From: Bacilli bacterium
GTDB taxonomy: Bacteria > Bacillota_I > Bacilli_A > RF39 > UBA660
Assembly (NCBI GenBank): GCA_017459965.1
Contig: JAFUBW010000010.1
Location: 1-47,712 of the forward strand
Direction: 5' to 3'
DNA length: 47,712 nt
In this document: piece after piece, positions 1-47,712 of the stretch
How the letters are laid out: every line of letters begins with the position of its first letter
Position numbering within the stretch: position 1 is the first letter of the stretch
Translations under genes and position numbers: made by a program
Notes under the pieces: generated by a model
Databases searched by the model: none
The model's input: only the letters and a program-made list of their open reading frames with translations
Told to the model about the DNA's origin: nothing

Positions 1-376
1 AACTACTTGCAGAAAGTAAAAATTTGCCTTCTATTTTTTCCCATGTTCCGCCTAATCTTGTTTGAACTGATTCTACAGTACTATCTGTTGCTGATATATA
101 TATACTTCCAACTGGATATGTTTTATCTAAAAAATTATTTTCTAAATTTGTTATTCTTTCGTTAATATTTGTATAACTAGAATTGTATAATTTTTTATTA
201 TCTGACTTTATATTATAATATTTTTCTTCACTAGAATTATATGATTTATTTACTGCATAAACAGAAACAAAAGAACAAATAAAAATAAAAAACATACCAA
301 TAAAAAAAATTATATTTTCTTTTGATTTAAAGAAACCAAAAAAGGCCTGGGTTTTATTAAAGCGTTTAAGACTCAT
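1..376 (-). CDS. Membrane-anchored protein with phage-baseplate-like (Gp10_C-type) domain, C-terminus cut off by window edge
   Basis: The frame is open from an ATG at 374-376 to the window edge, giving 125 residues without a stop. Residues ~20-41 form one hydrophobic segment (signal anchor), followed by a polar linker rich in Asn, Ser and Lys with a short coiled-coil look. From residue ~86 comes YPVGSIYIS, then LGGTWEKIEGKFLLSA. This is the YPVGSIY...GGTWE...FLL signature of C-terminal domains in phage baseplate and tail proteins (Gp10_C-like). A cell-bound, outward-facing protein using a phage-type binding domain is the likely reading; the ligand is unknown. An AGGT ribosome site lies 7 bases before the ATG. 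The gene stands alone behind the terminator of its neighbour and a C/G homopolymer tract. The domain is recognised by motif only, and the missing C-terminus limits certainty. Confidence 0.6.
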   Translation of the reverse strand, partial: MSLKRFNKTQAFFGFFKSKENIIFFIGMFFIFICSFVSVYAVNKSYNSSEEKYYNIKSDNKKLYNSSYTNINERITNLENNFLDKTYPVGSIYISATDSTVESVQTRLGGTWEKIEGKFLLSASS

Positions 377-407
377 ATAAAATACCTATAATACCTAATA
401 TTACTCT

Positions 408-420
408 CCCCCCCCCGGGG
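408..420. repeat. C9G4 homopolymer tract upstream of the baseplate-like gene
   Basis: Nine C followed by four G on the plus strand (G9 preceded by C4 on the coding strand) in otherwise very AT-rich DNA. It lies 32-44 bases before the ATG at 376. It falls between a possible -35 (TTTTCA, 431-436) and the AT-rich region that would hold the -10. Tracts of this length are prone to slippage, so length may tune transcription of the gene at 1-376. A sequencing or assembly artefact cannot be excluded. Confidence 0.6.
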
Positions 421-437
421 ATACTTTTTTTGAAAAT

Positions 438-462
438 AAAAAAAGATTAACTAATGTTAATC
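438..462 (-). terminator. Terminator of the rubrerythrin-trmL operon
   Basis: Stem GATTAAC/GTTAATC with a 4-base loop followed by seven T on the minus strand. It overlaps the stop codon of the gene at 457-879. Confidence 0.8.
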
Positions 463-879
463 TTCACAATCTAATTTTACTTCTGTATTAAAGTCTGTTT
501 TTGTATATGGTTCTTTTGGATAAATAACTACCATAGTTTTTTCTTTACTACATTTTTTATTGCTAATTAAAAATTTATTAATTGATTCTTTATTTTCATC
601 ACTATATTTTGATAATTCAACTAAATTAAATGAAAGCCCAATGTCTTTAAATTTAGCTAAAAAATTAGTTAATTCTTCATCTGATTTATCTATTTTAGTA
701 ACTTCATAGTAATAATCTTTATATATTGTTTCACCCATTTTAGTTAATTCATTTGAAAATTCATCTTTATTGACACCTGGATTTTTTATGTTATAAAAGA
801 AAATATATGATAAAAATCCTAATATCATTAAAAATATAATTAATAAACATACTGCGATTATTGGTTTTCTTTTTTTCAT
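457..879 (-). CDS. Small membrane-anchored protein of unknown function
   Basis: 140 residues, not recognised. Basic N-terminus (MKKRK) and one strong membrane segment at residues ~8-29, then about 110 residues of polar, Lys/Asp/Glu-rich sequence predicted to sit outside the cell. It has two cysteines in the exported part (near 109 and 138), which could form a disulfide, plus one Cys in the membrane segment. The start has an AAAGGTGAT ribosome site. It is the last gene of an operon with trmL (14 bases away) and rubrerythrin; a terminator overlaps its stop. Nothing in the context fixes a role. Confidence 0.75.
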   Translation of the reverse strand: MKKRKPIIAVCLLIIFLMILGFLSYIFFYNIKNPGVNKDEFSNELTKMGETIYKDYYYEVTKIDKSDEELTNFLAKFKDIGLSFNLVELSKYSDENKESINKFLISNKKCSKEKTMVVIYPKEPYTKTDFNTEVKLDCED

Positions 880-893
880 TTTATATCACCTTT

Positions 894-1400
894 CTATTCA
901 ATAATATAATCTTCACTTTTATGTGGTTCTGTAAATAATAATTCTGGATAACCTTGTTGTCTTAACACTTCATATATTACTATTGCTGCGCAATTAGATA
1001 AATTAAGTGCCCTTACTTTATCAGTCATTGGTATTCTCATGCAATTATCTAAATTATCTTTTAATATTTCTTTTGGTATTCCACTACTTTCTTTACCGAA
1101 TATTAAATAAATATTTTCTTCTTTTTTAGAATAATCAAATGATGTATGTGGCTTTTTACCATATCTTGTAAAGAAATAATAGATTCCTTTATTTTTACTT
1201 TTAAAGTCTTCATAATTTTCATATACTTCATAATTTAAACCTTCTAGATAATTAGCAGAACTTCTTTTTAAATATTTATCTTCTAATGAAAAACCTAAAG
1301 GTTTAATTAAATGAAGTTTTGTATTAGTTGCGACGCATGTTCTCATTATGTTACCAGTATTACCTGGTATTTCTGGTTCATAAAGCACTATATTATTCAT
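894..1400 (-). CDS. trmL: tRNA (cytidine/uridine-2'-O-)-methyltransferase TrmL
   Basis: 168 residues, the usual length of TrmL (CspR/YibK), a minimal SPOUT-fold methyltransferase that uses S-adenosylmethionine to methylate the 2'-O of wobble nucleotide 34 in certain leucine tRNAs. Visible hallmarks are YEPEIPGNTGNIMRTC at the N-terminus (motif 1), LIFGKESSGIP around residues 100-110 (motif 2) and RIPMTDKVRALNLSNCAAIV (motif 3), which together form the knotted SAM site. Its ATG overlaps the rubrerythrin stop by one base (TAATG). No strong ribosome site is evident, so translation is probably coupled to the upstream gene. Confidence 0.93.
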   Translation of the reverse strand: MNNIVLYEPEIPGNTGNIMRTCVATNTKLHLIKPLGFSLEDKYLKRSSANYLEGLNYEVYENYEDFKSKNKGIYYFFTRYGKKPHTSFDYSKKEENIYLIFGKESSGIPKEILKDNLDNCMRIPMTDKVRALNLSNCAAIVIYEVLRQQGYPELLFTEPHKSEDYIIE

Positions 1401-1939
1401 TAATAATTACTAGCTTTCTTTTCAAAATAGCTTTGTGGATGAGAACATACTGGACATACTTTAGGTGCTTCTTCACCTACATGAACATATCCACAATTTC
1501 TACAAATCCATACTGTTTCTTCACCTTTTTTAAACACCAAATCATCTTCGATATTTCCAATTAAAGTCATAAATCTTTCTTCATGATGTTTTTCTATTTT
1601 ACCTACTTGTTCAAATAAGAAAGCTATATGATCAAAACCTTCTTCTTTTGCCTCTTTTGCAAATTTAGCATACATATCTGTCCATTCGTAGTTTTCCCCT
1701 TGTGCAGCATCTTTTAGGTTTTCAAGTGTATCTGGTACACCACCATCATGAAGTTGTTTGAACCATATTTTAGCATGCTCTTTTTCATTACCTGCAGTTT
1801 CCTCAAAAATAGCAGCTATTTGTTCATATCCTTCTTTTTTTGCTTTTGAAGCATAATAAGTATATTTATTTCTTGCTTGAGATTCTCCAGCAAATGCTGT
1901 CATTAAATTTTTTTCTGTTTTACTTCCTTTTAATTCCAT
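1400..1939 (-). CDS. rbr: Rubrerythrin
   Basis: 179 residues in the classic two-domain order. An N-terminal ferritin-like four-helix domain carries the diiron ligands in [11 protein letters not shown] and [16 protein letters not shown]-terminal rubredoxin-like domain has CRNCGYV and CPVCSHP, giving four Cys for one iron. Rubrerythrins reduce hydrogen peroxide in the cytoplasm of anaerobes using electrons from rubredoxin or NADH oxidoreductases. The gene begins the operon rbr-trmL-membrane protein and has a strong GGAGG ribosome site. It suggests an anaerobe with oxidative-stress defence. Confidence 0.95.
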
Positions 1940-1944
1940 AAGCT

Positions 1945-1972
1945 ACCTCCAGTAATATTATATCATAAAATA
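1945..1972 (+). promoter_or_regulatory. Possible mother-cell sigma (SigK/SigE-type) promoter for gerQ
   Basis: CATAAAATA at 1964-1972 fits the SigK -10 pattern CATAnnnTA. An AC at 1945-1946 lies 17 bases upstream, as SigK -35 elements do. The predicted start falls near 1979, about 30 bases before the gerQ ATG. The AT-rich context makes chance matches possible; the downstream gene, a spore coat protein, is what makes it credible. Confidence 0.4.
1957..1965 (-). promoter_or_regulatory. Extended -10 promoter of rubrerythrin operon
   Basis: The minus strand reads TGATATAAT (TGn plus perfect -10), about 18 bases before the rbr ATG, with no good -35. It shares bases with the possible gerQ promoter on the other strand. 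Confidence 0.55.
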
Positions 1973-2009
1973 TTTTAAAATGAATATATTTTAATGAAAG
2001 GTGAGATAA

Positions 2010-2366
2010 ATGAATAATAATTATTATCCAAATACTAGTAACATACCAACTTCTACTGGTTATCCTAATCAAACATATGCCCCTTCTATAACTGCTACTG
2101 AATTTCCACTAGAACAATCATATGTCGAAAATATTCTTAGATTAAATAAAGGGAAATACGCAAAATTTTATTGTTCTTTTCCTGATTCTATTGAATGGAA
2201 AGATAAAGTATTTACTGGTATAGTAGAACAAGCAGGTAGAGATCATTTGATTATAAGTGATCCACAAAGTGGTAAATGGTATATGATTTTAATGATATAT
2301 CTAAATTATGTTGAATTTGAAGAGAATATAAATTATAGTCCAGATTTCACTTTAAAAGGATTGTAA
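2010..2366 (+). CDS. gerQ: Spore coat protein GerQ
   Basis: 118 residues (Bacillus GerQ is about 180). The conserved C-terminal block is clear: YVENILRLNKGKYAKFY, then WKDKVFTGIVEQAGRDHLII, SDPQSGKWY and YLNYVEFEENINY. The N-terminal ~30 residues are a short Asn/Pro/Thr/Tyr-rich tail. In Bacillus subtilis GerQ is a coat protein needed for the cortex lytic enzyme CwlJ to reach the spore, and is cross-linked by transglutaminase through lysines at its extreme N-terminus. Those lysines are absent here. Ribosome site AAGGTGAG. Its presence suggests sporulation or a remnant of it; no other spore gene is in the window. Confidence 0.88.
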   Translation: MNNNYYPNTSNIPTSTGYPNQTYAPSITATEFPLEQSYVENILRLNKGKYAKFYCSFPDSIEWKDKVFTGIVEQAGRDHLIISDPQSGKWYMILMIYLNYVEFEENINYSPDFTLKGL

Positions 2367-2389
2367 TATTCTTTTTATTTTGCTATAAT
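2361..2389 (+). promoter_or_regulatory. Sigma-A promoter of the LemA gene
   Basis: TTGTAA (2361-2366), 17-base spacer, TATAAT (2384-2389) with an extended TGC in front. The -35 overlaps the gerQ stop codon, so the LemA gene can be read independently of gerQ. Confidence 0.75.
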
Positions 2390-2413
2390 TTTTATAGTAG
2401 AAGGTGATAATAA

Positions 2414-2959
2414 ATGACTATACATATTATTATAATATTTATAATTATAATACTATTTATAATTGGATATACTTATTTAACAACTTATAACAAATATCAA
2501 GATTATATAATAAAAATAAATGAAGTAGAAAGTAAAATAGATGATTGCTTAAGAGATAAATTTGATATTATATTAAAACTAAATAATAATATAAAAGAAA
2601 AAATTAAAACTAAAAAAGTATTAGTAGATGATATAACTAGCTTAAAAGAAGAAAATATAAGTAGTTTTGATATGGATAGAAAATTAATCGAGGCAATGAA
2701 TAAAGTAAACTTTGTCAAAGATAATTATGATGTACTTGATAAAGATGAAGAAGTAATAAAATTATTATATAATATAGAAGATTTAGACGAATCATTAAAA
2801 GCTTGTAAAAAATATTATAATGAAATAATAACAGAATATAATAAATTAATAAAAAAAATACCATATAATATAGTAGGTAAAATATTAAAATACGAAGAAA
2901 AAACATTTTTCGATGGAAAAGATATGTCAGATGATGATATAAATGATTTTAAAATATAA
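2414..2959 (+). CDS. LemA family membrane protein (divergent)
   Basis: 181 residues. A very hydrophobic N-terminal helix (residues ~3-22) is followed by a long helical, charged domain. The end carries the LemA signature: YNKLIKKIPYNIVGKILKYEEKTFF, compared with the family's YN..I..fP.nivak.f.f.ekpFF. LemA proteins are N-terminally anchored coiled-coil bundles, often beside membrane proteases or TPM-domain proteins; their biochemical role is not settled. No such partner is adjacent here. AAGGTGATAAT ribosome site, own promoter, and a terminator directly after the stop. Confidence 0.8.
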   Translation: MTIHIIIIFIIIILFIIGYTYLTTYNKYQDYIIKINEVESKIDDCLRDKFDIILKLNNNIKEKIKTKKVLVDDITSLKEENISSFDMDRKLIEAMNKVNFVKDNYDVLDKDEEVIKLLYNIEDLDESLKACKKYYNEIITEYNKLIKKIPYNIVGKILKYEEKTFFDGKDMSDDDINDFKI

Positions 2960-2960
2960 A

Positions 2961-2990
2961 AAAACATCCAGTAATGGATGTTTTCTTTTG
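2961..2990 (+). terminator. Terminator between LemA gene and rpsI (probably bidirectional)
   Basis: Nine-pair stem AAAACATCC/GGATGTTTT with a 6-base loop, T-rich on both sides. It can close both the plus-strand LemA gene and the minus-strand rplM-rpsI operon. Confidence 0.85.
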
Positions 2991-2999
2991 CAATATATA

Positions 3000-3416
3000 T
3001 TATCTTTTTGAGAATTGTGGTGCTTTTCTTGCTTTCTTTAAACCTGGTTTCTTTCTTTCTTTAACTCTTGCATCTCTAGTAATAAATCCTTTAGCTTTAA
3101 GAATTCTTCTAAAAGATGTTTCAGATTCTGGATCTGTATTTTTATCATATTCTAATAATGCTCTTGTTATACCTAAACGAGTTGCTCCTGTTTGTCCTGA
3201 AAAACCTCCACCTTTAACTACTACATCAATATCAAATTTATCTAATGTATTAGTTGCTTCAAGTGGTTGTTTTAAATCCATAACTAATGTAGGAAATGGT
3301 AAATATTCATTTACATCTTTTCCGTTAATAGTAATATTACCTTTACCAGATGTCATTCTTACTTTAGCAATAGATGATTTTCTATGACCTGTTCCATAAT
3401 AAATTTTATTTGCCAT
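3000..3416 (-). CDS. rpsI: 30S ribosomal protein S9
   Basis: 138 residues. Contains [15 protein letters not shown] at the N-terminus, [21 protein letters not shown] in the middle, and the basic tail ending PQFSKR that reaches the P-site tRNA in the small subunit. GGAGGG ribosome site. It follows rplM by 12 bases, the standard L13-S9 pair. Confidence 0.98.
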
Positions 3417-3428
3417 GATACCCTCCTA

Positions 3429-3860
3429 TTAGTCTACTTTCATTTCTTTAGGTTGTTGAGCTATTTGTTTATGTTCAGAACCTCTATAAACAAATAATTT
3501 TTTACCCATTTTACGACCTAATCTGTTATGAGGAAGCATTCCTTTAACAGCTCTTTCCATCATTTCTTCAGGATATTTTTCAAGCATTACTTTAGCAGTT
3601 CTTTCTCTTAAACCACCAGTATAACCACTATGATTATAATAGATCTTATCTTCAAGTTTGTTACCAGTTAATTTAACTTTGTCAGCATTGATTATAATAA
3701 CATAATCTCCACAATCAACATTAGGTGTATAAATTGCTTTGTGTTTTCCGCGAAGTACTGAGGCTGCCTTTGATGCTACTCTACCTAAGCTTATTCCAGT
3801 TGCATCAATAACATACCAATCGCGTTTAATTTCGGCTGGTTTTGCCATAAATGTTTTCAT
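3429..3860 (-). CDS. rplM: 50S ribosomal protein L13
   Basis: 143 residues, normal length. Recognised by [43 protein letters not shown] and the [12 protein letters not shown] segment. An early large-subunit assembly protein that binds 23S rRNA. First gene of the rplM-rpsI operon, behind a structured leader and a consensus sigma-A promoter. Confidence 0.98.
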
Positions 3861-3877
3861 ATTTTATTCCCTTTCTT

Positions 3878-3926
3878 TTAATAGATTCTCCTTCCCACAG
3901 AGATTCTATATGTGGGGTTAATAAAT
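3878..3926 (-). ncRNA. L13-leader-like regulatory RNA
   Basis: The transcript between promoter and rplM contains CCCACA (complement of 3911-3916) pairing with TGTGGG (complement of 3894-3899). These are closed around an AU-rich loop and followed by AAGGAGAATC. Position, the CCCCACA...TGTGGGAAGGAG layout and the downstream gene match the L13 ribosomal leader known in low-GC Gram-positives, where L13 represses its own operon by binding the mRNA. Called from pattern memory, not a covariance search. Confidence 0.6.
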
Positions 3927-3938
3927 GTACCAATTAAG

Positions 3939-3967
3939 ATTATAGTAAATTTTATGAATAAAGTCAA
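3939..3967 (-). promoter_or_regulatory. Sigma-A promoter of rplM-rpsI
   Basis: TTGACT (3962-3967), exact 17-base spacer, TATAAT (3939-3944) on the minus strand. Confidence 0.9.
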
Positions 3968-4008
3968 CAATTATAATACTTTTTTATTCTTTTAATTGTA
4001 AAGATGAA

Positions 4009-4959
4009 TTAATTATTAACTAATTGTTTTTTAGATAATTTATAGGTTGTTACCAATATATTATCTTTTTTATTATATTTTAATATTCCTTTATCATTTT
4101 TCTTACATATTATTATTCCTATTGTTTTATTGTGATATGGTTTTCTTATTTCCGTATCATAATAATTTATATAAAATTCTAATTGACCTATATCTCTTAT
4201 ATCTAATTTTTTTATTTTTAATTCTATTAAAACAAAACAATTCAATTCTATATTAAAAAATACTAAATCTATAAATCTATAATTATTTCCTACTTTTATT
4301 CTTTGTTCACTTCCTACAAAAGAAAAACCTACTCCCAAATTAAGTAATGTTTTTTCTATATTTTCAAGCAATATTTCTTTAAGTACTCTTTCATCAATTT
4401 TTTCAATTATCAATTTATCACATTCTATTATTATCGGATCTTTTATCATATCTATTATTTTTGGTTCATATGACTCTTTAAGTAATTTTATATTATTTTT
4501 ATTTGGTGATATTAATCTTTCATATGATTTTGATTTTATTTCTTCAATTAACTTTCTTACCGTTAATCTGTTTTGTATACATAAGTTAATATAATAGTTT
4601 CTTTTACTTTCCTCTTTTATTGGTAAAATATATCTATAATGAGACCAACTCAAAAGGTCGCACATTGTGCGACTTTTTTTAAAAGTCAAATATAATTGTC
4701 TCATATTTTTTAAATTCGTATAATTATATCCTTTACCATAAAGAGTAGTTAATTCTTTTGAATATTCTTTTAATAGACTTTTACCATATTCACTTCTAAT
4801 GCCTATGGCTTCTACTATTTCTCTTCCTATATTATAATATGTTTCTAATCTATTTCTTTCTTTTATAATATTTGATTTTCGCTGAAATACTATATTACTT
4901 TCTATTAGTTCTTTTATTCTTTTTAAATTTTCATCTTTTAAGTTTACTTTATTTTCCAT
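4009..4959 (-). CDS. DUF1016 / YhcG-like PDDEXK nuclease-domain protein
   Basis: 316 residues. The N-terminal half (DUF1016_N) is helical: ETYYNIGREIVEA, LYGKGYNYTNLKNMRQLYL and SWSHYRYIL. The C-terminal half is a PDDEXK nuclease-like domain: LGVGFSFVGSEQR, then RFIDLVFFN (Asp ~231) and VLIELKI (Glu ~246, Lys ~248), giving the D...ExK triad. The family is patchily distributed, often beside restriction-modification, toxin-like or mobile genes, and its activity is poorly characterised. Here it is a lone gene between ribosomal-protein and SipW operons, with a perfect GGAGG ribosome site and a repeat directly upstream. No obvious terminator follows it. Probably acquired; catalytic residues look intact. 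Confidence 0.88.
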   Translation of the reverse strand: MENKVNLKDENLKRIKELIESNIVFQRKSNIIKERNRLETYYNIGREIVEAIGIRSEYGKSLLKEYSKELTTLYGKGYNYTNLKNMRQLYLTFKKSRTMCDLLSWSHYRYILPIKEESKRNYYINLCIQNRLTVRKLIEEIKSKSYERLISPNKNNIKLLKESYEPKIIDMIKDPIIIECDKLIIEKIDERVLKEILLENIEKTLLNLGVGFSFVGSEQRIKVGNNYRFIDLVFFNIELNCFVLIELKIKKLDIRDIGQLEFYINYYDTEIRKPYHNKTIGIIICKKNDKGILKYNKKDNILVTTYKLSKKQLVNN

Positions 4960-4973
4960 GATTATATACCTCC

Positions 4974-5025
4974 AATATATATATTCGTCAAAAAAAATAA
5001 AATTCCCCTATAAAAATCAAAAAAA
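4974..5025. repeat. Dispersed ~50 bp repeat, copy A
   Basis: Shares the blocks AATATATATATTCGTCA and ATTCCCCTATAAAAAT, joined by an A-rich stretch, with copy B at 8615-8665. On the minus strand it ends 14 bases before the start of the DUF1016 gene, so it forms that gene's upstream region. Identity is nearly complete apart from one or two indels in A runs. Confidence 0.75.
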
Positions 5026-5060
5026 TTACGAACACAGATAGAGTTGTGTAAAAATTGGCA

Positions 5061-5091
5061 TAAAAAAAGAAATGGATTATTTATCCATTTC
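5061..5091 (-). terminator. Terminator of the sipW operon
   Basis: Nine-pair stem GAAATGGAT/ATCCATTTC, 5-base loop, T-rich tail on the minus strand. It overlaps the end of the DUF5305 gene. Confidence 0.88.
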
Positions 5092-6081
5092 TTGTCTTGT
5101 TACTGTATATTCATAAATTTCATTATCAATAATTAAGAATTTACTAACATTTTCATTTTCTTTTATATATATAATAGCTTTTTCAACATTATTTCTTACA
5201 TCTAATAATTCTTTAAAGCTTCCTACTTTGATTATTGGTTTGTTAGTTGAATAATTTTGTTCTTTTGATTCAGTTATATATGAATCATAATCTCTTAATA
5301 TTTTCTTTATAAATCTTTCATATTTACTTTCTTTAGCTTTTCTTCTTATTATTTGTGCGATTAAAGCTAAAACTAAGATTATTGTTACTACACCTAGTAT
5401 TAGTGATATTGTAAGCATTAAACTATTGATTGTAGCCTTTGTAGTTGTTCCTAAATATGTATTTGTAGAATTAATATTATCACTCTTTGTAATATTAATC
5501 ATTTGTTGTGATAATGGAATAGTTACATTAAGTAATCTATTTTGTTTAATATCACCATATTCATTTTCATAATATACATAATATGATACAACTAAATTAC
5601 AATCTGCACTTATCGCATAATTTGTTTTAAACTCATTAGTTAAACCATTGTATTTTTTATAATCGATTTTTATATTATCTTGTAGATTAATTTCATCGCT
5701 TGTTACTGTTTCTTCTTTTATAACATCTTGTTTACTATATATGATCTTATCATTTTTATCCGAATCAACTATTTTTACATCTGCTAAAACCTTTTTATTA
5801 ATTGTATAACTATTTTCTTGTTCAAATTTAACATTGTAATTATAGTTTATATCAATATAATCTATAATACTAGATATATATTGCATTCCTTCATCCAAAT
5901 AATCTCTATTATAATATTTTTTATCTGTTAAATATACTTTATAATTTATATTACTTTTTTCAGTATATCTAATTTCACCAGTTGATTTAATTGTTTTTGA
6001 TTCTTTATAGAAATAACCAGTTAAAATTGCAAATACTATTATTCCTATTATAATAACTATCTCTTTTTTATTCTTTTTCAT
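5077..6081 (-). CDS. DUF5305 family membrane protein
   Basis: 334 residues from the ATG at 6079-6081, which has AAGGAG 7 bases ahead. A GTG 30 bases further up is in frame but overlaps the previous gene and lacks a site. Membrane segment at residues ~8-25, an exported domain of ~190 residues, a second membrane segment at ~221-245, and a ~90-residue cytoplasmic tail. The exported part has the DUF5305 pattern: NINYKVYLTDKKYYNRDYLDEG followed by YISSIIDYIDINYNYN and KTNYAISADCNLVVSYYV. DUF5305 proteins are known mainly next to SipW-like peptidases and TasA-like proteins in archaea and some Firmicutes; function is undefined. Cotranscription with the peptidase suggests a role in processing, anchoring or assembling the secreted subunits. 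Confidence 0.75.
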   Translation of the reverse strand: MKKNKKEIVIIIGIIVFAILTGYFYKESKTIKSTGEIRYTEKSNINYKVYLTDKKYYNRDYLDEGMQYISSIIDYIDINYNYNVKFEQENSYTINKKVLADVKIVDSDKNDKIIYSKQDVIKEETVTSDEINLQDNIKIDYKKYNGLTNEFKTNYAISADCNLVVSYYVYYENEYGDIKQNRLLNVTIPLSQQMINITKSDNINSTNTYLGTTTKATINSLMLTISLILGVVTIILVLALIAQIIRRKAKESKYERFIKKILRDYDSYITESKEQNYSTNKPIIKVGSFKELLDVRNNVEKAIIYIKENENVSKFLIIDNEIYEYTVTRQEMDK

Positions 6082-6094
6082 ACTAACTCTCCTT

Positions 6095-7225
6095 CTAATC
6101 AAATACTTCACTTAACCAAATACTTGGAAGTCCTATATATTTTATTCTATGAAGTGTTATACCAATAACATCTTCTTGTTTAGTTACTGTATTATCTTCT
6201 TGATTGTTATTATCACCTTTTGTAGTAAAGTAAAGTTGTCCACTTCTTTCTACTACTTTAGTAACTCTATGGTTTATTATTTTATTATCATATCTAAATA
6301 CTAATATATCACCTTTTTTAATTTCTTTTAGTTCATCATTCTTCATTCTTTCTAAGAATATCACATCACCCTTTTCCATATAAGGATACATTGAATTAGA
6401 ACCTATTACCATAATTTGATATTTTAGTAAACCAGAATTTAATAACACTAACATTAACAATATTACGGTTACTACTAAGTAAAATTTATTTAATTTTTTC
6501 CTATCCTTAGGTTTATCAACAACTTTTTTCTTTTCTGTATTAATAACCATAAATGATATTAATACTGGTAAAATTATCAATGCGACTGATTCTAAATATG
6601 GACCTAAATTTGGAACTATTATAACAACATATATTAATTCTTCCATTATAATTCTATATAAAATGCCAGGATAGGCGTCAGTCCTAGTATTTAAAACAGT
6701 CATTAATATGTTTTTAGATATACTTGCGATTACTACTAATCCTATATATTTGTATACTTCTTCTTTTACTGCCATATTATAGGCACCAAAACTATAACTA
6801 GATTCAAATAATATAAATAATATACAAGATGTTATTAAAACTAATTTATTTTTATTTGTTTTATTTATAAGTTCATGTCTTATTAATTCCATTAATACTA
6901 TTGTAAATAATGTAGGTAAAATATTATTTATTAAATTTGAAAATGTATAACTATATATTGTTCTAGCAAATCCTATAAATAAACCTGCTAGATAAATAAT
7001 AATATAATATATAAATATATATATTAATATATTTCTAATTACATTTTTATCATTAGCATTTCTTTTTAAATCTATACCCAAAGAAAAAAATGTAATAAGT
7101 AAAGCAATAGCTAAAAAAATAATTTGTCTATCATGATTGAATATAACAGGGAAAATGAAATTTAATAATGCACTAATTCCTAGTAAAATTTCAATCAATA
7201 AACATTTTTTAACACTAGTTTTCAT
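6095..7225 (-). CDS. SipW-type (ER-type) signal peptidase I with extended N-terminal membrane domain
   Basis: 376 residues from the ATG at 7223-7225 (AGGA 8 bases ahead; a GTG two codons up is too close to the site). The last ~105 residues are the peptidase: VIGSNSMYP with catalytic Ser ~278, then GDVIFLE, KKGDILVFRY, INHRVTKV with His ~319 where bacterial-type enzymes have Lys, and FTTKGDNNNQED. Ser plus His marks the archaeal/eukaryotic-like SipW class, which in Bacillus processes TasA and TapA. The first ~270 residues hold about nine membrane segments, far more than SipW (~190 residues, two segments). Lies 28 bases after a TasA-like gene and 13 bases before DUF5305, so it is one operon with substrates next door. 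Confidence 0.88.
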   Translation of the reverse strand: MKTSVKKCLLIEILLGISALLNFIFPVIFNHDRQIIFLAIALLITFFSLGIDLKRNANDKNVIRNILIYIFIYYIIIYLAGLFIGFARTIYSYTFSNLINNILPTLFTIVLMELIRHELINKTNKNKLVLITSCILFILFESSYSFGAYNMAVKEEVYKYIGLVVIASISKNILMTVLNTRTDAYPGILYRIIMEELIYVVIIVPNLGPYLESVALIILPVLISFMVINTEKKKVVDKPKDRKKLNKFYLVVTVILLMLVLLNSGLLKYQIMVIGSNSMYPYMEKGDVIFLERMKNDELKEIKKGDILVFRYDNKIINHRVTKVVERSGQLYFTTKGDNNNQEDNTVTKQEDVIGITLHRIKYIGLPSIWLSEVFD

Positions 7226-7253
7226 TTTCACCTTCCTATTCTTTTATTTTTTA

Positions 7254-7820
7254 TTAGTTTTGTACATAATCAAATACAGCATTTATATTGGATATTTCTA
7301 TTTTTTTGCCAGGCATAGAAGTTACTGAATCATCTAATTTTAATGTTAAAGTAACACTTCTTCTTTCATTTACTTTTAATATATCTGAAGTTTTAATATT
7401 ACTCCCATCAGTATATTTTATACTATAAATAATTGAATTACATATAACATCACTAGGTTCACAAGTTGGTGTACTTTTTACATAATTATATAATTTAGCA
7501 TCTAATTCACCATTATTAACTATATCAAATGTATATGTTACATAATCACCTGGTTTGTTAAAATTAACATCTAAACCACTTATTATAGTCTTACCTTCTG
7601 ATATAACAGCAGGGGATATTATTTCTGCAGCATCACTATTTGAATTAGGCTTTTGAACTAAATTTTCAAAATGAATATCCCAATTAGTATTGTTAACTGA
7701 TGCCATATTTATTATTTGAAGTCTTCTAGTAAAATTGGCATATACAATAGTCATTGAGATAATACCCATAATTAGAATTGCAATTAAGATTTCTTTATAA
7801 TCTCTCTTTATACTATCCAT
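7254..7820 (-). CDS. TasA/camelysin-like SipW-dependent secreted protein, operon-linked paralogue (P1)
   Basis: 188 residues from the second ATG (7818-7820), chosen because AGGAG sits 8 bases before it; an in-frame ATG six codons up lacks a site. Signal segment at residues ~10-28 ends VYAN. Shared family motifs: NWDIHFENL (~46), FNKPGDYVTYTFDIVNNGELDAKL, one Cys pair (~123 and ~130), and the C-terminal AVFDYVQN. The paralogues use AYA-A/S at the cleavage region, so this is the most divergent of the four. It is first in the operon with the peptidase and DUF5305. Likely an exported beta-sandwich matrix or fibre subunit, perhaps a minor or anchoring one (inference). Confidence 0.8.
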   Translation of the reverse strand: MDSIKRDYKEILIAILIMGIISMTIVYANFTRRLQIINMASVNNTNWDIHFENLVQKPNSNSDAAEIISPAVISEGKTIISGLDVNFNKPGDYVTYTFDIVNNGELDAKLYNYVKSTPTCEPSDVICNSIIYSIKYTDGSNIKTSDILKVNERRSVTLTLKLDDSVTSMPGKKIEISNINAVFDYVQN

Positions 7821-7846
7821 ACTGCATTCTCCTATCATACATTTTG

Positions 7847-7875
7847 ATTATATATTATTAGTTAACTTTTGTCAA
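7847..7875 (-). promoter_or_regulatory. Sigma-A promoter of the P1-sipW-DUF5305 operon
   Basis: TTGACA (7870-7875), 17-base spacer, TATAAT (7847-7852): a full consensus match on the minus strand. Confidence 0.93.
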
Positions 7876-7880
7876 TGAAG

Positions 7881-7911
7881 TACAAATAAAAAAACATAGA
7901 AATTCTATGTT
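7881..7911 (-). terminator. Terminator of P2
   Basis: Eight-pair stem AACATAGA/TCTATGTT with a 3-base loop and T7 tail on the minus strand. It overlaps the P2 stop codon and separates it from the P1 promoter. Confidence 0.88.
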
Positions 7912-8464
7912 AATTTTGTGAAAAAATCCAGTTAGCACTTATATTCGCACTTACATCATCACTTATACTTGCATCATCATTAAACTTTAATGATAAAGTA
8001 CAATTAATTGTTTCATTAGCATGTAATATATTATTTTCTTGAAATAAATTACTATTAGAATCTAAACATGATATTAAAAAATTAGCATGTGAACAATCAT
8101 TACCACAAGTTATATTACTATTAAATGATGTAAGTTTGGCATCTATATTACCAAAATTTTTAATATCAAATGTATAAACTATTGAATCCCCTGGTTTTTT
8201 AAGCTCTGCTTTTAAATTATTTATAGATGTCCCAGAAGTTGAAACTGATTTAATTTCACCAGTATTAGTTTGCCCAGATGTTGTATTAGCTGGAGTAGAT
8301 GATGATGAAAAATTAATAAAATGTATATCCCAATTAGCACTTGGAGAGCTTATAGTACCACCAATATTTAAATTAGTCGCAAGTGATGCATATGCGATTG
8401 AAATAGAAACTATAACAATACCAAGTAAAATTAAAATAACAGTTTTTCTATTATCATTATACAT
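7910..8464 (-). CDS. TasA/camelysin-like SipW-dependent secreted protein (P2)
   Basis: 184 residues. Signal segment at residues ~8-25 ending IAYA|S. Then TNLNIGGTISSPSANWDIHFINF, a Ser/Thr/Gly-rich stretch, LKKPGDSIVYTFDIKNFGNIDAKLTSF, and a region with four Cys (ITCGNDC, ISC, INC) that probably forms two disulfides. It ends ANWIFSQN. Folding as an exported TasA/camelysin-type beta sandwich is inferred from the SipW-class signal and the WDIHF and PGD...F.I.N.G motifs. AAAGGGTGAT ribosome site. Single-gene unit with its own promoter and terminator. Confidence 0.82.
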   Translation of the reverse strand: MYNDNRKTVILILLGIVIVSISIAYASLATNLNIGGTISSPSANWDIHFINFSSSSTPANTTSGQTNTGEIKSVSTSGTSINNLKAELKKPGDSIVYTFDIKNFGNIDAKLTSFNSNITCGNDCSHANFLISCLDSNSNLFQENNILHANETINCTLSLKFNDDASISDDVSANISANWIFSQN

Positions 8465-8490
8465 CTCTTATCACCCTTTACTCTATAATA

Positions 8491-8519
8491 AATATACATT
8501 ATAAATAAAGTTTTGTCAA
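8491..8519 (-). promoter_or_regulatory. Sigma-A promoter of P2
   Basis: TTGACA (8514-8519), 17-base spacer, TATATT (8491-8496) on the minus strand. Confidence 0.85.
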
Positions 8520-8614
8520 TGAAACAAATATCTATAAATGTAAATATCTATACTGCTTCATACTCTTTAGAAAATATTCTTTTATCTGAGCAATATTCCC
8601 AAAAAATATATTCT

Positions 8615-8665
8615 AATATATATATTCGTCATAAAAATAAAAATTCCCCTATAAAAATAAAAAAA
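8615..8665. repeat. Dispersed ~50 bp repeat, copy B
   Basis: Second copy of the repeat at 4974-5025, same orientation, in the 258-base spacer between P2 and P3. Here it is not followed by a DUF1016 gene. On the minus strand it begins in the T tail of a hairpin and is followed by ~95 bases without recognisable coding before the P2 promoter. It may mark a lost cassette. Confidence 0.75.
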
Positions 8666-8684
8666 CTTCTAAAAAATAGAAGTT
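8654..8684 (-). terminator. Second (tandem) terminator downstream of P3
   Basis: Nine-pair stem AAACTTCTA/TAGAAGTTT with a T-rich loop and long T tail on the minus strand. It sits just after the first P3 terminator and merges into repeat copy B. Confidence 0.7.
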
Positions 8685-8690
8685 TATATA

Positions 8691-8723
8691 AATAAAAAAT
8701 CATAGTTTATATTAAACTATGAT
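8691..8723 (-). terminator. Terminator of P3
   Basis: Eleven-pair stem ATCATAGTTTA/TAAACTATGAT with a 3-base loop and T-rich tail on the minus strand. It begins at the P3 stop codon. Confidence 0.88.
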
Positions 8724-9310
8724 TAATTTTGTACATAAGTCCAAGCCATATTGAATGTACCTGCACCATCATTTGATGTATAAGTTTGATTAGCATCTTG
8801 TGAAACTGTTGCAGCAGCACGAGAAATTACTAAAGTACAATGAGCTGTATCTGTATCACCATCATTAGTTGCATAAAGTACATTATTAGCAGTTGAAGCA
8901 GCTGTATCACATGCTAAATTATAAGTGATATCGTTACAATTTTTACCATCTGTACATCTAATTCCACCTGTTGGAGCAGAAGTTAATTTAGCATCTATTG
9001 TACCAGCATTAACTATATCCCATGAATAAGTAATACTATCTCCTGGTTTTGGTAAATTAACAGCTACATCTGATATTGCAGTTGCATTTAAGTGACCACC
9101 TGTAGTTAATTCTTCAGCAGTTGGACCAGTTGCAGAACCAACTACAGTACCTTTAGCAAAATTAATAATATGTACATCCCAACTAACAGATGGAGATTGA
9201 ACGCTACCACTAATACTTAAATTAGTTTGAAGTGCTGCATAAGCAATAGTCATACCAACTAATATAACACCTAAAACTGCAAGTGCTACACTTTTACTAT
9301 TCCCTCTCAT
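8723..9310 (-). CDS. TasA/camelysin-like SipW-dependent secreted protein (P3)
   Basis: 195 residues. Signal segment at residues ~8-25 ending AYA|A, then LQTNLSISGSVQSPSVSWDVHIINF. Middle motif LPKPGDSITYSWDIVNAGTIDAKLTS, four Cys (IRCTDGKNC, LACD, AHC), and C-terminus MAWTYVQN. Rich in Ala, Thr and Gly, with little Lys after the signal, unlike the Lys/Asn-rich average of the window. That is typical of abundant exported fibre or surface proteins. AAAGGAG ribosome site; the leader AATAGGAAAGGAGAA is shared with P4. Monocistronic. Probably a major subunit; assembly into fibres is inferred from family resemblance to TasA. Confidence 0.85.
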   Translation of the reverse strand: MRGNSKSVALAVLGVILVGMTIAYAALQTNLSISGSVQSPSVSWDVHIINFAKGTVVGSATGPTAEELTTGGHLNATAISDVAVNLPKPGDSITYSWDIVNAGTIDAKLTSAPTGGIRCTDGKNCNDITYNLACDTAASTANNVLYATNDGDTDTAHCTLVISRAAATVSQDANQTYTSNDGAGTFNMAWTYVQN

Positions 9311-9339
9311 ATGTTCTCCTTTCCTATTATTACAATATA

Positions 9340-9368
9340 ATATTATCTAAAAATAATAAACTTGTCAA
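9340..9368 (-). promoter_or_regulatory. Sigma-A promoter of P3
   Basis: TTGACA (9363-9368), 17-base spacer, TAATAT (9340-9345) on the minus strand. Confidence 0.88.
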
Positions 9369-9370
9369 TA

Positions 9371-9399
9371 TAATAAAAAAACACTGTGTAAAACAGTGT
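9371..9399 (-). terminator. Terminator of P4
   Basis: Seven-pair stem ACACTGT/ACAGTGT, 5-base loop, T6 tail on the minus strand, followed at once by the P3 promoter. Confidence 0.88.
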
Positions 9400-9419
9400 C
9401 AATTTATATAATAGTAAAA

Positions 9420-10094
9420 CTATTTTTGAACATATGACCAACTAGCATTTAAACTGAATGTTCTATCATTGTTATCACCAGCAGTTTGATCTGTACCAGC
9501 TGTATGACTATTAGTTAACTCATTATATTCTACATATAATTCACATTCAACTTTGTCATTGTTTCTATCAATTTCTTGGCCAGCATTTAATGCTACTGGA
9601 GCAACTGCAGTAGCTCTTGCTTCACCACATTTAACAGTATAAGTTATACCATCATTAATATCATTTTCTTCTGTTGTAGTTGGTGTAGCTGGTGTAGTTT
9701 TTACAATTGATTTATTAAATGATCCTAATTTTGCATCGATTGTACCTGCATTAACTATATCAAAATTAACTTTTACCCAGTCACCTGGTTTATGTAAAGA
9801 CACAATTAAATTATCAATTAAAGTACCAGTTGCATTATTAGTACCTGTAGTACTTAGCGATTCTGAATCTAAAGTACCCATTGAAGTTACAGTTCCTTCA
9901 TTTGTACCAGCTAGTAAATTATTTTGTCCAGTTACATTTTGTACATTAGCAAAATGAATATCCCATCTAGTTGCATCAACATTAGCAGTACCATTAATAG
10001 TTAATGTAGTTGATAATGCTGCATATGCTACAGTCATTGATACTAAACCAACGATTAATACTCCTAATAGAATATTTTTACTTTTTTCTGACAT
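9420..10094 (-). CDS. TasA/camelysin-like SipW-dependent secreted protein (P4)
   Basis: 224 residues, the longest of the four. Signal segment at residues ~8-25 ending AYA|A, then LSTTLTINGTANVDATRWDIHFANV. Motif LHKPGDWVKVNFDIVNAGTIDAKLGSF, followed by a Thr/Pro/Asn-rich insertion. One Cys pair (VKCGE and VECEL) and C-terminus ASWSYVQK. Very Thr/Ala/Asn-rich. AAAGGAG ribosome site and a leader like P3's, so P3 and P4 look like the most recent duplicates. Monocistronic, with full promoter and terminator. Exported TasA-like subunit by the same reasoning as P3. Confidence 0.85.
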   Translation of the reverse strand: MSEKSKNILLGVLIVGLVSMTVAYAALSTTLTINGTANVDATRWDIHFANVQNVTGQNNLLAGTNEGTVTSMGTLDSESLSTTGTNNATGTLIDNLIVSLHKPGDWVKVNFDIVNAGTIDAKLGSFNKSIVKTTPATPTTTEENDINDGITYTVKCGEARATAVAPVALNAGQEIDRNNDKVECELYVEYNELTNSHTAGTDQTAGDNNDRTFSLNASWSYVQK

Positions 10095-10128
10095 GTTTTA
10101 CTTCTCCTTTCCTATTTTTACATTATTT

Positions 10129-10157
10129 ATTTTAGAATAAAAATTAAAGGTTGTCAA
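10129..10157 (-). promoter_or_regulatory. Sigma-A promoter of P4
   Basis: TTGACA (10152-10157), 17-base spacer, TAAAAT (10129-10134) on the minus strand. Confidence 0.9.
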
Positions 10158-10170
10158 TATGTTTTAAAAA

Positions 10171-10204
10171 AGAAAAATAAAAAATTGCTATTTTGTAGCA
10201 ATTT
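10171..10204 (-). terminator. Terminator of the cdaA-cdaR operon
   Basis: Nine-pair stem AAATTGCTA/TAGCAATTT, 5-base loop, T-rich tail on the minus strand, overlapping the cdaR stop. Confidence 0.88.
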
Positions 10205-11519
10205 TTATTTTTGTTTCAGTAACTTTTGGTTCATATTTTACTCTAGGATCTTCACCTTTTACTTTGATTTTTACTTTGTGTTCTCCTTCTTTTAAGCCAT
10301 CTAAATCTATATAAGCTTCTATAGATGTTGAATCTATATTAGATATTACTGATTCTACACCTTTTAATATTACAGATATTTCTGTTTGATTTTCACTTAA
10401 TGCTTGTACTGTATAATTTGAACCTAAGTTAATATAACTTAATCTTACTCCTGATATTTCAGTAGTGGCTTCGTTATCAAGTTCTATTTTAATATTTACT
10501 GTTTTTTCAGATATTTCTCTTATACCTGATGGTTTTTTAATAGATACAGTGTAATCTTTATTATTTTTAAGATCACTTACATCTACTTGTACTTTTATAC
10601 TATTAGTATTTTCTAGTGTCTTAGAATCTCCATATATAGTTACTTTTTGTACACTAGAATTAATTGTTTTAATAGCTTTACCAAATACTACATTACCTGT
10701 TGTTTCTACTTCAAGTGGTACATCTTTCTTAGGCGATTCTATTTCTATAGTAGCATTTACTTTTGCTGGGACCATTTCTATATCCATTTTAGTACCGTTT
10801 TCATCATATGCGACAAGGTCTACATCTTTAAGTGTATTTGTCCCTGCGGCTGGATTTGCCATGTTATTAACATTAACAAGTGCTTTTATTGTTGATACTT
10901 TTTCTAAATCTGAACTAGATCCTTTTATTATTACTTCTTCTTGATCTAATTTAACACTATTTATAGATAGTTTAGAATCAAGTTTATTAATATTTACTAT
11001 ATCTGATTTTATTTCTCTTGTTTCTGATTGTTTTGGAGATACTACAACTGTTACTTGTGATGGATCAAGTTTATATTCTACAGATGATATTGATTGTTTA
11101 TATTTTAAATTTACTTTATGCACACCTGGTTTTAAATCACTTAAATCTACTGTAACATCTTGAGCTGGTAATTGTTTAGCTAAATATAGATTAGCTTTTG
11201 TACCAATTAATGTAATATCTACTGTTTTTGGAAGACCTTCTATTACATATTCTTCATCATTATATGTAGCTGAAATTGGTCTATTATATATTACTTCAGC
11301 ATTTGTTTCTAAAAGAGTTGTATTATGTCTATCAACTATAAAGAATACAATAACTGCGAATATTAACGATAAGACTATTAAACTACTTTTTTTACTTATT
11401 GCTTTTTCAAGTGGTTTATCGGTTATTTTTAATTTTTCACCAATAAATACAAAGAATTTTGTTATTGGTATTATAAAATGTTTATCTATAAATCTAAATA
11501 ATTTCTTAATTAATTTCAT
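10188..11519 (-). CDS. cdaR: YbbR-domain protein CdaR, regulator of the diadenylate cyclase
   Basis: 443 residues. A cytoplasmic N-terminus of ~45 residues is followed by one membrane segment (~46-62) and an exported part of ~380 residues built from about four YbbR repeats. Repeat marks include EYVIEGLPKTVDITLIG, VIIKGSSSDLEKV, VTIYGDSKTLENTNSI and ISVILKGVESVISNIDS, each followed by a V.VD...L strand. YbbR/CdaR binds CdaA and modulates c-di-AMP synthesis. Its start overlaps the end of cdaA by 14 bases, with GAGGATGAG as ribosome site. The usual third gene, glmM, is not adjacent. Confidence 0.92.
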   Translation of the reverse strand: MKLIKKLFRFIDKHFIIPITKFFVFIGEKLKITDKPLEKAISKKSSLIVLSLIFAVIVFFIVDRHNTTLLETNAEVIYNRPISATYNDEEYVIEGLPKTVDITLIGTKANLYLAKQLPAQDVTVDLSDLKPGVHKVNLKYKQSISSVEYKLDPSQVTVVVSPKQSETREIKSDIVNINKLDSKLSINSVKLDQEEVIIKGSSSDLEKVSTIKALVNVNNMANPAAGTNTLKDVDLVAYDENGTKMDIEMVPAKVNATIEIESPKKDVPLEVETTGNVVFGKAIKTINSSVQKVTIYGDSKTLENTNSIKVQVDVSDLKNNKDYTVSIKKPSGIREISEKTVNIKIELDNEATTEISGVRLSYINLGSNYTVQALSENQTEISVILKGVESVISNIDSTSIEAYIDLDGLKEGEHKVKIKVKGEDPRVKYEPKVTETKIKIATK

Positions 11520-12327
11520 CTATCTCATCCTCCTCATCACTTTCAACTACAAAAGTTTCTGATTTTGGCATTAATTCATCAAGAATCATTAATTTTAATT
11601 CATCAACTGATAAATTATAATTTAATTTACCACCAACTGCGAGTGATACTCTACCAGTTTCTTCAGATACTATAATAGCAAGTGCATCAGATTCTTCTGA
11701 TATACCTATAGCCGCTCTATGTCTTGTTCCAAGTCTTTTAGAGAATTTCATATCTACAGTTGTAGGAAAAACTGCTCCTGCACATGTAATTGTATCACCT
11801 TGAAGTATTACACCACCATCATGTAGTGGATTATCTGGGAAGAATATTGCGCATAATAATTCATTAGAAAGTTCAGCATATAATTTTTTACTTCTTTCTA
11901 TATATTCAGAAAGTGATGTATCTCTTTCTATTACTATAAGAGCACCTATTCTATTTTTTCTTAAATAATCAATTGCTATTCCAAGTTCTGAAACTAGTTT
12001 TTCTCTTTCAGTTACAGTTAGTGTTTTATGTCTTCCAAGTAATTGCGTTTTACCAAGTTGTTCTAAAACACCTCTGATTTCTGGTTGAAATATAATTATA
12101 ATAGCAAGTGGTCCCCAAGAAATTAAATATTCAAATAATAAACCTATTGTAGTTAAGCCTACATAATCACTTATTAATTTAACTATTATAATTGCTACTA
12201 TACCTTTAAATAAAAGTGAAAATTTAACATTTTTTCTTACATTCTTTAAAATATAGTAAAACAATATCCATACTAAACAAATATCTACTACTTTTTTTAA
12301 TATGTTTAAAAAACTTTCTAAACTCAT
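11506..12327 (-). CDS. cdaA: Diadenylate cyclase CdaA
   Basis: 273 residues. Three N-terminal membrane segments (residues ~12-90) are followed by the DAC domain, which joins two ATP into cyclic di-AMP, an essential osmotic and cell-wall messenger. NPLHDGGVILQGD occupies the DGA-motif position, with Gly in place of Ala, and GTRHRAAIGISEESDA carries the RHR motif. VSEETGRVSLA follows. The last ~15 residues are an acidic tail. It sits in the middle of an operon, 8 bases after the lipoprotein gene and overlapping cdaR. Confidence 0.96.
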   Translation of the reverse strand: MSLESFLNILKKVVDICLVWILFYYILKNVRKNVKFSLLFKGIVAIIIVKLISDYVGLTTIGLLFEYLISWGPLAIIIIFQPEIRGVLEQLGKTQLLGRHKTLTVTEREKLVSELGIAIDYLRKNRIGALIVIERDTSLSEYIERSKKLYAELSNELLCAIFFPDNPLHDGGVILQGDTITCAGAVFPTTVDMKFSKRLGTRHRAAIGISEESDALAIIVSEETGRVSLAVGGKLNYNLSVDELKLMILDELMPKSETFVVESDEEDEIDEIN

Positions 12328-12335
12328 AGTACCTC

Positions 12336-13034
12336 CTAAAATGTATTGTTCTTTTTATTCTTCATAACAACTATTAAAACAATAACTGCTATAACTAATA
12401 TTATACCACTAATAGTTATTATTACATAGTTTATACTGAACGTTTTATTATTTATTTTTATATTAACATTATTTTTTTTACTATTTTCATCATATGTTAA
12501 TTTTATTGTTTTTAATTCATCATTTTTCTTTATTTTCCATATATATGTATCACCTGATGTTTCATCAGCATTATTTTCTAATACTTTAAATGGCACATAT
12601 ATTTTAATAGTTATATCATCATATATTAATGAATAACTATCATTATCACTTAAAGGTGTTGTTTGAGTTGTAGTAAGTGACACAATACCATTATTTTTTG
12701 TTACATTAACTTTATTAAATACATCACTTTTAAATTTACTAGAATATTCTTCTATACTATTATGTGTTGTTGTAGCAGTCGCAGATGTATTATCAGAACT
12801 TTCATTTGATGTAAAATTAATATTTTCATTATCTCTTTTAAACATATTATATAAATATGTTACAGATTGTTCCCCTTTTGACCTAGTTATAGATTCCATT
12901 TTTTTAGTATTTTCTAAAGCAGTTACTTTTTCACTTATTGAATAATCTTCATTAATAGTTAAATTATATTCAACAGAACATCCTGTAGATATAATTATTA
13001 ACAATAATATAGTTATTTTTTTTAAGTGTTCCAT
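12336..13034 (-). CDS. LppM-like lipoprotein with C-terminal membrane segment
   Basis: 232 residues from the ATG at 13032-13034, which has AGGTGAT ahead; an in-frame ATG seven codons up lies before that site. Signal segment with lipobox STGC, so the mature protein would begin at a lipid-modified Cys (~19). The following YNLTINEDYSISEKVTAL is the opening beta pattern of LppM/DUF3153-type domains. A second membrane segment near the C-terminus (~residues 200-223) ends in a Lys/Asn-rich cytoplasmic tail, so both ends are tied to the membrane. Cotranscription with cdaA suggests an envelope function, but none is established. Confidence 0.7.
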   Translation of the reverse strand: MEHLKKITILLLIIISTGCSVEYNLTINEDYSISEKVTALENTKKMESITRSKGEQSVTYLYNMFKRDNENINFTSNESSDNTSATATTTHNSIEEYSSKFKSDVFNKVNVTKNNGIVSLTTTQTTPLSDNDSYSLIYDDITIKIYVPFKVLENNADETSGDTYIWKIKKNDELKTIKLTYDENSKKNNVNIKINNKTFSINYVIITISGIILVIAVIVLIVVMKNKKNNTF

Positions 13035-13080
13035 TTTTTTATCACCTACTAACATATAAATTATAACATATATACTTTGT

Positions 13081-13107
13081 AAAATAAAAAAGGAATTATC
13101 CTTTTTT
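13081..13107 (-). terminator. Terminator after the acidic membrane protein gene
   Basis: Nine-pair stem AAAAAAGGA/TCCTTTTTT with loop ATTA, T-rich on the minus strand, overlapping the stop at 13106. Confidence 0.82.
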
Positions 13108-13918
13108 AAAATATATTAGTATAATTGTCATCTTCAACACTGTTGTTCATAGTAGATAATTTTCTCATTATTCTATCTAATTCATCAGATGCATTGTCAT
13201 TGTTTTGTATTTGAACATCATCTTTTTTCACATCATTATTCACTACAATATTTGAAGAATCACTTGTAAAAATATTATTGTTATTTTCTTCTTTTTCAAT
13301 AATATTAGAATTTTCAATATCAAAAAGTATTTCTGATAATTTCTTATCATTTGTATATTCATCTGTAGATACGTTATTCATCAATGCTAAATCTGGATCT
13401 ATATTAATATCTTGTTGTGGCAACGAATTTTCTTCTTTAATATCTAATATATCATTTGTATTATTTAAATCTAATGATGGAAATTCAGCATTAGATAAAT
13501 CTTCATTATTAATTGTCGAAGGTGTATCTTCAACTACTGGAGTTTGAGCATCACTTGATATTTGCATATTATTATCTAAATTAATATCTAATGATGGTTG
13601 TCCACTAGAATTTAATTCTAATGATTGTTCAATAGGTGAAGTTATCTCTTCTTGAATTTCTTGATTATCATTTAAATTTTCTAAAACAACTGGTTCTTCT
13701 TTTTTTATTGCTTTATCTTCAGCTTCTTTAATTATTTCTTCTTTTATATTTTTAGGCACTTGATCAGTATTTTTAATATTTCTTTTTATTCTTCTAGATT
13801 TAACACTATTATCTATTAAATATCCAATTAATACCAATATTAAAAAAACACATATACCTATTAATAAAAGTGTATGTTCATTTATAAACAACATTATATT
13901 TTGTAATATTTCATTCAT
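13106..13918 (-). CDS. Single-pass membrane protein with long acidic disordered tail, unknown function
   Basis: 270 residues, no family recognised. One membrane helix at residues ~17-38, then a basic patch (KSRRIKRNIK), which by the positive-inside rule puts the remaining ~225 residues in the cytoplasm. That tail is rich in Asn, Asp, Glu, Ser and Ile, with recurring PSLDLN/PSLDINL-type pieces, so it is probably disordered with short binding motifs. A final more helical stretch reads ASDELDRIMRKLSTMNN. Such tails are seen in scaffolding proteins of division or secretion machinery, but nothing here assigns one. Ribosome site AGAGGGAG; monocistronic. Confidence 0.7.
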   Translation of the reverse strand: MNEILQNIMLFINEHTLLLIGICVFLILVLIGYLIDNSVKSRRIKRNIKNTDQVPKNIKEEIIKEAEDKAIKKEEPVVLENLNDNQEIQEEITSPIEQSLELNSSGQPSLDINLDNNMQISSDAQTPVVEDTPSTINNEDLSNAEFPSLDLNNTNDILDIKEENSLPQQDINIDPDLALMNNVSTDEYTNDKKLSEILFDIENSNIIEKEENNNNIFTSDSSNIVVNNDVKKDDVQIQNNDNASDELDRIMRKLSTMNNSVEDDNYTNIF

Positions 13919-13984
13919 TTTATTCGCTCCCTCTTATTCTAAATACATTCTATCATTAAATAAAAAAAAAGTAAACATAAAATA

Positions 13985-14009
13985 GAAAAAAAGAGTACAA
14001 ATTACTCTT
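13985..14009 (-). terminator. Terminator of nrdD-nrdG
   Basis: Seven-pair stem AAGAGTA/TACTCTT, 5-base loop, T-rich tail on the minus strand, overlapping the nrdG stop. Confidence 0.85.
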
Positions 14010-14499
14010 CATCTTCTAGTATAACTACTTTATTATTTTTTAAGCTTTTTTTAACATCGATAACCCTCTGATTTGATGAACCCTTCCATTTTAATTTCGG
14101 ATCAAATAATTCAGTTTTAAATTGACCATCTACTAAAGTATCTATATAATTAAATACTTCATTATCTTTTATATTTTCAAATAAGAAACCAGTCCATACC
14201 CATATATTCTTATTTGGAAATTTTTCTTTGAATTTTTTTGCAAGTTTAGTAGTTCCTTCTATATTTTTTGGATGCATTGGTTCGCCTCCTAATATAGATA
14301 AACCTACTATATATTCTTTTTCACAAAGTTCTAATACTCTATCTATAGTTTTATCAGTGTATTCTTTACCACCTTCAAAATCCCAAGTTTCAGAATTAAA
14401 ACAATCTTTACAATGAAAATGACATCCTTGCATAAATATGGATACTCTAACGCCTGGACCATTAGAGATATCCATCTTTCTTATTTTATTATATCTCAT
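14002..14499 (-). CDS. nrdG: Anaerobic ribonucleoside-triphosphate reductase activating protein
   Basis: 165 residues, a small radical-SAM enzyme. [11 protein letters not shown] near residue 29 holds the CxxxCxxC that binds the 4Fe-4S cluster; SILGGEPM is the SAM-contacting GGE motif. With SAM it generates the glycyl radical on NrdD. The ATG overlaps the nrdD stop by one base (TAATG), giving coupled translation. Confidence 0.96.
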
Positions 14500-16694
14500 T
14501 ATTCCTCATCATCTTTATTATCGATGTGAATTACTCTTTCTTTTATTTCTTGAGTTCTTCCTTTGTTCCAAAAATTTGAACCTATATAACCACAAGTTCT
14601 TCTTGCAACATTTAATTTAGCGTGATCTCTATTGCCACAATTTGGACAATACCACTCCATATCATCATCTATTAATATTTCACCTGTATAACCACATTCT
14701 TGACAATAATCAGATTTAGTATTAAGTTCTGCATACATTATATTATCATATATAAATCTAATAACTTCCATTACTGTTTCTAAATTATTTTCAAGATTTG
14801 GAGTTTCTATATAAGAGATTGCTCCACCTGGTGAAAGCTTTTGAAATTCACTTTCAAGTTTTAATTTAGTAAATGCATCTATTTCTTCAAATACTGGTAC
14901 ATGGTATGAATTAGTTATATAGTCTCTATCAGTAATACCTTTAATTTTACCAAATCTTTCTCTTAATCCTTTGGCAAATTTATAAGTAGTAGATTCAATA
15001 GGAGTTCCATATACAGAATAATCTATATCTTCTACTTCTTTCCATGCTTTACAAGCATCATTCATTCTTTGCATAACTTCAAGACCAAATTCTTTACCTT
15101 TACCATTATCAGTATGAGAGTGACCTGTCATATATTTAACACATTCATATAATCCAGCATATCCAAGTGATATAGTTGAATATCCATGATGAAGAAGTTC
15201 ATGAATACTTTCTCCTTTATCTAGTCTTGCAAGTGCTCCATGTTGCCAAAGTATAGGTGCTACATCAGAAGTTACTTTAGAAAGTCTTTTATGTCTTATT
15301 TGAAGTGCTCTATGGCAAAGTTCTAATCTTTCATCAAATATTTTCCAAAAAAGGTCCATATCTTTTCCAGATGAAAGTGCTACATCAGGTAAGTTGATAG
15401 TTACAACACCTTGGTTAAATCTACCGTAATATTTACCTACACCTTCTTTATAATTTCCACATTTTGAAATGTTTCCTAAACTGATTGATCTATCTGGAGT
15501 TAAGAAACTTCTACATCCCATGCAAGGATAACATTCACCTTCTCCAAATTCATTTTTCTTAAGTTCTTTCATTACTTTTTCAGAAATATAATCTGGTACC
15601 ATTCTCTTAGCAGTACATTTAGCAGCAAGTTTAGTTAAGTAATAATATTTACCTTTTGGATCCATATTATCTTCTTCAAGTACATATAAAAGTTTTGGAA
15701 AAGCTGGGGTAATATATACACCTTTTTCATTTTTAAATCCAAGTATTCTTTGATTTAAAAATTCTTCTATAATCATAGCAAGTTCTTCTTTATATTCTTC
15801 TGTTTCACCAAGATACATAGCAACTGATAAGAAAGGTGCTTGTCCATTAGTATTAGTCATTGAATTTACTTGGTAATTAAATGTTTGAACACCTGCTTCT
15901 ATTTCTTTTTTAATATCATATTTAGCTAATTCTTCACATTTTTTTTTAGGTAGTTTACTCTTTTTATATTTATCTAAATATATTTGATAACTACTTCTTA
16001 CAAAAGGTGCTAAATGAGTAAGTGAAATAGTTGCTCCACCATAACTAGATGATGAAACTGCAAGTATTATTTGAGTTGCAATTGTTGCAGCTGTTATAAA
16101 TCTATGTGGTTTTTCTATCATAACTTCATTTATTATAGTTCCATTTTGAAGCATATCTTCTAAGTTAATTAATTCACAATTATGAAGTGCATTTTGTGCA
16201 AAATAATCTGCATCATGAAAATGTATAATACCTTCATCATGAGCCTTTACTATATCTTCTGGTAAAAGAAATCTTCTTGTAATATCTGTTGATGTAATAC
16301 CGGCAAGATAATCTCTTTGTGTAGTTACAACAGTAGCATTTTTATTAGAATTTTCTGTATTCCAATATTCACTTTCACCATTAATTAATTCTTTAATAGA
16401 ACGGTCTGTTGTATTACTTCTTCTAACAAGTTCTCTTGTATATCTATATGTAATATATGCTTTAGCTAAAACGTATTTACCTAATGCCATTAAACGCATT
16501 TCTATAATATCTTGAATATCTTCAACAAGCATTCTTTTCTTTTTTAGCCCTTCAATATATTTAATTATATTTTTTATTTGAGTTTCTGTTACTCTATCTT
16601 CTTCATCTACATCGGCATTTGCTTTTTTTATTGCATTTTCTATCTTATCTGGACTATAGTCTACTATATGCCCATCTCTTTTAATTATTTTCAT
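14499..16694 (-). CDS. nrdD: Anaerobic ribonucleoside-triphosphate reductase
   Basis: 731 residues, normal length. An N-terminal ATP-cone allosteric domain (residues ~1-95, beginning [18 protein letters not shown]) precedes the ten-stranded barrel. Near the C-terminus a zinc site is formed by CQECGYTG and CPNCGNRD, and the glycyl-radical motif is RRTCGYIG (radical Gly ~708). It reduces ribonucleotides to deoxyribonucleotides in the absence of oxygen. No aerobic ribonucleotide reductase is in the window. The start has AGTAGGTG. The gene is divergent from a Crp/Fnr-type regulator, with a palindrome between them. Confidence 0.97.
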
Positions 16695-16726
16695 TTTTAC
16701 ACCTACTTTCTTCTATCGTTAAACTG

Positions 16727-16732
16727 AGTATA
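16727..16732 (-). promoter_or_regulatory. -10 element of nrdD-nrdG, weak -35
   Basis: TATACT on the minus strand, 32 bases before the nrdD start. The hexamer 17 bases upstream (ACTACA, 16750-16755) is poor, so the promoter probably needs an activator. Confidence 0.55.
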
Positions 16733-16755
16733 GCATTTTTTAAAAAAAATGTAGT

Positions 16756-16769
16756 GTTGCAATTGCAAC
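16756..16769. promoter_or_regulatory. Perfect 14-bp palindromic operator between nrdD and the Crp/Fnr-like gene
   Basis: GTTGCAATTGCAAC. Its centre (16762.5) is about 42 bases upstream of the start predicted from the nrdD -10, the class II activator position of Crp/Fnr proteins. It also covers the -35 of the regulator gene, where binding should repress. This suggests activation of nrdDG and autorepression by the neighbouring regulator. Confidence 0.65.
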
Positions 16770-16791
16770 TTTTAAGAAAAAATGATAAAAT
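16763..16791 (+). promoter_or_regulatory. Sigma-A promoter of the Crp/Fnr-like gene
   Basis: TTGCAA (16763-16768), 17-base spacer, TAAAAT (16786-16791). The -35 is inside the palindrome. Confidence 0.7.
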
Positions 16792-16810
16792 ATTTACAAG
16801 GTGATGTAAA

Positions 16811-17440
16811 ATGATTAAACCTTTTGAAAAAATTTCAAAAAATAATATTGATAAATTATTAAAAATGCTAGAAGCACATACTATTATTTTTAATAAAAAC
16901 ACTAATATACCTAAATCTTTAGTTGATAAAAATTCTATTGGAATAATTAAAGAAGGTTATATACAAATTGTAAGAAATAATTATGACGGAAATAATATTA
17001 TTGTAGAAGAATTTTTTGAAAATGATATTATCGCATCATCTATATCATATGTTGAATCTAGTGAATATGAAATGATATCTAAGGAAGATACAAACATTAT
17101 CATTATTGATGAAGATACACTTTTAAATATAGAAGATACATCTAAGGCATACTATAACCAATTTATAAAGAATTTGTTTTTAATATTAAATGAAAAGAAT
17201 AAAATTAAAAATGAAAGACTTCAAATAATTACTAAAAAATCCATAAGAGATAAATTATTAGAATATTTTTCAATAAATAGAAAAAAGACAGGTTCCGTAA
17301 ACATATACCTGCCATATAATTATACCGCCCTTTCTGATTATTTAGGTGTTAATAGAAGTGCACTTATGAGAGAACTTAAAAATTTAAAAGATGAAGGTTT
17401 TATTGAAAGTAAAGGTCACAAAATAAAATTATTATATTAA
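16811..17440 (+). CDS. Crp/Fnr family transcriptional regulator
   Basis: 209 residues. The N-terminal cyclic-nucleotide-binding-like beta barrel (residues ~10-115) contains IGIIKEGYIQIVRNNYDGNNIIVEEFFENDII. A long dimer helix follows, then a C-terminal winged helix-turn-helix with ALSDYLGVNRSALMRELKNL. There is no cysteine in the whole protein, so it cannot bind an iron-sulfur cluster as FNR does, and the cAMP-contact residues of CRP are not evident. The signal it senses is unknown. AAGGTGATG ribosome site. Divergent placement and the shared operator point to control of nrdDG. Confidence 0.88.
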   Translation: MIKPFEKISKNNIDKLLKMLEAHTIIFNKNTNIPKSLVDKNSIGIIKEGYIQIVRNNYDGNNIIVEEFFENDIIASSISYVESSEYEMISKEDTNIIIIDEDTLLNIEDTSKAYYNQFIKNLFLILNEKNKIKNERLQIITKKSIRDKLLEYFSINRKKTGSVNIYLPYNYTALSDYLGVNRSALMRELKNLKDEGFIESKGHKIKLLY

Positions 17441-17941
17441 TTTATTTTTAAATATTAATGTACAAGTTAGATCTACAATAAATAATATCAAAAGTATATA
17501 TGTTATTACTTTTGGTATTTTTTTTATTATTTTATCCATCCATGGTTTTATTAGATAAAGAAATAATAAAGTAAATAATATCCATATTCCAGATACTTCT
17601 AATGATATATATTTGCCTAAATTATATTTATAATTTGTGTAATTCCAAAAATCTTTATGAAAAACAAAATGAAGAAGATGTCCTCCTATAAATTCTATAA
17701 ATGTTAAAACAAAAAATATTATAAACAAGAATATTATTACTTCAATGAATTTATTTATTTTTAAAGACTTAAATACTTTTTTAGATATATAAATTATTAA
17801 AACTGCACCAATTCCATATACTGGTGTCCAATAACCATATAAAAATCCACTATTTGCAGTTTGTTTTGTAATCATAAAGTATAATGTTTCATATAAATAC
17901 CCAACAGTTGAAAAAATAAAAAAATAGTTTAAATAATACAT
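17432..17941 (-). CDS. CmpB-like putative ABC-transporter permease family membrane protein
   Basis: 169 residues with about four or five membrane segments. The diagnostic piece is near the N-terminus: YFFIFSTVGYLYETLY followed by NSGFLYGYWTPVYGIGAVLII. These match the F.G..yE..y and N(R/S)GfLyGp..PiYG.G motifs of the PF06541 family, annotated as putative ABC transporter permease. No ATPase or solute-binding partner is adjacent, and the transport role is unproven. GGTGATAAT ribosome site. The 3' end overlaps the convergent regulator by 9 bases, and it lies 4 bases after the carboxypeptidase gene, forming an operon. Confidence 0.8.
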   Translation of the reverse strand: MYYLNYFFIFSTVGYLYETLYFMITKQTANSGFLYGYWTPVYGIGAVLIIYISKKVFKSLKINKFIEVIIFLFIIFFVLTFIEFIGGHLLHFVFHKDFWNYTNYKYNLGKYISLEVSGIWILFTLLFLYLIKPWMDKIIKKIPKVITYILLILFIVDLTCTLIFKNKLI

Positions 17942-17945
17942 ATTA

Positions 17946-19160
17946 TCACCTATGTATATTTTTCCTATTTTTTAAAAGTTTATTCATACTTATTATAAGT
18001 AGTATTGTAAGTATAGATAATAAAATTAATTCTATTTTATTATGATTAATAAAATAATCAAATGTAATTCTTACTGTTTTTGGAGAATATATTTCTTTTT
18101 CATAAAGAACTCTATCGTTATCTTTTATATAAAAAGTTCCAATTTTATCATTTTTCTTTATACCTTTTTTTATTATTTTATCACCATCAAATTCGAAATT
18201 TAATTCATCTATATCTAATGATTTATCTAAATATTTAACTACTTTTTCTTTTGATTTAATTATTATTTCTTCATCATATTGTGTTTTTAGTTTAATAATT
18301 GTATCATCTTTATTTAATATTTTTCTATAATCATAATTATTAAAATAATATTCATATATATTTTTAGAATCTATAAAATATTGTTTTGTGTCTTTTGAAT
18401 CAGCACCTATTGTAATTAATAAATAATCATGATTTTTATATTTAGATATAGAGGCTAGACAATATCCAGCTGCTTTTGTATATCCTGTTTTAGCACCCAC
18501 TACATAATCCATTTTAAATTCATCATTATGAATATATTTTAGTGGACCATTCATATTGTGTTTAGAATCTGTTGTTATATAGGATTCACTTGTAAATATT
18601 TCTTTAAACTTTTTATTATTAAATGCATATTTTAAAAGAATAGATAGATCTTTTGCTGTGGAATAATGGTTTTCATTATCAATGCCTATAGTATTTGTAA
18701 AATGAGTATTATTCATTTTAAGTTCTTTTGCTTTTTCATTCATTTTTTCAACAAAACTATCAATAGAACCGCTAGTACTTATTGCAGCTATATTTGTCGC
18801 ATCTGCACCTGATTTTAATAATATTCCATATAGTATATCATTATAAGTTACTACATCACCTTGTTTAAAACCTACTTTAGAATAATCATAGTCAATACCA
18901 GATATCATATCACTTGTAATAATTATTTTTTCATCATAATTATCTATATTTTCTATTGAAACAAGTGCTGTCATCATTTTAGTAAGAGATGCAATTAATA
19001 CTTTATCTTCTGAATTCTTTTCAAATATTACTTCATTATTATCCATATTTATAAGTATTACATTTCTACTTATTATATTAGGAAATTCCTGTGCATTTAC
19101 ATTAAATATAAATAAAAATGATAATAAGAATATAAATACATATGTTAAATACTTTTTCAT
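17946..19160 (-). CDS. D-alanyl-D-alanine carboxypeptidase (DacA/DacF type)
   Basis: 404 residues. An N-terminal signal segment ending NVNAQ is followed by the class A low-molecular-weight PBP domain. ASLTKMMTA holds the active-site Ser and Lys (SxxK), and KTGYTKAAGYC holds the KTG motif. The middle SxN motif appears as LLKSGADATN, with Ala where Asn is usual. A C-terminal beta domain and a final membrane helix (~residues 375-392) anchor it. The enzyme trims the terminal D-Ala from peptidoglycan pentapeptides outside the cell. AGGGTGAAG ribosome site; first gene of an operon with the CmpB-like protein. Confidence 0.93.
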   Translation of the reverse strand: MKKYLTYVFIFLLSFLFIFNVNAQEFPNIISRNVILINMDNNEVIFEKNSEDKVLIASLTKMMTALVSIENIDNYDEKIIITSDMISGIDYDYSKVGFKQGDVVTYNDILYGILLKSGADATNIAAISTSGSIDSFVEKMNEKAKELKMNNTHFTNTIGIDNENHYSTAKDLSILLKYAFNNKKFKEIFTSESYITTDSKHNMNGPLKYIHNDEFKMDYVVGAKTGYTKAAGYCLASISKYKNHDYLLITIGADSKDTKQYFIDSKNIYEYYFNNYDYRKILNKDDTIIKLKTQYDEEIIIKSKEKVVKYLDKSLDIDELNFEFDGDKIIKKGIKKNDKIGTFYIKDNDRVLYEKEIYSPKTVRITFDYFINHNKIELILLSILTILLIISMNKLLKNRKNIHR

Positions 19161-19205
19161 TTAAATTCACTTCACCCTTGATTTATTATATTAGTCGCAT
19201 AACAA

Positions 19206-20144
19206 TTATAACACATAAAAAGAAGTATCATCTATGAATTTATAATTATTATAATATTTAATAGTTCTAATTAATCTAAATAACGCATCATCTTTCATCT
19301 TTGCTTCTATCATAATATCAATATCTTTTTTATATGGTTTAATTAAATTAATAAGTTCATTAAAATCTTTATAATTAATATAATCATGGTGAGATCTATA
19401 TTCTTTTTTAGTTTTATTTTTTGGCGATGAAATATGCATTTTTGGCCTTATATTATCCCATGTATTAATTATATCTTTCATAATATCTTCTATATTATCG
19501 CATGGATTACATTTATGATGATGAAAATCAAATACAAATGGTATATTTAGTTTTTTGCAAATATAAAGTACATCTTTTGCGTTAAACACTTTATCATCAT
19601 TTTCTAGTGCAATTACTTCTTTTAATTTTTCAGGAAGTTTATTAAATGTATTAATAAATCTTTTAATAGAATTTTCTTTACCAAGAACATTACTTCCTAC
19701 ATGAAGAACTATTATTGGATTCTTTATTTTTAATGCTTTTAATATATTAAAATGATATTTTAATATTTCTATCGAACTATCTATTACTTCCTTTTTTGTA
19801 CTATTAAGTACACAAAACTGATCCGGGTGTACATCTACTCTCATATGATTTTTATCTATTAATTTAGATATTTCATTATAATATTCTTTATATTTATTTA
19901 TATATTCAAAATTTACCTCATTATGAGTTGCAAGAGGTATAAGTTTAGAAGTTAATCTGTAAAAATGAATATTATTTTTAATATTATATTTTAATATTTG
20001 TATTAAATCTTCAAAATTAGATTTAATTATTTTATCTAATTTATCAAAATCTTTATTTTTATTAAACTCTGTAAAAGTTAAAACACTAGATGAAGTTACA
20101 TCTAGTGCATTAGTAATTGCGACATATCCTAGTCTTATTAACAT
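19206..20144 (-). CDS. uvsE: UV damage endonuclease UvsE/UvdE
   Basis: 312 residues from the ATG at 20142-20144 with GGTGA ahead; an in-frame ATG four codons up overlaps that site. TIM-barrel enzyme: MLIRLGYVAI start, FYRLTSKLIPLATH, RVDVHPDQF, IVLHVGSN, ALENDD and FDFHHHKCNP supply the His/Asp/Glu metal ligands. It nicks DNA 5' of cyclobutane dimers and 6-4 photoproducts independently of UvrABC, which is also encoded in this window. Preceded by a P-loop kinase gene 26 bases away in the same direction. Confidence 0.93.
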   Translation of the reverse strand: MLIRLGYVAITNALDVTSSSVLTFTEFNKNKDFDKLDKIIKSNFEDLIQILKYNIKNNIHFYRLTSKLIPLATHNEVNFEYINKYKEYYNEISKLIDKNHMRVDVHPDQFCVLNSTKKEVIDSSIEILKYHFNILKALKIKNPIIVLHVGSNVLGKENSIKRFINTFNKLPEKLKEVIALENDDKVFNAKDVLYICKKLNIPFVFDFHHHKCNPCDNIEDIMKDIINTWDNIRPKMHISSPKNKTKKEYRSHHDYINYKDFNELINLIKPYKKDIDIMIEAKMKDDALFRLIRTIKYYNNYKFIDDTSFYVL

Positions 20145-20170
20145 ATTCTTCACCATTAATAGTATGTCTA

Positions 20171-20659
20171 TTATTTATTTATTAATGTATAAAAGTTAGA
20201 AGCTTGTTTATCTAGATCTTCAAGTGTTGTATTATTAATAATAAAATCATAATTATAATTTTCAACACTAGCATCTGAATAATTGGATGTTACTTTTTTA
20301 ATATCATCTCTTTTTATAAATAATGTTTTAGCATGATATTTATCAACAATTCTTTTGATTTCTTCAGGTTCTCTTACATGTATAAACATTATTTCTTTAT
20401 CAGATGAATTAAAATCATTAATTGCATCCTTAATACTATTAAAAGACATATCATTATAATCAGTAGTTAATTTTTTTAAATCACTTAAAAATTTTCTATC
20501 TTTTTCTTCCTTTTGTCCATTCCAGCCTATTAATCTTGCGATTTCTTTTACTTTATCAACTGAGGAAAAGTTGTATACTTTATTATATTTTGAAACAAGT
20601 TCAACAAAAGTATCTTTACCTGAACCACCATATCCATTTATTACTATTATATTCTTCAT
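20171..20659 (-). CDS. P-loop nucleotide kinase-like protein
   Basis: 162 residues. Walker A motif NGYGGSGKDTF at residues ~8-18, followed by a core like deoxynucleoside monophosphate kinases and dephospho-CoA kinases: a lid-like KEEKDRKFLSDLKKL, strand MFIHVREPEEIKRI, LFIKRDD, and a terminal DFIINNTTLEDL. The substrate cannot be read from sequence; a (d)NMP is the likely guess. GGTGAT ribosome site. First gene of a pair with uvsE. Confidence 0.8.
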   Translation of the reverse strand: MKNIIVINGYGGSGKDTFVELVSKYNKVYNFSSVDKVKEIARLIGWNGQKEEKDRKFLSDLKKLTTDYNDMSFNSIKDAINDFNSSDKEIMFIHVREPEEIKRIVDKYHAKTLFIKRDDIKKVTSNYSDASVENYNYDFIINNTTLEDLDKQASNFYTLINK

Positions 20660-20711
20660 TTTATCACCTATTATAATTATACAATTAATGTAAATAAAAG
20701 TAAATTTTTAT

Positions 20712-20740
20712 TTGACATAAAATGTAAAATGTGATAAAAT
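20712..20740 (+). promoter_or_regulatory. Sigma-A promoter of the secreted lysozyme-like gene
   Basis: TTGACA (20712-20717), 17-base spacer, TAAAAT (20735-20740). It shows that translation starts at 20776 and not at an in-frame GTG at 20731, which lies within the promoter. Confidence 0.9.
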
Positions 20741-20775
20741 TGGCACTGTTTGTGTGTGAAAAAAAGGGTGATATT

Positions 20776-21585
20776 ATGAAAAAAGAAACATTATTAAAAT
20801 TAAAAAAGAATTTACTTGTCACATCTTTAATATTATCAACATCTTTAACAGGCGTTAATGCAAGTAAAATTAATAGTTATGCTAATAGTAATGTGGCTAT
20901 TGAAAATGAAGATAATAGAATATATAGTGTTGATGATGCGATTAGTTATTATAGTAAAGTGTTCCAATTAGATGAAAAAGTTATAAAGGATAAGTTATAT
21001 GATATGACTAGTAATTTCCATAGTTCTGGATGGCAACATGGTTATTGTATTAATAATACTTTTTATGATAATATGGAATTAGCTATTTTAACTACTATAA
21101 GAGATATTTATAATAATCCTGAAAACTTTGATTTAGATGATTCAATTAGAACAAACGATATTTATGAAACAGACATGGAAATTGAAGAAATGATTTATAA
21201 ATATTCTAATATATATGGTATTAATAAAGAAGTTGCACTTTCAATAGTTTATTGTGAATGTGGAACTAATGTTAATAGTTATAATTATTTAAATAATAAT
21301 AATCCTGCTGGAATAGGTCCAAATATGCACTTTTTAAATAAAGAAGTAGGAGTTATATATTTCTGTAACATGCTCAAAAATAATTATAATTGTAAAGAAG
21401 ATAGTGGTGAATCATTTCTAAATGGTATAGCAAGTACTTATTGTGAAATACCAGGTCATTGGCTTGATTTAACTCTTCCAAATTATTATAATCTACAAGA
21501 TGATTATTTATATTATATTAATGATGAAGATAAAAAAAATTATGATGTTAGTAGTTATGATGATAAAAAATTAACTTTAAATTAA
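20776..21585 (+). CDS. Secreted lysozyme-like/glucosaminidase-fold protein
   Basis: 269 residues from the ATG preceded by AAAGGGTGAT. Signal peptide at residues ~1-30 (KKNLLVTSLILSTSLTGVNAS). Middle region Asp/Asn/Tyr-rich. The C-terminal half looks like a lysozyme/glucosaminidase-fold module: YSNIYGINKEVALSIVYCECGTN with a candidate catalytic Glu, NYLNNNNPAGIGP matching the NNP.G motif, and NKEVGVIYFCNMLKNNY. Likely acts on peptidoglycan outside the cell; substrate bond unknown. Several Cys in the exported domain may be disulfide-bonded. Monocistronic with a near-consensus promoter and its own terminator. Confidence 0.72.
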   Translation: MKKETLLKLKKNLLVTSLILSTSLTGVNASKINSYANSNVAIENEDNRIYSVDDAISYYSKVFQLDEKVIKDKLYDMTSNFHSSGWQHGYCINNTFYDNMELAILTTIRDIYNNPENFDLDDSIRTNDIYETDMEIEEMIYKYSNIYGINKEVALSIVYCECGTNVNSYNYLNNNNPAGIGPNMHFLNKEVGVIYFCNMLKNNYNCKEDSGESFLNGIASTYCEIPGHWLDLTLPNYYNLQDDYLYYINDEDKKNYDVSSYDDKKLTLN

Positions 21586-21587
21586 AG

Positions 21588-21620
21588 AAAGATACATTTT
21601 AGATGTATCTTTTTTATTTT
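21588..21620 (+). terminator. Bidirectional terminator shared by lysozyme-like gene and ssrA
   Basis: Stem AGATACAT/ATGTATCT with a 5-base loop; T6 plus more T on the plus strand and a T-rich tail on the minus strand just past the tmRNA 3' end. Confidence 0.85.
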
Positions 21621-21625
21621 TATAT

Positions 21626-22006
21626 TGGTGGAGATGAGGAGAGTCGAACTCCTGTCCAAAAACATTTTACAATAAGCCTCTACAAGTTTAGTTAGTTAAA
21701 TATATGTCCTAATTTATAAAAGTAACTAACAACCTATAAATTAGTAAGCTTAAAATTATTCATTATTATTCTTAAGCCAAATAATAATATATCTTGCTAA
21801 AAATGACCCTTCAATAATTTACACAAGAAATAAATTAAAGAAAGTTGCAGTTCCTATACTTAGGCTAAAGCTAAACTATTACTTCTGAATAGAGAAGCAA
21901 CTGCAGATTTAATTTTGTTTCCAGTTATTTGGTTTTTAGCGTAACGTGCTAATTGCGACTTGCGTACTTAAAGAGTAATGCTTCTGTCGAAACCATATAC
22001 ATCCCC
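21626..22006 (-). ncRNA. ssrA: Transfer-messenger RNA (tmRNA)
   Basis: 381 bases. The 5' end GGGGATG pairs with 3' CATCTCC followed by the encoded ACCA tail. The T-arm is GGAGTTCGACTCT-like, and the 5' part contains GGTTTCGACAGAAGC, a tmRNA hallmark. The tag frame runs 21940 down to 21860: starts with codons for AKNQITGNK, ends SNSLALA and then TAA, 26 residues. The frame closes without internal stops, supporting the call. tmRNA rescues stalled ribosomes with SmpB, encoded directly upstream; RNase R, upstream again, degrades the defective message. Confidence 0.97.
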
Positions 22007-22015
22007 AGTGAAGTA

Positions 22016-22044
22016 ATTATATTATAAAAAAAAGAAAAAGTCAA
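22016..22044 (-). promoter_or_regulatory. Sigma-A promoter of ssrA
   Basis: TTGACT (22039-22044), 17-base spacer, TATAAT (22016-22021) on the minus strand. The start would fall at or just before the tmRNA 5' GGGG. Confidence 0.92.
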
Positions 22045-22050
22045 AAACAA

Positions 22051-22485
22051 TTAATATTTTAAACTTTTTTTGACTTCTCTTTCTATATCTCTTTGTTTAA
22101 TAGTTTCTTTTTTATCATATGTATGTTTACCACGAGCTATTGCAAGCTCTATTTTTGCTTTTCCTTCTTTAAAATATAATTTAACAGGTACAAGTGTTAA
22201 ACCTTTTATAGATATTTTATCATTAATTTTTTTTATTTCATTTTTATGTAGTAAAAGTTTCCTTGTTCTTGTTTCATCATGATTAAAAACATTACCTTGT
22301 TTATATTCTGATATATGCATATTAAGTAAAATTGCTTCACCATTTTTTATAATTGCATAACTATCTTTTAAATTAGCCTGACCATTTCTAATAGATTTTA
22401 TTTCTGTTCCAGTAAGAACTATACCTGCTTCAAACTTATCAAGTAGTTCATAATCATATCTTGCTTTTCTATTTAGTATTTCCAT
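22051..22485 (-). CDS. smpB: SsrA-binding protein SmpB
   Basis: 144 residues from the ATG at 22483-22485, chosen because AAGGTG lies 6 bases before it; upstream in-frame ATG and TTG codons overlap that site. Contains NRKARYDYELLDKFEAGIVLTGTEIKSIRNG, the OB-fold core DSYAIIKNGEAILLNMHIS, KRKLLLHKNEIKKI-type middle and the basic tail GKHTYDKKETIKQRDIEREVKK that enters the empty mRNA channel. It delivers tmRNA to stalled ribosomes. The start lies inside the rnr 3' end (17-base overlap), and ssrA follows at once. Confidence 0.97.
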   Translation of the reverse strand: MEILNRKARYDYELLDKFEAGIVLTGTEIKSIRNGQANLKDSYAIIKNGEAILLNMHISEYKQGNVFNHDETRTRKLLLHKNEIKKINDKISIKGLTLVPVKLYFKEGKAKIELAIARGKHTYDKKETIKQRDIEREVKKSLKY

Positions 22486-24589
22486 CTTCATCACCTTCAA
22501 TTATATTAAAATCTATTATAGATTGTTCTTTTGAAGCATTTGTTACTATTACTTTTACTTTTTGACCAAGCTTATATATTTTACCTTTTCTTTGGCCTTT
22601 TAAAGTTTTTGTATTTTCATCAAATATATAATAATCACCTTTAAGTTCATTAACATGTACTAATCCTTCAATCATATTATCAAGCTGTACAAACATACCA
22701 AAATTCATAATAGATGATATAAATCCATCATATATATCACCAATATGATCTTCCATATATTCAGCCATTTTCATATCTTCTATATCTCTTTCACACTCAA
22801 TTGATTCTCTTTCCATTTCAGATGCATGTATACATAAAGGTGGTAAATAATCTTGATAATATGTTATTAATTTGTTTAATTGTTTTTCATCTGGTTTATT
22901 AAATAAGTACTTTCTAAGTAAATTATGAACAGTAGTATCAGGAAATCTTCTAATTGGTGAAGTAAAATGTGTATAACATTTAGAAGCAAGTCCATAATGT
23001 CCTACATTTTCTTCTTTATAAATAGCTTTTTTCATACATCTAAGCATTTGAGTAGATAATACTTTAAATTCTTCTTTTTCTTTTACTTGATCTAATATCT
23101 TTTGCATAGATTTTGGATATTTAAATGTTCTTTCCCCTTTAACCACAATACCAAGTGAACTTACTTGTTTTAAAAAATCATTTACTTTTTCATCATCTGG
23201 AATTTCATGTATACGATATACAAATGGTAAATCTAAATGATAAATAGTTTCTGCCACTGTTTCATTAGCAACTATCATAAAATCTTCAATTAGATTTTCA
23301 CCTTTTCCTCTGTCTCTAAGTACTACATCTGTTGGTTTTCCTTTATCATCTACAAGTATTTTAGCTTCATCACTATCAAAATCTAAATACCCTTTTTTAA
23401 TTTTAGATTTTCTAAGTATAGTAGATAATTCATACATTAATTTTAATTTATCAACAAAAGGTTCATATCCTTTAGGCACTTCTATATCATCAAGTATTTT
23501 ATTAACATTTTTATAAGTCATTTGAATATTTGATTTAATAACACTTTCAAATATTTCATGAGATATTACTTTACCATTTGAATCAATTTCCATTACACAT
23601 GAAATAGCTAGTCTATCAACGTTTGGATTAAGTGAACATATTCCATTAGATAATTTATGTGGAAGCATAGGTATTACTCTATCTACAAGATATACAGATG
23701 TACCTCTGTTATATGCTTCTTTATATACTTCCATACCCTCTTTAACATAATAAGAAACATCTGCAATATGAACACCTAATATATAATTATCACCTTTTTT
23801 TTCAATAGATATCGCATCATCTATATCTTTTGTATCATCACCATCTATTGTAAATATAACTTCATTTGTTAAATCTTTTCTTCCTTTTCTATCTGAATCT
23901 AATACCTCTATAGGCATTTCATTTACTTCATTAATAACACTTTCTGAAAATATATCATTAATGCCATGATCATAGACAATAGAAAGTATATCAACACCGG
24001 GATCATTTTTATGACCTATTATTTTTACGACTTCGCCTTTATACTTATATCTACTAAGTTCTTTTACTATACTTACTTGTATTTTATGACCATCTACCAA
24101 ATCTTCACATGATTTCTCATCAAGTTCTATTTCAATTTTTAGTTTATCATCATCTGGAGTAAAATGAGGCTTACCATCGATTATATTATATTCACCAACA
24201 ACTAAAGTATTTTCTTTTTTTAATACCTTAATGACTCTTGCTTCTTTTCTACCATTAACACTTATTGGTTCACAAACAACTATATCATTATTTAACGCAC
24301 CATTCATATTTTTAGAATCTACATATATATCATCAGAACCTTCAATTATCAAAAAGCCAAATCCTTTTTTATTTACTGTTAATCTTCCTTTAAGTAAATG
24401 ACTATCATTAAATAACATATATTTATCCTTATTTGAACAATAAACTAAACATTCTTCTTGCAACTCAGTTAGTGTTTCGATAATTTTAGTTAAACCTTCA
24501 ACAGTATTAAGACTTAATTTATCCGCAATCTGAGTTACCGATAAAGCATTATTTTCTTTTTTTAGTAATTCTAGTATTTCATCTCTCAT
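22469..24589 (-). CDS. rnr: Ribonuclease R
   Basis: 706 residues. Domain order: N-terminal helix-turn-helix (SVTQIADKLSLNT), two cold-shock domains (GFGFLIIEGSDDIYV), the RNB catalytic domain with TIDGDDTKDIDDAIS carrying the magnesium-binding Asp residues, YAHFTSPIRR-like HFTSPIRRFPD, and a C-terminal S1 domain (YDGFISSIMNFGMFVQL). A processive 3'-to-5' exoribonuclease that can unwind structured RNA and that works with tmRNA-SmpB. AAGGTGATATC ribosome site. Confidence 0.97.
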   Translation of the reverse strand: MRDEILELLKKENNALSVTQIADKLSLNTVEGLTKIIETLTELQEECLVYCSNKDKYMLFNDSHLLKGRLTVNKKGFGFLIIEGSDDIYVDSKNMNGALNNDIVVCEPISVNGRKEARVIKVLKKENTLVVGEYNIIDGKPHFTPDDDKLKIEIELDEKSCEDLVDGHKIQVSIVKELSRYKYKGEVVKIIGHKNDPGVDILSIVYDHGINDIFSESVINEVNEMPIEVLDSDRKGRKDLTNEVIFTIDGDDTKDIDDAISIEKKGDNYILGVHIADVSYYVKEGMEVYKEAYNRGTSVYLVDRVIPMLPHKLSNGICSLNPNVDRLAISCVMEIDSNGKVISHEIFESVIKSNIQMTYKNVNKILDDIEVPKGYEPFVDKLKLMYELSTILRKSKIKKGYLDFDSDEAKILVDDKGKPTDVVLRDRGKGENLIEDFMIVANETVAETIYHLDLPFVYRIHEIPDDEKVNDFLKQVSSLGIVVKGERTFKYPKSMQKILDQVKEKEEFKVLSTQMLRCMKKAIYKEENVGHYGLASKCYTHFTSPIRRFPDTTVHNLLRKYLFNKPDEKQLNKLITYYQDYLPPLCIHASEMERESIECERDIEDMKMAEYMEDHIGDIYDGFISSIMNFGMFVQLDNMIEGLVHVNELKGDYYIFDENTKTLKGQRKGKIYKLGQKVKVIVTNASKEQSIIDFNIIEGDEDGNTK

Positions 24590-24622
24590 GATATCACCTT
24601 CTTTAATTATAGTATAATAAAT

Positions 24623-24648
24623 AAAAAAAATCTACATTAGTAGATTTT
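24623..24648 (-). terminator. Terminator between secG and rnr
   Basis: Nine-pair stem AAAATCTAC/GTAGATTTT with a 4-base loop and T8 on the minus strand. Some read-through into rnr is plausible; TATAAT at 24607-24612 region may also start rnr. Confidence 0.78.
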
Positions 24649-24652
24649 CTTT

Positions 24653-24868
24653 TTACATAAATGACATTACTAAGCATATTACAAAAAATATAATACCAAG
24701 TACTAGAGTTGCTCTTGATAAGAATAATTCAGAACCTCTTTCTTTTCTTTGGGCAAATAATGCTTCATTACCACCCATTAATATATTTCCAGCAGATTCT
24801 GCTTTTCCACTTTGTAATAAAACTATTGTTATTAATAAAACTGATACTACTAATAATACTACATCCAT
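24653..24868 (-). CDS. secG: Protein translocase subunit SecG
   Basis: 71 residues, two membrane helices separated by the family's Gly/Ser-rich loop. VLLITIVLLQSGKAESAG and MGGNEALFAQRKERGSELFLSRAT match the LLQ.gk..G and R.t..l..... patterns of SecG. It is a small partner of SecYE in the export channel. It precedes rnr, smpB and ssrA, an order common in Firmicutes. Confidence 0.93.
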   Translation of the reverse strand: MDVVLLVVSVLLITIVLLQSGKAESAGNILMGGNEALFAQRKERGSELFLSRATLVLGIIFFVICLVMSFM

Positions 24869-24911
24869 ATATATCTTCCTTTCAAAATCAGTATTAATAT
24901 TTTACCATATT

Positions 24912-25841
24912 TTAAGTAAATTGCAAATACCAAACATATAAATAAGATAAAATAATTAATAAAGATATAAATAAATAGTATATCTTTTTAGATTTGTTTG
25001 AAGAAATTGTTAAACTAAGCAACATTGTTATTAATAATCCACCTATTAAATAAAACAATGAATATCTATCTGAATAATTATATATATGATCATTTTTAAT
25101 AAAAATATCAGAAAACGATAAAACTAAAAAGTTAAATATATTGCTTCCAAGCATATTAGATATTGCCATATCAAAATTATTAAATTTTATAAGTGCAAAT
25201 GTAGTAACAACTTCAGGTAATGATGTTGTTATACCAAGAAGTATCGCACCTATTGAACTTGATGAAAAATTAGGATATATTTTTGATATTTTATCTGCTT
25301 GATATGTTAAAAATATACTAAGTATAATCATAACAAGTGCAGTTAACATAAATTTAATAATTATATATTTTTCTTTTGATTCTTTTTGTGTTTTTTCTTT
25401 TTCACTTTTAAATACAAATATCATATAGGAAATATACATTATTATAAGTACAACTGATATATAATCTATTACTACATTAAATGTACCAATTATTATAAAT
25501 ATATAATCTATAAATAATATTAAACATTCTATCAAATGTTTTTTAGTAGTGTTTTTAAAAAAATCTGATTTAAAAAAATAAATATTATATACAGCAAGTA
25601 CAAATATATTAAACATATTACTTCCTACTATATCACCAAAAGAAAGAGTAGGATTATCAAATATAACTGCTGATAAACTAGTTACAAACTCAGGAAGTGA
25701 TGTTATTGATGCGATTAAAAGTCCTCCAATAAATGCTGTGCCAAGTTTTGATTGTTTAGATAATTTATCACCATAATATGAAAGTTTAATACTAGTATAT
25801 ATAGTAAAAAATGCAAGTATTAAAAAAAATATTCCGTCCAA
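24912..25841 (-). CDS. Sodium/calcium exchanger family antiporter (CaCA, YrbG-like)
   Basis: 309 residues, about ten membrane helices arranged as two inverted halves. Each half carries an alpha repeat: SITSLPEFVTS with GDIVGSNMFNI, and GITTSLPEVVTT with AISNMLGSNIFN. The conserved Glu and Asn/Ser residues bind the cations. The family exchanges Ca2+ (or K+) for Na+ or H+; which ions cannot be told here. The start is a TTG with a clear AAGGTGATAAA site ahead and no ATG alternative nearby. Confidence 0.92.
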   Translation of the reverse strand: MDGIFFLILAFFTIYTSIKLSYYGDKLSKQSKLGTAFIGGLLIASITSLPEFVTSLSAVIFDNPTLSFGDIVGSNMFNIFVLAVYNIYFFKSDFFKNTTKKHLIECLILFIDYIFIIIGTFNVVIDYISVVLIIMYISYMIFVFKSEKEKTQKESKEKYIIIKFMLTALVMIILSIFLTYQADKISKIYPNFSSSSIGAILLGITTSLPEVVTTFALIKFNNFDMAISNMLGSNIFNFLVLSFSDIFIKNDHIYNYSDRYSLFYLIGGLLITMLLSLTISSNKSKKIYYLFISLLIILSYLYVWYLQFT

Positions 25842-25889
25842 TTTATCACCTTCTGTTAAAAGTATATTAATAATTGAACGAAAATATTT

Positions 25890-27113
25890 TTATTTTTCAT
25901 TTATTTGTTCATAAATTCTAAGTAACCTATTATATTTAGCAACTCTATCAATTCTAGATATAGAACCTGTTTTTATTTGTCCTAAATCTAAACCTACAGC
26001 AAAATCACATATAAATGTGTCTTCTGTTTCTCCACTTCTATGAGAAATTATCGTTTTATAATTATTCTTCTTAGCTAAATCTATTGTTTCAAGCGCTTCA
26101 CTTACTGTTCCTATTTGATTAAATTTAATTAATATTGCATTACCCGCCTCTATATCTATTCCTTTTTGAAGTAATTTTTTATTAGTTGTAAAAAAGTCAT
26201 CTCCAACAAGTTGTATATTGTTAAGTTCTTTTGTTAGTTTACTAAATCCTTCAAAATCAGTTTCATCAAGTGGATCTTCAATAGATATTATAGGATATTT
26301 ACTAGTAAGTTCTTTATAATAATCTATCATTTCATCTGTATTATATTTATTATTTGAAAATTCATATAAATTAGTATCTTTATTATAAAATTCAGAAGCT
26401 GCTACATCTAATGCTAATTTTACCTTGTCTTTATAACCTGATTGTTCAATAGCTTTCATTATATAATCAAATGCTTCCTCATTAGATTTAATATTTGGTG
26501 CAAATCCACCTTCATCTCCAACATTTGTATTTAAATTATTTTCTTTTAATATTTTCTTTAAACAATAAAATACTTCAGATGCACATCTTATTCTTTCTTT
26601 AAAATCTGATAATTGAGGAATTATCATAAATTCTTGAAAATCTAAGTCATTATCTGCATGCATTCCACCATTTAATATATTAAGCATTGGATATGGTAAA
26701 TTTCTATATTCTCCTACATATTCATAAAGTTCTAAATTTTCTTCATTTGCACTTGCCTTTATACATGCAAGTGATACAGCAAGTATTGCATTTGCTCCTA
26801 AATTACTTTTATTATCAGTACCATCTAAATCTATCATCATTTTGTCTATTTCATTTTGATTCTTAGAATCCATACCAATAAGCTTAGGTTTTATTATTTC
26901 ATTGACATTACTTACAGCCTTTAATACACCTTTCCCCGAATATCTTTTATCATTATCTCTAAGTTCTAAAGCCTCTCTTGAACCTGTCGATGCTCCTGAT
27001 GGAACACTAGCTCTTCCCATACCACCTAAAATTGTTAAAACATCTACTTCTACTGTTGGTACTCCCCTTGAATCTAATATTTCCCTTGCCTTAACATCTA
27101 TTATTTTACTCAT
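25890..27113 (-). CDS. eno: Enolase
   Basis: 407 residues, slightly shorter than the usual ~430. N-terminal IDVKAREILDSRGVPTVEVDV and SGASTGSREA, catalytic Glu in NVGDEGGFAPN, metal ligands in DVAASEFY, ISIEDPLDE and LVGDDFF, catalytic Lys in AILIKFNQIG, and the SHRSGETED signature. It converts 2-phosphoglycerate to phosphoenolpyruvate in glycolysis. GGTGAATTATG start. No other glycolytic gene is adjacent. Confidence 0.98.
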   Translation of the reverse strand: MSKIIDVKAREILDSRGVPTVEVDVLTILGGMGRASVPSGASTGSREALELRDNDKRYSGKGVLKAVSNVNEIIKPKLIGMDSKNQNEIDKMMIDLDGTDNKSNLGANAILAVSLACIKASANEENLELYEYVGEYRNLPYPMLNILNGGMHADNDLDFQEFMIIPQLSDFKERIRCASEVFYCLKKILKENNLNTNVGDEGGFAPNIKSNEEAFDYIMKAIEQSGYKDKVKLALDVAASEFYNKDTNLYEFSNNKYNTDEMIDYYKELTSKYPIISIEDPLDETDFEGFSKLTKELNNIQLVGDDFFTTNKKLLQKGIDIEAGNAILIKFNQIGTVSEALETIDLAKKNNYKTIISHRSGETEDTFICDFAVGLDLGQIKTGSISRIDRVAKYNRLLRIYEQINEK

Positions 27114-27178
27114 AATTCACCATCCTAATATAATTATACAACAAATTAAGTTTTAAGTATATTATTATTATTAAAATA

Positions 27179-27187
27179 TGTTATAAT
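27179..27187 (+). promoter_or_regulatory. Extended -10 promoter of the FemX-like gene
   Basis: TGTTATAAT: TGn plus consensus -10, about 24 bases before the chosen start, with no good -35. Confidence 0.6.
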
Positions 27188-27210
27188 ATAAGAGTAAAGG
27201 AATGAAGCTT

Positions 27211-28467
27211 ATGGAAATAGTTCAAATACTAAAAGAAGAATTTGATGAATTTGCTGATAAACATCCAAACAAAAATTTTTATCAAACATCACAGTACGGA
27301 ATGCTAATGGATAGACATAATTTTGATGATTATTATTTAGCATTAAAGGATGAATCAGGTAATATACAAGCAGCCACTTTAATTCTAATAAACAAAATAT
27401 TATTTGGTTATAAATGGGGATATTGTCCTAGAGGTTTTTTGATTGATTTTAATGATACTGAATTATTAGAAACTTTTACAAAATTATTAAAAGATTTCTT
27501 AAACAAAAGAAATTTTATGTTTATTAAAATTGATCCTTATGTTATATATAAATCTGAAAAAGATAATATTGATAATTCAAACATTATCGATAAATTAAAA
27601 TCTTTAGGATATGAACATAATGGTTTTAATTTATATTTCGAAAATTTAAAACCTAGATTTAATGCTGTAATAACAACAAATCCAGATGAAAATTTATTTA
27701 TAAATTATAGTAAAGAGATTAAAAATAAAATTAGAAAAGCTGAAAAAAGTGGAATAGAAGTTATAAGAGGTACCAATGATTCTGTAAAACAATTTTATTC
27801 ACTTATTGATAAAAAGCATAAAAGAAAACTAAATTATTATTTAGACATGATGGAAATAATGGGAAAAGAAAATATGTTTGAAATATATTTTGCTATATTA
27901 AATACAGCTAAATATATTGAGATAAGTCAAAGTCTATTTGAAGAAGAAGAAAGAAAAAATAATAATATTAATCAAGAGCTTGAAGAAAATATAAACAGTA
28001 ATAATACTTCTAATATTATAAAAAGAAAAATGGCATCTGATGATCTATTAAATAAAGCTAAACAAAATATAATAAATGCGACTAATCTATATAAACAATA
28101 TCCTGAGGGAATTATAATAGGTACTAACGCAATAATAAAATATAATAATGAAATAAATTTCTTAATAGATGGTATGAAAGATGAATTTAAAACATATTGT
28201 CCAAACCATTATTTAAAATTCCAAATAATTGAAAAGTATAGACATGAAGGATATACTAGATTTAATCTTAATGGAATAACTGGTGATTTTAAAAATGACT
28301 TAAATCCATATAAAGGATTAACAAGATTTAAGTTAGGTTTTAATAGTAATGTTGAAGAATATATTGGAGAATTTACTTTAACTATTAATAAAGGTAAGTA
28401 TAACACTTATAAAAAAATAAATCCAATAAGAAAATGGTTAAATGAACCTTTAATAAAAAAGAAATAA
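27211..28467 (+). CDS. FemX/FemAB-type aminoacyltransferase (interpeptide bridge synthesis)
   Basis: 418 residues from the ATG 9 bases after AAAGGA; an ATG three codons earlier directly abuts that site. Two GNAT-like halves: NFYQTSQYGMLMDRHNFDDYY, KWGYCPRGFLIDF, then NKIRKAEKSGIEVIRG, and a second half with YPEGIIIGTNAIIKY, CPNHYLKFQIIEKYRHEGYTRFNLNGITG and LNPYKGLTRFKLGFNS. A helical, Asn/Glu-rich insertion (~residues 235-290) sits where Fem proteins carry their coiled-coil arm. They transfer an amino acid from tRNA to lipid II in the cytoplasm. The amino acid used cannot be inferred. Confidence 0.9.
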   Translation: MEIVQILKEEFDEFADKHPNKNFYQTSQYGMLMDRHNFDDYYLALKDESGNIQAATLILINKILFGYKWGYCPRGFLIDFNDTELLETFTKLLKDFLNKRNFMFIKIDPYVIYKSEKDNIDNSNIIDKLKSLGYEHNGFNLYFENLKPRFNAVITTNPDENLFINYSKEIKNKIRKAEKSGIEVIRGTNDSVKQFYSLIDKKHKRKLNYYLDMMEIMGKENMFEIYFAILNTAKYIEISQSLFEEEERKNNNINQELEENINSNNTSNIIKRKMASDDLLNKAKQNIINATNLYKQYPEGIIIGTNAIIKYNNEINFLIDGMKDEFKTYCPNHYLKFQIIEKYRHEGYTRFNLNGITGDFKNDLNPYKGLTRFKLGFNSNVEEYIGEFTLTINKGKYNTYKKINPIRKWLNEPLIKKK

Positions 28468-28491
28468 ACATCACATTTGTGATGTTTTTTT
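28466..28491 (+). terminator. Terminator of the FemX-like gene
   Basis: Ten-pair stem AAACATCACA/TGTGATGTTT with a 2-base loop (effectively larger) and T tail. Confidence 0.85.
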
Positions 28492-28493
28492 AA

Positions 28494-28521
28494 TATAAAA
28501 AAAGAAGGTATTTCTACCTTC
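28494..28521 (-). terminator. Terminator of tuf
   Basis: Seven-pair stem GAAGGTA/TACCTTC, 4-base loop, T7 on the minus strand. Confidence 0.88.
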
Positions 28522-28527
28522 TAATTA

Positions 28528-29712
28528 TTATTTATCAATTTTAGTAACTAGTCCAGCACCAACTGTTCTACCACCTTCACGAATAGAGAACTTAGTTCCT
28601 TCTTCTAAGGCAATAGGAGCAATTAATTCAACGTGTAATTTAACATTATCACCTGGCATAACCATTTCAGTTCCTTCTGGTAATGTTACAACACCTGTAA
28701 CATCAGTAGTTCTGAAATAGAATTGTGGACGATAGTTTGTGAAGAATGGAGTATGTCTTCCACCTTCTTCTTTGCTTAATACATATACTTCACATTCGAA
28801 TGTAGTATGTGGAGTAACTGTTCCTGGTTTAGCTAAAACTTGACCTCTTTGTACTTCGTCTCTATTAATACCTCTTAATAGAACACCGGCATTATCTCCA
28901 GCTTCAGCATAGTCTAATTGTTTTCTGAACATTTCGATACCAGTAACAACTGTTTTCTTAGTTTCATGTAAACCAACGATTTCAACTTCATCGTTAAGAT
29001 TTAATTGACCTCTTTCAACACGTCCAGTAACAACTGTACCACGACCTGTAATAGTGAATACATCTTCAATACTCATTAAGAATGGTTTATCAGTATCTCT
29101 TTCTGGAGTTGGAATCCATTCATCTACAGCATCCATTAATTCATCAATTTTCTTTTGATATTCTGGATCTCCTTCAAGTGCTTTTAAAGCTGAACCAAAT
29201 ACGAATGGAGTATTATCACCATCAAAACCATATTGAGTTAATAATTCTCTAACATCCATTTCAACTAGTTCAAGCATTTCTGGATCATCAACCATATCAC
29301 ATTTGTTTACGAATACAACCATTCTTGGAACACCAACTTGTCCAGCAAGTAAGATATGTTCTCTTGTTTGTGCCATAGCACCATCAGTTGCAGCGATAAC
29401 TAAGATAGCACCATCCATTTGAGCAGCACCAGTGATCATGTTTTTAACATAGTCAGCGTGTCCTGGGCAGTCAACGTGTGCATAGTGTCTCTTATCTGTT
29501 TCGTATTCAACGTGTGCAGTGTTGATAGTTATACCTCTTTCTCTTTCTTCAGGAGCTTTATCAATATCTGCATAATCTTCGAATTGTGCATAACCTTTTT
29601 CTGCTTGTCTTTTAGTAATAGCAGCAGTTAAAGTTGTTTTACCATGGTCAACGTGTCCGATTGTACCAATGTTTACATGTGGTTTTCCACGATTAAATTT
29701 TTCTTTTGCCAT
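28528..29712 (-). CDS. tuf: Elongation factor Tu
   Basis: 394 residues. GTPase motifs: GHVDHGKTT (P-loop), [14 protein letters not shown] (switch I), [12 protein letters not shown] (G3) and NKCDMVDD (G4). Domains II and III follow with [12 protein letters not shown] and [13 protein letters not shown]. It carries aminoacyl-tRNA to the ribosome. AAAGGAGG ribosome site. Last gene of the str group, with its own promoter as well. Base use is less AT-biased than its neighbours, as expected for a highly expressed gene. Confidence 0.99.
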
Positions 29713-29745
29713 TTTAATTTCCTCCTTTTTTTAATGTACAAAACT

Positions 29746-29774
29746 ATTTTATCTAATTTATCAAAAAATATCAA
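29746..29774 (-). promoter_or_regulatory. Sigma-A promoter in front of tuf
   Basis: TTGATA (29769-29774), 17-base spacer, TAAAAT (29746-29751) on the minus strand, in the 82-base gap after fusA. Confidence 0.85.
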
Positions 29775-29794
29775 GTATTTATCGTTATTATATA

Positions 29795-31867
29795 CTAATT
29801 TTTACCAGATTTTTTGATAATTTCTTCAGTAATATTTCTTGGAACTTCTTCATAATGATCAAATACCATTGTAAAGTTACCTCTACCTTGTGTATTAGAT
29901 CTAAGTGATGTAGCATAACCAAACATTTCTGAAAGTGGTACCATTGCATCTATTGCAAGTGCATTACCTCTTGATTCTTGTCCCATTGGTTTACCACGTC
30001 TTGATGAAATATCACCCATAACGTTACCTAGATATTCATCTGGAACGATTACTTGTACTTTCATTATTGGTTCTAAAAGTACAGGTTTACATTTATTTTT
30101 AGCTTCTTTTAAAGCTAGTGAAGCAGCAATTTTAAATGCCATTTCTGATGAGTCTACATCATGATATGATCCATCAAATAATGTAGCTTTAACATCTATC
30201 ATTGGGAATCCAGCAAGAATACCAGTTTCCATTGCTTCTTGTAATCCTTTATCAGTAACTGGTATATATTCTCTTGGAACTACACCACCTACGATAGCAT
30301 CTACGAATTCATAACCTTTATCTGGATTTGGTTCAAATTTAACCCAAACGTGACCATATTGTCCACGACCACCAGATTGTTTAATATATTTACCTTCACA
30401 ATCAGCTGCTTGAGTAATTGTTTCTCTATATGATACTTGAGGTTGACCAATGTTAGCTTCAACATTGAATTCTCTTTTCATTCTATCAACAATTATATCA
30501 AGGTGAAGTTCACCCATACCAGCAATTATTGTTTGACCAGTTTCTTGGTTAGTACTTGCTCTAAATGTTGGATCTTCTTCAGCAAGTTTTTGAAGTGCGA
30601 TTGACATTTTTTCTTGATCACCTTTTGATTTAGGTTCAACTGCAAGTTCAATAACTGGTTCTGGGAATTCCATTGATTCAAGAATACATGCATTTTTTTC
30701 ATCACAAAGTGTATCACCTGTTGTAGTATTTTTTAGACCTACTGCAGCAGCAATATCACCTGTATATACATCTGATATTTCTTTTCTATCATTAGCATGC
30801 ATTTGAAGGATTCTTCCTACTCTTTCTTTATTATTCTTAGTAGCATTAAGTACATATGATCCACTTGATAAGTGACCAGAATATACTCTAAAGAATGTTA
30901 ACTTACCAACATAAGGGTCAGTCATAACTTTAAATGCAAGTGCACTAAATGGTTCAGAGTCAGATGGATGTCTAACTATATCATTCCCATTCTTATCAAC
31001 ACCTTTAATTGATTCAATATCAGTAGGAGCTGGTAAATAATCTATAACTGCATCTAAAAGTGGTTTAACACCCTTATTTCCAAGTGCATCAGAACAAAGT
31101 ACTGGGAAGAATTCAGCAGCAAGCGTTCCTTTTCTTATACATTTTTTAATATCTTCAATAGAAAGTTCTTCGCCCTCTAAATATTTTTCCATTACTGATT
31201 CATCAAATTCAGCAACAGCTTCTATTAATTCTTCTCTTTTTTCTTCTACTAAGTCTTTTAAATCTTCAGGTATTTCTATTTCAGTTGCTTCTTCTTCTGG
31301 TTTACCATCAAAATGATAAGCTTTTCTAGTTAGTAAATCAATTACACCACTAAATTCATCTCCTGCGCCTATAGGCCATTCGATTGCTTTTGCGTTTACT
31401 CCTAAACGATCTTTAATTGATTTTAAACTATATTCAAAATCAGCACCTGTTTTACCCATTTTATTACAACAAATCATTCTAGGTACTTTAAATTCTGATG
31501 CTTGTCTCCAAACTGTTTCAGTTTGTGGTTCTACACCTGCTTGTGCATCTAGAAGTGCTACTGCACCATCAAGTACTCTAAGTGATCTTGATACTTCAAC
31601 TGTGAAATCTACGTGCCCTGGTGTATCAATGATGTTTAATCTATATCCCTTCCAGTAAGCAGTAGTTGCAGCTGATGTAATAGTTATACCTCTTTCTTGT
31701 TCTTGTTCCATCCAGTCCATTTGTGATTCACCATCATGTGTTTCACCTATTTTATGGATTTTATGAGTATGGAATAAGATTCTTTCTGTTGTAGTTGTTT
31801 TACCGGCATCAATGTGAGCCATGATACCAAAGTTTCTTGTGTTTTCTAAACTATATTCACGAGCCAT
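29795..31867 (-). CDS. fusA: Elongation factor G
   Basis: 690 residues, standard length. [16 protein letters not shown] (P-loop), [11 protein letters not shown] (switch I), [17 protein letters not shown] (G3) and [11 protein letters not shown] (G4). Domains II-V include [11 protein letters not shown] and [12 protein letters not shown]. It drives translocation on the ribosome. The gene lies 15 bases downstream of rpsG. Confidence 0.99.
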
Positions 31868-31882
31868 ATTTTTATTCCTTTC

Positions 31883-32350
31883 CTACCATCTGTAATGTGC
31901 ATATGCTTTATTAGCTTCTGCCATTCTATGTGTATCTTCTTTTTTCTTAAATGTTGCTCCAGTTTCATTAGAAGCATCTATTATTTCATTTGATAATTTT
32001 TCTGCCATAGATTTACCACCTCTAGCACGAGTAGCATTAATAAGCCATCTAAGTGCTAAAGCTTGTGCTCTATCTGCTCTAACTTCTACTGGTACTTGGT
32101 AGTTTGCACCACCAACTCTTCTTGATTTAACTTCAAGTGATGGAGTAATGTTTTCCATAGCTTTATTAAATACATCCATTGGATTTTCATTAGTTCTTTC
32201 TTGAATTAAATCAAATGCTTTATATACAATTGTTTGAGCTTTTCCTCTTTTACCATCAAGCATTATTTGATTGATAAGTTTAGTAATAACTTTTGAGTTA
32301 TACACTGGATCTGCTAAAACATCTCTTTTAGTTGCTCTTCTTTTTCTCAT
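31883..32350 (-). CDS. rpsG: 30S ribosomal protein S7
   Basis: 155 residues. [48 protein letters not shown] and the C-terminal [15 protein letters not shown]. Primary binder of the 3' domain of 16S rRNA, and in many bacteria the repressor of its own operon. Cotranscribed with rpsL (17-base gap). Confidence 0.99.
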
Positions 32351-32367
32351 AAGTTAGTTTCTCCTTC

Positions 32368-32784
32368 CTATTTAGATTTTGGTTTTTTAGCACCGTATTT
32401 ACTACGAGCTTGTTTTCTATCTTGAACACCTTGAGTATCAAGTGTTCCTCTAATTACGTGATATCTAACACCGATAAGGTCTTTAACACGTCCACCACGA
32501 ACAAGTACTACACTGTGTTCTTGTAAGTTATGTCCTTCACCTGGAATATAAGCATCTATTTCTTTACCATTACTTAATCTAACCCTAGCGTATTTACGTA
32601 GAGCTGAGTTTGGTTTCTTAGGTGTCTTAGTTCCAACACGAGTACAAACTCCACGTTTTTGAGGTGATGCAGTATTAGTAGTTTTTTTAGTTAAACTATT
32701 TAATCTTACACCTAAAACTGGTGATTTACTCTTTTTAGTTTTCTTTTGACGATTTTTTCTTACTAATTGGTTAATTGTAGCCAT
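32368..32784 (-). CDS. rpsL: 30S ribosomal protein S12
   Basis: 138 residues from the ATG at 32782-32784 with AAAGGAG ahead; an in-frame ATG nine codons upstream lies before that site. [22 protein letters not shown] start, [19 protein letters not shown] and [22 protein letters not shown], the decoding-centre loops. First gene of the str operon. At the position homologous to E. coli Lys42 the residue is Lys (TPKKPNS), the streptomycin-sensitive form. Confidence 0.98.
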
Positions 32785-32795
32785 TTTAATGCTCC

Positions 32796-32872
32796 TTTCT
32801 TTTACACACAACCTGGTGTATCAAAATTTTCATAAATTAAAGTCTTGTAATATTACAAAACTCAGCATTAAT
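32796..32872 (-). promoter_or_regulatory. str operon leader with palindrome and hairpin
   Basis: The ~90-base leader holds the perfect 14-base palindrome TTGTAATATTACAA (32845-32858), just downstream of the predicted start. Near the ribosome site it has a hairpin with stem TACAC/GTGTA around CAGGTTGT (about 32803-32820). They could be a DNA operator and an autoregulatory RNA element, respectively. Neither is matched to a known family. Confidence 0.4.
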
Positions 32873-32902
32873 AATATAACACTTTTAATATAAAAAAGTC
32901 AA
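32873..32902 (-). promoter_or_regulatory. Sigma-A promoter of the str operon
   Basis: TTGACT (32897-32902), 18-base spacer, TATATT (32873-32878) on the minus strand. Confidence 0.78.
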
Positions 32903-32956
32903 TAACTTTTTAACATTTCTTTTAATTATATAAGCAAATAACTATTTTATTCATAT

Positions 32957-32985
32957 AAATAAAAAAATAGACAATGTCTATTTTT
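32957..32985 (-). terminator. Terminator of htrA
   Basis: Ten-pair stem AAAAATAGAC/GTCTATTTTT with a 3-base loop and T7 on the minus strand, overlapping the htrA stop. Confidence 0.87.
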
Positions 32986-34048
32986 CTATTAATTTCATAT
33001 TTAATGTATTTTCTTTACCATCTCTTATGTATGTTACTTTTATAGTATCACCAGTTTTATATTGATATAAGTAGTATCTTAAAGTACTTATATCTTTTAT
33101 TTCATTATCATCAAACTTAGTTATTATATCTTCTTGTCTTAATCCAGAAACTTCTGCGGATGCTCCTTTTACTGTTTGTGCAATTACTACACCTGATGTT
33201 CTACCTAAATTATAATTCATACCACTTCTATATAAACTATATTTGTCAGTTACATTTATTACTGTTATACCTATAGATGGTCTTTTAATTTCTTGACCTT
33301 TTTCTAAATATTCTACATAATTTTTAACATCATTAATTGGTATAGCAAATCCCATGCCTTCTATTTCTTCTTTTGCAAGTTTCATTGATGTAATACCTAT
33401 TACTTCACCTGCAAGATTTACAAGTGGACCACCGCTATTACCTGGATTAATTGCTGCATCTGTTTGGATTACTTTAGTTAATGTTGAATTATTTTCAATC
33501 ATTCTATCTTTACCAGATATAATACCTCTAGTTATTGAACCTGAATAATCAGAACCCATTGGAGAACCTACTGTTATAACTGTTGATCCAAGTTTAATAT
33601 TGTCACTATCACCTAGTGTAGCGACTTTAGTAATTTTATCTTTTGGTATAGATAAAACAGCTATATCGGTATATTCATCACTACCAAGTACTTTAACATC
33701 AATTGTTTCTTTATTATTTAATATTACTTGTACTTTATCTGAACCATCAATAACATGATGATTTGTAAGAATAAATCCTTGATTATCACCTTGTTTATAA
33801 ATAAAACCTGTACCACTACCAACTGTTTGACTATTCTTATATGATTCAACTGTTACTACTGAATCATATACATTTTCTATAGAAGATTCTACGCCTTCTT
33901 CTGTTAATTTTGTTTCATTAATAGTTTTATTTTGTGTTATTACTTTTGATGATGGAAAATAGTATAAATATAAAATAACTGCAAGTATTGATGATATTAT
34001 AGTGAAAACATAAAATATAAAAAATTTAAAATATTTTCTTCTATTCAT
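32978..34048 (-). CDS. HtrA/DegP-type serine protease with PDZ domain
   Basis: 356 residues. N-terminal membrane anchor (~residues 9-30), a trypsin-like protease domain outside the cell, then one PDZ domain. Catalytic triad: His ~98 in LTNHHVIDG, Asp ~128 in YTDIAVL, Ser in INPGNSGGPLVN (~209). The PDZ part includes AEVSGLRQEDIITKFDDNEI. Such proteases handle misfolded or secreted proteins in the envelope. It lies 16 bases after the Abi-family gene and is probably read from the promoter in front of that gene. Confidence 0.96.
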   Translation of the reverse strand: MNRRKYFKFFIFYVFTIISSILAVILYLYYFPSSKVITQNKTINETKLTEEGVESSIENVYDSVVTVESYKNSQTVGSGTGFIYKQGDNQGFILTNHHVIDGSDKVQVILNNKETIDVKVLGSDEYTDIAVLSIPKDKITKVATLGDSDNIKLGSTVITVGSPMGSDYSGSITRGIISGKDRMIENNSTLTKVIQTDAAINPGNSGGPLVNLAGEVIGITSMKLAKEEIEGMGFAIPINDVKNYVEYLEKGQEIKRPSIGITVINVTDKYSLYRSGMNYNLGRTSGVVIAQTVKGASAEVSGLRQEDIITKFDDNEIKDISTLRYYLYQYKTGDTIKVTYIRDGKENTLNMKLIEK

Positions 34049-34064
34049 TTATCATATCTCCTTA

Positions 34065-34997
34065 TTACATATCTATTATATCCATATAATTTGTAACAAA
34101 ACCCATATAATCATATAATTTATTTATTTTAATGGAATTTACTTGATGTTTAAAATCTTCAAATGTTGTATTTATTTCATTCATCATTTCCCTAAATTTA
34201 TCTTTATCTAACATTTGTTTTAGTATTATTATAAGAGCAAATATATCTCTTTTACCTTTAGTATATTCATTTAATTCATTTATTTTGATATTTAATCTTT
34301 CATGATATATAGTATCATTTATAAATTTTTGTGTTTTATGATCAAAAACTATATCTTCATGAGCACATAAATTCCTATAATTTGCTAGTAACGATAGATA
34401 TATTTCCATATCTTCTACATTAAGATTATAAATACTAGCAATATCTTGTTTATCAGTTGGTTTTAATATTCCGTATAATTCATTAATTAATCCAAATGAT
34501 AATACTTTAACTAATACCCATAAAGGAATATATCCATAATTATGAATATAATGATAAGTTGCAGAATGATTTTCTGCATTTACTCTTATCTGTCTATTCA
34601 TTTTATTAATAACATCATTTACTCTTCTTAAATTTTTTCTATCTTGAGTAAAATTAGACGGTTTTAAATAATTCTTTTCTTTATAACCATATTTTTCCGA
34701 TAATTTATAACTAATAATGCTCTTAATGTTATTTTCAATAATAAGCAAATTCTTAAACAGAATGTTTCTAAAATTTCTATCAAAACAAAACATAGAATAT
34801 AACTCTTCAAATGTTGAACCATTTATAAATTTCTTATCAATGTCTTTTGTCATAAATATAAATCTATATCCATTCAAAAAGAAATAATTTTCTTTCAAAA
34901 GAATTTCTTTAGCGAAATCTTTATTATTTATTGTTAGTCCCTTTTTTTCAAATATTTGTAATTGTTCATCTAAAGTTTTAAAATCCTTTTTATTCAT
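34065..34997 (-). CDS. Abi family protein (AbiD/AbiF-like, HEPN motif)
   Basis: 310 residues, normal for the Abi_2 family. N-terminal KTLDEQLQIFEKKGLTI and ENYFFLNGYRFIF, the FDRNFRNILFKNLLIIENNIKSI segment, YGYIPLWVLVKVLSFG, and LSLLANYRNLCAHEDIVFD, which holds the R-N-x3-H motif of HEPN ribonucleases. Lactococcal AbiD/AbiF members abort phage infection; many homologues are untested. AGGGTGAAT ribosome site. Its place between whiA and htrA, sharing a transcript with the protease, is unusual for a defence gene. Confidence 0.9.
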   Translation of the reverse strand: MNKKDFKTLDEQLQIFEKKGLTINNKDFAKEILLKENYFFLNGYRFIFMTKDIDKKFINGSTFEELYSMFCFDRNFRNILFKNLLIIENNIKSIISYKLSEKYGYKEKNYLKPSNFTQDRKNLRRVNDVINKMNRQIRVNAENHSATYHYIHNYGYIPLWVLVKVLSFGLINELYGILKPTDKQDIASIYNLNVEDMEIYLSLLANYRNLCAHEDIVFDHKTQKFINDTIYHERLNIKINELNEYTKGKRDIFALIIILKQMLDKDKFREMMNEINTTFEDFKHQVNSIKINKLYDYMGFVTNYMDIIDM

Positions 34998-35019
34998 AAA
35001 TATTCACCCTACTGTAAAA

Positions 35020-35025
35020 ATTATA
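35020..35025 (-). promoter_or_regulatory. -10 element for the Abi-htrA transcript
   Basis: TATAAT on the minus strand 22 bases before the Abi start, right after the whiA terminator; no convincing -35. Confidence 0.5.
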
Positions 35026-35033
35026 GCACAATT

Positions 35034-35054
35034 AAAAAAAGACTTAAAGTCTTT
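35034..35054 (-). terminator. Terminator of the lgt-whiA operon
   Basis: Eight-pair stem AAAGACTT/AAGTCTTT with T7 on the minus strand, 45 bases after the whiA stop. Confidence 0.82.
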
Positions 35055-35098
35055 AATTAATATTTTATAATTTAATATTTTTTACACACATTTTCACA

Positions 35099-36031
35099 TT
35101 ATTTGTTTCTAGCCTTATCAGCTAGTTCTTTTATTTTTCTAAGTCTATGATTAACACATGATTTAGTAACTTTGTTACCTGTTTCTACACTTATTATTTC
35201 ACTTAGTTCTATTAATGAACTTTCTGGATATTTAACTCTATAATTGGCAACTTCTTTGACTTTCTCATCAAGTAAATCAAATGCGTCTATTTCTTTTAAA
35301 TAGTTTATATCATTAATTTGTGATTGAGCTGATTTCATACTTTTTTCTACATTCGCTTGTTCACAATTATTAATTCTATTAGACATATTTATTTTTTCTC
35401 TATATGTTCTTATGTCTTCAAAATATAATACTTCATCATATGCCTTTAACATAGTTAAAAATTCACTTATCTTTTCTGATTCTTTTATATAAACCATATA
35501 ACCTTTTTTTCTTCTATGAATTTTTGCATTTAAATTGTATTCATTTAATAAATCACATAAAAATTTAGCAGATTCTAGTTCATTAATTATTATCTCTAGA
35601 TGATACCTAGATGTTTTAGGATCGTTAACACTTCCACTTATTAAGAAGCATCCTCTTATAAATGATTTTTTTAATTCATCATCTGATACAATAAATTCAT
35701 TTGGTATTTTTAACAATTTGAACCCTTGTTCATTTAATAATCCTAAATCTTTTAATATTTTTGGTACATCTTTTTTTATTTCTATTATATAAAGTTCATT
35801 CTTTTTAAAATTATAATTATTTTTTATCATAATGTTAGATGTTACACCATATATATTTTTAATAGTTTTAAAAATTTTATTTGCAACATTGATATTTTCA
35901 GTTTGGACTTTAATTGAATACAATTTAATTTCAGCATTTGTTGTTAAAATTCCTGATAATTCTGATATATACTCTAATTTAGATTCTTCTAAATTAGATA
36001 TATTTTGTTTTATTTTTCCTGAAAAAGTCAT
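35099..36031 (-). CDS. whiA: WhiA-type DNA-binding regulator
   Basis: 310 residues. The N-terminal domain resembles a degenerate LAGLIDADG homing endonuclease: KKSFIRGCFLISGSVNDPKTSRYHLEI and YEVLYFEDIRTYREKINMSNRI-like RINNCEQANVEKS. The C-terminal helix-turn-helix reads LIELSEIISVETGNKVTKSCVNHRLRKI. WhiA acts in division and chromosome segregation in Firmicutes and in sporulation in actinobacteria. Usual partners yvcK and rapZ are absent here; it follows lgt by 5 bases instead. Confidence 0.96.
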   Translation of the reverse strand: MTFSGKIKQNISNLEESKLEYISELSGILTTNAEIKLYSIKVQTENINVANKIFKTIKNIYGVTSNIMIKNNYNFKKNELYIIEIKKDVPKILKDLGLLNEQGFKLLKIPNEFIVSDDELKKSFIRGCFLISGSVNDPKTSRYHLEIIINELESAKFLCDLLNEYNLNAKIHRRKKGYMVYIKESEKISEFLTMLKAYDEVLYFEDIRTYREKINMSNRINNCEQANVEKSMKSAQSQINDINYLKEIDAFDLLDEKVKEVANYRVKYPESSLIELSEIISVETGNKVTKSCVNHRLRKIKELADKARNK

Positions 36032-36036
36032 AATAT

Positions 36037-36816
36037 CTACTCCTTATAATATTTTTCTTCTTTTTTAGATCTTATCAATAATATTATTCCTAAAATAATA
36101 CTTATTATTGATATTATTTGAGCCATTTTTATATTAAATAACATTAAACTATCTTCTCTAAGTATTTCAATAAAAAATCTTACTATCCCATACCATATAA
36201 AATAAAAACCTATTTGAAATCCCAATTTTGTATTTTTGTTTTTTCTAATTAACATGATTATTATGAATCCTATTAAACATAATATACTTTCAAAAAAGAA
36301 AGTTGGATAATAATAGTGATTATTTATTTTCATTCCATTAATTATGAACTTTGGTATATGTAAATTTTGAAGTATTTTTAAAGATGTTATACTTCCATAT
36401 GCTTCTTTATTAAAAAAATTACCCCATCTTCCAATAGATTGTGCGATTATAACTGCTGGAGATACTATATCTAATATTCTAAGAAAATTAATACTATATT
36501 TTTTAGTATAATAATAAACAAATATAATACCTGATATAACTCCACCATGAATAGCTAAACCACCATTATATATTTTTAATATTTCTGATGGATTATTTAA
36601 ATAATAATCTAAATTAAATATAATATAATATAATCTTGCTCCTATTATACCAATTATTAATGTATAAAATATTAAATCTGTAATTAAATTATTATTAATG
36701 TTATGTTTTTTTGATTCATGTAGTATTAAAAAATATGCGATTACTACTCCAATTAAAATACAAATTGAATACCAATATATATTTATATTTAATATAGTAA
36801 AAGCTATTCTAGACAT
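36037..36816 (-). CDS. lgt: Prolipoprotein diacylglyceryl transferase
   Basis: 259 residues with about seven membrane helices. GGLAIHGGVISG and IAQSIGRWGNFFNKEAYG (the Lgt signature with the catalytic Arg) are intact, followed by YPTFFFESILCLIGF and GIVRFFIEILRED. It attaches diacylglycerol from phosphatidylglycerol to lipobox Cys residues, as needed for the lipoprotein at 12336-13034. AAGGTGCGAT ribosome site; the start overlaps the upstream gene by 8 bases. Confidence 0.96.
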   Translation of the reverse strand: MSRIAFTILNINIYWYSICILIGVVIAYFLILHESKKHNINNNLITDLIFYTLIIGIIGARLYYIIFNLDYYLNNPSEILKIYNGGLAIHGGVISGIIFVYYYTKKYSINFLRILDIVSPAVIIAQSIGRWGNFFNKEAYGSITSLKILQNLHIPKFIINGMKINNHYYYPTFFFESILCLIGFIIIMLIRKNKNTKLGFQIGFYFIWYGIVRFFIEILREDSLMLFNIKMAQIISIISIILGIILLIRSKKEEKYYKE

Positions 36817-37225
36817 TATCGCACCTTCTTATTATTGGATCTATAATTAAATTTTGAACAAAGAAATTCATAACACTTATTACAATTGAAATTAAAAGTG
36901 TACTCCAAAATCCATATATTTGAAGATGATTACCTAATAATACATCTACTATTTCTAATATAAAGAAATTTATAAATGGATAGAAAAGTCCAAATGTAAG
37001 TGCGGTAAGTGGAAGTGTTAATCTTACTATTAATGGTTTTATTGTTTTATTTAATATATAAATTATTAATACTGTTAAAAAGAAATATAAATTATTATCA
37101 ATATCAAATGAATTAAATATTAAATCAACAATAAATAATACTAATGCATACCCCGAAATATATAATATTGAATCTAAAAGTTTATTTAATCTCTTTTCGT
37201 TTTTTTCTTTTATAATTAGTTTCAT
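36809..37225 (-). CDS. YvlD/phage-holin-4-2-like membrane protein
   Basis: 138 residues with four membrane helices. NKTIKPLIVRLTLPLTALTFGLFYPFINFFILEIVD matches the N..ikPil..ltlPl..lTlGlf..viN...l pattern of the Phage_holin_4_2/YvlD family. The name is historical; membership does not imply lysis, and the role is unknown. First gene of the operon with lgt and whiA. GAAAGGA ribosome site. Confidence 0.82.
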   Translation of the reverse strand: MKLIIKEKNEKRLNKLLDSILYISGYALVLFIVDLIFNSFDIDNNLYFFLTVLIIYILNKTIKPLIVRLTLPLTALTFGLFYPFINFFILEIVDVLLGNHLQIYGFWSTLLISIVISVMNFFVQNLIIDPIIRRCDNV

Positions 37226-37260
37226 ATTATCATATTCCTTTCTATTAGATTATATCAAAT

Positions 37261-37304
37261 AATAAAAAAAATAAAAAGATATTTTTTAAAAAATATCTTT
37301 TTAT
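37261..37304 (-). terminator. Terminator of uvrA
   Basis: Long AT-rich hairpin, AAAAGATATTTTTT paired with AAAAAATATCTTTT, followed by a T-rich tail on the minus strand; T-rich on the other side too. Confidence 0.78.
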
Positions 37305-37342
37305 TTAAATATTAATTCGTACAATGTTTTCTGGTGTTCATG

Positions 37343-40153
37343 TTATAAAACATCTTTTAAGTATTTACCTGTGTATGAATTTTCATCTTTTATTATTTTT
37401 TCTGGAGTTCCTGTAAATATTATTTGTCCTCCACCATCTCCACCTTCTGGCCCTAAGTCTATAATATGATCTGCACATTTTATTACATCTAAGTTATGTT
37501 CAATAACAATCACAGTATCTCCATTATCAACTATTCTATCAAGTATTTTAATAAGTTTTTTAATATCATGAGTATGAAGACCTGTTGTTGGTTCATCTAA
37601 TATAAATAAACTTTTACCAGTTGGTCTTTTTTGTAGTTCTTTAGCTAGTTTTACTCTAGATGCTTCTCCACCTGATAGTGTAGTAGCACTTTGTCCTAAT
37701 TTAATATAAGATAATCCTACATCCATCATTATTTGAAGTTTATGTTTAATTTTTGGTATGTTTTCAAAGAATTCAAGTGCATCTTCTACTGTCATATCAA
37801 GAACATCACTAATGTTTTTACCTTTATACTTTATAGATAATGTTTCACTATTATATCTAGTTCCATGACATACTTCACAAGGAACATATACATCTGGTAG
37901 GAAATGCATTTCTATTTTTTTGACTCCATCTCCCCAGCATGCTTCACATCTTCCACCTTTTACATTAAATGAGAATCTTCCTTTTGAGTAACCTCTTATT
38001 TTTGATTCTTTAGTATTAGCAAATACATCTCTTATATCATCAAATACACCTACATAAGTAGCAGGATTACTTCTTGGTGTTTTTCCTATTGGTTCTTGTG
38101 AAATATTTACAACTTTATCTATATTTTCAATTCCTAATATTTTTTTATGTTTTCCTGGTTTTTCTTTTGTTTTGTATAACGTATTTCTTACTTTTTTATA
38201 AAGTATTTCATTTACAAGTGTTGATTTACCTGATCCTGATACACCTGTTACACATATAAACTTTCCAAGTGGAAATTTAACATCTATATTTTTTAAATTA
38301 TTTTCTGTTGCACCTTTTACTTCTAAGTTTAATCCATTTCCTTTTCTTCTTTTTTTAGGTACTTCAATTTTTTCTTTACCTGTTAAATATTTACCTGTTA
38401 AACTATCTGGATTATTCATCACTTCTTTTGGAGTACCTTGAGCAACTATATAACCACCTTCTTTGCCCGCAAGTGGCCCTACATCTACTAAATAATCAGC
38501 CTCTAGCATAGTATCAGTATCATGTTCAACTACTACCAATGTATTACCTAAATCTCTCATTTCTTTCATAGAATTAATTAATCTTTGATTATCTCTTTGA
38601 TGAAGGCCTATAGATGGTTCATCTAGTACATATAATATACCAGTAAGTCTAGATCCTATTTGAGTAGCTAGTCTTATTCTTTGACTTTCTCCACCTGATA
38701 AAGTAGCAGCTGTTCTATTTAAAGTTAAATATTCAAGTCCTACATTAATTAAGAAGGATGTTCTATCTTTTATATCTTTTATTATTAATCTTGATATTTC
38801 TTCTTGTTCTTTACTTAATTTTAAATTACTTATAAAGTCATATAATTTACCAATACTTAAGTTACATACATCGTATATATTCTTTTTATCTATAAATATA
38901 TTAAGTACTGATTCACTTAGTCTTGCCCCATGACAAACATTACATTCTTGTTCAACCATGTATTGTTCTAACCAATCTCTTATTATTGAACTAGTAGTTT
39001 CTCTATATCTTCTTTCAAATAAATTAGCTATTCCTTCATAATACTCTGTTTTGTCTATTGGATTACCATTTTTTGTTGAAAACTTAAATCTAATTGGTTC
39101 ATCTGTCCCATATAGAATAATATCTAATTCTTTTCTTTTTAATTTTTCAACTGGTTTTGTCATATCTATTTTATATTTTTTACATACTATTTCAAGTTTT
39201 CTTATATATATATTAGTATCTTCCATATTTTTTAGTGGAAGTATAGCATTTTCATTTAATGATTTACTTTTATCTGGTATTAATAAATCTTCATCTATTC
39301 TAAGATGAAAACCTAGTCCCTTACATTCTGGACACGCCCCATATGGTGCGTTAAATGAAAATATTCTAGGTTCTAATTCTTTAAGTGAATAATTACAATA
39401 TGGACAAGCAAAATTTTCAGAGAATACAATTTCTTTATCTCCTATTACATCTATTATTACTTTTCCACCAGATAATTTACATGCAGTTTCTAATGATTCA
39501 AAAAGTCTACTTCTTATTCCTTCTTTTATTATTAATCTATCTATTACAACTGATATATTATCTTTTTTATTCTTTTCTAAAACAATATCTTCAGATAAAT
39601 CTCTTACTTCATCATTTATTTTTACTCTTGAATAGCCATCTTTTCTTAATCTATCAAGTAAATCTATATGTGTTCCTTTTTCTCCTTCGACAATTGGAGA
39701 TAGAATCATAATTTTTGTACCATCATCAAGTTTTATTATTTTATCAGTCATTTCTTCTATTGTTTGACTAGTTATAGGTATATTATGATTTGGACAATAT
39801 GGAATACCTATTTTAGAAAATAATAATCTTAAATAATCATATATTTCAGTTACTGTACCTACTGTAGATCTTGGATTTCTATTAGTTGTTTTTTGATCTA
39901 TTGAAATTGCTGGTGATAATCCTTCTATAACATCTACATCTGGTTTTTCGCCTGCGCCTAAAAATTGTCTTGCATAACTACTTAAACTTTCTACATATCT
40001 TCTTTGTCCTTCGGCATATATAGTATCAAACGCTAAAGAAGATTTACCTGAACCTGATACACCTGTCATTACAATTAATTTATTTTTTGGTAAATCTATA
40101 TCTATATTTTTTAAATTATTCTCTCTTGCCCCTCTTATTATTATTTTATCCAT
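37343..40153 (-). CDS. uvrA: UvrABC excinuclease subunit A
   Basis: 936 residues from the ATG at 40151-40153 (GGTGAT just ahead); a TTG five codons up is unlikely. Two ABC ATPase halves: Walker A motifs GVSGSGKSSL and GVSGSGKSTL, signatures LSGGESQRIRLA and LSGGEASRVKLA. Zinc sites CPYC...CPEC and CEAC...CEVC. SSYARQFLGAGEKP and NPRSTVGTVTEIYDYLRLLFS are typical. It scans DNA for bulky damage and loads UvrB. It lies downstream of uvrB but is separated by two small genes and has its own promoter and terminator. Confidence 0.99.
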   Translation of the reverse strand: MDKIIIRGARENNLKNIDIDLPKNKLIVMTGVSGSGKSSLAFDTIYAEGQRRYVESLSSYARQFLGAGEKPDVDVIEGLSPAISIDQKTTNRNPRSTVGTVTEIYDYLRLLFSKIGIPYCPNHNIPITSQTIEEMTDKIIKLDDGTKIMILSPIVEGEKGTHIDLLDRLRKDGYSRVKINDEVRDLSEDIVLEKNKKDNISVVIDRLIIKEGIRSRLFESLETACKLSGGKVIIDVIGDKEIVFSENFACPYCNYSLKELEPRIFSFNAPYGACPECKGLGFHLRIDEDLLIPDKSKSLNENAILPLKNMEDTNIYIRKLEIVCKKYKIDMTKPVEKLKRKELDIILYGTDEPIRFKFSTKNGNPIDKTEYYEGIANLFERRYRETTSSIIRDWLEQYMVEQECNVCHGARLSESVLNIFIDKKNIYDVCNLSIGKLYDFISNLKLSKEQEEISRLIIKDIKDRTSFLINVGLEYLTLNRTAATLSGGESQRIRLATQIGSRLTGILYVLDEPSIGLHQRDNQRLINSMKEMRDLGNTLVVVEHDTDTMLEADYLVDVGPLAGKEGGYIVAQGTPKEVMNNPDSLTGKYLTGKEKIEVPKKRRKGNGLNLEVKGATENNLKNIDVKFPLGKFICVTGVSGSGKSTLVNEILYKKVRNTLYKTKEKPGKHKKILGIENIDKVVNISQEPIGKTPRSNPATYVGVFDDIRDVFANTKESKIRGYSKGRFSFNVKGGRCEACWGDGVKKIEMHFLPDVYVPCEVCHGTRYNSETLSIKYKGKNISDVLDMTVEDALEFFENIPKIKHKLQIMMDVGLSYIKLGQSATTLSGGEASRVKLAKELQKRPTGKSLFILDEPTTGLHTHDIKKLIKILDRIVDNGDTVIVIEHNLDVIKCADHIIDLGPEGGDGGGQIIFTGTPEKIIKDENSYTGKYLKDVL

Positions 40154-40171
40154 ATTATCACCACGCAAAGT

Positions 40172-40180
40172 ATTATAACA
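40172..40180 (-). promoter_or_regulatory. Extended -10 promoter of uvrA
   Basis: TGTTATAAT on the minus strand, 18 bases before the uvrA ATG. No complete Bacillus-type LexA box is seen near it. Confidence 0.6.
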
Positions 40181-40202
40181 AAATTATTAAAAAAATAATA
40201 GC

Positions 40203-40236
40203 GAACAAAATAAAAAATAGACATTTTGTCTATTTT
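40203..40236 (-). terminator. Terminator after the small-gene pair
   Basis: Ten-pair stem AAAATAGACA/TGTCTATTTT with a 3-base loop and T-rich tail on the minus strand, overlapping the stop at 40230. Confidence 0.86.
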
Positions 40237-40478
40237 AATGTTTGATTTTCTAAAATATTTCTTTCTTTTATTAGATGTGCGACATATTCAAGTCTATCTC
40301 TTTCATATCTTAAATCACTATTTAATATTTCACTTTTTTCTTCTGATGATGAATTTGGATCATCTAATACAGTATTTAAGTATTCTATTTCATCAACTAT
40401 TTCTTCTTTTTTTCTTAGTATACTTTCATCATCTAATTCATCTAAATATCCAAATCTATTTTTCATATACTTATCCAT
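40230..40478 (-). CDS. Small soluble protein of unknown function between uvrA and uvrB
   Basis: 82 residues from the ATG at 40476-40478, which has AAGGAGG ahead; an in-frame ATG 15 codons up lacks a site. Highly charged (Asp, Glu, Lys, Arg), probably all helical: MDKYMKNRFGYLDELDDES, then RKKEEIVDEIEYLNTV and RYERDRLEYVAHLIKER, two amphipathic helices likely to form a hairpin or dimer. Its ribosome site lies at the 3' end of the next gene, so the two are coexpressed. No family recognised. Confidence 0.72.
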   Translation of the reverse strand: MDKYMKNRFGYLDELDDESILRKKEEIVDEIEYLNTVLDDPNSSSEEKSEILNSDLRYERDRLEYVAHLIKERNILENQTLK

Positions 40479-40491
40479 TTTTTCCTCCTTA

Positions 40492-40929
40492 TTAATGAAA
40501 TCTATGTTCATGTTCTTCTTCATTTTTTCTTCTTTTATTTAGATAATCAATAATACTATTTTTAGAATATTCTAATAATTTAGCATCTTGTGAAAATAAT
40601 GATTTATTTTCTTTTATTTTTTTATTATTTTGCATTTTCTTTAACAAATCTAAAGATTTTTCTATTTTATTTAATGCTTTTTCTATTCCTTCATCACTCA
40701 TTTTATTAAAATCATCAATATTTAATATATGACTTTCTTTTTTTAAATAACTTATAACTTCTGGTTGAGTAAATGAAATGTTTTTTTCTAACATATTATA
40801 ATTAACATGATCAGCAAATATTTTTTTAATATTTTTTGGAATACTTTTATTTCCATATAAAAATATTAAATCTTTAACTTGTATTTCAACCATCTCTTTA
40901 TTGTTCTTGTCTGTTGTAAATTTTTTCAT
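40492..40929 (-). CDS. Soluble helical protein of unknown function between uvrA and uvrB
   Basis: 145 residues, not recognised. Opens MKKFTTDKNNKEMVEIQVKDL and is Lys/Asn/Glu-rich and largely helical after residue ~85 (GIEKALNKIEKSLDLLKKM). It ends in a His/Glu-rich tail, EEEHEHRFH. No signal, membrane segment or Cys. First of a two-gene unit with a consensus promoter whose -35 abuts the uvrB stop codon. Placement between two repair genes is suggestive only. Confidence 0.72.
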   Translation of the reverse strand: MKKFTTDKNNKEMVEIQVKDLIFLYGNKSIPKNIKKIFADHVNYNMLEKNISFTQPEVISYLKKESHILNIDDFNKMSDEGIEKALNKIEKSLDLLKKMQNNKKIKENKSLFSQDAKLLEYSKNSIIDYLNKRRKNEEEHEHRFH

Positions 40930-40954
40930 AGAAATAATCCTTTCATATAATTAA

Positions 40955-40983
40955 ATTATAGTATTGTATTATTCTTTTGTCAA
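40955..40983 (-). promoter_or_regulatory. Consensus sigma-A promoter of the small-gene pair
   Basis: TTGACA (40978-40983), 17-base spacer, TATAAT (40955-40960) on the minus strand, one base after the uvrB stop codon. Confidence 0.93.
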
Positions 40984-42936
40984 TTATTCCATTTTCATTT
41001 CAAATAATATATCTCTAAGTTCAGTTGCTCTTTCAAAATCTAATTCTTTAGCAGCTTCCATCATTTCTTTTTCTATTTTTTCCATTAATTTAGCTTTTTC
41101 CTTCTTAGAGTATGTCTTTGTTATTTTTTCTTCTTTGCTTTCATCAGTATTTTTAATTAATTCTCTAATTTCTTTCTTTATAGTTTTAGGAATAATATTA
41201 TGTTTTTTATTAAATTCTTGTTGTATAGACCTTCTTCTTTCAGTTTCTTTAATAGCATTTCTCATAGCATCACTTATAATGTCTGCATACATTATTACAT
41301 GTCCATTTTCATTTCTTGCCGCTCTTCCTATTGTTTGTATTAAACTTCTTTCACTTCTAAGGAAACCTTGTTTATCTGCATCCATGATAGCAATTAATGA
41401 TACTTCTGGAATATCTATTCCTTCTCTTAAAAGGTTTACTCCTACAACTACATCATATTTACCTAATCTTAAATCTCTAACTATTTCTAATCTTTCAAGT
41501 GTTTTTATTTCATTATGTAAGAATGCGACTTTAAAGCCTGCACTTTTTAAATAATTAGTTAATTCCTCACTCATTCTAATAGTTAAAGTTGTTACTAAGG
41601 TTCTTTCATTTTTATCTATTCTATCTTGTATTTGCTCAATTAAATCATCTATTTGGTTTAAAGTTGGTTTAACTTCGATAGTTGGATCAAGAAGACCTGT
41701 TGGACGAATTATTTGCTCAACTATTTCACCATGAGTTTGATCTAATTCATAATCACCTGGTGTTGCAGATACATAAACTACTTGATTTATTTTTTCTTCA
41801 AATTCATTAAATTTAAGTGGTCTATTATCTAGTGCACTTGGAAGTCTAAACCCATATTCTACAAGAGTTTCTTTTCTCATTCTATCTCCATTATACATTG
41901 CACGAACTTGTGGAAGTGTTACATGAGATTCATCTATTACTAATAAAAAGTCTTTTGGAAAGAAATCAATAAGTGTAGTAGGTGCTTCACCTGGTTTTTT
42001 ATTAGTTAAATGTCTTGAATAATTTTCTATTCCTTTACAAAAACCTGTTTCAGATAACATTTCTAAATCATAGTTAGTTCTTTGTTCTAATCGTTGATAT
42101 TCTAATAATTTATTATTATCTTTAAAATATTTTAATCTATCATTTAATTCTTCTCTTATGGTTTTTACTGCTCTTTTTAATTTTTCTTCACTTGTTACAA
42201 AATGAGATGCTGAAAATATTACAATTGTATTTTTTTGATTTATTACTTTTCCTGTTGTTGTATCAAATTCAATTAGTTTTTCTATTTCATCACCAAATAA
42301 ATCTATTCTATATGCAATAGTCTTTGAATAAGCTGGTACTATTTCAATTGTATCTCCTTTAGTTCTAAATGTACCTCTTACTAAATCCATGTTATTTCTT
42401 TCATAAAGCATATCTACAAGTTTTTTTAATATATCTTCTCTATTTACTGTATCTCCTACTTTTAGAGAAAGTGTTTGATTTTCATATTCTTCTTTATCAC
42501 CTAAACCATATATACATGATACTGATGAGACTACTATTACATCATCTCTTGAAATAAGTGCTGAAGTTGCACTATGTCTTAATTCATCTATTTCATCATT
42601 AATAGATGCATCTTTTTCTATAAATGTATCGGATGATGGTACATATGCTTCTGGTTGATAGTAATCATAATAAGAAACAAAGTATTCTACTCTATTTTCT
42701 GGAAATAATTCTTTGAATTCTGAATAAAGTTGACCTGCAAGTGTTTTATTATGTGCAAGTATTAAAGTAGGTTTATTAACCTTTTGAATTACATTTGCAA
42801 TTGTAAAAGTTTTTCCTGTTCCTGTCGCACCTAGTAAAACTTGACTTTTCTTACCTTCTTTAATTCCATTTACTAATTCATCTATTGCCTCTGGTTGATC
42901 TCCTGAAGGTTTATAATCAGATACTAATTTGAACAT
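40984..42936 (-). CDS. uvrB: UvrABC excinuclease subunit B
   Basis: 650 residues. Walker [11 protein letters not shown], the damage-probing beta-hairpin region [18 protein letters not shown], helicase motifs including DESHVTLPQ and [23 protein letters not shown] (motif VI), and a C-terminal UVR domain ([28 protein letters not shown]) that binds UvrC. It verifies damage handed over by UvrA. AGTAGGTG ribosome site. Confidence 0.99.
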
Positions 42937-42977
42937 AATAACACCTACTTTCTATATTATTATTTTAAAATAATTAA

Positions 42978-43718
42978 CTAATAATGTCTATAATAATTTT
43001 CTGTTGTTAAAACTAATTTATTTGAATTTAATTTAATATCTTTCACTGTATTAATATTATGCTTTTCTAATTCTTTTAAAAATAATTTCATCTTTTTAAA
43101 ATCTTTAATAGCATATTCTTTATACATTTTTTCTAAATCTTTATCATAAAATTCAATTATTTCTTTTCTTTTATCTTTTCGTAATAAACTATATATAATT
43201 GTTTCATTTATATTAATCATATTATATCTAAATAATTCTTCTTCTGTTAAATTATCCTTAAAATTTCCTTGATCTAAATCTATTATTTTGAAAAAAGGAC
43301 CAAACAAGATATTTCTATCATGTAAATCAATAATATCAAATTTTTTATAACTTATTTTCTTTGTATCTTCTAATAATTTATCATAACTATCTATTAAGCA
43401 ATCAATTCTTGTTTTTAATCTAATTGATTTTAGTGTTTTAGATGCTTCATATTTATATATATAAGCAATACATTTACCGTCTTTTATTAGTAATTCTTCA
43501 GGAACTATATAAGTATCATTCTTTAATGTATTTATTCTTTCAAAATGCTCAATTATATTATCATAATAATTAAATAATACATTTTTATTATAAGTATTTA
43601 AAAATACTTTTAATACATTACCATTTTTCATTAAAAAACATATCGCAGTTGTCCCCACACCTATTGGATATGAACCTTTTAAATATGGAATTAAACTCAT
43701 AATAGCAGTTTTTTTCAT
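42978..43718 (-). CDS. Divergent protein-kinase-fold protein
   Basis: 246 residues. The kinase/phosphotransferase plan is visible: a glycine loop PIGVGTTAICFL (~18-29), VLKVF with the ATP-anchoring Lys ~37, the catalytic loop IDLHDRNIL (Asp ~131, Asn ~136), and a metal motif KIIDLDQG (Asp ~147/149) in place of DFG. The C-terminal third is helical and Lys-rich. This matches the aminoglycoside-phosphotransferase/bacterial kinase superfamily, but the substrate (protein or small molecule) is unknown. It stands alone between uvrB and a divergent zinc-ribbon gene. AAAGGA ribosome site. Confidence 0.7.
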   Translation of the reverse strand: MKKTAIMSLIPYLKGSYPIGVGTTAICFLMKNGNVLKVFLNTYNKNVLFNYYDNIIEHFERINTLKNDTYIVPEELLIKDGKCIAYIYKYEASKTLKSIRLKTRIDCLIDSYDKLLEDTKKISYKKFDIIDLHDRNILFGPFFKIIDLDQGNFKDNLTEEELFRYNMININETIIYSLLRKDKRKEIIEFYDKDLEKMYKEYAIKDFKKMKLFLKELEKHNINTVKDIKLNSNKLVLTTENYYRHY

Positions 43719-43800
43719 ATAACCATTTCCTTTAACAGCTATAATATTCTATCATTTATATTAATTTATGTAAATATTACTTTTATTTTTTTTATATTTA

Positions 43801-43809
43801 TGATATTAT
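43801..43809 (+). promoter_or_regulatory. Extended -10 promoter of the zinc-ribbon/TM2 gene
   Basis: TGATATTAT: TGn plus near-consensus -10, 23 bases before the ATG; weak -35. Confidence 0.45.
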
Positions 43810-43832
43810 TTATGTAATGGAGGTGTTTTATA

Positions 43833-44198
43833 ATGGCTAAATTTTGTCAAAAATGTGGTACTGAATTAAAGAAAGATGATACATTCTGCAGTAATTGTGG
43901 TGCCCCAGTTGAAAGTGAATCAAAAACTACAACTGCTACAACTACAAGTACTAGTACTACTGGTAAATCAAAAATGGCTGCAGGGCTTTTAGGAATATTC
44001 TTAGGATGTTTTGGTGTTCATAACTTCTATTTAGGATATACTGGTAAAGCTGTTGGTCAATTATTATTAACTTTAATTGGATGGATAGCTTGCGGATTAG
44101 GACCAATTGCTGCATGGATTTGGAGTTTAATAGAAGGTATCATGATTTTATCTGGAAGCATTAATACTGATGCAGAAGGAAATGAATTAATTGACTAA
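43833..44198 (+). CDS. Zinc-ribbon TM2-domain protein
   Basis: 121 residues. The N-terminal zinc ribbon has two CxxC pairs (FCQKCG and FCSNCG), a Thr/Ser linker, then a TM2 domain with two membrane helices: AAGLLGIFLGCFGVHNFYLGY, the conserved GxxGxHxFYLG turn, and GLGPIAAWIWSLIEGIMIL with its Asp-like position occupied by Glu. TM2 proteins are widespread; function is not established. GGAGGTG ribosome site. Confidence 0.88.
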   Translation: MAKFCQKCGTELKKDDTFCSNCGAPVESESKTTTATTTSTSTTGKSKMAAGLLGIFLGCFGVHNFYLGYTGKAVGQLLLTLIGWIACGLGPIAAWIWSLIEGIMILSGSINTDAEGNELID

Positions 44199-44571
44199 TA
44201 ATAAAAAATTAAATATATTAATTACTATATATTTAATTTTTTTTATTTCTTTAATAACTGTACTAATATTTACTAATAAAATACCTTGTTTTATAAAATA
44301 CATTTTTAATATTCCTTGCCCTTTTTGTGGTTTAACAAGAGCATTCAAAGAATTATTTAAATTAAATATACCAAAAGCATTATATTATAATATATTAAGT
44401 ATTCCTTTACTTGCTTGCTTTATATATTTTTGGATACTATTAATTAAGGATATAATAAAAAAAGATAGTAATTCCATTAATAAGCTTATTAATATATTTA
44501 ATAAATATTGGATATTAATTGTTATATTAATAATAGTTGCTTGGATATTAAATATAATTCATGGTATTTAA
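44191..44571 (+). CDS. DUF2752 family membrane protein
   Basis: 126 residues from a TTG start that overlaps the zinc-ribbon gene by 8 bases (AAGGA about 10 bases ahead). Three membrane helices. NIPCPFCGLTRAFKELF is the CP.CG.TRa signature of DUF2752, a short loop with paired Cys between helices. Often found beside TM2-domain proteins, as here. Role unknown. Confidence 0.82.
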   Translation: MTNNKKLNILITIYLIFFISLITVLIFTNKIPCFIKYIFNIPCPFCGLTRAFKELFKLNIPKALYYNILSIPLLACFIYFWILLIKDIIKKDSNSINKLINIFNKYWILIVILIIVAWILNIIHGI

Positions 44572-44596
44572 AAAAGGAACTTAAGTTCCTTTTTTT
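44570..44596. terminator. Bidirectional terminator between DUF2752 and M23 peptidase genes
   Basis: Perfect AAAAAAGGAACTT/AAGTTCCTTTTTT hairpin with A and T tracts, serving both converging units. Confidence 0.88.
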
Positions 44597-45755
44597 AATA
44601 TACACTTGTTCTATCTCTATACCATGTATAGTGTGCTGGAAAATTAATATATCCTCTTGGATCTACTGTTTGACTTAAACTTTGACAAGCACTTTGTCCA
44701 AGACAAATATTTAAGTGAACATGAGGCCCTGTTGAGCGACCTGTTGATCCCATTAATCCGATTACAGTATCTTTACTTACAATTTGTCCTACACTAACAT
44801 TGATTGATCTTAAATGTCCATATAATGATGTATAAACTCTACCATTTATGTTATGTTGTATAACTACATATAATCCATAACCACCATTATCTGTTCTGTG
44901 GGTTGTTACTACTTTACCATCTGATACAGAGTATACTTTAGTTCCAGATGAATTTGAAATATCTACACCTGCATGGTATCTCCATCCACCACCTGATAAA
45001 GGATCTATATTCCATTTACTTTGCATGAAACCTACATCTGTTGGTCTCCAGAATTTAGTTCCTGGTGGAAGTTGTGATTTAGCACATGATGTAACTTCAT
45101 CACTTTCTTTACAACCAGCTTTTATATAAAAGTTAATTATAGCTAAATTATCTTTTAATTCTTGTTTTATATCTGCATCTGCGTCATTTAATTGTTGTTT
45201 TTCTTGATCTAAAACAACTAATTTATCTGCAAGTTCTTCTTGAAGTCTCTTTAAATCTTGCTCTTTCTTTTGTAGTTTAGCAATATTCTTTTTATTCTCT
45301 TCAATCATCGCATGCATTTCTTTTATTAGTTCATCATTATATTTAGATAATTGTTCTGTTACTGTTACTCTATATATAAAATCAGTTATACTATCTGCTT
45401 TAAAAATATATTCTAAATATGTAGATTCTCCTTCTGATACTTGAAAGAATTTCATTAAATCTTTTAATTGGTCTTCTTTAACTGATATTTCTTTATTTAA
45501 TCTAGATATTTCTTCAGTTATTTGTTTCATTTCAGCATTTACTTGATCAATTTCTTTATATATACTAGCAACTCTTGATTTAGCTGCTGATATTTCTGCA
45601 TCTGTATGTTTAATTTTATCTTGATTTTCATCATATTTTTTTTGAATTGCTGAATATTCTTGTTTTAATTGTCCTAAGGTTTTGGCTTGAGCATTAATAG
45701 GTATTATTAATATTAATAGTAAGAATAAACTTATATATTTTAATCTTTTATTCAT
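44595..45755 (-). CDS. Murein hydrolase activator/M23 peptidase with coiled coil (EnvC/PcsB-like)
   Basis: 386 residues. Signal peptide ending NAQA|K, then a coiled coil of ~200 residues (two long helical arms), a linker with two Cys, and a C-terminal M23 (LytM) domain. WRYHAGVDIS and GPHVHLNI supply the HxxxD and HxH zinc ligands, so the enzyme looks catalytically complete, unlike E. coli EnvC. The coiled coil is where such proteins contact FtsX. The ATG overlaps the ftsX stop by one base (TAATG). Likely a FtsEX-controlled peptidoglycan hydrolase at the septum. Confidence 0.93.
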   Translation of the reverse strand: MNKRLKYISLFLLLILIIPINAQAKTLGQLKQEYSAIQKKYDENQDKIKHTDAEISAAKSRVASIYKEIDQVNAEMKQITEEISRLNKEISVKEDQLKDLMKFFQVSEGESTYLEYIFKADSITDFIYRVTVTEQLSKYNDELIKEMHAMIEENKKNIAKLQKKEQDLKRLQEELADKLVVLDQEKQQLNDADADIKQELKDNLAIINFYIKAGCKESDEVTSCAKSQLPPGTKFWRPTDVGFMQSKWNIDPLSGGGWRYHAGVDISNSSGTKVYSVSDGKVVTTHRTDNGGYGLYVVIQHNINGRVYTSLYGHLRSINVSVGQIVSKDTVIGLMGSTGRSTGPHVHLNICLGQSACQSLSQTVDPRGYINFPAHYTWYRDRTSVY

Positions 45756-46663
45756 TATATTTTTAAGTACTTCCTTACTGCTCTTGAACTACCAAACATA
45801 CCTACTACTATACCAATTACGAGTAATATTCCCGATATATAAAGTGCAAATGGAAATGGCTTAACTAGTGTTATAAATTTAGAAAATATTACTCCACCTG
45901 TTTTTTCATATAATGTTGAATATCCATAAATTGTTACAAGTATTGGTATTATTGAACCTATTATACCTATAAATAAACCTTCTATAACAAATGGTTGTTT
46001 AATTGAAAAGTTAGATGCACCAACTAATCTTTTTATTTCTATTTCTTCTTGTCTTGAGAAAATTGTTATTTTAATTGTATTAACTATTAAGAATGCTGTA
46101 ACTAGTACAAGTGATATTACTAGTATTATTAATATTTTTTCTATTATTCTAAATATTGAAAGTAATGATTCTATCATACCTTCACCATATTTTACTATTA
46201 CTACGCCTTCTATTTTTTCAATTTGTTTTGCTGTTTTTGATAATTTGTCTGAATCTTTTACTTTTACTAAATATGTATCGTAAAGTGGATTTTCTGATTC
46301 TCCCCAAGATGATATTATTGTATCAAATATTGGATCTTCCTTTTTCATATTTTCTGCGATATCTCTTTTTGAATTAAATGTTATTGATTCAATATTAGAT
46401 AAGTTATTTATATTTTCTTTTATTTCTTCTTCTGCATTTGTATCAAGTTTATTATCCATATATACTACTATAGTAAAATCATCTCTAATTATATTAGTGA
46501 AGTTTTCAACATTATAAGATCCTATCATAGCTACTGCAACTATTAATAGAGTTACAATTATACATGATATAGATGCTAAAGATAAACTAAAATTTCTAAT
46601 TACATTTCTAAAACCATCCCTGATATTTTTTCCTAATATTCTAATGTTTCTCATTTTTATCAT
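45755..46663 (-). CDS. ftsX: Cell-division ABC permease FtsX
   Basis: 302 residues from the ATG at 46661-46663 with AAAGGA 4 bases ahead; the alternative ATG three codons on is possible. Four membrane helices with a large exported loop between the first two (~residues 55-165). IRRLVGASNFSIKQPFVIEG-like EIKRLVGASNFSIKQPFVIEG is the FtsX/MacB signature. It pairs with FtsE and relays ATP-driven motion to the hydrolase encoded next. The start lies inside the end of ftsE. Confidence 0.95.
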   Translation of the reverse strand: MIKMRNIRILGKNIRDGFRNVIRNFSLSLASISCIIVTLLIVAVAMIGSYNVENFTNIIRDDFTIVVYMDNKLDTNAEEEIKENINNLSNIESITFNSKRDIAENMKKEDPIFDTIISSWGESENPLYDTYLVKVKDSDKLSKTAKQIEKIEGVVIVKYGEGMIESLLSIFRIIEKILIILVISLVLVTAFLIVNTIKITIFSRQEEIEIKRLVGASNFSIKQPFVIEGLFIGIIGSIIPILVTIYGYSTLYEKTGGVIFSKFITLVKPFPFALYISGILLVIGIVVGMFGSSRAVRKYLKI

Positions 46664-47339
46664 AAGTTCCTTTCTCAAAATCTTTTTTTAGTTTACCTTT
46701 ATCTAAAAGAATTACTCTTTTCTTCATTTTATTAACAATATCTCTATCATGTGTTACTACTATAACTGTTGTTCCTAAGTTATTGATTACTTCTAGAACC
46801 TTCATAATTTCTAGTGATGTGTCTGGATCTAGATTACCTGTTGGTTCATCACATATAACAAGTTTTGGTGCATTAACAATTGCTCTTGCTATTGCAACTC
46901 TTTGTTGTTCACCACCAGATAGTTCATCTGGATAATTTTTAACTTTTTCTTTTAACCCTACTAGATCTAATGCTTTAAGAGTTTTAGCTCTTACTTCTGA
47001 TTTAGTATATCCAAACATTTCAAGAACAAATGCTACATTTTCATATACTGTCATTTTTGGAAGTAGTTTAAAGTCTTGGAATACTACTCCAATCTTTCTT
47101 CTTAGTTTATAAACCTTTCTATTTCTAAGTTTATCAACTCTTACTCCACCTATTACTATTTGACCATGTGTTGGTTTTTCTTCCCTATAAAGCATCTTCA
47201 TTACTGTTGATTTACCACTTCCAGATGCTCCTATAATAAATACAAAGTCTCCCTTTTTTATATTTAAATTTAATCCATATACTGCAGTTACGCCTGTTGG
47301 ATAAGTTTTTTCAACATCTGTTATTCTTATAAATTCCAT
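46641..47339 (-). CDS. ftsE: Cell-division ATP-binding protein FtsE
   Basis: 232 residues. ABC ATPase: Walker A IGASGSGKST, Q-loop VVFQDFKLLP, signature LSGGEQQRVAIARA, Walker B LVICDEPTGNLD, and His switch VVTHDRDIV. It begins just after prfB, with an AGGAG site, in the conserved order prfB-ftsE-ftsX-hydrolase. Confidence 0.98.
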   Translation of the reverse strand: MEFIRITDVEKTYPTGVTAVYGLNLNIKKGDFVFIIGASGSGKSTVMKMLYREEKPTHGQIVIGGVRVDKLRNRKVYKLRRKIGVVFQDFKLLPKMTVYENVAFVLEMFGYTKSEVRAKTLKALDLVGLKEKVKNYPDELSGGEQQRVAIARAIVNAPKLVICDEPTGNLDPDTSLEIMKVLEVINNLGTTVIVVTHDRDIVNKMKKRVILLDKGKLKKDFEKGTYDKNEKH

Positions 47340-47340
47340 T

Positions 47341-47712
47341 TTACTCCTCCTTACCTTTTTTTAAATAACTTTCTATAAATTCATCTATTTCTCCATCTAA
47401 TACCTTAGATACATTACTTGTTTCATAATTTGTTCTATGATCTTTTACAAGTGAATATGGATGCATTACATAACTTCTTATTTGTGAACCAAAATTTATA
47501 TCACTTAAATTTTTATTATTTTCATTTAGTTCTTTTAGTCTTTTTTCTTCTTCAATTTGATATAATTTTGATTTTAATACTTTCATTGCTTGTTCTTTAT
47601 TTTTAAGTTGACTTCTTTCATTTTGACAAGTTACTATAGTACCTGTTGGAAGATATGTAATTCTTACTGCAGAGTCTGTTGTATTTACTCCTTGTCCTCC
47701 TGCGCCTGATGA
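47341..47712 (-). CDS. prfB: Peptide chain release factor 2, C-terminal part (cut by window edge)
   Basis: 124 residues up to the window edge, no start inside. [17 protein letters not shown] contains the GGQ loop that triggers peptide release. [17 protein letters not shown] and the ending [17 protein letters not shown]...[12 protein letters not shown] identify RF2 rather than RF1. It reads UGA and UAA stops. The N-terminal part, including any programmed frameshift site, is outside the window. Confidence 0.96.

Follow-up and report, generated by a model that had tools for sequence, protein, structure and literature searches.

The window, that is, the whole 47,712-nucleotide stretch of DNA analysed here, is contig C16 of a 1.06-Mb genome in 23 contigs (about 90% complete). 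Near its first letters, a C/G tract lies between two minus-strand genes (Table 1). In plus-strand coordinates, the tract consists of C9 (408−416) and G4 (417−420); on the gene strand, C4G9 is followed by 31 nt and then by the ATG (376−374), in agreement with the distance of 32−44 bases before the start given in the initial annotation. The same annotation regarded C9G4 as improbable by chance in AT-rich DNA, and the counts bear this out: apart from C9, no run of C or G in the 47.7 kb exceeds four bases, and nine consecutive C, found once when either strand is counted, were absent from all 100 dinucleotide-preserving shuffles. A sigma-70 scan of the window found no promoter-like −35/−10 pair spanning the tract and no recognisable −35. 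Judging from relatives, in which the −10 directly follows the tract, the −10 of the window promoter would be the hexamer after it, and AGG (387−385, minus strand) forms a weak Shine-Dalgarno before the ATG. Since the upstream gene ends in a terminator-like hairpin, the tract probably opens a separate, independent transcription unit; hairpins were present too at the three other unit copies that were folded. Elsewhere in the window, a tmRNA gene lies on the minus strand (21626−22006), with the tag GNKIKSAVASLFRSNSLALA.

Table 1 Features at the tract and in the interrupted copy on contig C23 (window positions unless a locus is named).
Feature	Position	Strand	Remarks
Putatively switched gene, 5′ part	2..376	minus	125 aa ORF that runs off the window; start of a Gp10_C-like head
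Right half	377..407	minus	Conserved; −10-like hexamers TAATAT (403−398) and TATTAT (393−388); ATG at 376
Homopolymer tract	408..420	minus	C4G9 on the gene strand, C9G4 on the plus strand; putative slippage-prone switch; aligns with 13 other tracts of the genome
Left box AAAAAAAGTATCCCC	417..431	minus	Conserved; family consensus A-run-GTRWCCC[C]; in place of a −35 region, or a regulator site
Terminator-like hairpin	442−465, T-run 435−441 (whole 435..465)	minus	End of upstream gene; −9.0 kcal/mol, z −2.58
Upstream gene	457..879	minus	Same strand as the tract gene; 140 aa; outside the switch
Element with large serine recombinase and Bro-N protein	L054 143−3917 (C23)		Exactly inside a G tract

The protein encoded behind the tract comprises, in order, a short basic N-terminus, a hydrophobic anchor, a stalk and the start of a Gp10_C-like (phage baseplate-like) head. 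The match to Gp10_C has an E value of 1.3e-5 and 26.6 bits, just under the Pfam cut-off of 27 bits, and a relative on contig C21 scores 40.5 bits. An N-terminal hydrophobic segment is present, and the description of this protein as membrane-anchored and outward-facing is a reasonable presumption. The final 134 nt of C21 equal window 1−134, and the window gene may continue there; the join is uncertain because window 1−142 has a 99% match at another C21 site as well. Near the possible continuation, a very large protein of 1357 aa is predicted (L039 1492−5565). The structure predicted for the C21 relative (269 aa, single sequence) had a mean pLDDT of 38.6 and was set aside.

A search for like tracts before other surface genes, which the initial annotation had proposed as a check, was strongly positive. 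The genome has 15 runs of at least seven G and 14 of at least eight, and all 14 of the latter lie inside one repeated unit. The alignment of the 14 tracts gives this unit as A-run-GTRWCCC(C)-G8−10-TAAYATATTAG..TATTAT, then AGG and ATG; AGTAATATTAG replaces TAAYATATTAG in some aligned copies, and the window copy has AGAG before this element. Twelve copies are complete (C5, C7, C10, C11, C12, C15, C16, C18, two on C19, C20 and C22), and the remaining two tracts are the halves of a single C23 unit split by an insertion. On C7, the contig stops upstream of one more gene start, short of where its tract would be expected. The left box is common to 13 of the 14 rows, the exception being C23_right, where the left half is displaced by the inserted element, and the DNA farther upstream is unconserved. 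The number of G varies among the copies, so the spacing from the box to the −10 varies too. The tract-to-ATG distance is 29 nt in the own-genome copies listed and 31 nt in the window, inside the main range of relatives. An exact-pattern search for the unit in IMG/VR gave 0 matches, and a DNA-level search of seven other genomes of the genus gave weak matches only (E at least 0.0059).

The genes behind these units share a short basic N-terminus and a hydrophobic segment. The stalk motif SSDNVQGAIDELY occurs in most copies long enough to judge and is absent from the window copy. Identity was compared for five genes in blocks of 60 columns counted from the ATG. In four of them, blocks 1, 3, 4 and 5 are 91−100% identical and block 2 is mostly gap, while the fifth, on C12, has 63−65% identity in block 3 and 83−85% in block 4; from block 7 onward identity is mostly 30−60%. 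Where the gene is complete, the heads differ. Those of L043 and L050 match virion or tail families weakly, that of L042 matches a family of unknown function, and the heads of L051 and the incomplete L045 gave no family match. The proteins of this dispersed family are probably membrane-anchored, with heads that differ and are in part phage-tail-like.

Of 60 related genomes, 42 have runs of eight G, as do six of the eight genomes of the same genus (own included). The pattern TTGACA-N5−10-G8 was found in 42 of the 193 family genomes, against 2/193 for the reversed pattern; the other 151, the own genome among them with 0 matches, lack it. We also evaluated 51 tracts from 11 genomes of relatives, a subset of the tracts present there, fetched regardless of their promoters. 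An exact TTGACA stood at most 17 nt upstream of 23 of these tracts (0 with reversed flanks), both boxes scored at least 5/6 in 17 (again 0 with reversed flanks), and the −10 alone was found in 18, as compared with five for reversed flanks. In a set of 62 TTGACA promoters, many had been picked for TTGACA but none on account of the −10. The best −10 immediately followed the tract in 54 of them, and it scored at least 5/6 in 48. The spacer measured 17−19 in 48 of the 62 (17 in 10, 18 in 16 and 19 in 22). Usable ORFs followed 72 of 108 tracts, the other 36 lacking one, and a hydrophobic N-terminus was found in 63 of these 72 ORFs, compared with 19 of the 48 window ORFs of at least 100 aa. In L055, L074 and L099, from relatives, a possible start codon closely precedes the G tract, the layout of frameshift-type phase variation. 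A search of genome contigs for TTGACA-G7-TATAMT gave leads only, among the matches listed and without a control; the 18 genomes picked from these matches were left out, as their use as evidence would be circular, and the contig search with protein alignment confirmed none of 473 pattern stretches.

Searched with a profile of the family start, 98 genomes yielded relatives in 11, among them the own genome. In G024, which belongs to another genus, upstream DNA is available for nine of the 11 homologues, and each of the nine is preceded by TTGACA-N9-G9/10-TAGAAT or TATATT, with the homopolymer between −35 and −10, an arrangement not seen in the window copy. Six of the 11 homologues in G109 have TTGACA and G9−12, and the other five lack a tract. 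Among the 31 homologues from elsewhere whose upstream DNA was examined, a tract of at least eight G lies within 130−150 nt in 20 and in none of the remaining 11, and exact TTGACA precedes the tract in 15 of those 20. In L287, L296 and L326 (G008), a near-palindrome such as GTGTGCAGTATGCACAC stands before the tract of the homologues, replacing TTGACA. The TTGACA-tract arrangement of the homologues is the strongest evidence that the window tract may act as a promoter switch.

Tract lengths were then compared within groups of promoters from the same genome, a group allowing at most one mismatch in the near flanks (10 nt to the left and 12 to the right of the tract). The length differs inside five of the 12 paralogue groups and is constant in seven, these being differences between copies, not between cells. 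The variable groups are those of G019 (13, 10, 14, 9, 9), G017 (11, 13), G127 (11, 10) and G128 (9, 10), together with one of the own genome (8, 9, 9, 9, 8, 8). Invariant groups include another of the own genome (9, 9, 9) and one of G028 (9 in 5/5). The own-genome range is small, 8−10 only, and the fetched tracts hardly vary in two relatives whose promoters have a similar box-tract-box layout (8 in 6/6 in G011 and 9 in 10/12 in G028).

Taken together, these results make the tract a probable simple-sequence contingency locus, driven by slippage and placed in the promoter of a putative surface-protein gene. In keeping with a broad definition of promoter-homopolymer contingency loci, the run stands far above chance and lies just upstream of putative surface genes. 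Slipped-strand mispairing would alter the G count, which would set the distance from an upstream element (TTGACA in many relatives, the A-run-GTRWCCC box in the own genome) to the −10 box just past the tract, and the changed distance would raise or lower transcription. With 12 complete promoter copies and a 13th that is split, each before a similar membrane-anchor start, independent slippage per copy could make cells differ in the combination of surface heads that they carry. We infer slippage in living cells, the transcription effect, surface exposure and a benefit, such as evading phage, host or neighbours. The phase-variation switch put forward in the initial annotation is supported overall by the multiplicity of the unit, the promoters of homologues and the length differences among some paralogues. 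The accompanying statement that length alters promoter spacing needs qualification: the window has no recognisable −35, whereas in homologues the tract does lie between TTGACA and a TATAAT-like box. At the window promoter, a spacing effect is thus suggested by homology and geometry.

In the C23 copy, the left half of the unit ends in G9, 3775 bp follow, and another G9 precedes the right half with the gene start; 142 nt separate the right junction from a contig end. The insert encodes a 284-aa Bro-N protein and a 663-aa large serine recombinase (L054 345−2336) whose Resolvase N-terminal (1.4e-15), Recombinase (5.4e-11) and zinc-ribbon (5.6e-7) domains exceed the Pfam cut-offs and which also matches the phrog_95 integrase. 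Within the Recombinase region, residues 320−362 match a LysM domain (E 5.3e-11); a literature search for LysM together with a large serine recombinase returned nothing. No relatives of the recombinase were confirmed in IMG/VR. TTGACA-G8 tracts were present in five of 12 relatives with a recombinase match and in 37 of 180 without, which is no clear association. The recombinase as the cause of all tracts was set aside, given one insertion and these counts.

The insertion also bears on an alternative in which the G tract with its flanking boxes does not slip but is conserved as a fixed site for protein binding or recombination, such as a large serine recombinase attachment site. An element placed exactly between the unit halves with G9 at both junctions would fit such a site, as would the conservation of both flanking boxes in the own genome; the somewhat higher frequency of tracts with a recombinase match involves too few genomes to decide. 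Yet the insertion is single, the DNA examined at 12 recombinase-homologue loci in relatives contains no run of six or more G or C, no such recombinase was found at E<=1e-60 in the tract-rich G019 and G024, and the flanks in many relatives are plain TTGACA and TATAAT-like boxes, so that a fixed site is improbable. Slightly better placed, and still unlikely, is a fixed-length spacer in an activator-dependent regulon promoter, G-rich by descent, whose copies are switched together by a trans-acting factor. The own genome does lack any TTGACA-like box upstream of the tracts, the A-run-GTRWCCC box is kept in 13 of 14 rows with unconserved DNA farther upstream, and lengths span 8−10 only, all of which would fit such a regulon. 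However, copies do vary in length, the run is kept in homologues of other genera despite changed flanks, and a passive long G run would be unlikely to last in DNA of about 25% GC.

Two further readings carry much less weight. C9G4-T7 could be an intrinsic terminator on the plus strand, since a terminator scanner flags 405−421 with the T-run (one hit, against a shuffle mean of 0.1). We regard this as very improbable, because the stem has five pairs only, the T-run starts 3 nt past it, the 404 bases available before the tract hold no plus-strand ORF of at least 80 aa, and the palindrome is absent from most TTGACA-type relatives. An assembly, linker or contig-end artefact would be in line with most own-genome copies lying close to the ends of contigs, where assembly presumably breaks at the conserved 5′ coding repeat; the C10, C19b and C20 copies lie well inside contigs, and because many other genomes show the same tract arrangement, the chance of an artefact is negligible.

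The proposed slippage-driven contingency locus would belong to a class of mechanism that is already known, in a setting that we did not find described: our search of open-licence papers found nothing relevant on phase variation, whether in RF39 or in uncultured Bacilli. The best-known examples of poly-G promoter switching of surface genes come from pathogens, among them Neisseria and Bordetella. In Neisseria meningitidis opc, porA and fetA, the homopolymer lies between −35 and −10 (PMC2791445). As in these promoters, a G/C homopolymer here would form the promoter spacer before a putative surface-protein gene, the relatives having TTGACA-tract-TATAAT-like promoters with spacers mostly of 17−19. 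Unlike the Neisseria loci, the window promoter has no recognisable −35 and belongs to an unrelated bacterium, and 13 places in one genome bear the putative switch together with a common 5′ coding cassette. In Bordetella pertussis fim2, fim3 and fimX, the C-stretch goes with a conserved fim box (PMC1891110). The two systems share a conserved box, C/G tract and −10 common to several paralogous surface genes, and the fim promoter is the closest parallel for the window promoter because a conserved box stands where the −35 is missing. Unlike fim, the copy number is higher here, the proteins are partly tail-fibre-like rather than fimbrial subunits, and the box is a candidate activator site. The Mycoplasma vlp genes (poly-A promoter tract) and vlhA/pMGA genes (GAA repeats) are surface-lipoprotein families in which each copy has its own repeat. 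They resemble the present family in being multi-copy, with a shared promoter and N-terminus and a variable surface part, but differ in repeat unit and protein family. Our results indicate that surface genes in many members of this small-genome family, apparently uncultured Bacilli, would be controlled by sets of poly-G promoter switches.

The C23 element resembles phage and integrative elements with large serine recombinases in encoding the Resolvase, Recombinase and zinc-ribbon domains, and it differs from them in being inserted within a promoter G tract and in the LysM domain inside the Recombinase region. It is conceivable, if rather doubtful, that the phase-variable tract is at the same time the attachment site of this element, slippage and integration together forming a two-layer surface switch. 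If so, integration into the G run would part the upstream box from the −10 and the gene, and the element could pass from one to another of the genome's 12 other near-identical sites.

Follow-up and report, generated by a model that had tools for sequence, protein, structure and literature searches.

The six genes at positions 5077 to 10094 of the window (the whole stretch of 47,712 nucleotides that was analysed) most probably form a self-contained surface-fibre cassette of the TasA/archaeal-bundling-pilus class, the subunits of which would be assembled by donor-strand exchange. We base this reading on the homology of the subunits to the fibre protein AbpX, the conserved gene linkage, the residue pattern at the cleavage sites, a conserved but unpaired N-terminal strand, a separate signal peptidase I, and the promoters and codon usage of the genes. 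In the ORF list of the window, the genes follow one another on the minus strand and are thus read from high to low coordinates:

9420 to 10094, minus strand: P1, TasA/AbpX-like secreted subunit, 224 aa, candidate abundant subunit (codon adaptation 0.81)
8723 to 9310, minus strand: P2, TasA/AbpX-like secreted subunit, 195 aa, candidate abundant subunit (codon adaptation 0.85)
7910 to 8464, minus strand: P3, TasA/AbpX-like secreted subunit, 184 aa, structure predicted
7254 to 7820, minus strand: P4, TasA/AbpX-like secreted subunit, 188 aa, heading the P4-peptidase-DUF5305 operon
6095 to 7225, minus strand: Ser/His signal peptidase (ER/Sec11-type), 376 aa, with an extra N-terminal membrane domain of about 250 aa
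5077 to 6081, minus strand: DUF5305 protein, 334 aa, with a TM helix, an Ig-like ectodomain, a TM helix and a small cytosolic domain

All of the genes announced by the first-pass annotation, namely four paralogues, a Ser/His signal peptidase and a DUF5305 gene, are indeed present, and no tapA or sinR gene adjoins the cluster among the window ORFs, as it had stated. The paralogues do not "surround" the other two genes, since P1 to P4 all lie upstream of the peptidase, with DUF5305 downstream. The longer ORFs of P4 (7254-7838, 194 aa), the peptidase (6095-7231) and DUF5305 (5077-6111) were corrected to starts at 7820, 7225 and 6081, respectively, on the basis of Shine-Dalgarno placement and relatives; that of P4 was fixed by an AGGAGA Shine-Dalgarno sequence and the L051 orthologue.

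The peptidase, the subunits and DUF5305 constitute a real, recurring three-part module. We found 80 such peptidases in 79 named loci from gut Bacilli and Clostridia, Saccharibacteria, Chloroflexota and two archaea, with a TasA-like subunit gene within three genes of the peptidase in 77/80 and a DUF5305 gene within the same distance in 75/80. Peptostreptococcus canis (locus L125) is an example of a cultured organism with homologous genes. With DUF5305 as the anchor, the peptidase was nearby in 21/28 cases and a subunit gene in 22/28. Furthermore, the long peptidase occurs in 19 of 60 genomes, and all 19 also carry both partners (Fisher p about 1e-12). The proposed check on gene order thus showed consistent linkage across relatives, and the pairing of DUF5305 with such peptidases, previously regarded as mostly archaeal, proved to be common in bacteria.

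The peptidase scored 92.7 bits against TIGR02228 (ER/Sec11-type; cut-off 51.85), which places it in that class, and its S278, H319, D338 and D344 are invariant in 30 sequences. With the SipW equivalog model NF046067, it reached 64.8 bits, under the curated cut-off of 190 bits. The earlier designation as SipW-type is therefore correct for a Ser/His peptidase, but the enzyme is not a plain SipW, as it is longer and carries the extra membrane domain. This intramembrane domain is conserved in the long peptidases, with Glu113 invariant and Arg116 nearly invariant. We rejected a housekeeping role, since a separate classical signal peptidase I is encoded elsewhere in the genome, on contig C13; the cassette enzyme would instead be dedicated to the subunits and would perform their cleavage.

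The DUF5305 assignment was confirmed by a score of 51.3 bits over the full PF17231 model (gathering cut-off 29 bits), and the protein has no solved relative. Judging from its topology and linkage, it probably keeps the fibre attached to the membrane during growth, or offers the first strand or groove. We regard as unlikely a variant of the fibre reading in which DUF5305 neither anchors nor initiates the fibre but belongs permanently to the signal peptidase as an accessory subunit, like SPC22/23 to Sec11, and serves cleavage, not polymerisation. It would agree with the position of DUF5305 directly downstream of the peptidase in 70/80, the Sec11 likeness of the enzyme (E 6e-24), the membrane tether with an Ig-like ectodomain, and the company of the same peptidase type in both archaea and bacteria. 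However, SPC22/23 lacks two elements of DUF5305, the second TM helix and the cytosolic domain, and three genomes (G004, G005 and G018, all drafts) are DUF5305-positive with no long-peptidase match. No SPC22/23 chain was among the fold matches listed for the DUF5305 model (Foldseek, VIA).

The subunits are true paralogues with common motifs, as had been claimed: P1 to P3 are 28-35% identical to P4, 27 columns of the alignment are invariant, among them those of WD.H, KPGD, DI.N.G..DAKL and the penultimate Q, and P3 as a query against the whole genome retrieved the other three (E 1e-17 to 1e-30). As a profile, they matched archaeal AbpX (Pyrodictium abyssi; PDB 9sj2, 9rhp) with an E value of 3.7e-9, in an alignment running through the N-terminal strand, and the broader subunit alignment did so with 1.2e-9. 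In addition, a Zestosphaera subunit, which adjoins a long peptidase and DUF5305, matches AbpX by itself (E 2e-7) and provides an archaeal bridge. P1 to P4 thus belong to the fibre-subunit class by homology to a solved TasA/AbpX-type subunit. The profile checks suggested earlier were less clear, as the match to TasA was weak (E 0.03-0.05, via the common KPGD...F...N.G motif), while P1 to P4 scored 12.3-14.3 bits against the camelysin/TasA model PF12389, below the curated cut-off of 22.5 bits, and a PF12389 search of the genome gave no match at E <= 0.001. The label "TasA-like" hence holds in the sense of homology to a solved donor-strand fibre protein, but the closest solved relative is AbpX, not TasA. 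With this homology and the consistent linkage, neither of the two outcomes that the first-pass annotation had named as refuting its idea was observed.

In the P3 model (pLDDT 85), a helix (residues 5-28) is followed by an unpaired stretch (29-46) and a beta-sandwich (47-183). The post-cleavage segment is conserved, with Leu32 in at least 90% of 33 sequences, yet it is unpaired in this monomer model. The predicted beta-sandwich with a conserved unpaired N-terminal segment is the arrangement that donor-strand fibres need, and donor-strand exchange builds both AbpX-type and TasA fibres (PMC11952670, PMC9674648). A Foldseek search with the P3 model gave no match at E <= 0.001, with the TasA fibre 8aur at rank 24, and comparison with the TasA fibre gave Z 5.4 over 119 residues at 3.5 A, a score that many beta-sandwiches equal; the fold search alone was accordingly discarded as proof of TasA kinship. 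At the cleavage sites, located by pattern, P2' is F, L, V, W or Y in 127/137; TasA, which is cleaved by SipW, has F at this position (PMC10269814).

These data also bear on a quite unlikely alternative, that P1 to P4 are monomeric or cell-associated surface proteins, forming a coat or acting as diverse adhesins, which the dedicated peptidase cuts and which do not polymerise. The generic nature of the predicted beta-sandwich fits this explanation, as do the wide variation in copy number and sequence (46 subunit-domain matches in genome G028, many in proteins of about 600 aa) and the fusion of the domain to large proteins with Listeria-Bacteroides repeats in many genomes. However, the homology to the polymerising AbpX takes in the N-terminal strand, this strand is conserved though unpaired in the monomer model, and TasA-type fibres typically combine hydrophobic P2' sites with a Ser/His peptidase of their own.

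Every subunit gene has its own strong predicted promoter, by sequence match, and the transcription units are delimited as follows:

10129 to 10157, minus strand: P1 promoter, TTGACA-17-TAAAAT, 11/12
9340 to 9368, minus strand: P2 promoter, TTGACA-17-TAATAT, 10/12
8491 to 8519, minus strand: P3 promoter, TTGACA-17-TATATT, 11/12
7847 to 7875, minus strand: P4 operon promoter, TTGACA-17-TATAAT, 12/12
10150 to 10205, minus strand: stem-loop with T-run after cdaR, between cdaA-cdaR and P1 (fold; missed by the scanner)
9380 to 9400, minus strand: intrinsic terminator after P1 (promoter/terminator scan and fold)
8655 to 8730, minus strand: two stem-loops with T-runs after P2, putative terminators (sequence and folds; missed by the terminator scanner)
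7880 to 7920, minus strand: stem-loop with T-run after P3, putative terminator (fold; missed by the terminator scanner)
5067 to 5093, minus strand: terminator ending the P4-peptidase-DUF5305 operon (scan and fold)

The codon usage of P1 is EF-Tu-like, and that of both P1 and P2 is ribosomal-protein-like; P1 and P2 were taken as the probable abundant subunits, and P3 and P4 as minor ones. That the four are recent redundant duplicates with a single function, kept for dose or antigenic variation, is very unlikely: recent tandem duplicates do occur in other genera (six closely related copies in L058), but P1, P3 and P4 have one-to-one orthologues in the same order in G002, so that the duplication predates the split of those species, and the subunit genes differ in codon usage and have separate promoters.

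In the donor-strand fibre reading, P1 to P4 would be exported via Sec, each with a signal anchor, and the dedicated peptidase would cut after A-x-A, before a large hydrophobic P2' residue, to free the conserved N-terminal strand. By entering the open beta-sandwich of the following subunit, this strand would link subunit to subunit into a fibre, and DUF5305 would probably anchor or initiate it, doing the job that TapA has in Bacillus subtilis. Large repeat proteins sharing the N-terminus of the subunits would be built in; a fifth TasA-like N-terminus is encoded on another contig of the genome, at the head of a repeat protein of 1250 residues, and such proteins are probably the adhesive fibre ends. 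More tentatively, and somewhat against our expectation, DUF5305 and the long peptidase, whose intramembrane domain is conserved, could form one membrane machine in bacteria and archaea alike. Such a machine would tie the cutting of the signal peptide to a chaperoned handover of the donor strand, the subunits passing from the translocon to the membrane-anchored fibre and never being free. If true, it would add a third assembly route to those of chaperone-usher and sortase pili.

The cassette would represent a new variant within the TasA/archaeal-bundling-pilus class; the AbpX homology and the conserved linkage support its earlier description as a separate version of an exported fibre system. 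Unlike AbpX, it resides in a bacterial host and has four divergent subunits. It resembles tapA-sipW-tasA of B. subtilis (PDB 8aur) in its secreted beta-sandwich subunits encoded next to a dedicated Ser/His signal peptidase, the A-x-A sites with hydrophobic P2', and the KPGD...N.G motif, but has a DUF5305 partner in place of an adjacent TapA, a camelysin score under the cut-off, and a peptidase twice as long as SipW. The sipW-bsaABCRSD locus of Clostridium perfringens likewise links a peptidase to a secreted protein that forms biofilm filaments independently of sortase; that locus has its own two-component regulator, with DUF5305 undescribed (PMC7395162). In the sipW-tasA, calY, capP region of Bacillus cereus, several TasA-type subunits similarly accompany a non-TapA assembly factor; CapP is secreted, chaperone-like and cell-wall-associated, whereas the DUF5305 protein is a two-helix membrane protein (PMC13082335).

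DUF5305, named in no paper of the literature searched, thereby gains a context as the recurring partner of TasA/AbpX-type subunits and a long signal peptidase, and as a gene that may replace TapA; fibre anchoring also becomes testable. The module predicts surface fibres on many tiny-genome, uncultured bacteria of the gut, which the literature searched does not mention. The host studied here is a gut bacterium with a small genome.

A c-di-AMP link via the upstream cdaA-cdaR was unsupported, as these genes are set apart from P1 by its separate promoter and a stem-loop resembling a terminator, and the flanks vary in relatives. A 57-nt repeat (4971-5027, 8612-8668) was rejected as a part of the cassette or a transposon, being a promoter-like sequence common to DNA-processing genes. 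In one relative, L037, DUF5305 lies beside cdaA.

On the minus strand of the window, the gene order is cdaA, cdaR, P1, P2, P3, P4, signal peptidase and DUF5305, where P1–P4 encode the four paralogous secreted subunits. The starts of the last three genes were reset by their Shine-Dalgarno sites and orthologues, as follows:

7820, minus strand, start of P4
7225, minus strand, start of the signal peptidase gene
6081, minus strand, start of the DUF5305 gene

The common motifs that the first-pass annotation had ascribed to the paralogues were indeed recovered among 27 alignment columns invariant across P1–P4, including Trp-Asp-x-His, Lys-Pro-Gly-Asp, an Asp-Ile-x-Asn-x-Gly-x-x-Asp-Ala-Lys-Leu stretch and the penultimate Gln. 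When the whole genome was searched with a subunit profile, only P1–P4 and a fifth copy were detected. P1, P3 and P4 have one-to-one orthologues, with the order kept, in the sister species G002, in which none was found for P2, and recent tandem duplicates are frequent among the subunit copies elsewhere in the family and beyond. One ~1.3 Mb genome (G028) carries a large family expansion, with 46 TasA/AbpX-like domain hits, many within ~600-aa proteins.

Subunit profiles of 33 and 78 sequences matched AbpX, an archaeal bundling pilus protein of solved structure, with E values of 3.7e-9 and 1.2e-9, respectively, and the alignment of the former begins at the mature N-terminus and takes in the strand beyond. 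One subunit of the Zestosphaera module matches AbpX by itself at 2e-7. TasA was matched at E 0.03–0.05 only, via the KPGD...F...N.G stretch, more weakly than AbpX, and the subunits fell outside the Pfam camelysin family. The AlphaFold model of P3 (pLDDT 85) comprises a signal helix, an unpaired stretch (29–46) and a beta-sandwich (47–183). The unpaired stretch includes Leu32, which belongs to a small set of nearly invariant residues, and it has the look that would be expected of a donor strand. Fold comparison alone did not single out TasA. That the subunits work like TasA and AbpX is well supported.

With DUF5305 as bait, the peptidase was found in 21 of 28 loci and a subunit gene in 22 of 28, within three genes; several of the loci lacking either are interrupted by contig ends. 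A search of the named genome collection with the peptidase as bait gave 79 loci with 80 peptidases, in gut Bacilli and Clostridia, Saccharibacteria (L083, L091), Dehalococcoidia (L130), Desulfovirgula (L127), a Thermoplasmata archaeon (L110) and Zestosphaera (L132). The suspected peptidase–subunit linkage holds in these relatives, since a subunit gene lies within three genes of 77 of the 80 peptidases, and a DUF5305 gene of 75. As the flanking genes vary, the unit of conservation is the cassette and not the surrounding region. At a locus from another genus (L037, 1–4789), the DUF5305 gene lies directly 5' of cdaA-cdaR, which thus adjoin it on the opposite side relative to the window. Published work already describes TasA-like systems as widespread, also in archaea (PMC10903470), which makes this a known kind of system. 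New with respect to the literature searched are the constant third gene DUF5305, named in no paper therein, the long peptidase form, which marks the system, and large proteins sharing the subunits' N-terminus.

The peptidase is of the Sec11 type (match to 7p2q, E 6e-24), scoring above the TIGR02228 cut-off and below that of the SipW equivalog model, and all 30 bacterial and archaeal peptidases compared carry Ser278, His319, Asp338 and Asp344. Its catalytic part is preceded by a ~250-residue membrane domain, matched by no Pfam or NCBIfam model at cut-off, in which Glu113 (invariant) and Arg116 (nearly invariant in the 30 proteins) lie within a mostly hydrophobic segment. Among 60 relatives, all 19 genomes with the full-length peptidase also encode subunits and DUF5305 (Fisher p about 1e-12), and shorter Sec11-type peptidases without the membrane domain occur in genomes lacking both. 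Since the source genome encodes a separate classical signal peptidase I, the long peptidase is most likely a dedicated enzyme. A pattern located 137 cleavage sites, 127 of which have F, L, V, W or Y at P2'; in TasA, which is cleaved by SipW, the ordinary E. coli signal peptidase is blocked by features that include an aromatic P2' (PMC10269814).

In the DUF5305 model, which is confident (pLDDT 94.5), two helices flank an Ig-like ectodomain, and the second helix is followed by a small cytosolic domain. Sequence search gave no solved relative, and the ectodomain resembles many Ig-like domains (Z 6.4–7.8), none diagnostic. In B. subtilis, the Ig-fold protein TapA is found at the membrane and donates the first strand to TasA (PMC10151520). 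The topology and linkage of DUF5305 make it the best candidate for a TapA-like first-strand role, or for a peptidase partner.

The fifth subunit-type copy forms the N-terminal part of a 1250-residue protein encoded on another contig of the source genome (C9; L140, 2361–6113). In this protein, a candidate fibre-borne adhesin, the signal peptide and first strand known from the subunits precede Listeria-Bacteroides repeats. It is the counterpart of the large protein (400 to 2600 residues, sharing this signal peptide and strand) often encoded downstream of DUF5305 in relatives. A YhcG/DUF1016 nuclease gene (4009–4959) lies directly 3' of DUF5305 in the window, and a broken YhcG relative (L140, 6146–7039) directly 3' of the 1250-residue repeat protein gene. 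Given the order in relatives, we speculate that YhcG copies may have separated the cassette from the large-protein gene.

Perfect or near-perfect sigma-A promoters lie 26–34 nt upstream of each subunit start, with the following consensus matches:

P4 promoter, 12/12
P1 promoter, 11/12
P3 promoter, 11/12
P2 promoter, 10/12

A scanner placed terminators 3' of P1 and of DUF5305, and folds of the remaining intergenic stretches gave stem-loops with T-runs 3' of cdaR, P2 and P3. From these signals, P1, P2 and P3 are probably separate transcription units, and P4-peptidase-DUF5305 a single operon. Codon adaptation, referenced to a small set of ribosomal and elongation-factor genes from the window, is 0.85 for P2 and 0.81 for P1, comparable to EF-Tu (0.81), and 0.73 for P3 and P4 and 0.69 for the peptidase, suggesting P1 and P2 as the abundant subunits.

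A ~50-nt promoter-like sequence, TTAGGGGAATTTTT...GACGAATATATATATT, occurs in about 20 copies in the genome (16 exact core matches versus 0 for the reversed control):

4971–5027, minus strand, promoter-like repeat
8612–8668, minus strand, promoter-like repeat
about 18 other places in the genome (loci L143–L161), promoter-like repeat

Two copies were found in a sister species and none in the other seven genomes scanned. The repeat often stands directly 5' of DNA-processing or surface genes, encoding YhcG nucleases, KilA-N and BRO-N proteins, an MvaI/BcnI endonuclease, a UvrD-like helicase, DnaG, DNA ligase, a ComEA-like protein, a thioester-domain surface protein and a C39 exporter, and looks like the mark of an alternative-sigma (SigH/ComX, competence-type) regulon. 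Between P2 and P3 lies a remnant of a deleted YhcG gene (8557–8674, minus strand), in which the promoter is fused to the final codons. Since this remnant is oriented toward P3, with no evident terminator between them, the regulon could also drive P3.
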